From Kordiimonas marina (GTDB lineage Bacteria; Pseudomonadota; Alphaproteobacteria; Sphingomonadales; Kordiimonadaceae): DNA of 64,000 nt. The notes below the pieces were generated by a model. The model was not told the origin of the DNA and did not search any database. It saw nothing but the letters and a program-made list of their open reading frames with translations. The translations under genes and the position numbers were made by a program. Below are positions 1 through 64,000 of this stretch, piece by piece; the first letter of the stretch is position 1; each line of letters starts with the position of its first letter. Location: the NCBI RefSeq assembly GCF_023006325.1, contig NZ_JAINDF010000001.1, forward strand, positions 54,863 through 118,862, read 5' to 3'.

Positions 1-748
1 GACTGTCACCGGAAAGCTGGATACGACCGGCCCCGTCCGCGGCCCCGACCCGGCCGGACAGCGTCATGGTGCCGCCCTGGAGGGTGAAGTCACTCTTGAA
101 GGCGAAGTCGTCCCGTTCGGGTGACGGCCGCATTCTGCCGTCCGTGGTTACTTTCTCGCCCGCGCTGACGAAAGTGCCCTGCCATTCCAATGGCCCGGAC
201 GGCACCATGCCCGAAAGCTCGAAGGAAAGGTCCTCCACCACGCGCGCGGGTGTGCCGTATGGCTGGATATTGATCCGCCCGCCATTGACCTGGAGCTTAT
301 CAAGCTGGATGGCCGTCGGCGTGCCCCCCGTATCCGTGCGCTGCGGCCAGCCTTTGACTCGCCAGCTGCCATCCGCATCCTCTGCCACCTTCAGGCTGAG
401 ACCATCGAGATTGAGCTGGGAGACGGCGATCTGCCCGCTCAGGAGTTCAGAGAGCCCGAGCTTCATTTCGATCCGGTCGGCGGTAGCGACAGCGCCGTCC
501 GTACTTGCCGCCCCTTCAGGCGTGATGCGCACAGACCGGGCGGACACCAGCGGGTGCGGGAACAGGGCGAGCTTCACGTCGCCCGCCAGTTCCACCCGCA
601 TTCCAAGCTGGTCGGATGCCATGGCGGCCAGGGTACTGCGGTACTGATTCCAGTCCAGAAAGTTCAGGAGAACCGACAGGAGAATGATGAGACCAACGAT
701 ACTTCCCGCCACCCAATAAGCGATTTTGGCGAGCTTGTTCTGTTTCAC
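1..748 (-). CDS. AsmA family protein, N-terminal part (cut by window edge)
   Basis: AsmA-like proteins are inner-membrane-anchored periplasmic proteins linked to envelope and outer-membrane lipid homeostasis. The frame is open to the left edge, so only about 249 N-terminal residues are visible. It starts at GTG 748, with GGAGG seven bases upstream; the nearby ATG at 776 is in another frame. The N-terminus MKQNKLAKIAYWVAG begins a single membrane helix (about residues 8-28). It is followed by DWNQYRSTLAAMASDQLG and a stretch resembling the AsmA pattern of a new membrane protein 'threshold' segment (VELAGDVKLALFPHPLV). The assignment is from recalled family resemblance. It is divergent from the ClC gene. 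Confidence 0.72.
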   Translation of the reverse strand, partial: MKQNKLAKIAYWVAGSIVGLIILLSVLLNFLDWNQYRSTLAAMASDQLGMRVELAGDVKLALFPHPLVSARSVRITPEGAASTDGAVATADRIEMKLGLSELLSGQIAVSQLNLDGLSLKVAEDADGSWRVKGWPQRTDTGGTPTAIQLDKLQVNGGRINIQPYGTPARVVEDLSFELSGMVPSGPLEWQGTFVSAGEKVTTDGRMRPSPERDDFAFKSDFTLQGGTMTLSGRVGAADGAGRIQLSGDS

Positions 749-1007
749 GTCCGGCCTCCGATTCGTGGGCATTCATCCGCCCATTCCTACCGCCTATAAG
801 TATCCGCGGAATTGGGGCAAGGATACGGCGGAATTTCCCTCTCTGTCTATGTTGACGGCGCGTAAACTCCTGTTAGGATCACCGCCAACCGATTCGGCCC
901 TGACGCCCCCTCTGAAACGCAGCTTCCCAGACCGGATGCATTCCAGACCGGGCGCATTTTCGAATACCAAAAACATTTGTAATGCTTACCGCTTACAGGA
1001 ACGCCCC

Positions 1008-2477
1008 ATGCCGTCGCACTTGCATCATTTGACAGACCACCGCGCACACCGCGTCTGGCTGACACGCTGGACACGGCGGATCATGTTCGTGCTTGGCGGC
1101 CTGACAGTGGGCGCTTTCGCGGTCGGCATGGCCTACATGGCGGATGAAGCACACCGCGCCTTCGGTACCGTGCTCACACGGTGGCCGGTCGTGGCCTATA
1201 TGCTGCCGCCCATCGGCCTGGGGCTGATTGCCTGGCTGACGATTCGTTTCTTCCCGCTGGCCAAGGGCAGCGGCATCCCGCAGGTGATCGCCGCCCGCCA
1301 GCTTGCAGACATCAAAGCCCGCAAGGCGCTTGTCTCCATGAAGGCGTCGATGGCGAAAATCGCGATGCTCGGGGTCGGGCTACTGTGCGGTGCCTCGATC
1401 GGCCGTGAGGGACCGACCGTGCAGGTTGGCGCCGCCATCATGCTTTTGTTCGGCCGCCTGTCCCCCCACCGCCAACCGGGCCTGTTGCTTGCAGGGTCCG
1501 CCGCGGGCGTGGCTGCTGCCTTTAACGCACCGCTTGCCGGGATCGTGTTCGGGATCGAGGAAATGAGCCGCTCATTCGAGGTCCGCACCAGCGGCCTTGT
1601 GCTCGGCACCGTGATCGCCGCGGGTCTGACCTCTCTCGCCGTTCTTGGGAACTATGCCTATTTCGGCCAAACCGTTGCCGTGCTGCCGATCGGCCCCGGA
1701 TGGCTGGCAGTTTTCGTCGCCGGTGCCGTGTGTGGCTTGGCCGGCGGCCTGTTCAGCCGGGTCCTGGCAATCGCAGCCGAAGGCTTCCCCGGCAAAGCCG
1801 GTAAATGGGTCAAGGCGCACCCGGTCATGTTCGCCGTCCTGTGTGGCGCGGGTGTCAGCCTGTGTGGCTTTGCCGCGGGCGGTAGCGTCTTCGGGACGGG
1901 CTATGAAGAATCCCAGTCGATCATGAGCGGTGAAAGCAATCTCTCGCCGCTGTTCGGCCCGCTGAAACTTATCGCCACCGCGCTGTCGTCCATCAGCGGC
2001 ATCCCGGGCGGCCTGTTCTCCCCGTCCCTCGCTGTCGGCGCCGGGATTGGCGCCAACCTGAGCCACCTGATGCCGGACGTGCCGATCAGCGTGTTCGCTA
2101 TCCTGTGCATGGCCGCCTATCTTTCCGGTGTCGTGCAGGCCCCGATCACCAGCTTCGTCATCGTGTCCGAAATGACTGAGAACCACGCATTGGTGCTGCC
2201 AATTATGCTGAGCGCGCTGATCGCAAACGGCGTCTCCAAGCTGGTGTGCAAGGAAGGCGTTTACCAGATCCTGGCGCTTAACTTCATCGGCGACAGCAAG
2301 CTCCGTCAGCCGACCATGCCGGTCGTGGAACCGGACGCGCCCCTGCAAAGCGAGCCCGCCCTCCAGGAAGATGCGCCCACCGTCCCTGCAGAAAGCTCTC
2401 AGGCTGAAAACGTTCAGGACGAAGCCATCCCGCAGCAAGCAGACGCCGCCAACCCGGACGAGACCAAGGCAGACTGA
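1008..2477 (+). CDS. ClC family chloride/proton antiporter or channel
   Basis: Polytopic inner-membrane protein of 489 residues that moves chloride, probably in exchange for protons. The ClC signatures are present in order: GSGIP at 87-91 (central-ion serine), GREGP at 132-136 with gating Glu134, PLAGIVFGIEEM carrying the EE pair that in E. coli ClC includes the internal proton glutamate, and GIPGGLFSP matching the GxFxP motif. Keeping both glutamates favours an antiporter. The frame stays open upstream to 726, but ATG 1008 gives the normal ClC N-terminus. An acidic, Gln/Ala-rich tail of about 50 residues ends the protein and no CBS domain is seen. Confidence 0.9.
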   Translation: MPSHLHHLTDHRAHRVWLTRWTRRIMFVLGGLTVGAFAVGMAYMADEAHRAFGTVLTRWPVVAYMLPPIGLGLIAWLTIRFFPLAKGSGIPQVIAARQLADIKARKALVSMKASMAKIAMLGVGLLCGASIGREGPTVQVGAAIMLLFGRLSPHRQPGLLLAGSAAGVAAAFNAPLAGIVFGIEEMSRSFEVRTSGLVLGTVIAAGLTSLAVLGNYAYFGQTVAVLPIGPGWLAVFVAGAVCGLAGGLFSRVLAIAAEGFPGKAGKWVKAHPVMFAVLCGAGVSLCGFAAGGSVFGTGYEESQSIMSGESNLSPLFGPLKLIATALSSISGIPGGLFSPSLAVGAGIGANLSHLMPDVPISVFAILCMAAYLSGVVQAPITSFVIVSEMTENHALVLPIMLSALIANGVSKLVCKEGVYQILALNFIGDSKLRQPTMPVVEPDAPLQSEPALQEDAPTVPAESSQAENVQDEAIPQQADAANPDETKAD

Positions 2478-2521
2478 AACGGCGCTTGGCCCCGGCTGCA
2501 AGCGGATGCTATAGAAGCGCG

Positions 2522-4879
2522 ATGATGAACGACCCCTTCGATCTGGACGATTTCGACGACACGCCCGCCCCGGCTGCAGCGCACGCGCCTGCGGGTGATC
2601 CGCCTTACCTTGAAGGCCTCAACGCACCCCAGCGCGAAGCCGTGCTAGCAACCGAAGGCCCGCTTCTGGTTCTCGCGGGTGCAGGTACCGGCAAGACCCG
2701 GGTGCTGACCACCCGGCTTGGCCACCTGATGGCCACGGGCAAGGCTGCCCCCTGGAACATCCTGGCTGTTACCTTCACCAACAAGGCTGCGAAGGAAATG
2801 CAGGACCGCGTCGCCCGCGTCATCGGCCGCCCGGTCGAAGGCATGTGGATCGGCACCTTCCACAGTATCTGTGTGCGAATCCTCAGGAAACACGCCGAGC
2901 TTGTCGGCCTCAAATCCAACTTCACCATCCTGGACACAGACGACCAGATCCGGCTTCTGAAGCAGCTTATCCAGGCCGAAGGCATCGATGACAAGCGCTG
3001 GCCCGCCCGCGTTCTTGCCGGTCTCATCGACCGCTGGAAGAATCGCGCGATCAGCCCCGGCAAGCTGCCGGAGGGTGAGGCCCACGCTTACGCCAACGGC
3101 CTGGGGTCCAAGCTGTACCGGCTGTATCAGGAACGGCTTCAGGTCCTGAATGCCTGTGACTTCGGCGACCTGCTGATGCATGTCATCACACTGTTCCAGA
3201 CACGCCCGGATGTGCTGAAGGAATATCACCACCAGTTCCGCTACATCCTGGTCGATGAGTATCAGGATACCAACGTCGCCCAGTATCTGTGGCTCAGGCT
3301 GCTGGCCCAGGCCACGCACAATATCTGCTGCGTGGGGGATGACGATCAGTCCATCTATGGCTGGCGCGGCGCTGAAGTTGGCAATATCCTGCGCTTCTCC
3401 GAGGATTTCCCGGGCGCCAAGATCGTCCGGCTTGAGCAGAATTACCGCTCCACCGGTCATATTCTCGCGGCCGCCTCAGCGCTGATCGCCGCCAACGAAG
3501 GCCGCCTGGGCAAGACCCTGTGGACCGAGGACGAAGACGGCGAGAAGATCGAAATCCGCGGTGTGTGGGACGCGCCTGAGGAAGCCCGCCTGATCGGTGA
3601 GGAAATCGAAAACCTGATGAGCAAGCAGACGCCGCTTTCGGAAGTGGCCGTGCTCGTCCGCACCGGTTTCCAGATGCGCGAGATCGAGGAACGCATGATC
3701 ACCCTCGGCCTGCCTTACCGCGTGGTCGGCGGCCCGCGTTTCTATGAGCGCGCCGAAAGCCGCGATGTGCTGGCCTACCTGAGGGTGATTGCCCAGCCGG
3801 ATGACGACCTGGCGTTCGAGCGCATCGTCAATGTACCCAAGCGCGGCCTCGGGGACGCGACCCTCCAGAAGGTTCATCACATCGCCCGCGCGCACGGCAT
3901 TTCGCTGACCCGCGCCGCGCGCCAGATTGTCGAACTGGACGAGCTTCGCCCCGCCGCGCGTAATTCGCTGCGCGGTTTGATGGATGATTTCGACCGTTGG
4001 CGCGGCCTCCTGCAGACCTCGAGCCACGTGGAAATGACCGAAATCATGCTCGAGGAATCGGGCTATATGGAGATGTGGCAGAAGGACAAGTCACCCGATG
4101 CCCCCGGCAAGCTGGAGAACGTCAAGGAACTGGTGTCCGGCATGGGCGAGTTCGAGAACCTCGGCGGTTATCTCGAACACATCTCGCTTGTGATGGATAA
4201 CGCCAGCAATGACACGGCGGAGAAAGTCTCGCTGATGACACTCCATGCCGCCAAGGGGTTGGAATTCGATACCGTCTTCCTGCCCGGCTGGGAAGAAGGC
4301 CTGTTCCCGAACCAGCGCGCGCTGGATGAAACCGGCATGAAGGGGCTGGAGGAAGAACGCCGCCTCGCCTATGTCGGGCTGACGCGGGCCAAGAAAAAAG
4401 CCTATGTGCTGTTCGCGGGCAACCGCCAGGTATTCGGCCAGTGGCAGTCCAGCCTGCCGAGCCGGTTTATCGACGAACTACCCGGCCATCTGGTGGAGAT
4501 GGATAGCGCCCAGGGCATTTATAACCGGCAACAGCCTCGCCCCGGCGGCTGGGGTCAGGATGACTGGTCCGGTGACCAAGCCGGCTACTACACCAGTTCG
4601 GGCGACAAATACGGCCCGGGCTACAAACGCGCACAAAGCTGGCGTGACCAACAGCAGACCAGCTACCGCCGACCGTCCGCCCCCACCATCGAAGGCCGGG
4701 CGACCCGCGTCAGCAAACCCAAGCCCACGCCTATCAGCGACTATGCGGTCGGCGAGCGGGTTTTCCATGACAAGTTCGGCTATGGCCTCATTGAGGATGT
4801 CGAGGGCAACAAACTGCTTGTGGCCTTCGATAAAGCCGGCACCAAACGCGTGGTCGACACTTTCGTGTCCCGCGCCTAG
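2522..4879 (+). CDS. uvrD: ATP-dependent DNA helicase UvrD/PcrA (superfamily 1)
   Basis: 3'-5' DNA helicase acting in nucleotide excision and mismatch repair. The protein has 785 residues from ATG 2522 (ATG 2525 directly follows and is equally possible). SF1A motifs in order: Walker A GAGTGKT near 53-59, Walker B DEYQDTN with Asp245-Glu246, QSIYGWRGA (motif III), NYRS (motif IV), TLHAAKGLEFD (motif V) and RRLAYVGLTRAKK (motif VI). The C-terminal extension ends in a small Tudor-like fold (GERVFHDKFGYGLIEDVEG) seen in UvrD/PcrA that binds RNA polymerase. It lies 44 bp after the ClC gene and 36 bp before prmA. Confidence 0.95.
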   Translation: MMNDPFDLDDFDDTPAPAAAHAPAGDPPYLEGLNAPQREAVLATEGPLLVLAGAGTGKTRVLTTRLGHLMATGKAAPWNILAVTFTNKAAKEMQDRVARVIGRPVEGMWIGTFHSICVRILRKHAELVGLKSNFTILDTDDQIRLLKQLIQAEGIDDKRWPARVLAGLIDRWKNRAISPGKLPEGEAHAYANGLGSKLYRLYQERLQVLNACDFGDLLMHVITLFQTRPDVLKEYHHQFRYILVDEYQDTNVAQYLWLRLLAQATHNICCVGDDDQSIYGWRGAEVGNILRFSEDFPGAKIVRLEQNYRSTGHILAAASALIAANEGRLGKTLWTEDEDGEKIEIRGVWDAPEEARLIGEEIENLMSKQTPLSEVAVLVRTGFQMREIEERMITLGLPYRVVGGPRFYERAESRDVLAYLRVIAQPDDDLAFERIVNVPKRGLGDATLQKVHHIARAHGISLTRAARQIVELDELRPAARNSLRGLMDDFDRWRGLLQTSSHVEMTEIMLEESGYMEMWQKDKSPDAPGKLENVKELVSGMGEFENLGGYLEHISLVMDNASNDTAEKVSLMTLHAAKGLEFDTVFLPGWEEGLFPNQRALDETGMKGLEEERRLAYVGLTRAKKKAYVLFAGNRQVFGQWQSSLPSRFIDELPGHLVEMDSAQGIYNRQQPRPGGWGQDDWSGDQAGYYTSSGDKYGPGYKRAQSWRDQQQTSYRRPSAPTIEGRATRVSKPKPTPISDYAVGERVFHDKFGYGLIEDVEGNKLLVAFDKAGTKRVVDTFVSRA

Positions 4880-4915
4880 GGCTTGACCCTAAGCCATTTT
4901 TCAAAGGAGCTTCCC

Positions 4916-5827
4916 ATGACGAGCGATATCTGGTGCCTCAAAGGCGAACTGAGGCAGGAAGACTCCGCCAAGCTTGAAACCATCCTTGAACAGATGGCCG
5001 AAGAAAGAGGCGTCTTCCCGCCCACCCTGTCCATGTTCGAACAGGCGCCGGATGAGCCCTGGGTCATCGAAGTTTTCTTCCCCGAAGCCCCGGAAAGCGG
5101 CTTTGTCGAGGAAGTCATCGAGCGCATGGGCGGCAGCGACTGGGTGGAAAGTTTTGAACCGGTTGAGGAAAAAGACTGGGTGGCGGAAAGCCAGAAGCTG
5201 CTGCAACCGGTGGAAGCCGGGCGCTTTTTCGTCTTCGGCAGCCATGATGCCGACAAGGCCCGCCCCGATGCCATCAACCTGTTGATCGACGCCGGGCAAG
5301 CCTTCGGAACCGGCAAGCATGAAACCACGTCCGCCTGCCTGGATGTTCTGGACGAACTGGCCGATAGCCTCACGCCGAAAACCATGCTCGACCTCGGCAC
5401 CGGCTCAGGCGTGCTGGCCCTGGCCGCCCAGAAGGTCTGGCCTTCGCTTGAGATCGTCGCCAGCGATATCGACCCCATCGCCATCGATGTGACGGTAGAA
5501 AATGTCGAGATCAACAAGGGCGTCGCCCGCACAGCCGGAACGCGCGGCGCGGGCATCGCCTGCATCGTCGCCCCTGGGCTTGACGACCCGGCCTTCAAGG
5601 ATGAAGGACCCTTCGACCTGATCTGCGCCAATATCCTGGCCGGTCCGCTGATCACCCTCGCACCCGATATTACCGGCGTCCTTGCCTCCGGCGGCACCCT
5701 TGTGCTGTCCGGCCTGCTTGTGACCCAGGAAAAAGAAGTCCTCGCGCCTTATGAGGCGCAAGGACTAGACACTCAGGGCAGAGTGGAGAAAGGGGAATGG
5801 CTTGCGCTGGTTTTGCGCAAGCCCTAG
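4916..5827 (+). CDS. prmA: Ribosomal protein L11 methyltransferase PrmA
   Basis: SAM-dependent enzyme that trimethylates lysines and the N-terminus of ribosomal protein L11. The protein has 303 residues. The start at ATG 4916 is chosen because AAGGAG lies seven bases upstream (4903-4908). The N-terminal substrate-recognition domain is about residues 1-100. It is followed by FGTGKHETT (130-138), SAM-binding motif I DLGTGSG (159-165), motif II ASDIDP, and the NILAGPL catalytic-loop motif near 239-245. The length suits the alphaproteobacterial form. It probably shares a transcript with uvrD. Confidence 0.93.
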   Translation: MTSDIWCLKGELRQEDSAKLETILEQMAEERGVFPPTLSMFEQAPDEPWVIEVFFPEAPESGFVEEVIERMGGSDWVESFEPVEEKDWVAESQKLLQPVEAGRFFVFGSHDADKARPDAINLLIDAGQAFGTGKHETTSACLDVLDELADSLTPKTMLDLGTGSGVLALAAQKVWPSLEIVASDIDPIAIDVTVENVEINKGVARTAGTRGAGIACIVAPGLDDPAFKDEGPFDLICANILAGPLITLAPDITGVLASGGTLVLSGLLVTQEKEVLAPYEAQGLDTQGRVEKGEWLALVLRKP

Positions 5828-5853
5828 GCCGCTTGGGAGGAACGGCCTAGATC

Positions 5854-5897
5854 AGGAACGGGCCAAAAGGGAGTTGGGGAGGGAGGAACCCGTTCCT
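5854..5897. terminator. Inverted repeat between convergent genes, possible terminator
   Basis: AGGAACGGG at 5854-5862 is repeated in inverse as CCCGTTCCT at 5889-5897. A tighter alternative, AGGAAC-CC-GTTCCT, lies at 5884-5897. It sits between the stop codons of prmA and the small minus-strand gene. No clear T-run follows, so this is a weak call. Confidence 0.3.
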
Positions 5898-5911
5898 TTG
5901 GGGGGAAATCC

Positions 5912-6229
5912 TTAGTGGGCGAAAGCACCACCGCCGAAGTTGCCGCCCTTGAAACCACCACCCAGGCCGCTCGGACGAACGATCCGGAACATGTAGGGTT
6001 TCTTGGGATCTTCAGCCTTCATCATGCCGAATTCGGTCATGAGGGAGAAGAAGTCACCTTTGGCAGTAAGATCAGAAACAAGACCACGCGCGCCTTCTTC
6101 AAGGGCGACAAGCATGAATTGTTTGTCATCCGACTTACTCACAACACCGGGAATATTACCTTTCGACGCCATCAGGCCCATAAAGGTGAAGGGATTAATT
6201 TGCTCAACCATTTGTGCTGCATTTGCCAT
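5912..6229 (-). CDS. Small protein with glycine-rich C-terminus, function unknown
   Basis: I do not recognise this 105-residue protein. Its start is supported by AGGAG about nine bases upstream of ATG 6229. It has no signal peptide or membrane segment. The N-terminal half is mixed (NPFTFMGLMASKGN, then DDKQFMLVALEEGARGLV). The tail GLGGGFKGGNFGGGAFAH is very rich in Gly, Phe and Asn, like low-complexity ends of self-associating or nucleic-acid-binding proteins. It appears monocistronic, between prmA (convergent) and the DUF389 gene (same strand, 194 bp upstream, with a hairpin between). Confidence 0.65.
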   Translation of the reverse strand: MANAAQMVEQINPFTFMGLMASKGNIPGVVSKSDDKQFMLVALEEGARGLVSDLTAKGDFFSLMTEFGMMKAEDPKKPYMFRIVRPSGLGGGFKGGNFGGGAFAH

Positions 6230-6334
6230 TGGGGCTTCTCCTGAAATCTTGCTCGCTGAACATTTTGTTTTATTTGTCAGCTGTCTTGCTGACAGAGCCT
6301 AGATAGGCCCGCTCTTCGCGAATAAAAAGTGCAT

Positions 6335-6371
6335 AAAAACGCAGGCTAGCCATGCGTTAAACGCATGGCTA
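6335..6371 (-). terminator. Rho-independent-type terminator of the DUF389 gene
   Basis: A perfect 11-bp stem pairs TAGCCATGCGT (6347-6357) with ACGCATGGCTA (6361-6371) around a 3-nt loop. Read on the minus strand it lies about 50 nt after the DUF389 stop. A run of five T follows about eight bases beyond the stem. It also precedes the small glycine-rich gene. Confidence 0.55.
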
Positions 6372-6423
6372 TATCGCAACACAACCGTAATATTGGAATA
6401 TCTAGACTGACTGGTCTTTTTGT

Positions 6424-7404
6424 TTATTGCGCGACGCGAAAAGAGGCCGGCAGCAGGTCGATCGCGATAATCAGGGCGGCCAGGAGAAGGGACCACACAA
6501 GAACACCGCCATAGACATAGGGCTTGGCCATGCGCCGTTCGAACCATTCACGGGCGCGGATACCCTTGGCCATGAAAACCATGAGCCCGGACAGGTTCAC
6601 GCAGACGACGTTGACGCTGAGGAGCAGGAAGGCCCCGAAGGCGGCCTTGAAGTCCATCACCCCGATCATGAAGCCACAGGTGGCCGCAGGCGGCAACAAG
6701 GCCACAGCGACCATCACGCCCACCAGCGTCATCGACAGGCCGGAGGTAAGCGAAAGCACCCCAGCCACCCCGGAGGCAGCCGCCAGGGCCACGCTGCCGA
6801 TGCCAACTTCCGTGCGGATCAGCAGTTCATGGCTTGCCGGGGGTTGGTGCCATATGAGGCCGGTGACGGCCGAGATGAACACGGCGAAGGCCACACCGCC
6901 TGTGCCGGTCCTGAAGGCCTTCCACATCAGTTCCCGGTCCCCCAGGCTGGTGCCGAAGGCGAAAGCCAGGTTCGGGCCAAGGAAAGGCGCGATCACCATG
7001 GCGCCGATAATGACGGCAACATTGTCCTGCACCAGGCCGATAAGCGCCACAATGGTGGAGAGGAAGGTCAGGACAAGATACGAGAGGTCGAAATGCACAC
7101 CCTGCCCGATCTTCTGATACAGCTCCTCACGGGTGTCGCTGGCGCCCGGCATCTCGACGGGCGGCAAGGTGGCATCGACCGGCATGATGTCGATCCGCGC
7201 CTTGGAGGAGGTGTCCAGAAGCTTCTGGAGCTCGTCGATGAGTTTCTGCCGGCGTTCCGTGCCGATCAGCATGAAATAGAGGGCGTGGTCGTCCTCAAGC
7301 TCGGTGCCCTTGTAGAAGGAAATAACCCCGCCTGTCTGCGCGAGCTTGCTTATGCTGGCTTCCGCCGCGATCGGCGCTGTTACCCGCAACAATTTGATTG
7401 CCAT
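6424..7404 (-). CDS. DUF389 (TIGR00341-type) membrane protein
   Basis: Polytopic membrane protein of 326 residues, of unknown function in this family. The N-terminal soluble part (about 1-105) is ferredoxin-like in pattern (MAIKLLRVTAP and FYKGTELEDDHALYFMLIG). About six hydrophobic helices follow, with the family hallmarks VIIGAMVIAPFLGP and GLSMTLVGVMVAVALLPP. The start is supported by AGAGGGGGAAAG upstream of ATG 7404. It is on the strand of ligA, 78 bp downstream of it, and may be read through or separately transcribed. Confidence 0.8.
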   Translation of the reverse strand: MAIKLLRVTAPIAAEASISKLAQTGGVISFYKGTELEDDHALYFMLIGTERRQKLIDELQKLLDTSSKARIDIMPVDATLPPVEMPGASDTREELYQKIGQGVHFDLSYLVLTFLSTIVALIGLVQDNVAVIIGAMVIAPFLGPNLAFAFGTSLGDRELMWKAFRTGTGGVAFAVFISAVTGLIWHQPPASHELLIRTEVGIGSVALAAASGVAGVLSLTSGLSMTLVGVMVAVALLPPAATCGFMIGVMDFKAAFGAFLLLSVNVVCVNLSGLMVFMAKGIRAREWFERRMAKPYVYGGVLVWSLLLAALIIAIDLLPASFRVAQ

Positions 7405-7482
7405 GGCTTTCCCCCTCTATTTCCAGCCAGCGTACCGGCGCGGGGGAAAGACGGCAAGCTTAAGTCGTGTCAGGCTGCCCGC

Positions 7483-9852
<2,370 letters not shown>

Positions 9853-11523
9853 CTATCCATTCATATCCAGAAGGCGGTCGGCCGCCGCGCGGGCCTCATC
9901 GGTGATCACCTCACCGGCCAGCATCCGGGCGATTTCCTCCCGGCGCTCATCACGCGAAAGCTCAACCACTGTGGTGCGGGTCGTCGCACCTTCATCGCGT
10001 TTCGAAATTTGGAACTGCTGATCGCCGCGCGCCGCCACCTGCGGGCTGTGGGTGACGACCAGCACCTGCGCGCCTTCGGTCAGGCGCTTCAGGCGCTCGC
10101 CCACAGCACTGGCGGTCGCGCCGCCAATGCCGCGGTCAACCTCATCGAATACCATCACCGGCGTGCTGCTGCCGCGCGCGAGCACGACCTTGAGCGCAAG
10201 GATAAACCGCGCCAGTTCGCCGCCAGACGCAATCTTGATCAGCGGCCCGAACGGTGTGCCCGGGTTGGTCTTGACCTCGAAGCTGACACGGTCGCCGCCA
10301 TGCGGCCCCCACTCGCCTTCCGGCAGCGCCTCGATATCCGTGCGGAACTGCGCTTTTTCCAGTTTCAGCGGCGGCAATTCGTCCATGACCAACCGGTCCA
10401 GCTCCATCGCGGCGGCCGTACGAGCCGCGGACAGGTTAGCAATCGCGGACTTGAGCGCCTTCATGGCCGCGAGCTCAGCCTGGCGCGCGTCTTCAACCGC
10501 GGCATCCCCGGCATCGAGCGCCGCCAGCCTGGCTTCCAGCTGCGCGCCGAGGACGGCAAGGTCATCCGGCTGGCAATTATGCTTGCGGGCGAGCCTGCGC
10601 ATCTCGAACAGCCGCTCTTCCACCCGCTCCAGCTCATTGGGGTCGAACTCCAGATCGCGCTGGAGGGCATCGAGAGCAGCCAGGCCTTCGCCCAGTTCAA
10701 TCGCGGCGCGGTCCAGCGCTTCGATGACAGGGGTCAGGAGCCCCGCGACGCTGGCGTCCGCACGTTCCATCCGGCGGAGAACGCCGCGGACAATGGCATC
10801 GACCCCACCATCGGCGGCAAGCTCATCCTGATAGCTATTGAGGTCTTCAGCCAGCTTTTCGCCCTGCATCATCAGCGCGCGGCGGTCGGCAAGCTCGCTT
10901 TCCTCCCCCGGTTCCGGCGACAGGCTGGTCAGTTCCTCGACCGCATGGCGCAGGAAGTCCTCATCCTTGCGCGCGGCTTCCAGGTCAGCTTCGGCAGCCG
11001 CCAAGGCCTTCTTCGCCTGGGCGTGCGCCTGCCACGCGGTTTTCACCGCGTCGATCTTGTCGTCATAGCCACCGAAGGCATCCAGAAGGTCCCTGTGGGC
11101 GCCCGCATCCAGAAGCACACGGTCATCATGCTGGCCATGCACTTCAACCAGAAGCGCGCCCAGGTCGGAAAGCAGCCCCTGGCTGATGGCCTGGTCGTTG
11201 GCCCAGGCACGGCTGCGACCGTCCGCCGTAATCTGGCGGCGCAGGATAACGAAGCCGTCCCCGTGGTCCATGCCCTGCTTAGCCAGCAGTGCACAGGCGG
11301 GATGATCGCTTGAAACGTTGAATTCGGCGCTGACGCTGCCCTGAGGCTGGCCCTGGCGCACAAGCGCCCTGTCGGCGCGCGCGCCGGTCGCAAGCCCCAA
11401 GCTGTCCAGCAGGATCGATTTACCGGCGCCGGTTTCCCCGGTCAGCACAGTAAGGCCGCCAGCCAGATCCAGATCCAGCTTGTCGATGAGAACTATGTCG
11501 CGAATGCTGAGACCGGTCAGCAT
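9853..11523 (-). CDS. recN: DNA repair protein RecN
   Basis: SMC-like ATPase that helps repair double-strand breaks. The protein has 556 residues. The N-terminal ATPase half carries Walker A GETGAGKS (29-36). A coiled-coil middle follows, rich in Ala, Glu and Leu. The C-terminal half has the signature IASGGELARFILALKVVLA and Walker B VMVFDEVDRGIGG, then VLVVTHSPQVAA. It sits between bamD (25 bp upstream) and ligA (6 bp downstream), the usual alphaproteobacterial order, so one transcript is likely. Confidence 0.96.
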   Translation of the reverse strand: MLTGLSIRDIVLIDKLDLDLAGGLTVLTGETGAGKSILLDSLGLATGARADRALVRQGQPQGSVSAEFNVSSDHPACALLAKQGMDHGDGFVILRRQITADGRSRAWANDQAISQGLLSDLGALLVEVHGQHDDRVLLDAGAHRDLLDAFGGYDDKIDAVKTAWQAHAQAKKALAAAEADLEAARKDEDFLRHAVEELTSLSPEPGEESELADRRALMMQGEKLAEDLNSYQDELAADGGVDAIVRGVLRRMERADASVAGLLTPVIEALDRAAIELGEGLAALDALQRDLEFDPNELERVEERLFEMRRLARKHNCQPDDLAVLGAQLEARLAALDAGDAAVEDARQAELAAMKALKSAIANLSAARTAAAMELDRLVMDELPPLKLEKAQFRTDIEALPEGEWGPHGGDRVSFEVKTNPGTPFGPLIKIASGGELARFILALKVVLARGSSTPVMVFDEVDRGIGGATASAVGERLKRLTEGAQVLVVTHSPQVAARGDQQFQISKRDEGATTRTTVVELSRDERREEIARMLAGEVITDEARAAADRLLDMNG

Positions 11524-11548
11524 CCCCTTACCCCCTCATAGAGCCGTC

Positions 11549-12358
11549 TCAGAACGGCCAAAGCTTGCTGAGCCAGGAGCCTTTCTTGGCTTCCGGCTTC
11601 ATGTTCTTGCCGCTCAGGAGATTATAGCTGTAACGGTACCATTTGCTGCCCGGGAAGTTGTGGCCGAGCACGGCTGCCGCCATCTTGGCTTCGTCATAGA
11701 TGCCAAGCGCCAGGTAGCATTCGACCAGACGGTGCAGGGCTTCAGGCACATGGCTGGTGGTCTGATAGGTTTCCACCACATGGCGGAAGCGGATCACAGC
11801 CGCCAGATATTCCTGCCGCTTTTCATAGAAACGGCCGATTTCCATATCCTTGCCGGCAAGGTGATCATGCGCCAGCGCCAGCTTCAGCTTGGCATCGCGG
11901 GCATAATCGCTGTTCGGATAACGGCGGATAACCTCTGTGAGGGCCTTTTCGGCTTCCTCGGTCTTGGCCTGGTCCCGCCCGACATCGGACACCTGCTCAT
12001 ACTGGCAGAGCGCGATGAGATAATAAGCATACGGCGCCGAACGGTTACCCGGGTGCAGCTGCAGGAAGCGCTGCGCCGCCAGGATCGCGTCGTCATAATT
12101 GTTGGCCATATAGTTGGAATAGGCCGCCATCAGCTGCGCCCGGCGGGCCCACACCGAATAGGGGTGCTGGCGCTCTACCTCATCGAAAGCTTTGGCTGCG
12201 AACTTGTAATGGTGTTTCTGAAGCTGGTCCTGCGCCAGGTTATAGAGGACATCGACATCCCGCGCGACATAGCGGTCTTCGTCATCTTTGGAGCTACAGG
12301 CAACCAGGCCCAATACCATCAAACTCAAAACGGATTTCTTCAGCCACTCTGCTGTCAT
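11549..12358 (-). CDS. bamD: Outer membrane assembly lipoprotein BamD
   Basis: Lipoprotein of the BAM complex that inserts beta-barrel proteins into the outer membrane. The protein has 269 residues. The start at 12358 is supported by GGAG six bases upstream; the frame's earlier ATG at 12400 lacks such support. The signal peptide is followed by a lipobox ending in Cys21 (LGLVAC). About five TPR-like repeats follow (for example YNLAQDQLQKHHYKFAAKAF and YANDYDDAILAAQRFLQLHP-like units), as in the BamD/ComL family. It heads the bamD-recN-ligA string. Confidence 0.93.
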   Translation of the reverse strand: MTAEWLKKSVLSLMVLGLVACSSKDDEDRYVARDVDVLYNLAQDQLQKHHYKFAAKAFDEVERQHPYSVWARRAQLMAAYSNYMANNYDDAILAAQRFLQLHPGNRSAPYAYYLIALCQYEQVSDVGRDQAKTEEAEKALTEVIRRYPNSDYARDAKLKLALAHDHLAGKDMEIGRFYEKRQEYLAAVIRFRHVVETYQTTSHVPEALHRLVECYLALGIYDEAKMAAAVLGHNFPGSKWYRYSYNLLSGKNMKPEAKKGSWLSKLWPF

Positions 12359-12420
12359 GTCAGCTCCATGTCCCGCTCGCACGCGTGTATTGTGAACCAA
12401 ATGCGTGCTTGCAATTCCCC

Positions 12421-12497
12421 CATAAGGTTGTACCTTTAACCTTATGCAACTTTCAGTATTATTTTACACTCTTTCGAGTGAACCGCTCCCGCGAGCG
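12421..12497. promoter_or_regulatory. Cluster of three inverted repeats between bamD and the XRE gene
   Basis: Three adjacent palindromes occupy the divergent intergenic region: CATAAGGTT (12421-12429) with AACCTTATG (12438-12446); CACTC-TTTC-GAGTG (12467-12480); and CGCTC-CCGC-GAGCG (12484-12497). They could be operators for the adjacent XRE regulator or structures in the bamD leader. No hexamers convincing enough to call a promoter were found. Confidence 0.4.
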
Positions 12498-12569
12498 CAG
12501 GCGCATTCTCTAGCACAGGATAAAGCAAGCGCCAACGGAGAATAACCACCTTGCGACAGGAGAGTTTCT

Positions 12570-12977
12570 ATGCGGCAACATCATGACGAAAGTATGGACA
12601 TTGCCACACTGTCGGCCCGAAAAGCCGACCTGATCGACAAGCATGTGGGTCAACGCCTCAGAGACCGCCGCCGACTTCTCGATATGTCGCAGCAGGATAT
12701 CGCCAATATTCTCGGCATTTCCTATCAGCAGGTGCAGAAATATGAAAGCGGCCTCAACCGCATCAGCGCTGGCCGGCTGTACCTTCTCGCCCACATCATG
12801 CGGACGGAAGTCGGCTATTTTTACGAAGGCTTACCACCTGGGGATGAGCTCTTGAACGGCCGCATCAGTGAAGCCGACCTTATCATCCCCGACCTGGACA
12901 CATTGCCGAACGTCAATGTCCGCGATGCCCTGACCGATCTCGTCCGCGCCATCAAGGACAGCAAAATGATGCGATGA
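12570..12977 (+). CDS. XRE family helix-turn-helix transcriptional regulator
   Basis: DNA-binding regulator of 135 residues. AGGAG seven bases before ATG 12570 fixes the start. A Cro/C1-type HTH spans about residues 25-80 (RLRDRRRLLDMSQQDIANIL then YQQVQKYESGLNRISAGRL), the common alphaproteobacterial SinR-like type. The C-terminal 50 residues are acidic and lack a recognisable ligand domain. It is divergent from bamD across the palindrome cluster, which suggests autoregulation (inference). Its target genes are unknown. Confidence 0.85.
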   Translation: MRQHHDESMDIATLSARKADLIDKHVGQRLRDRRRLLDMSQQDIANILGISYQQVQKYESGLNRISAGRLYLLAHIMRTEVGYFYEGLPPGDELLNGRISEADLIIPDLDTLPNVNVRDALTDLVRAIKDSKMMR

Positions 12978-13010
12978 CCCCCTAACCCCATAAGAGGCCC
13001 CCTTAAAATA

Positions 13011-13042
13011 AAAAAACCGCCTATCATCGGGCGGCTTTTTTA
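13011..13042. terminator. Bidirectional rho-independent terminator
   Basis: CCGCC (13017-13021) pairs with GGCGG (13030-13034). A-runs on the left and T-runs on the right extend the stem. It serves the XRE gene on plus and ilvE on minus, which converge here. Confidence 0.8.
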
Positions 13043-13062
13043 TGTTTGGCTAAGCCGGATGC

Positions 13063-13935
13063 CTAAGCGCGGACGCAGGCGTCATAGTCCAGCATCAGGG
13101 TCTTGGTGATCTCACCAACCTCGAACCGGTACGGGCCGATTTCGCTGAGCGGGGTTACCTCGGCGGCGGAACCGGTCAGGAACGCCTGTTCAAAGCCTTC
13201 CATTTCTTCCGGCATGATCGCGCGTTCGATAACCTTGATACCGCGCTTCTTCGCGAGGCCGATCACGGTCCGGCGGGTGATGCCATCAAGGAAACAATCC
13301 GGCTTCGGCGTGTGGATTTCACCGTCTTTGATGAAAAAGACGTTGGCGCCGGTGGCTTCCGCCACCTGCCCGCGATAATCGAACATCAGCGCATCATCAA
13401 AGCCCTTGGCTTCGGCCGCGTGCTTCGACAGCGTGCAGATCATGTAAAGGCCGGAGGCTTTCGCCTTGACGGGCGCGCATTCAGGCGCAGGCCGACGCCA
13501 ATCGGAAATATCGAGTCTCAGGCCCTTCATCCGCGCTTCGGGCGAGAAATAGGACGGCCATTCCCAAACCGCGATCGCAGCATGGATCGTGTTCTTCTGC
13601 GCAGAAACACCCATCATCTCGCTGCCGCGCCAGATAACCGGCCGCAGGTACGCATCCACGAGATTGTTCTTCACCAGGGCTTCTTTACAGGCGTCACTGA
13701 CCTGTTCCTGCGTGAAGGGGACTTCCATGCCCAAGGTCTTGGCGGAATAGAACAACCGCTCGGTATGTTCATCCAGCTTGAAGATCTTGCCGCCATAGGC
13801 GCGCTGGCCTTCAAAAACTGCGCCCGCGTAGTGCAGCGCGTGGGTTAACACATGGACTTTACACTCTCGCCACGGCCGGAATTCACCATCCATCCAGATC
13901 CAACCATCGCGGTCATCATACGGCGCAGATGCCAT
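13063..13935 (-). CDS. ilvE: Branched-chain amino acid aminotransferase
   Basis: PLP enzyme making the last step of valine, leucine and isoleucine synthesis. The protein has 290 residues of fold-type IV. The N-terminus has the usual GWIWMDGEF and HALHYAGAVFEGQRAY pattern. Lys159 in VKAKASGLYM aligns with the PLP-binding lysine of E. coli IlvE. EATGANVFFIKDG and LDGITRRTVI are also family marks. It is divergent from the petP-like gene, a pairing seen in other alphaproteobacteria. The shared 124-bp region holds repeated ATTATGTC sites. Confidence 0.93.
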   Translation of the reverse strand: MASAPYDDRDGWIWMDGEFRPWRECKVHVLTHALHYAGAVFEGQRAYGGKIFKLDEHTERLFYSAKTLGMEVPFTQEQVSDACKEALVKNNLVDAYLRPVIWRGSEMMGVSAQKNTIHAAIAVWEWPSYFSPEARMKGLRLDISDWRRPAPECAPVKAKASGLYMICTLSKHAAEAKGFDDALMFDYRGQVAEATGANVFFIKDGEIHTPKPDCFLDGITRRTVIGLAKKRGIKVIERAIMPEEMEGFEQAFLTGSAAEVTPLSEIGPYRFEVGEITKTLMLDYDACVRA

Positions 13936-13963
13936 TCTTTAATCTCCAAACACCCTGGACATA

Positions 13964-14036
13964 TAACATTATGTCGTTTTTAACTTGATCTCAGTAACAT
14001 TATGTCTTTAATATGTCAATAAGGCTGACATAATTT
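13964..14036. promoter_or_regulatory. Repeated ATTATGTC operator sites and petP promoter candidate
   Basis: TAACATTATGTC occurs twice in direct orientation at 13964-13975 and 13995-14006, 31 bp apart. The inverse GACATAAT lies at 14027-14034. On the plus strand a promoter-like pair TTGATC (13985-13990) and TAATAT (14009-14014), with an 18-bp spacer, brackets the second copy. That is the expected geometry for MarR autorepression. The region may also control ilvE. Confidence 0.5.
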
Positions 14037-14059
14037 ACTGATTGATTTATCATCGAACG

Positions 14060-14548
14060 ATGCAACGCAAATTACCTCATTCGAACCTATATCTACGCGA
14101 GGAAGAACTCCGGCGCGGAATCGAGCTTTTATACTTTGCTTACCGCGATTTCACCAAGGATCCAGATGACATTCTGGCGCAGTCCGGCTTTGGCCGGGCG
14201 CATCACCGGGTGCTCTATTTCGTCGGACGCAACCCAGGGACAACCGTGTCTGGGCTCCTGGGGCTTCTGCGCATCACCAAGCAGAGCCTGAGCCGGGTGC
14301 TCGGCCAGCTTGTCGATGAAGGCTATGTTGAACAGAAGCCGGGCGAAGTGGACCGCCGCCAACGTCTCCTGTATCTGACCGACAAAGGCGAGGACTTCGA
14401 AAAGAAGCTGTTCGCCACCCAGCGCAACCGCGTCGCCGAAGCCTACAAGAAGGCCGGACCGGAAGCAGTGGCCGGTTTCTGGGAGGTTCTTCTCAATATT
14501 GTTGACGAAGACCAACGCGACACAGTTCTAAGACAGATTGAAAAATAA
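14060..14548 (+). CDS. petP: MarR family transcriptional regulator, PetP-like
   Basis: Winged-helix regulator of 162 residues. The block LREEELRRGIELLYFAYRDF and GFGRAHHRVLYFVGRNPG are hallmarks of the PetP group. The DNA-binding wing is around LRITKQSLSRVLGQLVDEGY and DRRQRLLYLTDKG. In Rhodobacter capsulatus petP is paired with petR and affects cytochrome bc1 expression. Here no petR-like response regulator follows. ATG 14060 is preferred over an in-frame TTG at 14042; neither has a clear ribosome site. ATTATGTC repeats lie just upstream. Confidence 0.8.
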   Translation: MQRKLPHSNLYLREEELRRGIELLYFAYRDFTKDPDDILAQSGFGRAHHRVLYFVGRNPGTTVSGLLGLLRITKQSLSRVLGQLVDEGYVEQKPGEVDRRQRLLYLTDKGEDFEKKLFATQRNRVAEAYKKAGPEAVAGFWEVLLNIVDEDQRDTVLRQIEK

Positions 14549-14572
14549 CCGCGTCCAGGGCATCCTTACCGT

Positions 14573-15160
14573 ATGACCCCGGCCCACAGCATAGCGACCA
14601 GTAACAAGATCAGCCCAGAATTCACCCCGTTTCTGGCCTGCTGGCAGGCCTTGCCGCGATCCAGACACCCCTTTCTGCCCGCCAGGTCTGACTGCACACC
14701 GGCACGTCTTGGCCCTTTCCTGCCCAATATCGGGATCGGGCTCCATCAAGGGCCGGGGAAAATGGAGGTGCTTTATTACGGCAGTGTGCTGGAGCAGGTT
14801 TCGGGCCTCAAGGTTACAGGCATGAACTATTACGACCTGCTGCCTGAAGTTTTCCGCTCGCCGCTCATGAAATTCCACCACCTCCTCTTCTCCACCCCCT
14901 GCGGCGCCTATATCGCCGATTTCGTGAAAACAGAGGCCGGCAACCAATATCTGTATGAGTCGCTCCAGTTTCCGCTGACCGACGACAAGGGCACACCGAC
15001 CTATCTTCTGCTCTATGGCCTCGGGCGCAAGCCCTTCACGGACAAGACAGACCGTAACATCGAAGGCATCGGACGCAGGGCGATCAAGGAAATGCATTAT
15101 CTGGACATTGGGGCCGGTGCCCCTTCAGCCCGGATTGAGGATTTTATCTTTTACCGCTGA
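14573..15160 (+). CDS. PAS_5-like protein, first of a tandem pair
   Basis: Probable cytoplasmic sensory protein of 195 residues, resembling the PAS_5 (DUF1388-type) family of alphaproteobacteria. There is no signal peptide or membrane helix. Shared features with its neighbour are the N-terminal 'FLPARSDCTPARLGPFLPNI' type block, NYYDLLP, KFHHLLFSTPCGA, a LYGLGRKPF strand, and a nearly identical C-terminus (HYLDIGAGAPSARIEDFIF). A PAS-type ligand or protein-interaction role is inferred from the family; no output domain is present. It follows the petP-like gene by 24 bp and may be co-transcribed. Confidence 0.65.
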   Translation: MTPAHSIATSNKISPEFTPFLACWQALPRSRHPFLPARSDCTPARLGPFLPNIGIGLHQGPGKMEVLYYGSVLEQVSGLKVTGMNYYDLLPEVFRSPLMKFHHLLFSTPCGAYIADFVKTEAGNQYLYESLQFPLTDDKGTPTYLLLYGLGRKPFTDKTDRNIEGIGRRAIKEMHYLDIGAGAPSARIEDFIFYR

Positions 15161-15259
15161 GGGAGGCCGCTTCCGCCGCTGGCGAAGAATGGCCGAACGA
15201 TGCTACGATACCGCTGCTCACCGCGCATGAGCGACTGAGCCCACAAGGAAGGCGCGCCA

Positions 15260-15820
15260 ATGTTTGTGCCCAACCCAGAGTTCGATGCTTTCTACAACGC
15301 CTGGCGCAGACTGCCCCGGCGAGCGCACGACTTACTGCCGAGCCGGAGCGACGTCGGACCGGATACCTTCCCTGGGCTATTGCCCTTCATGGCGCTCACG
15401 GAAATGCTTGGCCCCTGCTACCTCCATATATTTTATGCCGGCAGCGGCTTTGAGCGGAACGCAGGCCTGCCGATCGCCGACCAGAATTATTACGACCTGC
15501 TGCCCTTGGAGTTCCATAAACCCATGGCCAAGTTCCATGAAATTCTATTGGAAACCCCTTGTGGCGCGGAGGTCAGTGATATCATCGTCACGAGCCAGGG
15601 CAGCCGGTATCTCCATGAAACCATGCAGTTGCCGCTTGTGGATGACGACGGCGACGTCCGCTTCCTGATGGCCTACGGCCTCGGCCGCAAACCCTTTGAG
15701 GATGCCAGCAGCCGGACACGGGAAAGCCATAGCCCCGGCAACATCAAGGAACTGCATTATCTGGATATTGGCGCTGGTGCCCCTTCAGCGCGGATTGAGG
15801 ATTTCATCTTTCATCGTTAG
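15260..15820 (+). CDS. PAS_5-like protein, second of a tandem pair
   Basis: Paralogue of the preceding gene, 186 residues. AAGGAAGG about nine bases upstream supports ATG 15260. The N-terminal two-thirds differ considerably from the first copy, but NYYDLLP, KFHEILLETPCGAEVSD, YLHETMQLPLVDDDGD and LGRKPFEDA align. The last 20 or so residues match apart from one. As in the first copy there is no effector domain. A role as small PAS sensors acting through partners is inference. Confidence 0.65.
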   Translation: MFVPNPEFDAFYNAWRRLPRRAHDLLPSRSDVGPDTFPGLLPFMALTEMLGPCYLHIFYAGSGFERNAGLPIADQNYYDLLPLEFHKPMAKFHEILLETPCGAEVSDIIVTSQGSRYLHETMQLPLVDDDGDVRFLMAYGLGRKPFEDASSRTRESHSPGNIKELHYLDIGAGAPSARIEDFIFHR

Positions 15821-15887
15821 CTGCTATGACGCCGTAACGTCAGCTGATGTCTGACACATCATCTTCATCTGCATAGAGGACCCTGGC

Positions 15888-16538
15888 ATGACCATCGACG
15901 ACCGCCTGCGTGAAGGCTATCGCCACTTCCGCGACGTCATTTTTGAAGAAGACCGCCGCATTTATGAGGACCTGGCTGATTTCGGGCAGACGCCCCATAC
16001 GCTGGTCATCACCTGCTCCGACAGCCGGGTGATCGTGCAGCAGATCCTGAATGCGGGCCCCGGCGACCTGTTTGTGGTCAGGAACGTCGCCGCCATGGTG
16101 CCGCCTTATGAAACCGATGCCGGCTATCACGGTACATCGGCCGCGATCGAATTCGCGGTCACCGTGCTTGAAGTCGACAATGTGGTGGTCATGGGCCACG
16201 TCGGCTGCGGCGGTGTCGCCAATGTGGTTGACCATGCCCTGCCCGAGGAAAGCTTCGTCGGCCGCTGGATGCGTCCGCTGCAGGACTGGGCCAAGGACAA
16301 TGGCGACAGCTTCACCAAGGACCCGACCCTGCGCAAGCGCATCCTCGAACGCGCCGCGGTCAACCTGTCGATCGAGAATCTGAAAAGCTTCCCGTTCGTG
16401 GCCGAACGGGTCGAAGCCGGCACACTGAAGCTTTCGGGCCTTGTTTTCGATATCCGCAACGGCGACCTCGTCGAAGTGCTGGACCGGCGTGACACCAACT
16501 TCAACGTCCGCTCGGTGCTGGCGGACGCGGGTAAGTGA
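15888..16538 (+). CDS. Beta-class carbonic anhydrase
   Basis: Cytoplasmic zinc enzyme interconverting CO2 and bicarbonate, 216 residues. Zinc ligands are in place: Cys43 with the Asp45-Arg47 dyad in CSDSR, then His104 and Cys107 in GHVGCGG. The usual beta-CA core GDLFVVRNVAA and GTSAAIEFAVTVL lies between them. No signal peptide is seen. A small inverted repeat (TGATGT/ACATCA, 15845-15861) lies upstream. Its stop codon overlaps the GTG start of the following MazG-like gene, so translation is probably coupled. Confidence 0.93.
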   Translation: MTIDDRLREGYRHFRDVIFEEDRRIYEDLADFGQTPHTLVITCSDSRVIVQQILNAGPGDLFVVRNVAAMVPPYETDAGYHGTSAAIEFAVTVLEVDNVVVMGHVGCGGVANVVDHALPEESFVGRWMRPLQDWAKDNGDSFTKDPTLRKRILERAAVNLSIENLKSFPFVAERVEAGTLKLSGLVFDIRNGDLVEVLDRRDTNFNVRSVLADAGK

Positions 16539-16840
16539 ACCGCGAGACCCAACAAACCATTGCCACCTGGGCCGAAGAAACCTTCGGCCCGGTGGGCGAC
16601 CCTGCCGTCCTGGTGAAGCGCGCCCGCGTTGAACTGGATGAGCTTCTGGAAGCCGTCGAAGCCGGGGATACCCCGGAGACAGGCCGGGAGACAGCGGACA
16701 TCGCCATTCTCCTCTACCGGCTCATGGCGCTCTCGGGCCTCGATTTCGACGATGAAGTCACCGGTAAAATGGCGATCAACCGCGCCCGCACCTGGAAGCC
16801 CAAGGGCGACGGTACCGGCAGCCACGTCAAATCAGCCTGA
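16535..16840 (+). CDS. MazG-like nucleotide pyrophosphohydrolase domain protein
   Basis: Small all-alpha protein of 101 residues that probably hydrolyses a nucleoside triphosphate to monophosphate and pyrophosphate. The MazG-type metal motif is visible as ExxE (Glu33, Glu36) followed by ExxD (Glu52, Asp55) in RVELDELLEA and GRETADIAILLYRL. The closing INRARTW also fits the superfamily. It starts at GTG 16535, overlapping the TGA of the carbonic anhydrase gene by three bases. The substrate cannot be told from sequence. Confidence 0.75.
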   Translation: MNRETQQTIATWAEETFGPVGDPAVLVKRARVELDELLEAVEAGDTPETGRETADIAILLYRLMALSGLDFDDEVTGKMAINRARTWKPKGDGTGSHVKSA

Positions 16841-16916
16841 CGTCCTCAGTCCAGTCACATAACGGTGTAAGCCCACACCCTGCCCTTGCCAGTTTCCCGT
16901 CTGCTGCCTAAGCTCG

Positions 16917-16932
16917 CTGACTAGTTAGTCAG
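16917..16932. promoter_or_regulatory. Palindrome upstream of the M28 peptidase gene
   Basis: CTGACTA (16917-16923) and TAGTCAG (16926-16932) form a near-perfect palindrome. It lies directly before the GGGGGAAA ribosome site of the peptidase gene. It could be an operator or a leader hairpin that affects translation. Confidence 0.4.
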
Positions 16933-16942
16933 GGGGAAACAT

Positions 16943-18967
16943 ATGACTGGGAAATTCGCCACTTTCGCCGCCATGCTGATGATGGGGACGACCACCGCCC
17001 ATGCCGACGCGCTCACCGACCTGATGCCGACGGCTGAACTGAAAGCGGTCGCGGCAGAGACCTCCGGTGCGCTGGCGAAACGGAACCTGGACCGCATCAC
17101 GCTCTATCATCGCATGCGCGGCAGTGACCAGTTCAATGAAGCCGCCCAGTATGTGTATGACCAACTAGTGGCCTATGGCTATGACACCGCTGAGATCCTG
17201 CGTTTCCCGGCGGACGGCAAAACCATGTTCGGCACCCAGAAATCCCGCCCCGCCTGGCAGGTCGATTTCGCCGAACTGTGGGAAGTGAAAGACGAAGGCG
17301 GCAAGGAAGTCCGCGTCCACAAGCTGGGCGACTGGGCGGCACGCCCCCTCACCCTCGCCGAAGATAGCGACAGCGCGGACGTCAGCGCCAACCTCGTCGA
17401 TATCGGCGCGGGCACCGCGGATGCCGATTACGCCCGCAAAAACATCCGCGGCAAGATCGTGCTGACCTCCAGCCAGCCGGACGCGGTGGAGGCGCTCGCG
17501 CTTCAGAAATATGGCGCTGTGGGCATCCTCTCCTACGCCGCCAACCAGAAGACCGGCTGGTGGAAGCTGGACGACAGCCTGGTGCGCTGGGGCCATATGT
17601 CCAGCTTCCGTGGCTATAAGGCCTTCGCCTTCATGACCAGCCTCGGCGAAGCCCGCAAACTGCAGGCGCGGCTGAAGGCGGGGGAGAGCGTCCGCTTCCA
17701 TGCCAAGGTGGAAGCCCGGCGCGAGCCCGGCGAATACCGTATCGTCACCGCCACCATTCCCGGCAGCGACCCCAAGCTCAAGCATGAGGAAATCGCCTTC
17801 AGCTGCCACCTGGACCATCCGCGCCCCGGCGCGAACGATAACGCCAGCGGCTGTGTGGCCATCCTTGAAGCCGCACGGGTACTGAAGCGGCTAGTGGCCG
17901 AAGGCACGATCCCGGCGCCCAAGCGCACGATCCGCTTCCTGTGGCCAGCGGAAATCGAATCGACCACCGTCATGCTGAACGCCCGGCCGGACCTCGCCGC
18001 CCGCATCAAACACGTCATCCATATGGATATGGTCGGCGGCAACCAGGCCACCAAGTCAGTGTTCCGGGTCTCGCGCGGACCGAAAAGCGCCGCCGACATT
18101 TCCGGCGACATCGCCTGGGCCATTACCGATTTCGTCAATGAGAACACCCAGGCCTTCGCCGACGGCGAGGACACGGACTTCCCGCTCCTCTCCCCCGAAG
18201 GCACGCGCAACCCGCAGAGCGCGCTCAAGGAATGGATCTCCCTCGGCAGCGACCATGATGTCTTCGCCGCGGGCAGTTGGCGCATTCCGGTGACCTACCT
18301 GCATGACTGGCCGGATATCTATATCCACACCAACAAGGATGTGGCCGCCAATATCGACCCGACCAAGCTGAAACGCGCCGCCTTCATCGGCGTGGTGCAG
18401 GCGGAAATCCTCGCCACGCTCACCGATGCGGACAGCGCAAAGCTGATTGCGCTCGACCGCCCCGCCGTGGTGGCACGCGCGAGTGACCTGATGGCCAAAG
18501 CCCGTGATTATGACGCCGGGGACCAGGCCGCCGCGAGCCGCGGCCACTGGGCGACGGAAGCCCGCATCACCCGCAGCATCAAGGGCTATGCGCCCGAGGC
18601 CGACACCAAGGGCCTGACCACGCTGGCGAGCGGCATGCGGAAGCTGACAGGAATCAAGGAAGACACGGGCGTGAGGGTCGTGCCCGGCCCGGTCTATACC
18701 CATAACCCGGCCATCAAGGGCATCATGAGCGTGTTCGGCTATAGCTATCTTGAGGACAAGCTGGGCGCGGACAAGGTCGCCAAGCTGACCCTAATGCAAG
18801 CCGACAATGGCGAGGAAGTCTCCTATGAGGCGCTCAATTTCGTCAACGGCCAGCGCAGTGTCGCCGACATTCATGACCTGCTGGTCGCCGAATTCGGCCC
18901 CGTGCCGATGGATGCGCTGAAGGAATATCTGGCCGCCCTCGCCAGCATTGGCGTGGTAAGCACCTGA
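16943..18967 (+). CDS. Secreted M28 family zinc peptidase with PA-like insert
   Basis: Probable periplasmic aminopeptidase of 674 residues. A signal peptide ends near AHA-DA (about residue 21). A protease-associated-like region lies at about 100-250. The co-catalytic zinc site is readable as His289 (SCHLDHPRPGANDNASG), bridging Asp299, Glu337 (WPAEIES), Asp362 (HMDMVGG) and His462 (YIHTNKD). The usual EE pair is E-I-E here, so the general base may be displaced. A C-terminal extension of about 180 residues has a winged-helix-like end (EVSYEALNFVNGQRSVADI). It overlaps the next gene by one base. Confidence 0.82.
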   Translation: MTGKFATFAAMLMMGTTTAHADALTDLMPTAELKAVAAETSGALAKRNLDRITLYHRMRGSDQFNEAAQYVYDQLVAYGYDTAEILRFPADGKTMFGTQKSRPAWQVDFAELWEVKDEGGKEVRVHKLGDWAARPLTLAEDSDSADVSANLVDIGAGTADADYARKNIRGKIVLTSSQPDAVEALALQKYGAVGILSYAANQKTGWWKLDDSLVRWGHMSSFRGYKAFAFMTSLGEARKLQARLKAGESVRFHAKVEARREPGEYRIVTATIPGSDPKLKHEEIAFSCHLDHPRPGANDNASGCVAILEAARVLKRLVAEGTIPAPKRTIRFLWPAEIESTTVMLNARPDLAARIKHVIHMDMVGGNQATKSVFRVSRGPKSAADISGDIAWAITDFVNENTQAFADGEDTDFPLLSPEGTRNPQSALKEWISLGSDHDVFAAGSWRIPVTYLHDWPDIYIHTNKDVAANIDPTKLKRAAFIGVVQAEILATLTDADSAKLIALDRPAVVARASDLMAKARDYDAGDQAAASRGHWATEARITRSIKGYAPEADTKGLTTLASGMRKLTGIKEDTGVRVVPGPVYTHNPAIKGIMSVFGYSYLEDKLGADKVAKLTLMQADNGEEVSYEALNFVNGQRSVADIHDLLVAEFGPVPMDALKEYLAALASIGVVST

Positions 18968-19467
18968 TGTACGGTATCTTCTACCTATTTGCTTTGGCGA
19001 TTGCTGGTGTGCTGGGCGTGTTTTGGGGCGGCCTTATTCCGGCTAATGACTTTGCAGATAAGAAGCAGCCAGGAACCAAGCGCTACCGACTGGGTTTTAT
19101 TGTAGGAAGCGTTCATATTTTCGTCGGGATCAGCATTATTGAGACAATGCTGCTGGAACAGGCCATACAGCTTTTTGGTCACGGCATGGACCAACTTATT
19201 GTGCCCGGTCTACTCGTAGGCACGCTGCTCACTATAATTGGGTTCGGGATTTCCTATAGGTATAGGCTTGCGATTCTATGCCTGCTGCCCATCAGTGCCG
19301 AGATATTCTACCTCTATATTACTGACCTTGGCCACGGCATTTCCGGCGCCTCAACTGATGACATCATTGGCTTTATCGTCCTGACAGGCATCATCGCCTA
19401 TATTGCTCTCTACATGGGCGTAAGGTGGCGTGAATTTGGAGCCAAACCTACCCAAGAAGGTTCCTAG
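18967..19467 (+). CDS. Small membrane protein, function unknown
   Basis: Protein of 166 residues with about five hydrophobic segments (near 3-22, 42-62, 75-95, 100-118, 130-150). I do not recognise a family. Its ATG overlaps the TGA of the peptidase gene (TGATG), so it is translationally coupled to it. The base composition is visibly more AT-rich than its neighbours, which may mean a different origin. Its stop lies one base from the stop of the convergent RidA gene. Confidence 0.7.
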   Translation: MYGIFYLFALAIAGVLGVFWGGLIPANDFADKKQPGTKRYRLGFIVGSVHIFVGISIIETMLLEQAIQLFGHGMDQLIVPGLLVGTLLTIIGFGISYRYRLAILCLLPISAEIFYLYITDLGHGISGASTDDIIGFIVLTGIIAYIALYMGVRWREFGAKPTQEGS

Positions 19468-19468
19468 T

Positions 19469-19897
19469 CTATTCCTTCACCGTCGCGAGGCATTCTATCT
19501 CCACACGGGCACCGAGGGCGAGACCTGAGGTGCCCATGGCGCTGCGGGCGGGATAGTGGCCGGGGGTGAAGTAGGTTTTATAGACCGCGTTCATCGCCTG
19601 CCATTCCTTGATGTCCGCCATCATCACCGTGCATTTGACCACATGCGCCATGTCGGAGCCGTTGGCCTCCAAGGTCGCCTTGATATTTTCCATCGTCTGC
19701 TTGGTTTCCGGCCCGATGCCGCCTTCAACCAGCGTCATAGTGCCCGGCTTTGCGCCCAGCTCTCCGGAGAGATAGAGCATGTTGCCGACGCGAACGGCTT
19801 TGGAGAACGGCAGCTTGGCCTGCAGGTTTTCAGCCGCCGCCGGAACAGCAGCGAAGCTCAGCAGCAAAGCCGCAGACAGAAAATGACGCGCGCGCAT
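19469..19897 (-). CDS. Exported RidA (YjgF/YER057c) family protein
   Basis: Protein of 142 residues with a clear N-terminal signal peptide (MRARHFLSAALLLSFAAVPAAA), so it is probably periplasmic. RidA proteins normally are cytoplasmic enamine/imine deaminases. The family core is present: GNMLYLSGELGA, QTMENIKATLEANGSDM, YPARSAMG and the arginine in GARVEIECLA that corresponds to the substrate-binding Arg of active RidA. It is convergent with the membrane protein gene with one base between stops. Confidence 0.87.
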   Translation of the reverse strand: MRARHFLSAALLLSFAAVPAAAENLQAKLPFSKAVRVGNMLYLSGELGAKPGTMTLVEGGIGPETKQTMENIKATLEANGSDMAHVVKCTVMMADIKEWQAMNAVYKTYFTPGHYPARSAMGTSGLALGARVEIECLATVKE

Positions 19898-19964
19898 GGG
19901 TAAGCCCTCCCCCTTGATTGTTGGAGAAGCAGCTTAGCCCGACGCGAACGAGATCGGCAAGCGG

Positions 19965-20384
19965 TCAGTCAGCGAGCCGCCACAGCTGCATCTGCGGCAC
20001 CCCGTCGGAGGTTTTCGCCTCGCTGTCGCCAAACCGGTCCACCGTGGCGGAGACCCGCTGGCGGAGCACGGAGAAGGCTTTGAAGGCAGACACGTCAAGC
20101 GGCGTGTCGAACGCAACACTGAGGCGCGTATGCCGGAGCCCATGGCTGTTGGCACCCTTGATGGTGCCGGTGAAGCTGTGGCCGAGATAGCGGCCTTCAA
20201 CACGGGTGCCTGCCCCGAAGGTGAGGTAGGAGACACCGGCCACCGCTTCGAACGCAGCCCAGCTTTCATAGCCGTGGGCATGCGCGGCGCTATCAAGCGC
20301 GGCATCGTCCGGCACGGGCGCGGTTTCGGTTTGTGCATGGGTGTAAACCTCCCTGAGGGAGGGATGGGTATCAGTCGTCGTCAT
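19965..20384 (-). CDS. Conserved protein of unknown function, glyoxalase-associated type
   Basis: Protein of 139 residues from the ATG at 20384, which has GAGG upstream; an in-frame ATG at 20408 is possible but less supported. The segment AHAHGYESWAAFEA and the C-terminal block (VEGRYLGHSFTGTIKG, FSVLRQRVSATVD, KTSDGVPQMQLWRLAD) resemble small proteins often annotated near or as part of the glyoxalase superfamily. No catalytic residues can be named. It has no signal peptide. Confidence 0.5.
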   Translation of the reverse strand: MTTTDTHPSLREVYTHAQTETAPVPDDAALDSAAHAHGYESWAAFEAVAGVSYLTFGAGTRVEGRYLGHSFTGTIKGANSHGLRHTRLSVAFDTPLDVSAFKAFSVLRQRVSATVDRFGDSEAKTSDGVPQMQLWRLAD

Positions 20385-20567
20385 CGTCGGCCTCATTGCT
20401 GCCGGCATGCGCGATCAGGAAGATGGGCCCCGCATTGCCACCGAACCGCATGCCATGCATGAAACGGATGACGTCAGTCTGAGGAAGGCTTCACCGTGGC
20501 CTATGGCCCGCGGGCGGCAGGGGCCTTCCACCCTTAGGCCGCTTATGTAGGAAAAGTACGCAGGAAG

Positions 20568-20879
20568 TCAACCGGCGGCTTCGTTATAGCCGCGCACGAG
20601 GTCGGCGAGCGGCATGGTCTCAAACTGGTTGAGCCAGCGGCAGGCGATCTGATGCACTGGCACCGGGTTGATATAATGAAGCTTCTCCCGCCCCCGCCGT
20701 TTGGTGAGGACGAGGTCCGCGCGTTCAAGCACCGCCAGATGCTTGCTGACGGCCTGGCGGGTGATCGGCTGGCCTTCGCACAGCTGGCTTAAGGTCTGGC
20801 CGTTATTGTCCCGGAGCCTGTCCAGGAGCAGGCGGCGGTTCCGATCGGCAAGGGCGTGAAAAATATCATCCATGGTCAT
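20568..20879 (-). CDS. ArsR family winged-helix transcriptional regulator
   Basis: Protein of 103 residues with a single winged-helix DNA-binding domain. Recognition region QPITRQAVSKHLAVLERADLV and wing RRGREKLHYINPVPV are typical of the ArsR subgroup paired with SRPBCC or glyoxalase-type proteins. No metal-binding cysteine motif of ArsR/SmtB (ELCVCDL) is present, so metal sensing is unlikely. ATG 20873 is an alternative start; neither has a strong ribosome site. A downstream partner is not obvious. Confidence 0.8.
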   Translation of the reverse strand: MTMDDIFHALADRNRRLLLDRLRDNNGQTLSQLCEGQPITRQAVSKHLAVLERADLVLTKRRGREKLHYINPVPVHQIACRWLNQFETMPLADLVRGYNEAAG

Positions 20880-20961
20880 GGAAGTTTCTTAGCGCCCGGC
20901 TGTGTTGCTTGCAAGGCAGCTTTATGCCGATACGGGGGCACAGCGGGGCACAGCCCCAAGC

Positions 20962-20993
20962 AAAAAGGGCCGCCCGGTTGGGCAGCCCTTTTC
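20962..20993 (-). terminator. Rho-independent terminator of petABC
   Basis: AAAAGGGC-C-GCCC (20963-20975) pairs with GGGC-A-GCCCTTTT (20980-20992) around GGTT. On the minus strand it ends in a T-run and lies about 20 bases after the petC stop. Confidence 0.8.
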
Positions 20994-21014
20994 TCAATCG
21001 CTTTTCACGAAGGC

Positions 21015-21806
21015 TTATGCGTCTTCGTAGAAGTTCTTGCCTTCCTTAACCGGCTTCCACAGCTTTTTCATGGAGCGGTACAGGACAAAGGCCCAGATCA
21101 CCAGGAAGCCAACAACACCCAGACCGATACGGTGGCGGGCCGGCAGATGCGGGTCAGCCACGAAGGACAGGAAGTTGACCACGTCTTTGGACAACTGTTC
21201 CTGGGTGTTCGGCGTACCGTCCTGATAGTCGACCATACCGTCCGACAGCGGCTGCGGCATGGAGATGGCATCGCCCTTGAAGTATTTGTTGAAGTGCTTG
21301 CCGTCCGGGATCGAAACACCAGCAGGCGTTTCGCCGTAGCCGTTCAGGATGCTGTAAACATAGTTCGGGCCGTCTTCACGGGCCTTCACGATGAGCGACA
21401 GATCCGGCGGCAGCGCGCCACCGTTGGCGGCACGAGCAGCTTGCTCGTTGGCGAACGGTGCCGGGATCGCGTCAGCAGGACGGCCCGGACGGGTTACGGG
21501 GTCACCCGAATCATCCACACCACCGGGTACAGTGTACTCGGCCGCAAATGCCTTGATCATGTCCGGCTCGTAGCCGATGGCAGACAGGTTGCGGAAGTGG
21601 AAATACTTCAGGCTGTGACAGTTTGCACAGACTTCCCGGAAGACCTGCCAGCCACGCTGGACAGAAGGCAGGTCAAACTGGCCGAACGGACCCTCGAAGG
21701 ACCATTCCATCTGCATCGGATGCTCAGGGCCTTCAGCGGCCAGAGCGGTGCCCGACATGCCGACTACGGCAGTAAGGGCGATCGCAATTGTTTTTACGAA
21801 TTTCAT
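21015..21806 (-). CDS. petC: Cytochrome c1, bc1 complex
   Basis: Membrane-anchored c-type cytochrome that takes electrons from the Rieske centre and passes them to soluble cytochrome c. The protein has 263 residues from ATG 21806, preceded by AAGGGAAAGAG. A signal peptide ends near ALA-AE (residue 23). Heme is bound by Cys60-x-x-Cys63-His64 (CANCH). A later Met in GDAISMPQPL is the likely axial ligand. One C-terminal membrane helix (HRIGLGVVGFLVIWAFVLY) anchors it. It is the last gene of petABC, starting 13 bp after petB. Confidence 0.96.
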   Translation of the reverse strand: MKFVKTIAIALTAVVGMSGTALAAEGPEHPMQMEWSFEGPFGQFDLPSVQRGWQVFREVCANCHSLKYFHFRNLSAIGYEPDMIKAFAAEYTVPGGVDDSGDPVTRPGRPADAIPAPFANEQAARAANGGALPPDLSLIVKAREDGPNYVYSILNGYGETPAGVSIPDGKHFNKYFKGDAISMPQPLSDGMVDYQDGTPNTQEQLSKDVVNFLSFVADPHLPARHRIGLGVVGFLVIWAFVLYRSMKKLWKPVKEGKNFYEDA

Positions 21807-21819
21807 CGTGCTCTTTCCC

Positions 21820-23091
21820 TTACTCAGCGGCTTTGATGACCGGGTTAGCAATGCTTTCCGGCAGCGGCAGCGTTTTTTCTTTCCGGGCCAGGTACGGCAT
21901 CAGCACCAGGAAGTGGAAGAAATAGTAAGCGGTGCCGATAAGACCGAGCATCGGGACGATCCCTTCCGGGTGCTGGGAACCAACATACCCGAGGACAAAC
22001 ACGTCCACGACCAGGAACCAGAACATCTTCGAGTAAACCGGGCGGAACTTGGCCGAGCGTACCTTGCAGCTATCCAGCCAGGGCAGGAAGAACAGAAGGA
22101 GGATCGACGCGAACATGGCAATGACGCCCAGAAGCTTCGCCGGGATCAGGACGATATCGGTAAACGGAATGCCGATATTGAACGTGATCGAACGCAGGAT
22201 CGCGTAGAACGGCAGGAAGTACCATTCCGGCACGATGCTGTCCGGGGTCGACATCGGGTTCGCCGGGATAAAGTTGTCGGCGGCACCGAAGGCGTCCGGC
22301 ATGAAGAAGACAAAGGTCATGAAGATCGCCAGGAATACGGCAACACCAAAGCCGTCCTTAACCGTATAGTACGGGTGGAACGGGATCTGGTCGGCACCCG
22401 ACTTGACGTCGATACCGAGCGGGTTGCCACTGTCGGACACCTTCTTGGCCCAGATGTGCAGGATCACGACGCCGGTGATAACGAACGGCAGCAGATAGTG
22501 CAGGCTGAAGAAACGGTTCAGCGTCGGGTTATCGACGGAGAAGCCACCCCACAGCAGGGTCACGATCGACTTGCCGACAACCGGGATAGCCGAGAAGAGG
22601 CTGGTGATAACCGTAGCACCCCAGAAGGACATCTGGCCCCAGGGCAGAACGTAGCCCATGAAGGCGGTCGCCATCATCAGAAGCAGGATCACGAGACCAA
22701 GCATCCACAGCACTTCACGCGGCGCCTTGTAGGAACCGTAGTAGAGGCCGCGGAAAATATGGATGTAAACCGCGATAAAGAAGAAGGATGCGCCGTTGGC
22801 GTGCATGGTACGGATGATGTAGCCATAGTTCACGTCACGGACGAAGTGTTCGATGCTGTCAAATGCCATCGCCGTGTTCGGCGTATAGTGCATGACGAGA
22901 ACAATACCGGTGACGATCTGCAGAACCAGCATCAGGCCGGCCAGCGACCCGAAGTTCCACCAGTAGTTCAGGTTACGCGGCGTCGGCGTATCTTTGCCGA
23001 CGACATTGTTGACGAGAGAAATAATCGGGAGCCGCTCTTCGAACCAGGCTAACGCCTTGTTTTGCGGCTTCGCTGCTTTCCATTCAGCCAT
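21820..23091 (-). CDS. petB: Cytochrome b, bc1 complex
   Basis: Core membrane subunit of the ubiquinol-cytochrome c reductase, carrying the two b hemes and both quinone sites. The protein has 423 residues and eight or more helices. Family blocks are clear: [40 protein letters not shown], the Qo-site helix region [19 protein letters not shown] and the PEW motif in [14 protein letters not shown]. The start at ATG 23091 lies 11 bp after petA. It is the middle gene of petABC. Confidence 0.97.
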
Positions 23092-23102
23092 AGTGCCCCC
23101 CC

Positions 23103-23654
23103 TTAACCGATCTTGATCGTGTTGGCATTGAGGAAGGTGTATTCCGGAACCGCCAGGTTCAACGGCGCCGGGCCCTTCCGAATACGGCCGGCGGTGTCAT
23201 ACTGCGAACCGTGGCACGGGCAGAACCAGCCACCATATTCGCCGCGCTGCTCACCAGTACGGGTGCCGAGCGGCACACAACCGAGGTGGGTACAAATCCC
23301 TACCACGACCAGCCATTCGGCATGGCCTTTGTGAACGCGTTCCGCATCGGTCTGCTTGTCCCGAAGGTCGGCCATCGGGACAGCACGCGCTTCCTCGATT
23401 TCCTTTTCGGTGCGATGCCGCACGAACACCGGCTTGCCGCGCCATTTGACGACCACGCCTTCACCGGGTGCGATCTTGCTGAGGTCCACTTCAGTGGAGG
23501 CCACTGCCAAAGTATCAGCAGCAGGATTCATCTGGTCGATAAAGGGCCAGGCGGCCACTACGGCGCCCACACCGCCCATACTGGCGGCGGCCACATGAAG
23601 GAAATCGCGCCGGCTGGCGCCACCTTCTTCGATAGTCTTGTCGTTTGTGCTCAT
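23103..23654 (-). CDS. petA: Rieske iron-sulfur subunit, bc1 complex
   Basis: Carries the 2Fe-2S centre that oxidises ubiquinol. The protein has 183 residues. A Tat-type motif SRRDFLHVA (14-22) precedes the single N-terminal helix, as expected for cofactor insertion before export. Cluster ligands are Cys121 and His123 (CTHLGC), then Cys145 and His148 (CPCHGS), with the disulfide Cys126 and Cys147 also kept. AGGGAAG precedes ATG 23654. It heads petABC and is divergent from trmL. Confidence 0.97.
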
Positions 23655-23940
23655 GTAATCTTCCCTGACAGGAACGAGTTGCTATATGCAATCAGTCGCT
23701 CTTCCCCGAACTTATCCTACCCTTGGCATGACCCCCACCCCCTGCGTCAGGACGCCGCAGGGCAGACGCCACTAAGTTCGTCACCAGGCGCAATACGCCC
23801 AGTGAATGTGATCTGGTTTAGTCGGAGAGCGCAAAAGAGGCAAGGGTTTATCAGGCAAAGCCGGGAAAAAGTGGCAGAAATTAGGCTGGAATTAAACGCA
23901 AGCATTGCAGACAGGAGGCCGACTAATTAGGGTCCGCGCC
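23655..23940. other. Divergent petA-trmL intergenic region
   Basis: This 286-bp stretch must hold promoters for petABC and trmL. I see a hairpin CCCTGCG (23740-23746) / CGCAGGG (23756-23762), and an AGGAGG at 23912-23917 too far from ATG 23941 to act as its ribosome site. No confident promoter hexamers or RNA gene were recognised. Confidence 0.4.
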
Positions 23941-24402
23941 ATGGATATAGCGCTTTACCAACCCGACCAGCCCCAGAACACCGGCACCCTTCTCCGTTTG
24001 GGGGCCTGTATGGGCTGCCCCGTGCATGTCATCGAGCCCTGCGGGTTTCCCTTTTCCGCCCGCGCGCTCAAGCGCTCGGCGATGGATTATGCAGACTTCG
24101 TCACGCTCAACCACCATATAGAATGGGCCGCCTTCGAAGACTGGCGGAAAGACCGCGGGCGGCGCCTTGTCCTCTTGACCACTAAAGCTGACTGCGCCTA
24201 CACCGACTTCACATTCACGCCCGATGATATATTGATGGTGGGCAGCGAGTCTTCCGGCGTGCCGGATGACGTTCATGCCGCAGCCGACGCCCGCGTAACC
24301 ATCCCGATGGTGGCGGAGGCCCGGTCGATCAATGTGGCTGTCTCCATGGCCATGGTGCTCGGTGAGGCTCTCAGGCAAACGAACGGCTGGCCCAAAGGAT
24401 AA
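23941..24402 (+). CDS. trmL: tRNA (cytidine(34)-2'-O)-methyltransferase TrmL
   Basis: SPOUT-class methyltransferase that 2'-O-methylates the wobble base of tRNA-Leu isoacceptors. The protein has 153 residues, usual for the family. It shows [50 protein letters not shown] and the knot motif [20 protein letters not shown]. The start ATG 23941 lacks a well-placed ribosome site; the frame's earlier TTG at 23905 gives an atypical N-terminus. The stop TAA shares one base with the hemF ATG. Confidence 0.92.
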
Positions 24403-25286
24403 TGATAGATATGACCGACCTGACGATTGAGGATAAGAAACAGAAGGCTGCCGACTGGTTCCGCGACCTTCGCGACCAGATATGCGCCAGCTTCGAATCC
24501 ATCGAGGACGACCATACAGGCCGCTTTTCCGACAGGCCCGCAGGCCGGTTCGAGCGCAAAGCCTGGGACCGGACCAACCAGGCCGACGACAAGCCCGGCG
24601 GCGGCGGCGTCATGTCGATCATGCGGAACGGTCGTGTGTTCGAGAAGGTCGGGGTCAATATCTCCAGCGTGCATGGCACCTTCACGCCGGAATTCGCCAA
24701 GAATATCCCCGGAGCGGATGAGGACCCGCGCTTCTTCGCGACCGGCATCAGCCTTGTGGCCCACATGAACAGCCCACGCGTGCCGGCGGTTCATATGAAC
24801 ACCCGTTTCATCGTCACCACCAAAAGCTGGTTTGGCGGCGGCGCGGACCTCAATGCGCCCTTGCCTAACGCTGAGGACACGGCTGACTTTCACGCCGCGC
24901 TCAAAGAGGCGTGCGACCGGCATAACCCGAGCTATTACGAGAAATACAAAAAATGGTGCGACGAATATTTCTATGTCCCGCACCGGAACCGGGCGCGTGG
25001 CGAAGGCGGCATCTTCTATGACGGTCTGAACAGCGGTGACTGGGACGCGGACTTTGCCTTCACCCGCGATGTCGGCACCAGCTTCAACGAGATTTATCCC
25101 GCCCTCGTCCGCCGCCACATGAGCGAAGACTGGACCGATGAGGAGCGCGAAACCCAGCTCGTCTACCGGGGGCTCTATGCCGAGTTCAACCTGGTTTATG
25201 ACCGCGGTACCACGTTCGGGCTCAAGACCGGCGGCAATGTGGAAGCGATTCTGATGTCGCTGCCGCCTGAAGCCAAATGGCCGTGA
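24402..25286 (+). CDS. hemF: Oxygen-dependent coproporphyrinogen III oxidase
   Basis: Heme-pathway enzyme that oxidatively decarboxylates coproporphyrinogen III to protoporphyrinogen IX using O2. The protein has 294 residues. Family blocks are [57 protein letters not shown] and [19 protein letters not shown]. It has no signal peptide and should be cytoplasmic. It overlaps trmL by one base and is followed 13 bp later by a YqaA-like gene; an alternative start is ATG 24411. Confidence 0.95.
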
Positions 25287-25299
25287 ACACCAGAAGCCA

Positions 25300-25746
25300 A
25301 TGACCGAAGCCCTTGTCCTTGCCGGGCTGTTCCTCAATGCCTTTGTGGCGGCGACCCTGTTGCCGGCCTGGTCGGAAGTTACGCTGACCGGGCTTCTGGC
25401 CACAGGGCAAAGCAGCCCTTTGGCCCTGTTCCTCGCCGCGACCACCGGCAATATCCTCGGGTCCATTCTCAATTGGTGGCTTGGCAAGAACCTGCTGCGG
25501 TTTCAGGACAAGCGCTGGTTTCCCTTCAAGCCCGAGCAGCTCGAACGGGCGCAAGGCCTGTTCGCGCGCTACGGCATGGGCAGCCTGTTGCTCGCCTGGG
25601 CGCCGATCATCGGCGACCCGCTCACCTTTGTCGCTGGCATTTTGAAAGCACCGCTGCTGCCCTTCGTGATCCTCGTCGGGATCGGCAAAGCCGCGCGCTA
25701 TGGGCTTATCGTGCTTGGGGTTACCTGGGCGATGACGGGCGGGTAA
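25300..25746 (+). CDS. YqaA-like membrane protein (DedA/VTT superfamily)
   Basis: Small polytopic protein of 148 residues with about four hydrophobic segments. It has the YqaA pattern: an N-terminal helix with LFLNAFVAATLLPAWSE, then ATTGNILGSILNWWLGKNLL, LERAQGLFARYGMGSLLLAW, and GDPLTFVAGILKAPLLPF. The DedA/VTT superfamily includes lipid scramblases or transporters; a function for this member is not established. It is probably in the trmL-hemF transcript. Confidence 0.8.
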   Translation: MTEALVLAGLFLNAFVAATLLPAWSEVTLTGLLATGQSSPLALFLAATTGNILGSILNWWLGKNLLRFQDKRWFPFKPEQLERAQGLFARYGMGSLLLAWAPIIGDPLTFVAGILKAPLLPFVILVGIGKAARYGLIVLGVTWAMTGG

Positions 25747-25806
25747 GCCATTGCAGGTCCGCCACTTTTGCCGCACACTCATGAGCAATAGACACGAAGG
25801 ATGCAC

Positions 25807-26271
25807 ATGACAGACGCTGCCACACATCGCTACTTCATGGCCGACGCCTTCAAGGAGGCACAGAAAAGCTATGATGAGGGCGGACTGCCGATCGGCGCCG
25901 TGCTGGTGGAAGACGGCCACATCATCGCCCGTGGCCATAACCAGCGCGTCCAGAATGGCGACCCCACCGCACACGGCGAGATGGACTGTTTCCGTGCCGC
26001 CGGCAGGCGTCCACGCTATGATAAGACCACGCTCTACACCACCCTCAGCCCCTGCATGATGTGCGCAGGCACCATCGTCCAGTTCGGTGTGAAGCATGTG
26101 GTGATCGGCGAGGCCAAGAACTTCGGCGGCAATGAGTCGTTTCTGAAGGACCGCGGCGTTGCAGTCACCGTCCTCGACGACCCCGCCTGTACGGAGCTTA
26201 TGGCGCGCTTTATCAAGGAAAAACCCGCGCTTTGGGATGAAGATATTGCAGGCAGCGACAGCCGGGCGTAA
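25807..26271 (+). CDS. Cytosine deaminase, yeast Fcy1-like
   Basis: Zinc-dependent deaminase of 154 residues. ATG 25807 is preferred over ATG 25801 because GAAGG (25796-25800) abuts the latter and is six bases from the former. Zinc ligands are His56 with catalytic Glu58 (HGE) and Cys83/Cys86 (PCMMC). The sequence resembles yeast cytosine deaminase as I recall it: EGGLPIGAVLV, ARGHNQR, TTLYTTLSPCMMCAG and the C-terminal FIKEKPALWDEDI, which caps the active site in the yeast enzyme. The role is likely pyrimidine salvage, cytosine to uracil. Confidence 0.82.
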   Translation: MTDAATHRYFMADAFKEAQKSYDEGGLPIGAVLVEDGHIIARGHNQRVQNGDPTAHGEMDCFRAAGRRPRYDKTTLYTTLSPCMMCAGTIVQFGVKHVVIGEAKNFGGNESFLKDRGVAVTVLDDPACTELMARFIKEKPALWDEDIAGSDSRA

Positions 26272-26359
26272 ATCAACCGCCACACGACTGCCTCAGAATT
26301 GGCGAAATTGGCTGCCACAAAACTCTGAGACCAAACAAACGAGAATACGAGGGAACCCC

Positions 26360-26944
26360 ATGGCTATTTTACGACGACTGACCCTGCTGATGCTTGTGTT
26401 CGCGGTCGCCGCGCCTGCATACGCCGATAAATACGAGGCCAAGCGCGAAAAAATTCGCAATATGCGCCAGGAAGTGTTGGCCGAGCTGTTCAAGGAACGC
26501 CCCCAGGCCAAGACCGAAATCAAAAACTCGGAAGGCTATGCGGTCTTCTCCAACGTCGGCGTCCAGATCCTGCTGTTCGGTGGCGGTGGCGGGACCGGCG
26601 TGGTGCATGACAACAAGTTCGGCCAGGACACCTACATGCATATGGCCACCGCAAGCGTCGGCATCGGCCTCGGGCTCAAGGACTTCCGGGCCGTGTTCAT
26701 CTTCTATGACCGCAAGTCGATGCAGAATTTCATCAAGCACGGCTGGGATTTCTCCGGCGAAGCTGATGCCGCTGCCGTTGCCGAAGACAAGAGCGGCGAC
26801 CAGAAAGGCGGCCAGATCGGCGAGGCGGCCTCCGTGCGCAAGAAAGTGGTGGTCTACCAGTTCACCAAAAACGGTCTGGCGCTGCAGGCCTCGCTTCACG
26901 GCACCAAATACTGGCGCAGCAAGAAGCTGAACCGGAAGGACTGA
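26360..26944 (+). CDS. Exported SYLF (Ysc84-type) lipid-binding domain protein
   Basis: Protein of 194 residues with a signal peptide (LTLLMLVFAVAAPAYA-DK). The mature part shows SYLF/DUF500 features: GYAVFSNVGVQILLFGGGGGTGV, a basic-acidic middle, and an FKQ-like block KDFRAVFIFYDRKSMQNFIKHG followed by VVVYQFTKNGLALQAS. SYLF domains bind phosphoinositides in eukaryotes; in bacteria their role is unclear. It starts at ATG 26360 and is followed by a good terminator, so it is probably expressed alone or with the deaminase. Confidence 0.78.
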   Translation: MAILRRLTLLMLVFAVAAPAYADKYEAKREKIRNMRQEVLAELFKERPQAKTEIKNSEGYAVFSNVGVQILLFGGGGGTGVVHDNKFGQDTYMHMATASVGIGLGLKDFRAVFIFYDRKSMQNFIKHGWDFSGEADAAAVAEDKSGDQKGGQIGEAASVRKKVVVYQFTKNGLALQASLHGTKYWRSKKLNRKD

Positions 26945-26988
26945 TCCCGTCCGACAGCTCCCGGCATCGGGAGAATATATTCAGACAC

Positions 26989-27017
26989 GAAAAAGGGCGG
27001 CCAAGACCGCCCTTTTT
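26989..27017. terminator. Rho-independent terminator, likely bidirectional
   Basis: AAAAAGGGCGG pairs with CCGCCCTTTTTT around CCAAGA. It follows the SYLF gene on plus and lies just past the stop of the minus-strand chemotaxis gene. Confidence 0.85.
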
Positions 27018-27066
27018 TATTAGTACTTGCCCCACACCTTAGGGGCGCGGTGCCATCAAGCCGTAC

Positions 27067-28410
27067 TCAATTCTGGCCCGACTGCATCTGTTCGATCACC
27101 TCATGCACGCGGGAGCGCAGCTCAAGCGCCGTCTCTTCCGTCTCACCCGCGGCCCTCGCCATTTTGTCCGTAAGCTCATTGGCAACACCGGTCTGGTCGG
27201 AGATCTGGTAAATCTCCGCAGTCACCTGCTGGGTTCCCGCTGCGGCTTCCTGCACATTCTGGCTGATCTCACCGGTGGCGACCATCTGTTCCTCAACCGC
27301 ATCGGCGATCGACGTGGCATTCGCCTTCATGTCGGCGATCACGGCCTGGATGCCGCCGATAACCTCGGCAGTATTTTGGGCGGCGTCCTGGATCGCGTTG
27401 ATCTGGTCGCTGATGGTATCGGTCGCGCGCGCGGTTTCGTTCGCCAGGCTTTTGACCTCGCTTGCCACCACAGCGAACCCGCGACCGGCGTCGCCCGCGC
27501 GGGCAGCCTCGATCGTGGCGTTGAGTGCCAGCAGGTTGGTCTGGCTAGCGATATCGGAAATCAACTTCAGGACATTGCCGATTTCGCGCGCGGTGGTCGA
27601 GAGGCCATCGATGGCCGTTGTCGCCCGGTCTGCTTCGGTGACGGCGCGGTCGCTGATGTCCCGCGACTGCACGGCCTGACGCCCGATTTCCCGGACGGAT
27701 GCGCTCAGCTCTTCTGTTGCAGCGGCAACAGTCCCGACATTCACGCTGGCCTGCTCGGATGCTGCGGCGACCGCGGTTGCGCTCTGGCTGATACCCTGGA
27801 CAGACACCACGAGATCAGACGCCGAATCCTTAACGGTGGTCGACTGATCGACAAGCGTGGATGCCACCATCTGCACCTGGCTTTCCAGCTGGGTCGCGAG
27901 GGTCGCGAATTCGGTTTTCTTGGCCTCCGATATTGCGTCCTCATAGATCGAAAGCGCCAGGTCCATGTCCAGCATCAACGCCTTGCCAACCGCCCCGAGA
28001 ACCAAGGAGCCTTGCTCGCCAAACTCGCCTGCGAGAGAGATCATCATCTGATTAAGGACGAAGGAATAGCCACCGATATAAATCGTCGGGGCAAGGCCGA
28101 TCCGGAAATGGGCCGTCCCGATTGTACGCGCGCTTTCATGATATGCGGCATCGAAGCGGCCGGAAAGCAGCTGCGCCCAGTGGCTCTTCTGCTTGTTCTT
28201 GAGGACGGGGAACCGGTCTTGCGTACCCAGGATTTCACGGGCCGACGGGATCTCCCAAAGATGCTCGTAGAAACGGTCCAGAATGGCCGGCAGATGGCTG
28301 ACAATTCGGTCTGCCGAATTGGCTAGCAGTTCCGAGGTCGCCTTATCGATATCGAAAAGGCGCAGCCGCTCAGTCAACGCGGGCGTTACAGAGCCGTGTA
28401 CATCGAACAT
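27067..28410 (-). CDS. Globin-coupled methyl-accepting chemotaxis protein (HemAT-like)
   Basis: Soluble oxygen sensor and chemotaxis transducer of 447 residues without membrane helices. The N-terminal globin-coupled sensor domain (about 1-170) carries the family pattern [18 protein letters not shown], in which His101 should be the heme ligand. The C-terminal MCP signalling domain has the tip [20 protein letters not shown] with a long coiled-coil region on each side. It would report O2 to CheA/CheW. GAGGG precedes ATG 28410. The gene stands alone, with no other chemotaxis genes in the window. Confidence 0.92.
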
Positions 28411-28512
28411 AAAAATCCCTCAATCCAAGCTTCAGAAGCCAAAAATAGAAGCCCATGCATACACACTAAAAAGTAAACGGAAATTAAAAAAAACCGACTA
28501 TTGATTAAAAAA

Positions 28513-29697
28513 TCAGTAGAATCGCGCCAAAAGAGTAGAACGCTCGACCCGAAAGTCATTTCTCACCCACTCAGCCTCTATCTCGGCGAGTCTTTCAGAC
28601 ACATCCGGCCCCATGGGAACGCCCAGTGCGATCAGGTCTCCCCCCTTGACCGGCAGGACAGGCACCGGCCAGTCCCGGACCCAATAGATGAGCGCCGGGT
28701 CCGGATCGCCCATCACAGTCAGAAGGTGCGCAAGGCCAGCCGCGCGGCCATGACGGTACACAAAGGCGCGGAGCGCCACCTCATCCATTACCCGGCCTGC
28801 GGCACAGCCGGTCGTCACGGCCTTCAGGTGCCGTTTCTGTTTCGCTGAAAGCCGGAGAGCTTTCGCAAGCGGTGCCACATCATCTGCTTTAAGTCCGGTT
28901 ACGACAGCAAGACGGACAAACGCTTCCGGCTCACACCCCAGCAGCCTTTCCCGCGCGACCAATCGCATCAGCCCAGAGACATCGCCACCCTTACCGGGCA
29001 GATGGGCTGCCACGCCCGCGTCCACAAGCGCGGACCACGCCGCGACGGGATCAGGCGCCGAGAGGGTCTTGAGCATTTCATCACGCACCCGTTCCGCAGA
29101 CAGCGTGTCGATCATATCCGCAAGCGACGTACAAGCGGCGAGACCTGCCGGGTCGACCGGTCCTTTGCCGTACCAGGCGTAGAACCGGAAGAAGCGCAGG
29201 ATACGCAGGCCGTCCTCCCGGATGCGCGCAGCCGCATCGCCAATGAAACGGACATGCCCGGCCTTCAGGTCGGCAAGGCCGTCAAACGGGTCATAAACAC
29301 TGCCGTCAAGCGCGGCATAAAGCGCATTCATGGTGAAATCCCGGCGGGCGGCATCCTCGCGCCAGTCGGTGGTGAAGGCGACTTCGGCATGACGACCGTC
29401 CGTCTTCACATCGACGCGCAGGGTGGTGATTTCCACATGCTGCCCGTCTTCCACCGCCGTCACGGTGCCATGGGCAAGCCCCGTGGGCACGACGCGGATA
29501 CCGGCTGCCTTCAGGGCCGCCATCGTTTCTTCCGGGGTCAGCCGGGTCGCGGCATCAATGTCCCCCACCGTCTTGCCGATAAGCGTGTCCCGCACCGCCC
29601 CGCCGACGAAGCGGATATTATCCGCGCCCAAAGCCGTCACCACCTTCCTAACGAAGGGCGATTCCAGCCAGGAAGCCTGAAGCTTAGCGACCACCAT
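28513..29697 (-). CDS. cca: CCA tRNA nucleotidyltransferase
   Basis: Adds or repairs the 3' CCA end of tRNAs. The protein has 394 residues from ATG 29697; ATG 29706 is possible. Class II nucleotidyltransferase motifs are present: VGGAVRDTLIG with DIDAAT providing the metal-binding Asp pair, RRDFTMNALY, and RIREDGLRILRFFRF. The C-terminal part is helical without an HD domain, as in alphaproteobacterial forms. Its start overlaps the end of the DUF6111 gene by 14 bases. Confidence 0.92.
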   Translation of the reverse strand: MVVAKLQASWLESPFVRKVVTALGADNIRFVGGAVRDTLIGKTVGDIDAATRLTPEETMAALKAAGIRVVPTGLAHGTVTAVEDGQHVEITTLRVDVKTDGRHAEVAFTTDWREDAARRDFTMNALYAALDGSVYDPFDGLADLKAGHVRFIGDAAARIREDGLRILRFFRFYAWYGKGPVDPAGLAACTSLADMIDTLSAERVRDEMLKTLSAPDPVAAWSALVDAGVAAHLPGKGGDVSGLMRLVARERLLGCEPEAFVRLAVVTGLKADDVAPLAKALRLSAKQKRHLKAVTTGCAAGRVMDEVALRAFVYRHGRAAGLAHLLTVMGDPDPALIYWVRDWPVPVLPVKGGDLIALGVPMGPDVSERLAEIEAEWVRNDFRVERSTLLARFY

Positions 29698-30034
29698 CGG
29701 TGTCATCCGGCGTATCTTTTTTGCGGTCTTGCGGGGTCTCGGACGGCTTATCCTTGTCCGCGGGCACGAATTCGCCGGGAACGACCTTGCCGTTCTCACT
29801 GTGCGGCGGCACGTATTTAAGCCCAGCCTTGCCAAGGTCATCGTCCCCGAACCACAAGCCCAGGACGGACAGCAGCATCAGGATGATGAGGACCACCAGA
29901 GTTTTCCTCAGCCGCTTGAATTCATTTTGAAGTTCGGCTTCATCGCCCCGGTTGGCGATGCGCCAGCGCAGCCACATCCCCATGGCGACAAGCGGCAGCA
30001 GCAGAAGAACAAGGCGCAGAAATGCAGCAATCAT
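29684..30034 (-). CDS. DUF6111-like small membrane protein
   Basis: Protein of 116 residues with two hydrophobic segments (about 3-24 and 46-64) and a hydrophilic, acidic/Pro-rich C-terminal tail. The second helix ends LGLWFGDDD, then YVPPHSENGKVVPGEF, a pattern I associate with DUF6111 proteins placed between a Nudix gene and cca in alphaproteobacteria. Its ATG overlaps the TGA of the Nudix gene (ATGA). Its function is unknown. Confidence 0.72.
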   Translation of the reverse strand: MIAAFLRLVLLLLPLVAMGMWLRWRIANRGDEAELQNEFKRLRKTLVVLIILMLLSVLGLWFGDDDLGKAGLKYVPPHSENGKVVPGEFVPADKDKPSETPQDRKKDTPDDTDGGR

Positions 30035-30654
30035 GGTGTTGTCTCCTCCGCGGCTTCCAGCACGTCACAGAGATTAACGAGCATGGCTGCCGTTGCGCCC
30101 CAGATATGATAATCGCCATATGGCATGGCATAATAATGCCGCGTATGGCCCTTCCAGACCGTGGATTGTCGCTGATGATTGGCCCTGTCCAGGAAGAAGG
30201 TCAGCGGCACTTCGAACGCCACATCGACTTCATCTGGCTGCAGGGTCAGCTCGAAACCGGGCTGGACAAGGCCGACAACCGGCGTGATGACGAACCCTGT
30301 TCCCGTCCGGTATTCATCCAGAAAGCCGCAGACTTCGATGAAGGTGCGGTCAAGCCCGACCTCTTCCTCCGTCTCCCTCAATGCGGCATCGACTGCGTCC
30401 CGGTCCGCGGGATCAACCGCACCGCCGGGGAAGCTGACCTGGCCCGCATGTTTGGGCAGATGTTCTGTGCGTTTGGTCAGAAGCACCGTATGGCCTTCCG
30501 GCCGCGCGATGATCGGCACCAACACGGCGGCATCCCTGAGCGGGCTATCCTTCAGGAGTTCCGCCTTCAACTCGGCATTCAGGTCATAATCACTGCGTTT
30601 GCCTCGGGCCGCGGGATTATCGGGTCCGAGCGCACGGGTAAGCCAGGAGCGCAT
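30031..30654 (-). CDS. Nudix hydrolase, CoA pyrophosphatase type
   Basis: Probable CoA/acyl-CoA diphosphatase of 207 residues. The UPF0035 signature LLTKRTEHLPKHAGQVSFPGG runs into the Nudix box (AALRETEEEVGL), which together define the CoA-hydrolysing group. The start at 30654 is chosen because AGGAGG lies ten bases upstream; the frame continues upstream into the preceding gene. It lies four bases after the DUF1285 gene and overlaps the DUF6111 gene. It probably helps regulate or detoxify CoA derivatives. Confidence 0.88.
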   Translation of the reverse strand: MRSWLTRALGPDNPAARGKRSDYDLNAELKAELLKDSPLRDAAVLVPIIARPEGHTVLLTKRTEHLPKHAGQVSFPGGAVDPADRDAVDAALRETEEEVGLDRTFIEVCGFLDEYRTGTGFVITPVVGLVQPGFELTLQPDEVDVAFEVPLTFFLDRANHQRQSTVWKGHTRHYYAMPYGDYHIWGATAAMLVNLCDVLEAAEETTP

Positions 30655-30658
30655 CGCG

Positions 30659-31243
30659 TCAGCCCTCCTGCCACTGGCCGAGGCTGAAGCGTTCGCCCCG
30701 GCTCTCGATCGTGAGTTCATTCACACCGGCTTTTCCCTGCATATCCGCCGCTTCGACCAGTTCATAGAAAACCGGCCGGGCGATCAGGGCTTCCAACCGG
30801 CCACGGACAAGCACATAAGGGCGCGGTTCCGCGGTTTCAGCGTCGGTTTCCACCCGGATGGGATGCTCGGCGTCAGCGATGACTTCGTCACCGACATTGG
30901 TGGTAAACTTCAGGAGCTGTGCGCCGCTATCATCCTTGAGGATATCCACCTGGGTGGCGATAAACGGCGCATCCTCAACCCGGATACCGACCTTCTCCAC
31001 CGGCGTGACCAGATAGAAGCGACCATCCGCATCGTGCCTGAGTACCGTGGAGAACAGCTTGACCATGCGCTTGCGGCCGATGGGCGTACCCATATAGAAC
31101 CAGGTACCGTCGCGCTTGATCTCCATATCGATGTCGCCGCAGAAATCCGGATTCCATTTCTCAACCGGCGGAAAGCGCTGGCCTTCCACCTGTTTGATCA
31201 AGGCTTCGAGATTGAAAGATGTGGGCGCGCGGTCGGCGGTCAT
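30659..31243 (-). CDS. DUF1285 domain protein
   Basis: Protein of 194 residues without signal peptide or membrane helix. The family blocks are CGDIDMEIKRDGTWFYMGTPI, RKRMVKLFSTVLRHDADGRFYLVTPVEK, and VRGRLEALIARPVFYELVE. Its function is not established. AGGAG precedes ATG 31243. It leads a tight string with the Nudix, DUF6111 and cca genes, an order typical for alphaproteobacteria. The MoxR gene often found with this string is not next to it here. Confidence 0.85.
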   Translation of the reverse strand: MTADRAPTSFNLEALIKQVEGQRFPPVEKWNPDFCGDIDMEIKRDGTWFYMGTPIGRKRMVKLFSTVLRHDADGRFYLVTPVEKVGIRVEDAPFIATQVDILKDDSGAQLLKFTTNVGDEVIADAEHPIRVETDAETAEPRPYVLVRGRLEALIARPVFYELVEAADMQGKAGVNELTIESRGERFSLGQWQEG

Positions 31244-31343
31244 GACACTGTCTCCTGCCCCTTTATATGGGCAGCACGTGGCGGAAGAAAAGGTTTTAAA
31301 ACCAATATCATCCGCACCGGGCAGCCACGGGCCCGATGGAAAG

Positions 31344-31365
31344 CCCGGGGATGATTACCCCCGGG
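31344..31365 (-). terminator. Possible terminator after the GNAT gene
   Basis: CCCGGGG (31344-31350) pairs with CCCCGGG (31359-31365) around an 8-nt loop, about 15 bases past the GNAT stop. On the minus strand only CTTTCC follows, so it is a moderate call. Confidence 0.45.
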
Positions 31366-31380
31366 GTCTCGATTTAATTG

Positions 31381-31941
31381 TCAGGCAGCGGTTGGCAGCG
31401 CGCCAGCGCGGGCAGCTTCCACGGCGTCCGCATCAGGCGCGACCGAGACGATCTTGCCAACAGCGGGCAGCGACGGCAGCGTCGCCGGTTGCCGAACCAG
31501 CAGGCGGCGGGCGTCCTTGCCGCCGGGCATGGTGATATAGCGCGGCAGCACGTGCTCGAACCCGAACCGGCTATAATAGTCATGATCGCCCACAAGCAGG
31601 ATACGCTGGTGGCCGGCACTGTTGGCCCGGGCGACAGCCCGTTTCATCAGCTCGGCGCCGATACCGTATTTCTGCATGTCCGGGGCAACCGCAAGCGGGC
31701 CGAGGAGGATGGCGCTTTCCTTCGTGCCGAGGATCATGTCCTGGATATAGATCGGCCAGAAGCGCACCGTCCCCACCAAGCGGTCATCCGCGCGCGCGAC
31801 CCAGCTCAGATGGCGGAGTGCGGGCACATTTTCCCGAAGGCTGTAGGAAGATTTGGCGAACCGGTCCGGTCCGAAGGCCACATCCAGCAAGGTCTCAACC
31901 AATGCTGAATCAAAAGGCCGTTCTTGATCGTAGGTGATCAT
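31381..31941 (-). CDS. GNAT family N-acetyltransferase, YhbS-like
   Basis: Acetyl-CoA-dependent transferase of 186 residues. The acetyl-CoA loop region is LGPLAVAPDMQKYGIGAELM (Q/RxxGxG/A type), preceded by LSWVARADDRLVGTVRFW and followed by ILLVGDHDYYSRFGFEHV, the YhbS pattern. The start is ambiguous: ATG 31941 gives the natural GNAT beginning MITYDQERPF, but in-frame ATGs exist at 31956 and 31971. The acceptor substrate is unknown. It is separate from the cca operon by about 137 bp. Confidence 0.85.
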   Translation of the reverse strand: MITYDQERPFDSALVETLLDVAFGPDRFAKSSYSLRENVPALRHLSWVARADDRLVGTVRFWPIYIQDMILGTKESAILLGPLAVAPDMQKYGIGAELMKRAVARANSAGHQRILLVGDHDYYSRFGFEHVLPRYITMPGGKDARRLLVRQPATLPSLPAVGKIVSVAPDADAVEAARAGALPTAA

Positions 31942-31971
31942 CGGCAGTGTATCCATATCAGAGGCGCACAT

Positions 31972-32401
31972 GCGCCAAAAAGATAATCAAAAGCAGGCGA
32001 AGGAAGCTGGACTAGCAGCGCATCCGTCGTCGCGATCGGTTAACCCGGTTGATATGGAGCGTAAGTACCATGGCACCCATGACAGTTTTGTGTTCAAGAT
32101 GGCGGAAATTACCAGTTTTTTCGCCCACCGCAAGATACTTTTTCTTAGCTTTTACATAAAACCGTAAAACTCCTAAAAATCATTTAATAACAATGCAAAA
32201 AAGGAAATGGCACCAAGGCAGGCACCGTTCCCTTAGGTCTAAAATATGTAGTTTTTCTTACGGATAAGGCTTCACCGCACCCTTGGCCGCCTTCGCCCCA
32301 TAGCACCAGCGCCTCCCGGCCCCAGCTGCAAACCCAAAAGAGAAACCCCCGGAGCGGTGTGCCCCGGGGGTTTCCTGTACTCGGTACTGAGTTGGTTTGG
32401 C
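31972..32401. other. Intergenic region between the GNAT gene and groEL
   Basis: This 430-bp stretch is more AT-rich in its middle (about 32090-32210). It contains the groEL terminator at its right end. A 65-codon plus-strand frame from ATG 31970 is open, but I cannot support it as a gene. No tRNA or other RNA gene was recognised. Confidence 0.4.
32342..32374 (-). terminator. Rho-independent-type terminator of groESL
   Basis: GAAACCCCCGG (32342-32352) pairs with CCGGGGGTTTC (32364-32374). It is 28 bases past the groEL stop on the minus strand, with TCTCTTTT following. Confidence 0.75.
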
Positions 32402-34069
<1,668 letters not shown>

Positions 34070-34105
34070 TTAATTAGGAAACGACAAAGGGGATGGGCGA
34101 GTGGA

Positions 34106-34393
34106 TTACTCGATGATGCCCATGATGTCGGATTCTTTCATGATCAGCAGGTCAACGCCGTCGACCTTGACCTCGGTGCCCGACCATTTGCCGAACAGAA
34201 TCTTGTCACCGGCTTTAACGTCGAGCGGCGTTACTTTGCCGTCTTCACCGCGGACACCGGTGCCGACTGCCAGAACTTCACCTTCGGACGGTTTTTCCTG
34301 GGCGGTATCGGGCAGAATGATGCCGCCAGCGGTTTTAGCTTCGCTTTCAAGGCGCTTGACCAGAACACGGTCATGAAGCGGACGAAGAGCCAT
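34106..34393 (-). CDS. groES: Co-chaperonin GroES
   Basis: Seven-membered lid of the GroEL cage. The protein has 95 residues from ATG 34393 ([18 protein letters not shown]), with AGGAG upstream; the upstream in-frame codons to 34441 run into the CIRCE element and are not used. The mobile loop is [16 protein letters not shown]. First gene of groESL and controlled by the CIRCE site directly upstream. Confidence 0.97.
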
Positions 34394-34434
34394 GGTTGTT
34401 CTCCTAAATGATAAAACAGGAAATGTTCCCTCTG

Positions 34435-34461
34435 TTAGCACTCACCCTAACAGAGTGCTAA
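34435..34461 (-). promoter_or_regulatory. CIRCE element, HrcA operator
   Basis: TTAGCACTC (34435-34443), nine bases, GAGTGCTAA (34453-34461): a perfect match to the CIRCE consensus. HrcA binds it and represses groESL until heat shock. Confidence 0.97.
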
Positions 34462-34472
34462 CACCGTGACCG

Positions 34473-34501
34473 TATGTAATCCGGGGGCCTTCCGGCTTCA
34501 A
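34473..34501 (-). promoter_or_regulatory. Candidate groESL promoter
   Basis: On the minus strand TTGAAG (34501-34496) and TACATA (34478-34473) are separated by 17 bp, just upstream of CIRCE. This would place transcription start at the edge of the operator. The -10 match is weak. Confidence 0.4.
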
Positions 34502-34692
34502 GAGGGGAAAGCGAGATTTTTTGACTCTTTTTTGCCAAGGATGCGCCCTGACGCCGAAAACGGAAAACCAATATCATTCAGGAAAGGGAATGTCCCTGTC
34601 ATGGGAGCTTCGGCCGCGCGTCATGTCAAATTGGGGCAGCGTGACGCGTTTCTAACACAATTTTCCAGATCTCGACGCAAAGCAGGCAGGGT

Positions 34693-34721
34693 TTGACCAC
34701 AATTATAGGTAAAGTTACACA
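34693..34721 (+). promoter_or_regulatory. Candidate promoter of the alpha-2-macroglobulin gene
   Basis: TTGACC (34693-34698) and TACACA (34716-34721) are spaced by 17 bp, about 28 bp before ATG 34749. The -35 is good and the -10 is poor. The rest of the roughly 355-bp gap between groES and this gene shows no other structure apart from CIRCE. Confidence 0.35.
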
Positions 34722-34748
34722 TAGATACTTCTATCCTTGGGGGAAAAT

Positions 34749-37700
34749 ATGCGCCGCTTCGCCACCTTATTGCTTATTGCACTTGTCTGCCTTGCCACTC
34801 CGCTCCTGCCGTCTGCCAAGACCATGGCGGGTGACATAACATCACCCACGGTTCTTGAAGACAGGTCCGCAACCGCCGCCCGGTTGCTCGAGGCAGCGAA
34901 GCAGCGAGTCCATGAGCTTGAAACGCTGGAGGCCGCTAAATCGGTTGATGGCCTCAATCTTTCCGATGCTCTTAAACAGGGGCTCCCCCCGACGCCTCCT
35001 GAAGGCAGCATCAAAGATTTCAAAAAACGCTATAGCGCAGAACTCCAGCTCGCCCAGCATGCCAACCAGAGCTACCCCTGGCGCAACGCGGCTGAGGCCT
35101 GGCTGAAGGTCGGGCGCCTTGACGATGCCTACGGCGCCGCATGGCACCTGCTGCATGTAGCGGACAACCCGGGTGCCCGCGCCGGTGCCCTCGACACTTT
35201 CGTGAAAATCCTTTTGGCTGACCACAAACCCGAAGAGGCGCTGACGACACTTCGGGAAGCGCAGGCGGTCTATCCGATCGACAGCCGCCAGATATGGCTT
35301 AATTCTGTAGAAGACCGCTTCACCCTGCGCATTACCGACCAGACCGTCGACACCGAAGGCAAGTCCCCGCGCGCCTGTCTCGTTTTCTCCCATCCCTTAC
35401 GGAAGACGCTGCCGATCCCGGTGGAGGACTATGTCCGCGTAACCGGCGGCCGTGATGTTTCCATACAGGCCGAGCATGACCGTATTTGCCTCATGGGGCT
35501 AACCTACGGCGACAAGATGGAGGTTACCGTTCTGGCCGGACTGCCCGGCGAGGAAGGGACCAAGCTCTATAAGGATACCACACGCACCATCGTCATTTCG
35601 GACCGGCCGGCACGCCTTGTTTTCGGCAATGGCACCTATATCCTGCCCAAGGTGGGTGACGAGACTGTTCCCCTCAAAAGCGTCAATGTGGACACGGCGA
35701 GCCTGGCCCTGTTTCGCGTGCCGGACCGCGGCCTCGTACCCTGGATGAATTCAGGGCTTGAAGGCAAGAACCTCAATGGTTGGGCGCAGGAGAATTTGGG
35801 CAACAATATTGGCGAGAAGGTCTGGAAAGGCCATGTCGATATTGACACGGTCAAGAACGAGGACGTCACCACCCTCGTGCCGATCAGGGACATGCTGAAG
35901 ACGAAAAAGCCGGGCATCTATGCCCTGGTCGCAACACCCGGAGACGGAAAACAACAGCAGGAGTGGGAGCCACAACAAACCCAGTGGGTCGTGATCTCGG
36001 ACCTGGGCATCATGACACTTCAGGGAGCGGATGGTCTGCATGTCTTCGTCAATTCGTTGGAAACGGCGAAGCCGCTTAAGAACGTGACCATCAAGGTCAT
36101 CGCCAGGAACAACGACATTCTCGCCGACGTCCAGACCGACAGAGACGGTCAGGCCACGATCGCCGCTGAACAGTTTCGGGGTACAGGCGGTAATCTCCCG
36201 ATGGCTCTGACAGCCAGCACCTCGAAAGGTGACTATAACTTCATCAAGCTTCAGGGCGCGGCCCTGGATATGAGCGACCGAGGCACCGAGGGCCGTAAGA
36301 CAAGCGGGCCGCTTGATGCTTTCCTCTATACCGAACGCGGTATCTACCGCCCCGGCGAGACTGTTTTCCTGTCTGGCCTGTTGCGGGATGCACAGGCGCG
36401 CGCCGTTGGCAAGCTGCCTTTGACCCTCGTCATTACCCGCCCGGACGGCGTCGAAGCCGTCAAAAAGCGCATCACCGGCGACAGCTTGGGCGCCTATGCG
36501 TTTGACTATGGCTTGTCGCCCGCCGCCCGCACAGGCCTGTGGCGGGTTAGCCTGCTTGCGGATAACGAGGCCCAAAGCGTTGGTGAAACACATTTCCAGG
36601 TAGACGATTTTGTCCCCGAACGGCTCAGCGCGAAACTCGATACCCTAAAGAACCAGTTAAGCGCTGGCGTGTCCCTGGAAGTGCATGTGCAGGCGGACTT
36701 CCTGTATGGCGCACCAGGCGCTGACCTTACAGGAACACTCTCCACCACGCTTGCAGCTGACCCGGCGCCCTTCAAGGAATGGAAGCGCTATCATTTCGGG
36801 CTGGTACAGGACGAATTTTCCGGCGAAAAGCTGAACAGCCTCCCCCTCAAGACAGACGCCACCGGGCTGGCGCGGGTCGCGCTCGTAGCAAACAAGCTGC
36901 CAGACACAACCCTCCCCCTTAGGGCCAAGCTGACCGCCGAGATCCAGGATGTTGGCGGGCGTCCCGTTCAGGATGCCGTTTGGCTACCGGTCAAGCACGC
37001 CCCGGTGATGCTGGGCGTGCGCGCTGAACAAGATGGCAGCTTTGAAGAGAACACGCCCGCCGCCCTTTCGGTTGTCGCCGTGGACGGTAACGGCAAGCCG
37101 CTTACAGGCAAAAACCTGACCGCCGTGTGGGTCAAGGAACACTATAGCTATACCTGGTACCAAAGCCGCAACCGGTGGCAATATCGCCCCAGCTTCTATG
37201 ATGAAACCATGGGCGAAGAACAGGTCCGCAGTGGTATGGATGGCACGGTCCAGCTTTCGCGGACACTGCCGTGGGGACGATACCGCCTCGATGTGCGCAC
37301 CCCGGACGGCAAGGCGGCGGCAAGTGCGCGCTTTACCGTCGGCTGGTGGGCCGCATCCCAAAGCCCGGACGTACCGGATGGGCTGGAACTCTCGCTGAAG
37401 TCAACGGCACTGAAAAGCGGTGACCGGGTGCACGGCCATGTGAAGGCGCCCTTTGAAGGGATCGCGCTGATTACGGTGGCAAATGACCGGGTGCTCGCCC
37501 ACAAAACCATCCATCTGAGTAAAGAGGGCGGCGACTTTGACTTCAAGGTGAAGAAAGACTGGGGGCCGTCCGCCTATATCCTGGCGACTGCCCTGCGCCC
37601 TGATGCCGGGGCCATATCGCGCCTGCCCATACGTGCAACCGGCCTGACCTGGTTCTCGATCGACCGCAAAGCCCGGTCAAAGGCGATTGTCTTCGATGTT

Positions 37701-40022
37701 CCGAAAACCGCCCTGCCCGGCCAGAAGATCACCATTCCCATCAGACTTGAGGGGGAAAGACCACCCGGCGAAATGAAAGTAACAGTGACAGCGGTTGATG
37801 AGGGCATCCTCAATATCACGCGGTTCAAGACCCCGAGCGCCGACGCATTCTATTTCGGCAAACGATGGTTCGCCTTCGACATCCGGGATATCTATGGCCG
37901 CCTCATCCGGTCAGAGGCAGGCAAGCGCGGCAAAATCCGTACTGGCGGCGGCGGCCTTGAAGAAGTGGTCGTCACCGGGAGCCGAGTGGACAGGAATAGC
38001 CCCACCAGCAATCTCTTCAACCCAATGACACGCACAACAAAAACCGTGGCCCTGATCAGCCGGAACATCAGCCTGGATGACAAGGGTGAAGGCAGTGTCA
38101 CGCTGACCCTACCTGACTTTTCCGGCAAACTGCGCCTGATGGCAGTCGCCACTTCGGTGGGGGCTGTGGGGACGGGCAAAGCCGACCTGACCGTGCGGAC
38201 GCCCGTGGTCGCGGACCTGATCACGCCGCGCTTCCTCGCGCCGGGGGATCAGGCGCAAGCCACCCTCAGTGTCCAGAATCTGTCGGGCCAGGATGGGACC
38301 TTCACGGTACAGCTCGAAACCCTGTCGCAGGCTATCGGGCTTCAGGCACCCCAGGAGACCGTCACCCTCAAGAATGGCGAACGTCGTGATCTGACCATAC
38401 CGCTTCAGGGTATCACCGTCGGCACGGCAGGCATTGACCTGGCCGTCACCGGCGGCACCATGACGCCGGTACACCGTCATTATGATATCTCCGTCCGCGC
38501 GGCATGGCCCTATGTGACACAGCGCAACAGGTTCTCCCTGACACCCGGCAAAACGGGGACTGCAGACGGTATCGCCTTGAGCAGCTTCTATAAGGGCACT
38601 GTCAGCCAGGACCTGGTCGTGACCTCGCGCCCCAACCTGGAAGCCGGGCGTCTGTTCCAGGACCTGGACGACTATCCCTACCGCTGTAGTGAACAGACAG
38701 TTTCGCGGGCGATGCCGAACCTGTTCTTTAAAGAGCTGAACAGCCTTTACAAAATGCCCTCAGACAATAGCCACGCAGCAAATACCGTGGAAAGGGCCAT
38801 TGCCCGCCTGCTGGACCGTCAGCGGTCGGACGGTAGTTTTGGTCTGTGGAACAGTTTCGGCTCACGATATGACTGGCTGGATGTCTATGTCACAGATTTC
38901 CTTCTACGCGCCCGGGACAAAGGCTATTTCGTGTCGGACTCTGCCATCAGCCTCGCCCTTTCCCGGCTGAAACGCATGGTGGCGAACCGTGGCCAGGGAT
39001 TCCCGGAAGCCCAGGCGTATGCCCACTATGTCCTCGCGCGTTATGGTGACGTCTCAGCAAGCGAAGTCCGCTATTTCGCTGACCAGTTCGCCCCCAAACT
39101 GAGGTCCCCGCTGGCCATCGCGCAAATAGCGGGTGCCCTGAAAATCATGGGGGAAGCCGACCTTTCAGCCCGCCTTATGGTCAAGGCGGTGCATACGAGC
39201 CGCAAGGACGCAACCCTATGGGGCGACTATGGCTCCCGCCTGCGTGACCTGGCCGCGATCACGACCATCCTTAAGGAGACCGGGGTAGACGCCAGTTTAA
39301 TGGCCGACCTGGCCGACGGGCTGGAAGCGAGTGTCGCCAAGAACCGCTGGCTGAACACCCAGGAAATGGCTTGGCTTTCCCGCGCCGCAGCCGCCTTCGC
39401 CGGGAACAATGCCAGCGAGATGACGTTCGCGATTAACGGCACGGAAACAAAGGCCAAGCATGGCTTCTGGCAAAAGATATTTGCCAAGGGCACAAACCTG
39501 GCGACAACCTCCATCATCAACACGAGCGACACGTCCCTGAGGGTCGTTCATTCCGTGCGGGGCATCCCGAAGGCTGCCCCTGATGAAGTCTCCCACGGGT
39601 TTCGCTATGCCCGGTCATATTATGACCTCCAGGGCCACCCCATCAGCCCAGACAGCCTCCCCCGGAACGGCCGGTTTGTCGTCCTCTTGTGGGGGCAGGC
39701 CGATGCGGAAGCCATTGAGGACCCGCTGCTTGTAGACCTGCTGCCTGCGGGGCTCGAAATCGACAGCACGGACACGAGTGATCTTTCCTTCCTCGGCGAC
39801 CTGACCTCGGTCGAGTTCTCCGACGCGCGGGACGACCGGTTTGTCGCCGCGCTCAAGATTGTGCCTTTTACGCCCGACAAATACCGGTCGTTCCGCGTAG
39901 CCTACATCGTTCGGGCGATCACACCCGGAACCTACGTGATGCCAGGGCCTTTCGTGGAGGATATGTACAAGCCCCGGTTCCGCTATCAGGGCAAGGCATC
40001 CCAACTGGTGGTTAAGGAGTGA
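34749..40022 (+). CDS. Bacterial alpha-2-macroglobulin with thioester motif (YfhM/ECAM-like)
   Basis: Envelope protein of 1757 residues that should trap proteases through a reactive thioester. ATG 34749 follows GGGGGAAAAT. The N-terminal signal peptide (about 1-25) has a Cys in LVCLAT that does not fit a lipobox, unlike the lipoprotein ECAM. MG-type beta domains fill the first 1000 residues; the MG segment 'LYTERGIYRPGETVFLSGLL' is typical. The bait-region position (about 1050-1085) carries an unusual LEEVVVTGSR (1070-1079). The thioester CSEQ is intact at 1313-1316 (YPYRCSEQ). An alpha-helical thioester domain and a C-terminal receptor-like domain follow. It overlaps pbpC by one base. Confidence 0.92.
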   Translation: MRRFATLLLIALVCLATPLLPSAKTMAGDITSPTVLEDRSATAARLLEAAKQRVHELETLEAAKSVDGLNLSDALKQGLPPTPPEGSIKDFKKRYSAELQLAQHANQSYPWRNAAEAWLKVGRLDDAYGAAWHLLHVADNPGARAGALDTFVKILLADHKPEEALTTLREAQAVYPIDSRQIWLNSVEDRFTLRITDQTVDTEGKSPRACLVFSHPLRKTLPIPVEDYVRVTGGRDVSIQAEHDRICLMGLTYGDKMEVTVLAGLPGEEGTKLYKDTTRTIVISDRPARLVFGNGTYILPKVGDETVPLKSVNVDTASLALFRVPDRGLVPWMNSGLEGKNLNGWAQENLGNNIGEKVWKGHVDIDTVKNEDVTTLVPIRDMLKTKKPGIYALVATPGDGKQQQEWEPQQTQWVVISDLGIMTLQGADGLHVFVNSLETAKPLKNVTIKVIARNNDILADVQTDRDGQATIAAEQFRGTGGNLPMALTASTSKGDYNFIKLQGAALDMSDRGTEGRKTSGPLDAFLYTERGIYRPGETVFLSGLLRDAQARAVGKLPLTLVITRPDGVEAVKKRITGDSLGAYAFDYGLSPAARTGLWRVSLLADNEAQSVGETHFQVDDFVPERLSAKLDTLKNQLSAGVSLEVHVQADFLYGAPGADLTGTLSTTLAADPAPFKEWKRYHFGLVQDEFSGEKLNSLPLKTDATGLARVALVANKLPDTTLPLRAKLTAEIQDVGGRPVQDAVWLPVKHAPVMLGVRAEQDGSFEENTPAALSVVAVDGNGKPLTGKNLTAVWVKEHYSYTWYQSRNRWQYRPSFYDETMGEEQVRSGMDGTVQLSRTLPWGRYRLDVRTPDGKAAASARFTVGWWAASQSPDVPDGLELSLKSTALKSGDRVHGHVKAPFEGIALITVANDRVLAHKTIHLSKEGGDFDFKVKKDWGPSAYILATALRPDAGAISRLPIRATGLTWFSIDRKARSKAIVFDVPKTALPGQKITIPIRLEGERPPGEMKVTVTAVDEGILNITRFKTPSADAFYFGKRWFAFDIRDIYGRLIRSEAGKRGKIRTGGGGLEEVVVTGSRVDRNSPTSNLFNPMTRTTKTVALISRNISLDDKGEGSVTLTLPDFSGKLRLMAVATSVGAVGTGKADLTVRTPVVADLITPRFLAPGDQAQATLSVQNLSGQDGTFTVQLETLSQAIGLQAPQETVTLKNGERRDLTIPLQGITVGTAGIDLAVTGGTMTPVHRHYDISVRAAWPYVTQRNRFSLTPGKTGTADGIALSSFYKGTVSQDLVVTSRPNLEAGRLFQDLDDYPYRCSEQTVSRAMPNLFFKELNSLYKMPSDNSHAANTVERAIARLLDRQRSDGSFGLWNSFGSRYDWLDVYVTDFLLRARDKGYFVSDSAISLALSRLKRMVANRGQGFPEAQAYAHYVLARYGDVSASEVRYFADQFAPKLRSPLAIAQIAGALKIMGEADLSARLMVKAVHTSRKDATLWGDYGSRLRDLAAITTILKETGVDASLMADLADGLEASVAKNRWLNTQEMAWLSRAAAAFAGNNASEMTFAINGTETKAKHGFWQKIFAKGTNLATTSIINTSDTSLRVVHSVRGIPKAAPDEVSHGFRYARSYYDLQGHPISPDSLPRNGRFVVLLWGQADAEAIEDPLLVDLLPAGLEIDSTDTSDLSFLGDLTSVEFSDARDDRFVAALKIVPFTPDKYRSFRVAYIVRAITPGTYVMPGPFVEDMYKPRFRYQGKASQLVVKE

Positions 40023-42118
40023 TGCTGCCTTCCTTGCCATATTGGCGAAAAATGCCCAAGAGGCTGAGACATGCAGTGATTTTGTTTGCTGCAGGCCTCG
40101 GCCTCCTGGTGCCCGCTTTCTTCCTGTTCGATGCTGCTTTTCCGCCGAATCTTGCGCGCTACCGAACCGTCTCCCATGAAGTGGTTGCCGCCGATGGCAG
40201 TCTCCTACGGCTTTTTCCGGTCGAGGATGGCCGCCTGCGCCTTGCCGCATCGCAGAGCCAGGTAGACCCGCTGTTTCTCAAGATGCTGATCGCCTATGAA
40301 GACAAGCGTTTCTACCGGCATATCGGTGTCGATGGGCTGGCTGTCGTCCGCGCAATGTGGCAGGCCGTGGCCTCTGGCGAGATCGTCTCCGGGGCCTCCA
40401 CCCTGACGATGCAGGTTGCCCGCCTGCTGGAGCCACGCCCCCGAACCCTGGCGTCGAAGCTGGTTGAGATGTTCCGCGCACTGCAACTGGAGCATCACTA
40501 TAGCAAACGGAAAATCCTGGAAATCTACCTGACGCTCGCCCCTTATGGCGGCAATCTGGAGGGCATTCGGGCGGCGAGCCTCGCTTATTTCGGCCATGGG
40601 GCGCAACACCTGACACCTGACGAAGCCGCCCTTCTTGTGGTGCTGCCGCAGTCTCCCGCCAGCTTACGCCCCGACAAACACCCCGCAAATGCCAGAGCCG
40701 CCAGGAACAAGGTCCTTGCGCGCGTATGGCAAGAGGCCGGGTTGTCCGCTCATCTGTTGACGCTGGCCGAGGCAGCTCCCGTCCCCCATAGCAAACAGAC
40801 GCCAGCGCAGGTCGCCCCCCAATTGGCTGCACGTGTGGAAGACGCACATCCTTCACCCTTGATCCGCACCCCTATTGACGCTGCTCTCCAGCAACAGCTT
40901 GAAGACCTCGCGGCGAGCTGGGCCAGGCGGGTCCATCCCAATGCCAGCGTCGCCATCCTGGTGGTGGAGAATAAAAGCCGTTCCGTGCTGGGCTATGTCG
41001 GATCAGCAGAGTTTGCCAATACCGCCCGTTCGGGCTTCGTCGATATGGTGACGGCCATCCGGTCTCCAGGGTCGACGTTAAAGCCCTTCATCTACGGCAT
41101 GGCTTTCGACCGGGGGATCGTGCGCCCGCAAACCCGCATCATAGACGCCCCCAGGCGGTTCGGCACCTATGCCCCCAGCAATTTCATGCACGCCTTCTAT
41201 GGCGAAGTGACCATATCGAAGGCGCTGCGCTGGTCCCTGAATGTGCCAGCAGTGGCGGTCCTCGACCGCCTGGGGCCTGTGCAGTTTACCGAGGCGCTCC
41301 GCCATGCCGGGGCCAACCTGCAACTGCCCGACGACAAACCCGCAGGCCTTGCCGTCGCCCTGGGCGGCGTCGGCACGTCGCTCGAAAATCTCGTCTCGCT
41401 CTATGCCGCCCTGGCTGACGATGGAAAGCTCCGCCCCCTGGTGCTGACAGAAGGCCAGAAAAGTGTTCCCGTCTCCCACCCCCTGCTCAGTACAGCGTCG
41501 CGCAATGCCCTGCGGCACATCCTGTCAGGGATCGGGGCGCCGGGGGACCGGCTGCCACGGAAGTATCAGCTCAATCCCCGCCACATCGCCTTCAAGACTG
41601 GCACCAGCTATGGCTTCAGGGATGCGTGGGCCATCGGGTATGATGGCGGTTACACCATAGGCGTTTGGGTCGGGCGACCGGATGGCACGCCACTGCCCGG
41701 CCACTTCGGCAGCAACACGGCCGCGCCCATCCTTTTCGAGGCGTTCGACCATCTGCCCGTGACCTCATCCCCGCGGGTATCGAGCCCGCTTCTGAGCGCT
41801 GAGAATTTACCGCCGGGGCTGCGCTACTTCGATGGACCCAAGATCTCCACTGTCACCGGCAAAAGGATGCTACCCCTCACCATCGCCTTTCCCTTGGCCG
41901 ACAGTATCGTCGCCTTGGACACCGGCAAAACGCCGCTAACCCTTTCGGCCGAAGGCGGCGAACTCCCCCTGCAATGGTTTGTCGATGGCATGCCTCTGGC
42001 ATCAAGCCGCTGGTCGCACACTGCGACGCTCCTGCTCAAAAACCAGGGTTTTTACCGGGTGAGCGTTGTGGATCGAGCAGGCGACCGGCGATCGGTGAAT
42101 TTTGCGGCAAAAAGATAG
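40022..42118 (+). CDS. pbpC: Penicillin-binding protein 1C
   Basis: Bifunctional peptidoglycan glycosyltransferase/transpeptidase-like protein of 698 residues with one N-terminal membrane anchor (about 17-38). The GT51 domain has catalytic Glu93 in EDKRFYRH and GASTLTMQVARLL. The penicillin-binding domain has SxxK at Ser351-Lys354 (PGSTLKPF), SxN at 405-407 (WSLNVP) and KTGTS from Lys525. A C-terminal BiPBP_C-like beta domain follows. The ATG shares a base with the macroglobulin stop (TGATG); ATG 40052 is an alternative. pbpC next to alpha-2-macroglobulin is a known bacterial pairing, thought to link wall repair with protease defence. Confidence 0.94.
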   Translation: MLPSLPYWRKMPKRLRHAVILFAAGLGLLVPAFFLFDAAFPPNLARYRTVSHEVVAADGSLLRLFPVEDGRLRLAASQSQVDPLFLKMLIAYEDKRFYRHIGVDGLAVVRAMWQAVASGEIVSGASTLTMQVARLLEPRPRTLASKLVEMFRALQLEHHYSKRKILEIYLTLAPYGGNLEGIRAASLAYFGHGAQHLTPDEAALLVVLPQSPASLRPDKHPANARAARNKVLARVWQEAGLSAHLLTLAEAAPVPHSKQTPAQVAPQLAARVEDAHPSPLIRTPIDAALQQQLEDLAASWARRVHPNASVAILVVENKSRSVLGYVGSAEFANTARSGFVDMVTAIRSPGSTLKPFIYGMAFDRGIVRPQTRIIDAPRRFGTYAPSNFMHAFYGEVTISKALRWSLNVPAVAVLDRLGPVQFTEALRHAGANLQLPDDKPAGLAVALGGVGTSLENLVSLYAALADDGKLRPLVLTEGQKSVPVSHPLLSTASRNALRHILSGIGAPGDRLPRKYQLNPRHIAFKTGTSYGFRDAWAIGYDGGYTIGVWVGRPDGTPLPGHFGSNTAAPILFEAFDHLPVTSSPRVSSPLLSAENLPPGLRYFDGPKISTVTGKRMLPLTIAFPLADSIVALDTGKTPLTLSAEGGELPLQWFVDGMPLASSRWSHTATLLLKNQGFYRVSVVDRAGDRRSVNFAAKR

Positions 42119-42316
42119 CCTCTAAACAAGGGTCGCCGTGGGAAGAAGAAGCCACCCCGCCTAGGTCATGGCACTGGCGGTTGAATGTCCATTGCTTCCC
42201 CTAAAAAGGGCAAGAGGTGGTTGCATTTCATTATACCCTTGCGCTAGGCTTTTGACGGTTATCTGCTGCCACGCATTCCGCGCAGGTATGTCGTGGCAAT
42301 TTTGGGGGAAATTTTC

Positions 42317-43111
42317 ATGACAGATACAACAGCCACGGCAAGCGTTTTGCCGGAATTTCGCGTTGGCAACATTGTGAGCCAAACCTTCAACACCTTCTTT
42401 GGTAATTTCTTGAAATTCTTCATTCTGGGGATGCTTCTGTATGCCCCAATTCTGCTTCTTGGCACCGCGACCAACATATTTGGGCCCTCGGCCACAAAAC
42501 AAATCGCAGCGCAAGACGTGAACAGTTTTTTCATGACCTTCACACTGACCATGGCTTTGATGGCCCTTTCCGGTGCCGTGATGTTTTCGGCTGTCACCTA
42601 TGGCAGTATCGAGTATCAGGCTGGCAAACCGGTCTCCTTCTCCGGCATGTTGAAGACAGGCATTAAGTCACTTGTACCTGTTATCCTTGCTGCCATCATG
42701 ATCATGCCGCTTTATATACTGGGCGCCATGCTGTTGCTGATTCCCGGTATCATTGTCGGCTTGATGTTCAGCATGACGGTTCCGGCGATCGTGGCCGAAG
42801 GGCATGGCCCCATTGCTGCCATGCGCCGGTCTAGGGAACTGACCAGCGGCTATAAATGGCAGATTTTCGGGGCCATTTTCCTCGTCAGCCTTATCATGGA
42901 TATTGTCATGATGGTCTTCGGCTTCGGCGTGTCAGCTGTCTCAGTGTCCATGCACTCCTCCGCTGCTTCCACCATTGGAAGCATCGTTTCCTTGGGTACG
43001 GGCGGTGCCACCTACGGCGTCCTCGGCGCTTGCATCGCCTCCATCTATACCGGTCTGCGGGCGACGAAAGAGGGCACTTCAGTCGACGAGATCGCGGAAG
43101 TCTTCGCATAA
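42317..43111 (+). CDS. Polytopic membrane protein (YciC/GPDP-membrane-domain-like), copy 1
   Basis: Protein of 264 residues with about six hydrophobic segments. GGGGGAAATTTT precedes ATG 42317. It resembles the 'glycerophosphoryl diester phosphodiesterase membrane domain' or YciC-like family in pattern: FGNFLKFFILGMLLYAPILL, LLLIPGIIVGLMFSMTVPAIV and the cytoplasmic signature AEGHGPIAAMRRSRELTSGYKW. No enzyme domain is attached. The ending SVDEIAEVFA is repeated in the next gene. The function is unknown. It faces the MoxR operon tail-to-tail. Confidence 0.75.
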   Translation: MTDTTATASVLPEFRVGNIVSQTFNTFFGNFLKFFILGMLLYAPILLLGTATNIFGPSATKQIAAQDVNSFFMTFTLTMALMALSGAVMFSAVTYGSIEYQAGKPVSFSGMLKTGIKSLVPVILAAIMIMPLYILGAMLLLIPGIIVGLMFSMTVPAIVAEGHGPIAAMRRSRELTSGYKWQIFGAIFLVSLIMDIVMMVFGFGVSAVSVSMHSSAASTIGSIVSLGTGGATYGVLGACIASIYTGLRATKEGTSVDEIAEVFA

Positions 43112-43126
43112 CCCACCAAACAGGCA

Positions 43127-43151
43127 TGAGGCAGGGGACAACCCTGCCTCA
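43127..43151 (+). other. Intercistronic hairpin between the two membrane-protein paralogues
   Basis: TGAGGCAGGG (43127-43136) pairs perfectly with CCCTGCCTCA (43142-43151) around GACAA. No T-run follows. TATAAT (43154-43159) comes directly after it, without a good -35. It may stabilise or process the shared mRNA. Confidence 0.5.
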
Positions 43152-43181
43152 CCTATAATGGGTAACCACTGAGAACCAATC

Positions 43182-43985
43182 ATGAAACACGTAAAACTTT
43201 CCGGCGTGAGGCCTTCCGAGGAAGCCCCACACACCGAAGAGGTGTCAGGCCCAGTGCGTAAGCTTCAGCTGGGTACAGCCCTTTCCCGCGCCATTGGCGC
43301 CCTGTTCGGTAATTTCTTTAGCTTCAGCGCGATCGGCTGCCTGGTATATGCACCAATCGTAGCATGCGCTATCGCCTTCACTGGCAATGTGACCGTCCTG
43401 AAAGGAGATACCTCCCAGGTCGGATGGATGGGAGTTTTGCTGTCTTTTCTGGCGACGGCCATATTCACCCAAATCGCCTATGTGGCCATCCTCAGCGGCG
43501 GAATTTCCTTCCTCTCCGGGGATAAGATGACATTGGGCCGCATGATCAGGAGCGGAATGAAATTCTTATTCCCCGTAATCGCCGTCGCCATTATATCCTT
43601 CGTCCTGGTGCTGCTTGGCTATGTGTTCCTGATCATCCCTGGGGTCATTATCTCGCTCATGCTTTATGTCGCTATACCTGCCGTTATCGCCGAGAAAAAA
43701 GATCCGATAGAGGCATTGAAGCGGAGCCGCGACCTCACGAGGGGCAGTCGCTGGGCTATCTTCGCCGTAATGATCATTGTGGCCATTATCACGAACGTCC
43801 CTCAATGGCTTGTGGGCTTTATTCAGCCAAGCGCTGAAAATGTTCCCCTGCTCTTCGTCGTCACAGTTCTTTCTTATGGTGTAATCACCGCCGTGAACGG
43901 CGCATTGAACGCAGCCGTCTATGTGCAACTGCGGGAATGCAAAGAAGGCATATCAACCGATGAAGTCACGGAAGTCTTTGCCTAA
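43182..43985 (+). CDS. Polytopic membrane protein (YciC/GPDP-membrane-domain-like), copy 2
   Basis: Paralogue of the previous gene, 267 residues, with a hydrophilic N-terminal extension of about 30 residues (VKLSGVRPSEEAPHTEEVSG) followed by six hydrophobic segments. Shared marks are FGNFFSFSAIGCLVYAPIV, FLIIPGVIISLMLYVAIPAVI, KKDPIEALKRSRDLTRGSRW and the C-terminus STDEVTEVFA. The two copies differ clearly, so the duplication is old. It ends 46 bp from the convergent RDD gene with a shared hairpin. Confidence 0.75.
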   Translation: MKHVKLSGVRPSEEAPHTEEVSGPVRKLQLGTALSRAIGALFGNFFSFSAIGCLVYAPIVACAIAFTGNVTVLKGDTSQVGWMGVLLSFLATAIFTQIAYVAILSGGISFLSGDKMTLGRMIRSGMKFLFPVIAVAIISFVLVLLGYVFLIIPGVIISLMLYVAIPAVIAEKKDPIEALKRSRDLTRGSRWAIFAVMIIVAIITNVPQWLVGFIQPSAENVPLLFVVTVLSYGVITAVNGALNAAVYVQLRECKEGISTDEVTEVFA

Positions 43986-44017
43986 GACGCAAGACCTGGC
44001 CACAAAGACAAATGAGA

Positions 44018-44048
44018 AGAAGGCGGGCACCTTAGGTGTCCGCCTTCT
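44018..44048. terminator. Strong hairpin between convergent transcripts
   Basis: AGAAGGCGGGCACC (44018-44031) pairs with GGTGTCCGCCTTCT (44035-44048), allowing one mismatch. It overlaps the last codons and stop of the minus-strand RDD gene. A T-run is missing, so termination may depend on other factors. Confidence 0.5.
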
Positions 44049-44952
44049 CCGTATCAAATTTGTCTTCTTTGCGCTTGCCCATCAACAGCTGTCCTTCAAG
44101 CCGTTTGCGCAAGGCATGGTAATAGCAGGACAGGAAGTCTTCCATCTGACGGTCGGTTACCGGGTCAGGCCAGTTGATTTTCTTGATAATGGCCCTGCCG
44201 GCCGTTAGCCGCTTCATTGCCCCTTCGGACGACAGGTTCCTCAGCAGCGTTTCCAGGGTTTGCAGTTCGAAAATGCCATATGCATTCAACTGGTCGGCCG
44301 TAAAAACATAAGCAGCCCCTTGCTCGGCCTGCTGGGCCTCCCCTGCTTCCATCATGTCTTTCGCAAGGATGATTTTGGGCTCCCGGACCACCAGCGTACC
44401 GGCGACAAGATCGCCCGCGCGCAGATTGTCCCGGTTGAACATGGGAACGCACACAAGGGTGGCTGCCCAAACAAAGGCGAAAAACTGCATCAGGCCTGTA
44501 ACGCCTGTCGCGCTCCCAGAAAAAAGAACGCCAATCGGCAGGAACAGCTCGATTTCCCGCATGATGTTGCGGGCAAAAATGGCCTCTGACGTCAAAGGCT
44601 TGCCAAAACGGTCAATCACTTTGATGCCCATTTTTCTTTTGCCCGGCGTCTGCCCCTGCCACTTGAGTTCGAAAAACATGAAATAGAAATTTCTGAGCGC
44701 AAATATCAACAGGATGACAAGAATGATCCCCAGGCGGGATATCCCCAAAAGTGTCGAAAGGAACAAGATGCTGATCGCCCCGGCAACTAGGGCAATACAC
44801 AGGAGAACAAGGTCTATCAAGACAGCCGTCGCCCTATCCCCGCGTTGGGCCAATGTCACCTTCAGGGCCACGCCTTCTGGTGTAATGATTTCCCTGATCT
44901 TGTCCTGATGTTCAGCGTTCCCGTCCGGCCGAACTGAGGTCGCCCTACTCAT
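44032..44952 (-). CDS. RDD family membrane protein
   Basis: Last gene of the MoxR operon; 306 residues. The start at 44952 forms an ATGA overlap with the preceding gene. The RDD domain lies at about 25-190: the motif RGDRATAVLIDLVLL carries the Arg-Asp-Asp-type first helix, then LKWQGQTPGKRKMGIKVID and a third helix. The C-terminal 110 residues are soluble and charged. The family is thought to transport or bind ions or small molecules in the membrane, but its role in this operon is unknown. No close partner for its C-terminal part is recognised. Confidence 0.85.
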   Translation of the reverse strand: MSRATSVRPDGNAEHQDKIREIITPEGVALKVTLAQRGDRATAVLIDLVLLCIALVAGAISILFLSTLLGISRLGIILVILLIFALRNFYFMFFELKWQGQTPGKRKMGIKVIDRFGKPLTSEAIFARNIMREIELFLPIGVLFSGSATGVTGLMQFFAFVWAATLVCVPMFNRDNLRAGDLVAGTLVVREPKIILAKDMMEAGEAQQAEQGAAYVFTADQLNAYGIFELQTLETLLRNLSSEGAMKRLTAGRAIIKKINWPDPVTDRQMEDFLSCYYHALRKRLEGQLLMGKRKEDKFDTEKADT

Positions 44953-45956
44953 AAGACGGCCTCCTCTTGTCCGCGCCCGCCAGCCAGGTAATAAAGCCCC
45001 CACAGGGCAAGGAACGTCAGCCCCACGCCGTACCGCACGACATCGCTTGTCACCAGTTGGCGCGCGAAACCTTCAAGAAGACCGGCCACCAGGAACATGG
45101 TGATACAGCCAAAGGCGACAAGTGCCGCCTGACGACCGAACAGTGCGAGCGATTCCATCCGGCCCAGGCGCCCTGGAAATATATAGTGGCGTGCGATGGC
45201 CAACCCGGCCGCCCCGCACAAGAGAATCGCCAGAATTTCCGTGGAGCCATGGATAATCAACCAGCCCCCAAGCTCATACAAAAGCCCCTGCGAATGGAAG
45301 AGCGCAAGGAAGGCGCCAAGTGTCGCACCGTTCCCGAACAACAGCCACAGGGTGGGCACCCCGAGCGCGAACCCGAGCGCGAAAGCCATCAACCCCACCC
45401 TGGCATTATGTGTGAAAAGTGAAGTGGCAAAAATATCCAGTGAAGAGGTCCCGCCCTCTTTTGGATAGAGCGTGGCGCGGAGCTGATCGGCGGAGGCCCC
45501 AGGTTGACGCCCTGCCGCCATCGACTGGTCCACGAAAGTGAAATACCAGTCAGGATTCTTCTGAACGAGGACATAGGCGGCGATGACGCCGAGAAAAAAG
45601 ACCAGCACGGAAACCATCAGTTCCTGACGAACAGACCGAACCGCATTGGGCAAAAGGAAGACCATGAGCCGCCGGAAGGCCTCCCACACAGGCCGTTGAT
45701 GACCATAGAGCAAGAAATAAGCCCGTGCCGTCAGGCTTTCCAGATAGTCGACCACATTGCGGTCAAGCGATATGGCGCGCGCAACGCTGAGGCTTGAAAG
45801 GGCAGCTTTATATAGGTGGGGCAGCTCAAAAACCTGTGCCGCAGTAAGGGACTGGATACCGCCCTTCTCTGCCTTCCCCACCAATTCCTCCAGCTGCAGC
45901 CATTTGTCTTGCCGCGCCATCCGAAACTGATAGCTTTTGGATGATACCGCCGCCAT
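44949..45956 (-). CDS. Stage II sporulation protein M-like membrane protein
   Basis: Integral membrane protein of 335 residues. A soluble helical N-terminus (about 1-100) is followed by six or so helices. The SpoIIM-type core reads FATSLFTHNARVGLMAFALGF, LWLLFGNGATLGAFLALF, and LLYELGGWLIIHGSTEILAIL. In Bacillus SpoIIM acts in a peptidoglycan-hydrolase complex; this host is not a spore former, and the function of the Gram-negative homologues is unknown. Its ATG directly follows the TAG of the DUF58 gene (no gap) and it overlaps the RDD gene. Confidence 0.85.
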   Translation of the reverse strand: MAAVSSKSYQFRMARQDKWLQLEELVGKAEKGGIQSLTAAQVFELPHLYKAALSSLSVARAISLDRNVVDYLESLTARAYFLLYGHQRPVWEAFRRLMVFLLPNAVRSVRQELMVSVLVFFLGVIAAYVLVQKNPDWYFTFVDQSMAAGRQPGASADQLRATLYPKEGGTSSLDIFATSLFTHNARVGLMAFALGFALGVPTLWLLFGNGATLGAFLALFHSQGLLYELGGWLIIHGSTEILAILLCGAAGLAIARHYIFPGRLGRMESLALFGRQAALVAFGCITMFLVAGLLEGFARQLVTSDVVRYGVGLTFLALWGLYYLAGGRGQEEAVL

Positions 45957-47267
45957 CTAGATAAGCTCCTGATTGATAATAGTGCGATATTGATGGAACA
46001 CCTCGCCGACCAGATGGCCATGCGCGGGTTCAAGGCACAAAACACCCTGCCGCCGCAGCCGCGAGAACAGGAGCCGGCGCTCCTTCAAAAGCTCGCTAGC
46101 CGTTGCCGCCTCCGAAATATTGCGCACGGTTTCAAGCGGTTTCTCGGCCTGTTCAATGAGATAGGGGTCTTTCAGCGCGACAAAGACTACAAGGTGCTGA
46201 ACCGCAAGAACGCCCAGGTTTTCCCGCATCAGTTCGGCTGTGATACTGTCGGCAAAGTCCGTGAACAGGATAACAAGCGTCCGGCGTGTCAGGCTGCCTG
46301 CCAGCCGGGTCATGGCCAGCGTATAGTTTGTCTCGTCGCCACTGCATTCAAGCGCGGCCATATGGTGCTGCAAATGCGTGAAAGATGTCATGCCGCCAAG
46401 GGGCCGCACCAGGGACCGGACCTGGCTGTCGAAGCCGAAAAGGCCAACCTTGTCGCCCCCCTTCAAGGCAGCATGGGCAAGAACAAGGCCTGCGTTGATC
46501 ATGTGATCAAGCCGGGTAAGGCCACCCAATCGTTCAGCCATCAGGTGACCGGTGTCAAACGCGAGAATGATCTGGTGGTTGCGTTCCGCCTCATACTCTT
46601 TAGCCAGCAGGCCGCGGTACCGAGCCGACCGTTTCCAGTCCACCGTCCGCGGATCCATCCCGGCGACATACTCCCGCAAGCTGGAAAATTCGGAGCCGTC
46701 TCCCTGCCTCGGATGGGGGCGAGGACCGAATTCATCGGCACTTGCACCCACCAGTTGCTGGGCGGACCGTGCCGCCCGCTGAAAATTGGGCAGCACCGGA
46801 ATCTTCAGGTCCGTTTCCGAAACGAACTGGCGCCGGGCCAAGCCAAGCGGTCCAGCCCAGCGGAACCACACCCTAGGGATGCGGGCTATACCCCGGCTGC
46901 GCGGCGTAATATCGATCGTGCCGCTCTCGGCTCCAGGGGCGATAGTAATGGCCTCTTGCGCTTTCTGGTCCAGCTTGTCATTGACCTCAACCGCCACTTC
47001 GACCGCTGTCATCGGCGCACCATTCAGGCGCTCGACACCGACCTTGAGCACAGCCTCGTCACCAATGAAAATCTGGGGCGGCTCCTCGATAGTGAACCGC
47101 AGGCGCGACGCAGTGGGGCACGCCATCCAATCCAGCAGCAACAGAAAGCCCAACAGCAACAGGTAATAGAGGACAAGGCCCGGCCCGATACCGCCAAGCG
47201 CCAGCAGAAGCAGCGCCATCGGCACAGCCAACAAGACAAGCCAGAATGTCCGTAATGTCGGCCGCAT
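45957..47267 (-). CDS. DUF58 (VWA-like) protein, MoxR partner
   Basis: Membrane-attached protein of 436 residues. Two helices occur near the N-terminus (about 8-45). The DUF58 signature is SEFSSLREYVAGMDPRTVDW then KRSARYRGLLAKEYEAERN. The following part is VWA-like: LAFDTGHLMAERLGGLTRLD with a partial MIDAS pattern (D-x-G rather than D-x-S-x-S), and LVILFTDFADSITAELM. DUF58 proteins are typical partners of MoxR ATPases, which remodel or activate clients. The ATG overlaps the MoxR TGA by one base. Confidence 0.88.
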   Translation of the reverse strand: MRPTLRTFWLVLLAVPMALLLLALGGIGPGLVLYYLLLLGFLLLLDWMACPTASRLRFTIEEPPQIFIGDEAVLKVGVERLNGAPMTAVEVAVEVNDKLDQKAQEAITIAPGAESGTIDITPRSRGIARIPRVWFRWAGPLGLARRQFVSETDLKIPVLPNFQRAARSAQQLVGASADEFGPRPHPRQGDGSEFSSLREYVAGMDPRTVDWKRSARYRGLLAKEYEAERNHQIILAFDTGHLMAERLGGLTRLDHMINAGLVLAHAALKGGDKVGLFGFDSQVRSLVRPLGGMTSFTHLQHHMAALECSGDETNYTLAMTRLAGSLTRRTLVILFTDFADSITAELMRENLGVLAVQHLVVFVALKDPYLIEQAEKPLETVRNISEAATASELLKERRLLFSRLRRQGVLCLEPAHGHLVGEVFHQYRTIINQELI

Positions 47268-48223
47268 CAGCGCGGAGCCTTAACCTGCTGCAGAAGCTGC
47301 TCCACCACATCACCGGGCCGGATACCTTCAATTTCCGCGGACGGGTTCAGCACCAGGCGGTGGCGCAAGGCTGGCAAGGTGATGCGTTTGATGTCATCCG
47401 GGATCACATACTCCCGGCCGTCGAGGGCGGCGCAGGCCCGTGCAGCCCGCGCGATCATGGCACCGCAGCGCGGCGATGCCCCGACCCGGACCGAAACATG
47501 TTCCCGCGACCCCCGGACCAGGTCAACAATATAGTCGAGCAATTCATCTGCGATCGGCAGCGCCGAAATTGTGTTCCTCATCTCACAAAGACTGTTCAGG
47601 TCAAGCACCGGGCTGACGCCCATGTCCGAAACGGACGGCATGGTTGCCCGATGGCCATGAAGACCCAGAATTCGCCGTTCCTCGTCCTTGCTTGGGTAGT
47701 CCAGGATATGTTGGAACAGGAACCGGTCCAACTGCGCTTCGGGCAACGGATACGTGCCCTGCTGTTCGATCGGGTTCTGGGTTGCGATCACCATGAAACC
47801 GGCACCAAGGTCATAAGCCGTGCCATCGATAGTGACTTCCCGTTCATGCATTGCCTGCAAAAGCGCGGCCTGGGTCTTTGGCGGTGTCCGGTTCACCTCG
47901 TCCGCGAGCAAAAGGTCTGTGAAGACCGGCCCTTTCGTCAGGGAAAACTCGTTGGTCTCGAACTGGTAAATATTGGTGCCCAACACGTCACCGGGCATCA
48001 GGTCCGGCGTAAACTGGATACGACCGAAGCGCAGGTCCAGGCTTGAAGCAAAGGCTTGGGCCAGGAGCGTCTTGGCCACGCCCGGCACGCCTTCAAACAG
48101 AATATGCCCTTCCGAAAGCAGGCTGATCAGTAGCAAGTCAATTGCTTCATCCTGGCCAACAATAACCTTCTTCACATTCAACCGCAGTTGGTCTGCCGCC
48201 TTTTTAATATCATTTGGCGTCAC
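47267..48223 (-). CDS. MoxR family AAA+ ATPase
   Basis: Cytoplasmic AAA+ ATPase of 318 residues, likely a chaperone for assembly or activation of envelope proteins. It starts at GTG 48223 ([13 protein letters not shown]), with GGGAG eight bases upstream; longer frames run into the DUF4350 gene. Walker A GVPGVAKT (45-52), Walker [20 protein letters not shown], sensor 1 [20 protein letters not shown] and an arginine-finger region [12 protein letters not shown] are visible. It overlaps DUF4350 by 14 bases and DUF58 by one. Confidence 0.93.
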
Positions 48224-49451
48224 GCAATATCTCCCGCTTCCAGGTATAAATCTGATTTGAAATGATGAGCAGCCGCCGACGACGCGTGTCGTCATCCTCC
48301 CGGATCATCTGCAGGCGGCGTTTCAGTGTGGAAAAATCTGGCACCACGCCCATCAGGCGCGCCCGCTCATCGAGCCAGGCCTCCAGCCTGTGCCGTTCAA
48401 GGTCAGCTCGGACATTCAGGCGTTGGGCGATATTCAGTGCCGTATCATCAAGAAGCCGTAACAGGGCCTCATGTTCCTTTTCCGCCATTTCGAGAAGGCG
48501 GGCTGAATTTTGGAGGAAGACGGCCTTGGAATGCTGTGGCTCCCGAAGCTGGCGGAACGGCGCACCGAAGCGGCGCGTAAAGGTCAGCAGAAACACCGAC
48601 AGGGCTGCCAGCAATGCGAGTGTGGCATAAACGAAGGGGCTCCGGAACATGGCCCTCGCCAGGCTCGGCTCCACCAGGTGACCATGAAGGACTTCGTCGA
48701 TCACCAGCGTGCCCGCCTGATGCGAGACCATTTTCACAATTCCAACCGCGAAGTCGGCGTTCCAGCCGCGGTTAAGACCGTGGGTGGCAAGAATATCCGG
48801 GTCTGACAGGATCCAGACAGGCGCGCCGCCTCTCCCTTTGATCTTACCCAAAAGAATGCCTTCATCGCCCCAGATGACGGGCTCTACCTTCTTGGACTGG
48901 ATCAGCTGGATATCGCTAATGTCTGGCACATGGCCGTCAAAAATCGGCGTATGCCAGTTATGCACACCGTTTTTCGGGCGCACCAGGTCGGCAGCCTCTA
49001 CCGCGAACCTTAACTCCCGCTTCGGCGCTGCCACATCCATTAGCAGCTGACGGCTTATCCAGCCTTTTCGGGTGCTGTCAGGCAGCCCCGTCCGCTTGGG
49101 CAGGACAAACAGGGTCGGCACATGGCCCATGAGCTCCTTAAATGTGGTTTTATTCACCAAATTGTAGCGGGGCTCCAGGATCAGCAGTGCGGTATCGGCC
49201 CCCAGTTTCCCTGGCGTATTGTGCTGACTTTGGACAATCGACCATCCATCTTCCCGCAGCAGGCTGACCAAGGCCGCGTGCCCGATGGCGGATTTCGAGA
49301 AACTGTCTGCGCCCGTGGAAGTTTCATACTGTCCGTCCCCCTGAAAAACCGACGTGACAGCAATCCCCATCGTGGCCAACAGGCCAACAAACACCAGCCA
49401 GAATATGGACTTGCCGCTGAAAGGTGCGCTGCTTGTGCTGTTATCCTGCAT
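48210..49451 (-). CDS. DUF4350 domain membrane protein
   Basis: Protein of 413 residues with an N-terminal anchor (about 14-34) and a second helix near 272-292 ([21 protein letters not shown]). The extracytoplasmic part between them has a Rossmann-like pattern ([32 protein letters not shown]) that fits DUF4350. The C-terminal cytoplasmic part is helical and very charged ([20 protein letters not shown]). DUF4350 genes are regularly next to MoxR/DUF58. Its ATG follows the TAA of the upstream gene with no gap. The ligand or client is not known. Confidence 0.85.
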
Positions 49452-50216
49452 TTAAGCACCTCCACCTTTTTGCATCAACAGGTCATACTGCAGGAGACAG
49501 GCTTCATAAGTCTCTCGCCGGACCTCCTCCCCCGCAAAAGCATAAGACTCCACCGTGAACACCAAGCCCTCGAGCGCCTTTTTTGCCTCAGCAAACAGCT
49601 TCGCATCGCGCACAATCTCACGGCCCGTCATCCAAGGCCGCAGCAAAACCAGTTCCCGCCGGGATAGGCTGATAAGCGACACCGCCAGCAGCGCGCGCAC
49701 GGCATCGCCAAAGTTACCTTCGGCGGCTTGTGCTTTCGCATCTTCCAAGGTGGCGTGCTGGGCCAGCGCATGATCTGGCGCCAGACGCCCGGTTTCACGT
49801 GGCTGGCGTTTGGCTTTCTCAGCCTTCGCGGCTGGCTTAAGCTTGGTATTGCCGGTGACAAGGACCCAGATGAATACCGCAATGGTGAAAATTCCCAGCC
49901 CGACAAGCGCATAAAGAATCAGCTCGCCGACCCATGCAGGCATTGAAACGGGCGCTTTCGTCGGGAAATGTATGCCTTCAGGCAGTTTCTTTTGGAAACT
50001 CTCATCCGCAAGCAGACGCTTGACCTGACGTCCTCTTGTCGTATCCGCAAGGGGTTGCTGCGAATGCCCCGGCACCACAACTGGGTTTTCGGCCTCTTTC
50101 TCGGCCGGTTTCGTCGCCATCCAGTAGGCGCCCCCGAAAAAAAGAGCAGCCACCAGCGCCAGCACCAAAAGGTGCCGCCAATTCTTGACCTCAAAACGCT
50201 TATTTCCCCCACTCAT
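49452..50216 (-). CDS. DUF4129-like membrane protein, first gene of the MoxR operon
   Basis: Protein of 254 residues with two membrane helices (about 14-34 and 96-118) and a periplasmic loop rich in charged residues. The C-terminal cytoplasmic domain (about 150-254) has LEDAKAQAAEGNFGDAVRALLAVSLISLSRRELVLLRPWMTGREIVRD, in the pattern of DUF4129, which is often found in these operons. It opens a six-gene string with all junctions overlapping or abutting. No promoter was convincing in the AT-rich region upstream. Confidence 0.7.
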   Translation of the reverse strand: MSGGNKRFEVKNWRHLLVLALVAALFFGGAYWMATKPAEKEAENPVVVPGHSQQPLADTTRGRQVKRLLADESFQKKLPEGIHFPTKAPVSMPAWVGELILYALVGLGIFTIAVFIWVLVTGNTKLKPAAKAEKAKRQPRETGRLAPDHALAQHATLEDAKAQAAEGNFGDAVRALLAVSLISLSRRELVLLRPWMTGREIVRDAKLFAEAKKALEGLVFTVESYAFAGEEVRRETYEACLLQYDLLMQKGGGA

Positions 50217-50483
50217 GCTGCTACTTTAGGAAGCAAATACAGGTAGGTAAAGCTGAAAAAGACGGGTGCATCTCTTTCAACCCCACCCCTATTCCAGCCC
50301 TTTTGAGAAAGTGCTAAAGAAGCAGCGCCACAGCGAGGAAGCGCCCCCTAAGCCCCAGTCTATTTCTCTCACTGGAAGGCCAAGAAAAAGCGGCCAAAGC
50401 AACGCCATCAAAGCAAAAAATATTTACGCCGCTATAAAAATATATATACCTAAATTAATTTACAGATTTCCGGGAAGGTTCAC
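50217..50483. other. AT-rich divergent intergenic region
   Basis: These 267 bp separate the MoxR operon and the TetR gene and must contain divergent promoters. The right end (about 50400-50465) is very AT-rich (CTATAAAAATATATATACC). I see no palindrome like those downstream of the TetR gene. Confidence 0.4.
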
Positions 50484-51113
50484 ATGACAAGTCTGCGCGA
50501 GCGACAAAAGGCACAGCGCCGTGCCCTCATTGAAAAAGCGGCTGGCGAGCTTTTCGAAAAGAAAGGCTTTGCGGATGCCACGATCGAAGAGATCGCCGAA
50601 ATGGCAGTGGTTTCCGCGCCCACCGTCTATAATTATTACGGTTCGAAAGGCGACCTTCTTCTGGCCCTGGTGGCCCATGGTGAGGAAGGAATCGAAAGCG
50701 CCCTCTCCGACTTTCGGCAGCAAGCCACCTTTCATCACCCTGTCGAGATGGTCACCAAGGTCATCCTATCCAACGTGAACGATACGCTGTCCGCCCTGTC
50801 GCGGGAACTTTGGGGCCATGTTATTGCCTTCGTGGCCACCGCCCCCGACCCCGAGGTCGCGCCCAAATACCTGGAGACGATTGCATCCGGCCTCGCCGCC
50901 GCGATTGAGGCTGTCCTGCATTATTATCAGGAGCAGAATCAAGTGGCCGAGAACCTGGATGTACACCAACTCGCCTATCTGCTGACCCGCATGGAACGCA
51001 TCCATTTTCTCAACTTCGTCTACCTGAAAGCCATGACGGTGGCAGACCTGGAAGCCGCCATCGCAGCCGACGTCACGCTTATTGTCGGTCCTTACGTCCG
51101 CAAAGCCGCATAA
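50484..51113 (+). CDS. TetR family transcriptional regulator
   Basis: Dimeric repressor of 209 residues. GGGAAGG precedes ATG 50484. The N-terminal HTH is at about 12-58: ALIEKAAGELFEKKGF, ATIEEIAEMAVVSAPTVYNYY, then GSKGDLLLAL. The C-terminal ligand-binding half is helical and of no specific subfamily that I know. It lies directly before the TonB-dependent receptor gene with two near-identical 16-bp palindromes between them, so it probably controls that gene and the following operon. Confidence 0.92.
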   Translation: MTSLRERQKAQRRALIEKAAGELFEKKGFADATIEEIAEMAVVSAPTVYNYYGSKGDLLLALVAHGEEGIESALSDFRQQATFHHPVEMVTKVILSNVNDTLSALSRELWGHVIAFVATAPDPEVAPKYLETIASGLAAAIEAVLHYYQEQNQVAENLDVHQLAYLLTRMERIHFLNFVYLKAMTVADLEAAIAADVTLIVGPYVRKAA

Positions 51114-51114
51114 G

Positions 51115-51130
51115 TTTTAGTCGACTAAAA
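51115..51130. promoter_or_regulatory. Palindromic operator 1 upstream of the TonB-dependent receptor gene
   Basis: TTTTAGTCGACTAAAA is a perfect 16-bp palindrome starting two bases after the TetR stop codon. A second, nearly identical copy lies 34 bp downstream centre to centre. TetR dimers bind such sites. Confidence 0.75.
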
Positions 51131-51148
51131 AATATTAGCCCAGATAAT

Positions 51149-51164
51149 TTTTAGTTGACTAAAA
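51149..51164. promoter_or_regulatory. Palindromic operator 2, overlapping a -35-like hexamer
   Basis: TTTTAGTTGACTAAAA differs from operator 1 by a single base. It contains TTGACT (51155-51160), which could be the -35 of the receptor promoter; the best -10 (TATTTT, 51180-51185) is spaced rather far at 19 bp. A repressor here would block transcription. Confidence 0.7.
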
Positions 51165-51219
51165 TAATTGTGCCGTCATTATTTTATCAAATATGTTTGA
51201 TATGGGAGGCACTGCCATC

Positions 51220-53577
51220 ATGGCTATCGGGACACTTACAAAGTTAGCATTGGTATCAACCACTGCGCTCAGCGGCATCGGCTCTACGGCCCTGCTCGCC
51301 GCCGACAAGGACACCACCACAAAACTGGACGAGATCGTCGTCACGGCAACCCGCCGCAGCGAGCGCATCGAGGACATCCCCTATAATATCTCCGCCGTCT
51401 CCGGCACGCGGATCGACGATTTCAAGATGCTGGATTCAGCCGAGCTGTTGCGCTCGGTCTCCGGGGTCGCTGTGGTCGACCGTGGCCCGCGAAATGCCGG
51501 TACGGTCAACAGCATCCACATCCGCGGCCTCAATGTAGACAGCAACACCCTGGGGGACTATGCGACCTCGTCCGCACCGACGGTTTCAACCTACATTAAT
51601 GATACGCCGATCTTCGCGAACCTGATGATCAAGGATCTGGAGCGCGTGGAAGTCCTGCGCGGCCCGCAGGGCACGCTTTACGGTTCCGGCGCGCTCGGCG
51701 GTACGGTACGTTACATCACCCGCAAGCCGGACTTTGACGGTTTCTCCGGTCAGGTTTCCGGCTCGCTCAGCAGCGTCAAGGGCTCAGGTAGCATCGGCTG
51801 GTCGAGCGATATCGTGCTCAACGTACCCTTCAGTGACACCCTGGCCTTCCGCTTCGCCGGCACCCGCCAGGATTACCCTGGCCTGACCGACTATGTGAAT
51901 GTCTATAATCTTGATGCAAACGGCATCCCGATTGCTCCGAAGGGTATTCTGGACCCGACCGCAAGCTACAGGTCCGTCAAGGATGCCGACTATTACAAAG
52001 CCTGGTTCGGCCGCGCCAGCCTGCGCTGGCGCCCGAGCGATACGTTCGAGGTAACCGCGACCTATACCCGCCAGTCCGACAAATCGGGCGGCCGCCGCGC
52101 CCAAACGGTCGGCAAGGACGGCTACGGCAATCCTTACGGCAAATATGAGAACGGCTCCGTCCAGCTCGAGCCCGCGAACAGCGACACCGAGCTTGGGGCA
52201 CTTGAAGCGACGCTCGACCTCGGCTTCGCCACGCTGACCTCTTCGTCCTCGCTTTACAACACGCACGGCAGCAGCATCAGCGAGAACACCGGCTATTATG
52301 CCCAGAACGGCTGGCTGGGTTACTATTACAACTATCCGAGGCCCATGGCCTCCGCCGACCGCGCCTACAAGGACAAGGCCTTCGTCGAGGAAGTGCGGCT
52401 CGTGTCCTCGGGTGATGGCCCGGTCAGCTATGTCTTCGGCCTCTATTATCAGGACCAGGACCGCCAGGCGACCCAGCATAGCTATCTGCGCGGCGCCAAG
52501 GACTATATTGACGCGCTGTTCGGCTCTGACGTTCCGTGGGTATCGGGCGACCAGGACTTCCACTATGTTCTGGACGAAAATTTCAAGCAGAAGGCCGCCT
52601 ATGGCGAGCTGACCTATAAGCTATCCGACAAAATCGATGTCACGGTTGGCGCGCGCTATTTCAAGAACGAAAGCTCCTCCACCACCTTTATGGCGTTGCC
52701 TTTCTACACGGACCTGTTCCCGGAACTGAACTCGACCTTCAGCAACTCGGAAAGCAAGATCCTGTTCAAGGGTAACCTGACCTATCACCTGTCGGACGAC
52801 AGCCTGGCCTATGCCACCTGGTCGCAAGGCTACCGCCGCGGCGGCCAGAACGGTGTGCCCACCACAGGCTATTTTGCCGAATCCCCTGCCTGGCTGGTCT
52901 ACAAATCCGACCGGGTGGACAACTATGAGATTGGCTTCAAGGGCTCGGCCCACGACATCCGCTATAATGTCAGCCTGTTCTATGTCGACTGGTCGGACCC
53001 GCAGCTTAACACTGCCACGCCGGTCTGGGGCTTCTTCGCCGTGCAGAACGGCAGCAGCGCCGCCACCAAGGGCATCGAGGTCGAGATCGAGGGCAACCTG
53101 ACGCCAAGCATCCACTACAGCATGGGCTACGCCTATGCGGATGCCAAGCTGACCAGCGATTTCACCTCGCCGGTCGGGTCACTGATCGCGTCGGACGGCG
53201 CCGTGCTGCCGGGTGCACCGAAGCATATGTTCAACGTCGCGCTCGACCACACCTATGCCATCAGCGACAAGGCCCAGCTGGTCAGCCGCATCGACGGCTA
53301 CTTCCAGTCCTCGGCCCGGAACGCAATCGGCACGTCGGTCCGCTATGATGCCACCCTGCCCGCCTACAGCCTGTGGAACGGCTCGGTCGCGCTGGTGTTC
53401 GACAAGTTCGACGTCTCCCTCTGGGTGAAAAACATCTTCAACGCGGAAGGCGTCAGTGCCATCTTCAAGGAAGAACTCATGGGAACGGCACCGGATCAGG
53501 GCTACTACGGCAACGGTTCCAAGCAGCAGATCGCCCTGCCGCGTACCTTCGGGCTTTCCGCGACCTACCGGTTCTAG
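51220..53577 (+). CDS. TonB-dependent receptor
   Basis: Outer-membrane active transporter of 785 residues. ATG 51220 has GGAGG upstream; ATG 51193 is possible. A signal peptide (about 1-28) precedes the TonB box DEIVVTATRR (37-46). The plug has RIEDIPYNISAVSG, IHIRGLN and LERVEVLRGPQGTLYGSGALGGTVRYIT. A 22-strand barrel follows, ending with the aromatic residue in LSATYRF. The plug resembles the class often annotated for complex organic substrates in sphingomonads and caulobacters, not clear siderophore receptors. The substrate is unknown. Confidence 0.95.
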   Translation: MAIGTLTKLALVSTTALSGIGSTALLAADKDTTTKLDEIVVTATRRSERIEDIPYNISAVSGTRIDDFKMLDSAELLRSVSGVAVVDRGPRNAGTVNSIHIRGLNVDSNTLGDYATSSAPTVSTYINDTPIFANLMIKDLERVEVLRGPQGTLYGSGALGGTVRYITRKPDFDGFSGQVSGSLSSVKGSGSIGWSSDIVLNVPFSDTLAFRFAGTRQDYPGLTDYVNVYNLDANGIPIAPKGILDPTASYRSVKDADYYKAWFGRASLRWRPSDTFEVTATYTRQSDKSGGRRAQTVGKDGYGNPYGKYENGSVQLEPANSDTELGALEATLDLGFATLTSSSSLYNTHGSSISENTGYYAQNGWLGYYYNYPRPMASADRAYKDKAFVEEVRLVSSGDGPVSYVFGLYYQDQDRQATQHSYLRGAKDYIDALFGSDVPWVSGDQDFHYVLDENFKQKAAYGELTYKLSDKIDVTVGARYFKNESSSTTFMALPFYTDLFPELNSTFSNSESKILFKGNLTYHLSDDSLAYATWSQGYRRGGQNGVPTTGYFAESPAWLVYKSDRVDNYEIGFKGSAHDIRYNVSLFYVDWSDPQLNTATPVWGFFAVQNGSSAATKGIEVEIEGNLTPSIHYSMGYAYADAKLTSDFTSPVGSLIASDGAVLPGAPKHMFNVALDHTYAISDKAQLVSRIDGYFQSSARNAIGTSVRYDATLPAYSLWNGSVALVFDKFDVSLWVKNIFNAEGVSAIFKEELMGTAPDQGYYGNGSKQQIALPRTFGLSATYRF

Positions 53578-53600
53578 GCCGCGGACAGGTCAACCATCCT

Positions 53601-53626
53601 CTGCCGGACGGTATGCCGTCCGGCAG
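53601..53626 (+). other. Strong hairpin between the receptor gene and the downstream operon
   Basis: CTGCCGGACGG (53601-53611) pairs perfectly with CCGTCCGGCAG (53616-53626) around TATG. No T-run follows, so it may protect the receptor mRNA or attenuate transcription into the genes that follow. Confidence 0.6.
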
Positions 53627-53665
53627 CACCACCCTTCTCGGACACTGCGGGAACGCGAGCCAGTC

Positions 53666-55216
53666 ATGCTGACAGATTTCAAAGAATGCGAAGCAAAGCT
53701 ACGGTCGGGCGACCTGCCCGGCGCGGAGGCTGCCTGCGCCCGCATTCTGGGATCGCAGCCGGACGCGCCCGAGGGTCACCTCATGATGACCCGCATCAAG
53801 CGGTCCCGCGGCGACTTTGACGGTATGCTCAGCCATGCCCGCAAGGCCGATGCCCTTACCCCGTTCCGGCCTGACGTCACGCTTGCCTTCATTGAAGCGC
53901 TGACCTTTTGCGGCCGGACCGCGGAGGCGATCGAGCGCCTGTCGGCCCTCGCGGGCCGCGCGCCGGACGATGCGGCGCTGCTGCTGCGCATTGCCGAAGG
54001 TTTCATCCAACTCGGCCTTTTTGAAGAGGCCGGGTCCGTTTACGCGAAGGCCCGCGCCAAGGCGCCGGCTGATCCGGATGTGCTTTATAATTCAGCCACG
54101 GCCGCCATTGCGCTTGGTGACATGGACAGGGCTGAAGGCTGGCTCAATGCCGCCATCAAGGCGCGGCCCGGGGACTATGACGCCTATTATAACCGGTCGA
54201 CGCTGAAGAAGCAGACGCCGGACCATAACCATATCGGTGAGATGGAAGGCCTGCTGAAGGCCGGCATCCCGGACCATAAGGGCGCTATCCAGCTCTTCTA
54301 CGCCCTGTTCAAGGAATATGAGGACCTGGGTGACTGGGATGCCGCGTTTGCGCATCTCCAGCGCGGCGCCAACCTGCGGGCTGGCATGATGCGCTACCGC
54401 GTGGATGACGATGTGGCGGCGATGGCAGAGATCGAAGCCACCTTCGGCGCGGCGTTCGCGCGCGGCATCCCCGCAGCGTCCCCCGAGCCCGGCCCCATTT
54501 TCATCGTCGGCATGCCACGGACCGGCACCACCCTGGTCGACCGTATCCTCAGCAGCCATAACGCCGTAGAAAGCCTGGGCGAAATCAATGACTTCGCCCT
54601 CGCGCTTACCCGCCACACGGGACCGGTGACCAGCAAAAGCGAACTGATCCGAGCCACAGCCACGCTCGATTTCGATGCCCTCGGCGCATCCTACCTTGAA
54701 AGCACGCGCGGCCGCGGCCGGGACAGCGTCTGGCTCATCGACAAGACCCCGGCCAATTTCCTCTATCTCGGCCTCATCGCCCGCGCGCTGCCGACCGCGC
54801 GCATCATCCATCTGGAACGCGGCGCGATGGACAGCTGTTTCGCCATCTATAAAACCCTGTTCCGCATGGGCTACCCCTACAGCTACCGTCTTGAGGACCT
54901 GGCGGCCTATTATCTGGCCTACCGGTCGCTGATGGCGCACTGGCACGGCCTGATGCCCGGGCGTATCCTTGATGTGCGCTATGAACAGCTGGTGACCGAG
55001 CCCGAGACAGAGGTCCGGCGTCTTCTGGACCATTGCGGGCTGGACTGGCAGGCCGACTGCCTCAATTTCCACAGCAACCGCACACCGAGCGCCACCGCAA
55101 GCGCCGCGCAGATACGCCAGCCGCTTTACACCAGTTCTGTCGGCCACTGGCGTCATTTCGAAGAACAGCTGACACCGCTCAGTGACCGCCTCAATGAAGC
55201 AGGAGTATCCTTGTGA
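53666..55216 (+). CDS. TPR-repeat sulfotransferase family protein
   Basis: Protein of 516 residues. TPR-like repeats fill about 1-250 (for example AKLRSGDLPGAEAACARIL and NSATAAIALGDMDRAEGWL). The C-terminal sulfotransferase domain begins at GPIFIVGMPRTGTTLVDRIL, with the PAPS-binding loop PRTGTT at 284-289, and continues with LIDKTPANFLYLGLI and IIHLERGAMDSCFAIYK. It should move a sulfuryl group from PAPS to an unknown acceptor; no signal peptide is seen. It overlaps the next gene by four bases. Such proteins are often found near TonB-dependent receptors, for unknown reasons. Confidence 0.87.
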   Translation: MLTDFKECEAKLRSGDLPGAEAACARILGSQPDAPEGHLMMTRIKRSRGDFDGMLSHARKADALTPFRPDVTLAFIEALTFCGRTAEAIERLSALAGRAPDDAALLLRIAEGFIQLGLFEEAGSVYAKARAKAPADPDVLYNSATAAIALGDMDRAEGWLNAAIKARPGDYDAYYNRSTLKKQTPDHNHIGEMEGLLKAGIPDHKGAIQLFYALFKEYEDLGDWDAAFAHLQRGANLRAGMMRYRVDDDVAAMAEIEATFGAAFARGIPAASPEPGPIFIVGMPRTGTTLVDRILSSHNAVESLGEINDFALALTRHTGPVTSKSELIRATATLDFDALGASYLESTRGRGRDSVWLIDKTPANFLYLGLIARALPTARIIHLERGAMDSCFAIYKTLFRMGYPYSYRLEDLAAYYLAYRSLMAHWHGLMPGRILDVRYEQLVTEPETEVRRLLDHCGLDWQADCLNFHSNRTPSATASAAQIRQPLYTSSVGHWRHFEEQLTPLSDRLNEAGVSL

Positions 55217-56940
55217 TCAAGGCAGCCGGACATATCGCCCGCCTTGCCCTTTTGGGCACCCTGGCACTCGGCAGTGCCGCATACGGCGCGGATGAGCATG
55301 TGGATGCGCTCCTCCACGGCGATGAGGTGTTCAAGTGGGCCCTCCCGTTCGGCGCCTTCGCGAGCCCCGCCAAGGCGGAGGCGCCAGCGCAGCCGCTCGC
55401 AGGCCATCTGCATCTTGACCCCACAGCGCTTGCCGGTGGGTTCCAGGCCGTTCTGGACAAGGACGGCATCGCGGCCGACCCCGCCAACCGGGTCCGCGAC
55501 CTGCCACCGTTCGACTTCGACTTCTATGAGGTCGGTGACGCCCTCGTCCCGATGAAACGCGGCATTATCGAAGCCGACCATCCGTCTTTCGATTGGGTTC
55601 TTTCCCCCGGTCGCGCGTGGCGAAGTGGTACAGGCACCCGCCTTTCCATCCCTTTCGCGCTGATGGAGAAAAATGCCAACTGCCTGCATAACGGCGTGGT
55701 ACTGGTGGACATTGGCACGGACGGCAAAGCCTCCAACGCGCTTGTCCAGATCGGCAGCGAAACCTGCGCTTACTTCAAATATAATTTCTGGGCTTCCTAC
55801 AAGGCGTCCTGGCAGCCGCACCCGGTCGCGGACCTTGCCGCGCGTCAAGCGGCCTTCAAAGCCGAACAGGCTGCCCTCCTGCCGGTCAAACCCATCTCCG
55901 CCCTCGCGGTCGAACACCCAGGCCTGGATGCCAAGCTATTCGCTGAGGCAAACCTCATTCCACCCACGGAGATGTCGAGCTACGGCGTCGTCTATGACGG
56001 CACGCTCTATGCTGGGGCTTGCACCACCCGCCTTGGTCCCTACCCGCACTGTGGGGCGCTTACGCTGCCGTCTTATTCTCTCGCCAAATCGTTGGCGGCG
56101 GGGCTCGGGCTCATGCGCCTTGAAGCCCTCTACCCAGGCGCGTTTGATGCCAAGGTCGCGGACTATGTGCCCCAGTGCGCCCTCAAACGCTGGCGGGGCG
56201 TCACGTTCGGCGATCTTCTCAACATGACCACGGGCAATTATGGCACCGCGACCCCCCATGTGGACGAAGGCGCCGCCGATTATATGCCCTTCTTCGACGT
56301 GCGCACCGCCGCGGACAAGACGGCCTTCGCCTGCACGCATTTCAAGCACAGAAGCAAACCCGGCAAGAAATGGGTCTACCATACCTCGGACACCTATCTC
56401 CTCGGCGTGGCGATGAACGCCTACCTGCGCGCCCGGACCGGCAAGCCGTCGGACTTCTACCGCGATCTGGTCAGGCCCATCTGGCACAAACTGAACCTCA
56501 GCCCACTGATGGATATCATGCGCCGGACCGAGGGCGCAGACGCCCAGGATTTCACCGGCTACGGCATGGTCTTCAACCGGGATGACATCGCCCGCACCGC
56601 CTCATGGCTGGCGACCGGCGGCGTCCCCCTCAGGGGCCTGTTTGCCACACCGGCACTGGATGCCGCCCTCCAGCGCGCGCCCAAGGACCGCGGGCTGCCT
56701 GCCGGGGCTGACACGCTACGCTACAAAAACGGCTTCTGGGCCTGGAACGCCAGAAAGACGCTTGGCTGCCGGAAGGATACCTGGCTGCCGTTCCTGTCCG
56801 GCTATGGCGGTATTTCAGTGGTCATGCTGCCGAACGGCGCCGCCTACTATTATGTCAGCGACAGCGGTGTGCACGCCTTCGCCGCCCCCATTCGGGAACT
56901 CTCCAAAATCACCCCCATATGCAAGGAAAGCCATGACTGA
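55213..56940 (+). CDS. Secreted serine hydrolase of the beta-lactamase fold
   Basis: Probable periplasmic hydrolase of 575 residues with a signal peptide ending near AYG-AD (residue 25). It starts at GTG 55213, with AGGAG eight bases upstream, and overlaps the sulfotransferase gene by four bases. The catalytic SxxK is Ser289-Lys292 (SYSLAKS), and the second motif is Tyr389 in YHTSDTYLLG. This is the class C/esterase EstB/NylB-like group that hydrolyses esters, amides or oligomers. About 260 residues precede the SxxK, more than usual, forming an extra N-terminal part. The substrate is unknown. Confidence 0.83.
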   Translation: MIKAAGHIARLALLGTLALGSAAYGADEHVDALLHGDEVFKWALPFGAFASPAKAEAPAQPLAGHLHLDPTALAGGFQAVLDKDGIAADPANRVRDLPPFDFDFYEVGDALVPMKRGIIEADHPSFDWVLSPGRAWRSGTGTRLSIPFALMEKNANCLHNGVVLVDIGTDGKASNALVQIGSETCAYFKYNFWASYKASWQPHPVADLAARQAAFKAEQAALLPVKPISALAVEHPGLDAKLFAEANLIPPTEMSSYGVVYDGTLYAGACTTRLGPYPHCGALTLPSYSLAKSLAAGLGLMRLEALYPGAFDAKVADYVPQCALKRWRGVTFGDLLNMTTGNYGTATPHVDEGAADYMPFFDVRTAADKTAFACTHFKHRSKPGKKWVYHTSDTYLLGVAMNAYLRARTGKPSDFYRDLVRPIWHKLNLSPLMDIMRRTEGADAQDFTGYGMVFNRDDIARTASWLATGGVPLRGLFATPALDAALQRAPKDRGLPAGADTLRYKNGFWAWNARKTLGCRKDTWLPFLSGYGGISVVMLPNGAAYYYVSDSGVHAFAAPIRELSKITPICKESHD

Positions 56941-58180
56941 CCTGAACGGCACTGCTCCGCCCTTACCGCAGCGCTCCGGGTTGCCGACAGCGGCACCCAA
57001 CGGCCATGTCGCGGCCATTCTGCTGTCTTTCCTCACCACGGCGGGGCTGTTTTACGTCAACATCATGCCCGCGCTCGTGAGCGGTCTGGTCAGCGGCATG
57101 GGGCTTTCGCGCGCGGCGGCAGGCTATGTCGCCTCCGCCAACGTTTACGGCGCGGCGCTCGGTGCCTTCACCGCTGTCTTCGTTATCAAACGCCTGCGCT
57201 GGAAAGCCGCCGCCGTCATCGCCCTTCTATGCATGACCGGCGTTGATTTTGTCTCCTCCTTGCAGACAACCGGCAATATCCTGGTGCCGCTGCGCTTCCT
57301 GCACGGCATGGCGGGCGGCTTCCTGGTCGGGATCGGCTTTTCGGTGATTGCCCGCACGGCGGTGCCGGACCGGGTCTTCGGGATGCTTCTGGTCGTGCAA
57401 TATGGCCTCGGCGGCGTCGGGTTGATGACCCTGCCCCGGCTGGTGCCGATCTATGGCACGGAAGTGCTGTTCTATGCGCTTATCGCCTTCAGCCTTGTTA
57501 CCCTGCTGATGGTGCCGTTTCTGGATGCTTATCCGCCGAAACCAAAAAAGCTCCCCACCCCCGATGACGACGGCAATGACCGGGTTGTCCTGCGCCCGCT
57601 GGTTCTAGCGCTGCTGGCGGTCTTCTGTTTCCAGGCCGCCAACATGGGGCTGGCGGCCTATGTCATCGAGCTTGGCAAAAATGCCGGGCTCGGGACCGAC
57701 AGCATCAGCAACTCGCTCGGCTTTGCCAACTGGATCGCCGTCCTCGGGGCGCTCGCGGTCTATTTCTTCGGGCTCAAGAACGGCCGCACCCTGCCGCTGA
57801 TCGCCGGTTTTGTGCTGACATTGGCCGGGATGGCAATGTTCCATCTCTCGCACTATGGCAGCCTGTTCTTCCTGGCAAACATCATCACCGGCATCACATG
57901 GGCCTTCATGATTCCTTACCTCCTCGGCATGTGCGCCGCATTCGACAGCCATGGCCGCATGGCGACCCTTTCGGGGTTTTTCTCCAAGCTGGGCCTGGCA
58001 TCCGGGCCCGCCTTGGCGGCCCTCCTGATCGGCAGCAACGATTATGACCAGATCATCGCCATGGCGATCATCGGCATCGTGTTGAGCGCCGCCACGGCCA
58101 TGATGCCCGCACGCCTGCTGGACCGGCAGGCCGAACCCTCCCCCGGTCAGATATATAATAAAGGGACAACCGACCAATGA
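56933..58180 (+). CDS. Major facilitator superfamily transporter
   Basis: Inner-membrane transporter of 415 residues with about twelve helices. It begins at ATG 56933, eight bases inside the preceding gene, with AAGGAAAG upstream. The first helices contain AAGYVASANVYGAALGAF, then RFLHGMAGGFLVGIGFSVIA, and a central loop PKPKKLPTPDDDGND splits it in two halves. The pattern resembles YbfB or MFS carriers without a known substrate. From context it would import the product of the secreted hydrolase. Confidence 0.85.
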   Translation: MTDLNGTAPPLPQRSGLPTAAPNGHVAAILLSFLTTAGLFYVNIMPALVSGLVSGMGLSRAAAGYVASANVYGAALGAFTAVFVIKRLRWKAAAVIALLCMTGVDFVSSLQTTGNILVPLRFLHGMAGGFLVGIGFSVIARTAVPDRVFGMLLVVQYGLGGVGLMTLPRLVPIYGTEVLFYALIAFSLVTLLMVPFLDAYPPKPKKLPTPDDDGNDRVVLRPLVLALLAVFCFQAANMGLAAYVIELGKNAGLGTDSISNSLGFANWIAVLGALAVYFFGLKNGRTLPLIAGFVLTLAGMAMFHLSHYGSLFFLANIITGITWAFMIPYLLGMCAAFDSHGRMATLSGFFSKLGLASGPALAALLIGSNDYDQIIAMAIIGIVLSAATAMMPARLLDRQAEPSPGQIYNKGTTDQ

Positions 58181-59028
58181 CACATTTTGCAATTGCCGGG
58201 CTGCAGCTTGAGCTGGCCACGACCGGCAACCTCGATCTCATTATCAAGAAAACCCGTGTGACGCTGGCGCGCTTCCCCTGGATACAGATGGTGGTCTTGA
58301 GCGAACTGGCGGTCCACGGCGCGCCCCTGTCCCACGCTGAGGCCCTGCCTTCAGAAACCGAAGACCGTCTGGCCGACCTTGCCCGCGAGCTGGGCATCTG
58401 GCTGGTCACCGGGTCGCTTTACGAAAAGCAGGACGGAAAAATCTATAACACCGCCACGGTGCTGGCGCCGGACGGAACTGCCGTCGCGCGGTACCGCAAA
58501 ATGTACCCCTTCTACCCCTATGAAAAGGGTGTGGAGCCGGGCGCGGACATCTGCGTGTTCGACGTGCCGGAGGTCGGCCGCTTCGGCTTGTCCATCTGCT
58601 ACGACATGTGGTTCCCGGAAACCAGCCGCGCCATGGCGGCTGCGGGCGCGGAGGTGATTTTGCACCCGACCCTGACCAACACGGTCGACCGGGATGTCGA
58701 ATGCGCGATGGCGCGCGCCACGGCGGCCCAGCAGCAATGCTATGTGATTGACGTCAACGGCGCCGGCGCGCTTGCCAGCGGCCGTTCATCCTTCGTCGGC
58801 CCGGATGGTGACATCCTTTACGCCGCTGGCGAAGCTGAAGACATCATCGCGCTGGAGATCGATCTCAGCCGTGTCCGCCGCGGACGTGAACGCGGCGTGC
58901 TCGGCCTCGGCCAGCCGCTCAAAAGCTACCGCGATGCCGCCCACTCTTATGCCCATGAGGATGTCCATGGCCGCACGGCCTACCTGAACAGCCTCGGCGC
59001 CTTGGAAATCCCCAAACGCACTCTCTAA
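58177..59028 (+). CDS. Carbon-nitrogen hydrolase (nitrilase superfamily)
   Basis: Cytoplasmic amidohydrolase of 283 residues. The Glu-Lys-Cys triad is readable: Glu43 (VVLSELAVHG), Lys108 (RYRKMYPFYPYEKG), and Cys141 (LSICYDMWFPE). Members cleave amides, carbamoyl groups or nitriles; CYDMWFPE is seen in amidase-type branches more than in true nitrilases. The overlap ATGA with the MFS gene puts it in the same transcript. The substrate is not known. Confidence 0.88.
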   Translation: MTHFAIAGLQLELATTGNLDLIIKKTRVTLARFPWIQMVVLSELAVHGAPLSHAEALPSETEDRLADLARELGIWLVTGSLYEKQDGKIYNTATVLAPDGTAVARYRKMYPFYPYEKGVEPGADICVFDVPEVGRFGLSICYDMWFPETSRAMAAAGAEVILHPTLTNTVDRDVECAMARATAAQQQCYVIDVNGAGALASGRSSFVGPDGDILYAAGEAEDIIALEIDLSRVRRGRERGVLGLGQPLKSYRDAAHSYAHEDVHGRTAYLNSLGALEIPKRTL

Positions 59029-59052
59029 TCCCCCACGACAAGGACACATGCC

Positions 59053-60477
59053 ATGCCCCAACAGTTCCCGTTGGTAGAGGACTATTTTGTCAAATCGGAC
59101 GGTCTGGACGTTTTCAACCCGGCCACCGGTGAGAAAATCGCCACGGTCGGTGACACTGAGCTCAAGGCCCTGGATACTGCGATTGATGCCGCTGAAGCCG
59201 CCTTCCCGGCCTGGGCCAAGAAGACCGCCAAGGAGCGGGCCGCGCTCCTGCAGGGCTGGTTCCGGCTCATCCTGCAGCACACGGACGACCTGGCCGCGAT
59301 CATGACCGCCGAATGCGGCAAACCGCTTGCCGAAGCGCGGGGCGAGGTCGCCTACGGTGCCAGCTTCATCGAATGGTTCGCCGAGGAAGGCAAGCGTATC
59401 TATGGCGACGTGATCCCCTCGCCCGCCACTGACAAGCGCATTGTCGTCCTCAAGCAACCGATCGGGGTTATGGCGGCCATCACGCCCTGGAACTTCCCGC
59501 TTGCGATGATCACCCGCAAGGTGGCACCGGCCCTGGCCGCCGGTTGCACCGCGATCGTGAAGCCCGCGGAGGCCACGCCGCTGTCCGCCCTGGCGCTTGA
59601 AAAGCTCGCCCATCAAGCGGGTATCCCGGCAGACGTGTTCCGGGTCGTCACCACCACCGACCCGGTCGCGGTTGGCAAGGTCCTCACGAGCCACCCGGCG
59701 ATCCGCAAGCTTTCCTTCACCGGGTCAACCGCCGTCGGGCGGCAACTGATGGCCCAGTGCGCAGGCACGATCAAGAAGGTCAGCCTGGAACTTGGCGGCA
59801 ACGCGCCCTTCATCGTTTTCGACGATGCGGACCTCGACCAGGCGGTCGCGGGCGCGATGGCCTCCAAATACAGGAACGCCGGGCAGACCTGTGTCTGCGC
59901 CAACCGTTTCCTGGTTCAGGCCGGTATCCATGATGCCTTTGTGGAAAAACTGACCCGCGCGGTGGCCGCGCTTCAGGTCGGTAATGGGGCCGAACCGGGG
60001 GTGACTGTCGGCCCGCTGATCAACCGCGCCGGGGCTGACAAGGTTGCCATCCTCGTGGACAGCGCGCTTGCGTCCGGGGCATCCACCGCCATCGGCGGCA
60101 GCCGCCATGGCCTTGGCGGCAATTTCTATGAGCCCACCATCCTCACGGGCATAACGCCCGACATGGAGATCGCTCAAGCTGAAATCTTTGGGCCGGTCGC
60201 CCCCATCTTCCGTTTCGAGACCGAAGAGGATGTGATCCGGCTTGCCAACGACACGCCCTACGGCCTGGCCGCCTATTTCTATGCGCGGGATATCGGCCGG
60301 GTCTGGCGCGTGGCCGAAGCCCTCGAATATGGCATGGTCGGTGTGAATGAAGGCATTATCTCCACCGAAGTGGCGCCCTTCGGCGGCGTAAAACAGTCCG
60401 GCCTCGGCCGCGAAGGCTCGCGCTACGGTATCGAAGACTATATCGAAACCAAATATCTCTGCCTTGGCGGCATATAG
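59053..60477 (+). CDS. gabD: Succinate-semialdehyde dehydrogenase-like aldehyde dehydrogenase
   Basis: NAD(P)-dependent oxidation of an aldehyde, most likely a semialdehyde, to an acid. The protein has 474 residues. GabD-type marks are ITPWNFPLAMITRKVAPALA, Glu246 in SLELGGNAPF and catalytic Cys280 in GQTCVCANRF, with a second cysteine two residues later. This CxC arrangement is usual for GabD. The C-terminus GLGREGSRYGIEDYIETKYLCLGG matches the family. It follows the nitrilase gene by 24 bp and ends the operon at a strong terminator. Confidence 0.9.
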   Translation: MPQQFPLVEDYFVKSDGLDVFNPATGEKIATVGDTELKALDTAIDAAEAAFPAWAKKTAKERAALLQGWFRLILQHTDDLAAIMTAECGKPLAEARGEVAYGASFIEWFAEEGKRIYGDVIPSPATDKRIVVLKQPIGVMAAITPWNFPLAMITRKVAPALAAGCTAIVKPAEATPLSALALEKLAHQAGIPADVFRVVTTTDPVAVGKVLTSHPAIRKLSFTGSTAVGRQLMAQCAGTIKKVSLELGGNAPFIVFDDADLDQAVAGAMASKYRNAGQTCVCANRFLVQAGIHDAFVEKLTRAVAALQVGNGAEPGVTVGPLINRAGADKVAILVDSALASGASTAIGGSRHGLGGNFYEPTILTGITPDMEIAQAEIFGPVAPIFRFETEEDVIRLANDTPYGLAAYFYARDIGRVWRVAEALEYGMVGVNEGIISTEVAPFGGVKQSGLGREGSRYGIEDYIETKYLCLGGI

Positions 60478-60484
60478 ACATTGA

Positions 60485-60515
60485 CTGCCCCTCCCCCTTG
60501 GTGAGGGAGGGGCAG
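60485..60515. terminator. Rho-independent-type terminator after gabD
   Basis: CTGCCCCTCCC (60485-60495) pairs with GGGAGGGGCAG (60505-60515), then TATTTCTCC follows. It lies between convergent gabD and putP and can serve both. Confidence 0.75.
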
Positions 60516-60545
60516 TATTTCTCCTGCCAATTCAGCGGGGGCCGC

Positions 60546-62045
60546 TTAGCCCTTGGCCATCTCGGCTTCCATTTCGGCGAATAGTGTCTTGGACCGCGCC
60601 GCTTCGCCGCGGCCTTCCGTAAGCTTGCTCACGACAATCGCGACAAGGGCGCTGACGATGAAGCCTGGCAGCATTTCATAGAGATTGTCGGAGAGCGACT
60701 TGCCGCCGATGGTGATGGGCGCATAGATCCAGAAAAGCACCGTCACTGCGCCCGAGATCATCCCGGCGATGGCGCCGTCCCGCGTCATGTGCCGCCAGTG
60801 CAGGCACAGGAGGATCAACGGCCCGAAGGCCGCACCGAACCCGGCCCAAGCGTTGCTGACCAGCGACAGGATGGTGTTCGACCGGTCATAGGCCAGCGCG
60901 ATCGCCACCAGGGATACCAGAAGCACCGACAAGCGCCCTACCAGCACCAGCTCCTTCTGTGAGGCTTCGCGGCGAAAGAAGGTTTTATAGACATCTTCGG
61001 TCAGCGAACTGGAGGACACCAGAAGCTGGCTGGAGATCGTGCTCATGATCGCCGCCAGAATGGCCGCAAGCAGGAAGCCGGAGATATAAGGGTTGAACAG
61101 AAGCTGGGACAAGAGGATGAACACCGTCTCCGGATCATCAAGCTTGGCCCCGCTCTGGACCACATAGGCGAGGCCCACAACACCGGTCGAGACCGCCCCG
61201 ATCACGGTGACCAGCATCCAGCTCATGCCGATATTCCGGGTGGTGCCGACCTCTTTCAAGGACCGCACCGCCATGAAGCGGACAATGATATGCGGCTGCC
61301 CGAAATAGCCAAGTCCCCAGGCCAGGCTGGAGACCAACCCGGCAAGCGTGAGACCGCCGAACATATTCAGGAAGTCCACATGGGTATCCGTAAGCGTGCG
61401 CGCGATGGACGCGCTGCCGCCCAGGTCGAAGAAAGCCACAACCGGCACCAGGATGAGGGCGACAAACATGATGCAGCCCTGCACGAAGTCAGTCAGGCTG
61501 ACAGCCAGGAAGCCGCCGAACAGCGTATAGGCCACCACGACGCCTGCGGTGACGAACAGCCCGATTTCATAGGACATGCCGAAGGAGGCCTCAAACAGCT
61601 TCCCGCCCGAGACCACACCCGCCGAGGTATAAAGCGTGAAGAAGATGATGATCACCACCGACGACAGGGTCCGCAGGATGTGCGAGCTGTCGTGAAAGCG
61701 CTTTTCGAAAAAGTCGGGGATGGTGATCGCGTCATTGGCGATTTCCGTATAGACGCGCAGCCTTGGCGCTACATACAGATAGTTCAGGAACGCCCCGACC
61801 ATCAGCCCGACTGCGATCCAGGCGCTGCTGAGGCCGGAGACATACACAGCCCCAGGCAGGCCCATCAGCATCCAGCCGCTCATGTCCGATGCCCCGGCGG
61901 AAAGCGCCGCCACCGCCGGCGGCAACTGCCGCCCGCCCAGCATGTAACCGGATACGTCGTCGGTCGATTTCTTGTAGGCATAAAGCCCGATCGCCATCAT
62001 CAGAACGAAATAGGCGGCGAGCGATGTCATTACTTCTATCTGCAT
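60546..62045 (-). CDS. putP: Sodium/proline symporter PutP
   Basis: Inner-membrane importer of the SSS family with 499 residues and about 13 helices. Seen are SGYMLGGRQLPPAVAALSAGASDMSGWMLMGLPG, in which the Asp and Gly/Ser residues of helices 1-2 form the sodium/proline site in known PutP, and YSGFLLAAILAAIMSTISSQLL-like helix 8 with the Ser/Thr sodium ligands. AGGGAC precedes ATG 62045. Its location next to proC and proA indicates a proline-supply or osmoprotection role. Confidence 0.93.
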   Translation of the reverse strand: MQIEVMTSLAAYFVLMMAIGLYAYKKSTDDVSGYMLGGRQLPPAVAALSAGASDMSGWMLMGLPGAVYVSGLSSAWIAVGLMVGAFLNYLYVAPRLRVYTEIANDAITIPDFFEKRFHDSSHILRTLSSVVIIIFFTLYTSAGVVSGGKLFEASFGMSYEIGLFVTAGVVVAYTLFGGFLAVSLTDFVQGCIMFVALILVPVVAFFDLGGSASIARTLTDTHVDFLNMFGGLTLAGLVSSLAWGLGYFGQPHIIVRFMAVRSLKEVGTTRNIGMSWMLVTVIGAVSTGVVGLAYVVQSGAKLDDPETVFILLSQLLFNPYISGFLLAAILAAIMSTISSQLLVSSSSLTEDVYKTFFRREASQKELVLVGRLSVLLVSLVAIALAYDRSNTILSLVSNAWAGFGAAFGPLILLCLHWRHMTRDGAIAGMISGAVTVLFWIYAPITIGGKSLSDNLYEMLPGFIVSALVAIVVSKLTEGRGEAARSKTLFAEMEAEMAKG

Positions 62046-62084
62046 TGTCCCTGCCTCTAGTGAAACTTGATTTTCAGGTGTGCA

Positions 62085-62114
62085 AACGCCCGGCTACAGA
62101 CTGTGCCGGGCGTT
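62085..62114 (-). terminator. Hairpin after proA
   Basis: AACGCCCGGC (62085-62094) pairs with GCCGGGCGTT (62105-62114) around a 10-nt loop. On the minus strand it lies 20 bases past the proA stop and ends in GTTTGC, so it probably terminates or limits read-through into putP. Confidence 0.6.
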
Positions 62115-62134
62115 CGTCTGCATGATCGTGGCGG

Positions 62135-63400
62135 TTAGGGCCGCGCCTGGCCGCTGCCACGCACCTTGTATTTGAAGGTGGTCAGCTGTTCGAGGCCTAC
62201 GGGCCCGCGTGCGTGCATCTTGCCGGTGGCGATGCCGATCTCGGCACCCATGCCGAACTCACCACCGTCGGCAAACTGCGTGGAGGCGTTATGCATAACG
62301 ATGGCGCTGTCGACCCCGTCCATGAACTGTTCCGCCACCTCCTGATTTTCGGTGATGATGGCGTCGGTATGCTTGGAGGAATGCTGGTCCACGAAGGAAA
62401 TGGCGTTTGAGATACCGTTCACCAGCTTCACCGACAGGATGGCATCCAGATATTCGGTACCGAAATCATCTTCATCCGCGGTCTTGATCCGGTCGTCGAT
62501 CCGGACGGCAAGGCCATCGCCGCGGAATTCGCATTCCGGCATGGCGTCCAGAAGGCGCGGCAGCACGTCCGGCGCAATTTTACGGTCGACGACCAGGCTT
62601 TCGGTGGCACCGCAGATGCCCGTCCGGCGCAGCTTGGCGTTCTTCACCACCGTCACGGCCTTGTCCATATCGGCGGCGGCGTGGATATAGGTATGGCAGT
62701 TGCCGTCCAGATGCTGGAGCGTGGGCACTTCCGCCTGTTCGGTCACCAGCTTCACCAATCCCTTGCCGCCCCGGGGGATGACAAGGTCGACATAGTCGGC
62801 GCATTTGAGGAGGTGCGTCACCGCCGCGCGGTCCCGCGTATCCACGAACTGGATGATATCCTCCGGCAGGCCCGCCTCGGCGATCCCGCGTTTCAGGCAG
62901 GACACGATGGCACTGGTGGAATGAAAGCTTTCCGACCCACCCCGCAGGATGACGGCATTGCCGGACTTGAGGCACAAGGCCCCCGCGTCGGCGCCGACAT
63001 TGGGGCGGCTTTCGAACACCATGGCGATAACGCCGATCGGTACCGCTACACGCTCCACGACCAGGCCGTTCGGCCGGTCGAACTGCGCCAGTTTACGGCC
63101 CACCGGGTCCGGCAGCTTCGCGATCGCTTCCATGGCAGAGGCCATGGCTTCCACACGCTCCTCCGTCAGGACCAGCCGGTCGATGAAGGCCGCGTTTTTA
63201 CCGTCCGCGCGGGCGCTTTCCACGTCTTCGCGGTTGGCGGCCAGGATGGTATCCGTGTCGTCCCTCAGGGCGGCAGCTGCCGCCAGAAGGGCTTGGTTTT
63301 TTTCATCCTCACTTGCTGTTGCCAGCTTCTTGGCCGCAGTGGACGCGCGCTTGGCCAGCAAATGGATATAATCTTTAATCTCGTTAGACAGCGAGGTCAT
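62135..63400 (-). CDS. proA: Glutamate-5-semialdehyde dehydrogenase
   Basis: Second enzyme of proline synthesis, reducing gamma-glutamyl phosphate to glutamate semialdehyde with NADPH. The protein has 421 residues. Family marks are the [20 protein letters not shown] block, [21 protein letters not shown], the catalytic cysteine in [13 protein letters not shown], and the C-terminal [21 protein letters not shown] precedes ATG 63400. It is 57 bp after proC; proB is not in the window. Confidence 0.95.
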
Positions 63401-63457
63401 GAAAGGCTCCGTAAAGTCTTCTGGAAACTGGAAATAGGGGAATTGAGGGCGCCGGCT

Positions 63458-64000
63458 CTACCTGAGCTCCCGGGCGCGGGCGTAGGCCGCGGCAGTCGTG
63501 TTGGTCATCAACTGGTCAAGCGCCTGATGGTCCCGAAGCTGGTTAAGCCCGGCTTGGGTTGTCCCGCCCTTGCTTGTGACGGATTCCCGCAGGCTGCTGA
63601 TCGGCGCTTCCGTGTTTGCCGCCATTTCAGCCGCGCCCAGCATGGTCTGAACCACAAGCGTCCGGGCATCCTTGTCGGAAAACCCAAGCTCGCGCGCGCC
63701 GTCGATGAAGCTTTCGATAAACTGGAAAACATAACCAGGACCGCTGCCGGAGACAGCCGTCAGCCGGTCCAACTGGTCTTCCGACTGGACCCAGACATAT
63801 TGGCCGATGGCCTCCATCAGGATTTCCAGGGCGTCCCGCTGGGCAACGTTCGCGCGCTCACTGGCATATAGCCCTGTCGCCGCGCGGCCGATCAGCGCCG
63901 GCAGGTTCGGCATGACGCGGATGATGCCATGATCCGGAAAAATCGCTTCCAGGCTTGCGAGGCTATAGCCCGCAGCGATGGAAACCAGGCAACCGTCCGG
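63458..64000 (-). CDS. proC: Pyrroline-5-carboxylate reductase, C-terminal part (cut by window edge)
   Basis: Last enzyme of proline synthesis. The frame is open to the right edge; about 180 C-terminal residues are visible, starting PDGCLVSIAAGYSL. The Rossmann-domain end RVMPNLPALIGRAATGL and the dimerisation domain with TAVSGSGPGYVFQFIESFIDGA and VTSKGGTTQAGL (catalytic-region signature) are clear. It is the first gene of the visible proC-proA-putP group. The N-terminal NADPH-binding glycines lie outside the window. Confidence 0.93.
   Translation of the reverse strand, partial: PDGCLVSIAAGYSLASLEAIFPDHGIIRVMPNLPALIGRAATGLYASERANVAQRDALEILMEAIGQYVWVQSEDQLDRLTAVSGSGPGYVFQFIESFIDGARELGFSDKDARTLVVQTMLGAAEMAANTEAPISSLRESVTSKGGTTQAGLNQLRDHQALDQLMTNTTAAAYARARELR

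Follow-up and report, generated by a model that had tools for sequence, protein, structure and literature searches.

The window analysed here, a stretch of 64,000 nucleotides from Kordiimonas marina, carries a gene for a predicted type I bacterial alpha-2-macroglobulin (A2M), followed on the same strand by a gene for a penicillin-binding protein. The features on which the analysis draws are as follows.

34749 to 40022, + strand: predicted type I bacterial A2M gene (YfhM/ECAM-like), from Pfam and comparison with the PDB
37950 to 38048, + strand: predicted bait loop (approximately residues 1072-1104 of the product), between the conserved segments ..RTGG and ..KTVAL
37956 to 37985, + strand: TonB-box-like motif LEEVVVTGSR inside the bait, from the translation
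38685 to 38696, + strand: thioester motif CSEQ (C1317-Q1320), from alignment
40019 to 42118, + strand: pbpC-type penicillin-binding protein gene, overlapping the A2M reading frame by 4 bases
51325 to 51363, + strand: TonB box LDEIVVTATRRSE of a TonB-dependent receptor gene (51193-53577), outside the A2M unit and given for comparison only

The A2M product (P0001) is about 1760 residues long; its reading frame has an ATG at 34749 and an alternative in-frame start, the mechanical start of the frame, at a TTG at 34737. Nine Pfam families, each above its own curated cut-off, are found in the order A2M_bMG2, bMG3, MG2, bMG5, bMG6, A2M_BRD, A2M, TED and bMG10. Neither a Plug nor a beta-barrel family was matched in P0001 at E ≤ 0.001, which sets it apart from TonB-dependent receptors. 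The top PDB match, both by sequence and by fold, is ECAM (5a42); among solved structures, E. coli YfhM/ECAM and the Salmonella A2M (SaA2M) are its closest relatives. The cysteine, glutamate and glutamine of the CxEQ thioester are invariant across a five-sequence alignment that includes P0001. Published work describes pbpC as the operon partner of type I bacterial A2Ms (PMC5764988); a pbpC homologue is present in 17 of 19 A2M loci that were chosen by hand for this test. The genome of the window has a single match to PF00207. P0001 thus shares with ECAM and SaA2M the domain order, the CxEQ thioester, a bait that follows the BRD domain and the pbpC partner, and the first, second and last of these identify it, by prediction, as a type I bacterial A2M to which the known protease-trapping mechanism would apply.

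A Sec signal peptide can be recognised by eye in P0001, and a regular-expression search found no lipobox in it. This ordinary signal peptide distinguishes P0001 from ECAM with its lipoprotein anchor, and is shared by those alphaproteobacterial relatives that do not have the motif. We considered and discarded the idea that a TonB box replaces the lipid anchor of ECAM: no lipobox was seen in alphaproteobacterial A2Ms, whether or not they have the box (by regular expression and by eye, in 29 rows that include several startless fragments).

The initial annotation had reported the sequence LEEVVVTGSR at residues 1070-1079, preceded by a glycine run and followed by VDRNSP, and had assigned it to the bait region. 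Translation confirms the coordinates and both flanks, the residue numbers being 1070-1079 when counted from the ATG at 34749 and 1074-1083 from the TTG at 34737. The assignment to the bait is borne out by alignment and by a structure model. The motif sits between the Pfam matches to A2M_BRD (883-1026) and A2M (1112-1193) and aligns opposite the stretch GGDGDELKRGGKPP of E. coli ECAM. Cleaved ECAM is described as having no density for 20 bait residues, Arg923-Leu942 in the numbering of that structure (PMC4498604). An AlphaFold model of residues 620-1761, made from 52 aligned sequences (mean pLDDT 84.7), has its longest stretch of pLDDT below 50 at residues 1050-1090, which contains the motif (1074-1083); a short helix is drawn there at a confidence too low to carry meaning. 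Both lines of evidence place LEEVVVTGSR within the predicted bait loop.

By its sequence, the motif is a receptor-type TonB box, as had been proposed from its letters alone and as the own genome now supports. The pattern [DE][VIM][VIM]VTG has nine matches there: this A2M, the N-termini of seven TonB-dependent receptors and one 234-residue frame that is not receptor-like in appearance. Read backwards as a control, the same pattern has no match in this genome. The looser [DE][VIM][VIM]VT[GA] has 27 matches (three for the backwards control), 21 of them just upstream of Plug matches, one in the A2M and five elsewhere, namely three frames that do not resemble genes and, by eye, a methyltransferase and a monooxygenase. 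Plug matches number 35 in this genome, and 35, 57, 62, 63 and 27 in the five genomes examined. A receptor-box matrix of nine columns was derived from 31 distinct receptor boxes of the window's genus; its source was a regular expression applied near Plug domains (36 of 37 receptor loci matched, four receptors being present twice), and it therefore favours canonical boxes. On this matrix the bait of the window scores 28.1, equal to the highest score of any receptor box, and none of 20000 shuffles of the bait reaches its score. EEVVVTGSR thus equals the top-scoring boxes of TonB-dependent receptors and, like those boxes, would stand in a flexible stretch, here predicted by low pLDDT, of a protein whose signal peptide is recognised by eye. 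Receptor boxes are found at the N-terminus, ahead of a plug and barrel, whereas this one occupies a loop within a protein that is presumably periplasmic and soluble.

The same kind of bait recurs in other macroglobulins, as the initial annotation had suggested should be looked for, both in close homologues and more widely. Our searches matched 96 of 385 genomes of the class and 139 of 398 of the phylum (the best 30 loci of each were fetched, together with 100 chosen stretches) and 114 of 295 genomes of a gammaproteobacterial order, of which the best 30 loci were read; in a scan of named contigs the best 80 of 185 relatives were retained, and a plasmid search returned 279 records with relatives, all below 60% identity. 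Baits were read in 242 loci (L133 and L134 gave none) and in 29 of the 30 gammaproteobacterial loci, many of these being the same gene under two identifiers. Eight of 200 distinct baits score between 8.1 and 28.1 on the receptor-box matrix, and the next best scores -1.8. Besides that of the window, they are LEEVMVTGMRR in K. gwangyangensis DSM 19435 (L003/L026, genome G011; the two A2Ms are identical to each other and 49-50% identical to P0001), MEEMMVSGMRK (L004/L021, likewise from the genus Kordiimonas, 47% identical), LEQVVVTARKR (L130, from the same order as the window's host, 38%), LAEIMVTAGKR (L023, an alphaproteobacterial MAG, 40%), IEEVVMTSGLK (L093/L131, 38-39%), SEKMMVTGSRMQR (L282/L291, from a different class, the gammaproteobacteria, 25%) and SEEEMVTGRRIKR (L314, from the same gammaproteobacterial genus as L282/L291, in a broken gene). 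Since the motif recurs in homologues and lies in the bait, what had been named as grounds for abandoning the initial reading, absence from all homologues and a place outside the bait, was not what we found. The A2M itself is patchy: of the 19 genomes in the window's genus, it was found in three (that of the window is one of them, and all three have the motif), and in the order it was found in 9 of 396, against 96 of 385 in the class. Weak second bMG3 matches, below the family cut-off, occur in frames of 800-830 residues at L010 (G011:C5:25640-25759) and L011 (G001:C51:229-384).

All eight box baits have an acidic start, a T or S, a G, A or S and a following R or K, and seven have the core V. 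Six of the eight have methionine in that core, a residue that the 31 receptor boxes never show at the positions concerned. The two nearest homologues share with the window 7/9 and 5/9 positions of the motif, and 5/19 and 4/19 positions of the remaining bait. The distance from the GG to the start of the box varies from 2 to 10 residues, so that the box does not form a constant strand of the A2M fold. Length also sets these baits apart: the seven distinct box baits of the main reading measure 29-34 residues, against a median of 17 for the 192 others, only six of which reach 29 residues. The bait of P0001 is accordingly about twice as long as the median (32 against 17), and in this, as in its motif, P0001 departs from type I bacterial A2Ms generally. 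Most A2M baits that we read are short and unrelated to the motif, and the long baits of the relatives L005, L006, L048 and L132 do not contain it. Methionine-rich baits occur with or without the box (L004, L005, L048, L132 and L282), and an oxidation-sensing role is conceivable for them.

A chance origin of the match is very unlikely. Shuffling each bait leads to an expectation of 0.10 baits at a score of 8 or more; at 15 or more, four baits are observed and none arose in 400 rounds of shuffling. The test set comprised the 199 distinct baits of the main reading and L314, the other baits of the gammaproteobacterial reading being left out. Outside loops the matrix alone is not specific, because 53 of 271 A2Ms have a non-bait window that scores 8 or more, and when baits are taken as 50-residue windows the best score without a box is 4.3, not -1.8. 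The best twelve non-bait windows read DPIVVTASL or DPVVVTASL, a single strand in 25 loci. This structural strand after the bait (for example in L054, L086 and L213) scores like a TonB box and is nearly always rhizobial where the host is named.

A tree was built by a quick method from 30 A2M rows chosen by hand, leaving out the columns of the bait. On it, the box is present in seven of the 12 rows of a single alphaproteobacterial clade (support 94, not starred), two of these seven rows being identical, and once more in a distant gammaproteobacterial subfamily. The nearest relatives of the latter outside its genus, L292 and L293, are without the insert. To account for this distribution, the tree requires a minimum of five changes. 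Within the alphaproteobacterial clade, one ancestral gain with several losses and repeated gains fit equally and cannot be told apart; the gammaproteobacterial occurrence is, as the tree places it, separate from that clade. In that gammaproteobacterial genus, A2M genes may be undergoing loss: at L382 (genome G1336) the A2M gene is broken into short frames, as is, by eye, the adjoining pbpC-like gene.

The boxes in baits also follow, in part, those of the receptors of their hosts. The bait of the gammaproteobacterial host G1010 reads EKMMVTGSRMQR and resembles the receptor box EKIQVTGSRFQR of the same genome, which stands with EKIQVTGSRIAR, EKVIVTGTRMMN and EKISVTGSRIKR among the nine boxes recognised in 15 receptors of 27 Plug matches. 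It scores 24.7 with the matrix of its own genome's receptors, which rests on the boxes recognised in 9 of 15 receptors, and 5.0-12.1 with the four others. In this genome [DE][VIM][VIM]VT[GA] has three matches against six for its backwards control, four of the nine recognised boxes starting with EK; in G451 it has 31 against five. The own genome's receptors are the best fit in three of five cases, one of them marginal: the bait of L130 fits them best (26.4), that of the window does so only marginally (29.0 against 28.7), and those of G011 and G001 fit other genomes better. The bait of L314, from G1336, a congener of G1010, scores 24.2 and 23.3 with alphaproteobacterial matrices against 18.6 with that of G1010. 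In G451 (L381:8991-18708) a presumed pbpC comes after the A2M, and a TonB-dependent receptor gene on the same strand begins 136 bases further on; another receptor lies about 4 kb upstream, and the boxes of both neighbours differ from the bait.

According to published work, the trap springs when its bait is cut (PMC4498604, PMC5764988), and the thioester is thereby exposed (PMC4498604). In receptors, TonB boxes are described as flexible and as binding TonB by beta-strand addition, and they also occur in group B colicins (PMC11658791); a parallel comes from the Tol system, in which TolA is described as binding the N-terminus of periplasmic TolB likewise (PMC12905483). We tentatively favour the reading that the bait loop holds a TonB-box-type linear motif that is kept by selection and that would act as a TonB-docking peptide within the trigger loop. 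We regard this as plausible rather than probable. In its favour, the box and the baits have the same conserved letters (acidic, hydrophobic, V, T/S, G/A/S), and the place of the motif in the loop shifts from one bait to another, as that of a docking peptide can. TonB would then read the bait of the macroglobulin, linking the protease trigger physically to the Ton system, and docking could keep the A2M close to TonB and to the receptors that foreign proteins use for entry. In another version, a protease might cut after the basic residues found behind all eight boxes, and the spent trap would then be bound through the box-bearing tail thus exposed; in either case, for the trapping itself we rely on the mechanism known for type I A2Ms. 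A fuller version seems doubtful to us: TonB would bind the bait, the proton-driven motor would position, arm or clear this immune-like protease inhibitor, and such a coupling would have arisen two or more times by way of a host-like box. One point against docking is that a soluble box would be a competitor of the receptors for TonB.

TonB boxes are flexible receptor N-termini exposed to the periplasm, and the main rival to docking, close behind it though itself somewhat unlikely, is that the bait is a self-mimicking decoy: it would copy these N-termini so that a protease clipping TonB boxes springs the trap, no binding to TonB being needed. This draws directly on the springing of the trap by cutting of the bait described above. 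The likeness to receptor N-termini continues past the box core into basic residues (SR, SRMQR, ARKR), which would suit trypsin-like cutting, and the baits of G1010 and G451 best fit the receptors of their own genomes. Against this, general proteases would not require that the V-T/S-G/A core be kept, and the majority of A2M baits are short and unrelated. We know of no protease with a preference for TonB boxes. The match to local receptors is expected under docking and decoy alike, and two observations count against both: the methionine seen in six of the eight box cores, and the long baits without a box. The initial annotation had offered both, a decoy imitating outer-membrane receptors or a real TonB-binding segment, and its interpretation is partly supported overall.

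That long, hydrophobic, methionine-rich baits were selected for some other cutting, their receptor look being incidental and their recurrence due to shared descent, appears improbable. Long methionine-rich baits without a box do occur in the same clade, and the bait outside the motif is poorly conserved. Ordinary drift of this kind is, however, already hard to reconcile with eight baits at a score for which shuffling predicts 0.10 in 200, and it has further to contend with the separate occurrence in a gammaproteobacterial subfamily and with the finding that, in homologues 47-50% identical to the A2M of the window, the motif has changed less than the remainder of the bait.

Less probable still is that the 5' DNA of a receptor gene was copied into the bait by recombination, leaving a box without a function of its own: peptide identity with receptor starts extends over 9-10 residues, but the receptor genes near the A2M of G451 have different boxes, and the DNA of the bait agrees with that of the best of the receptor boxes examined at 21 of 27 bases, which is no closer than synonymous chance (random mean 21.5; 77% of 2000 reach 21), so that a recent copy is unsupported, though an old one is conceivable. 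Local duplication from an adjoining receptor was likewise rejected, as the neighbours in G451 carry other boxes and the receptor 11 kb away in the window reads LDEIVVTATRR.

Group B colicins and TolB, with its TolA-binding N-terminus, are described as proteins other than receptors in which such a peptide serves to bind TonB or TolA (PMC11658791, PMC12905483), and P0001 would resemble them in this. Theirs are N-terminal and serve import or Pal release, while that of P0001 lies in a protease-triggered loop of a resident protein. Type I A2Ms are known, and what would be new here is the TonB-box-like motif in the bait; we found no published account of a TonB box with a macroglobulin bait, in a search that was thin on subscription papers. 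The bait region of eukaryotic A2Ms is likewise a loop whose cleavage is the trigger. It is known as a broad-spectrum bait, and we know of no energy-transducer motif in it.

The motif bears on the periplasmic targets of bacterial macroglobulins and on the determinants of their bait sequences. TonB-box-like baits in separate lineages would tie the protease trap either to the Ton system or to the protection of receptors, with the concrete prediction of TonB binding or of proteolysis specific for TonB boxes. They would also extend the list of possible competitors for TonB beyond receptors and bacteriocins.
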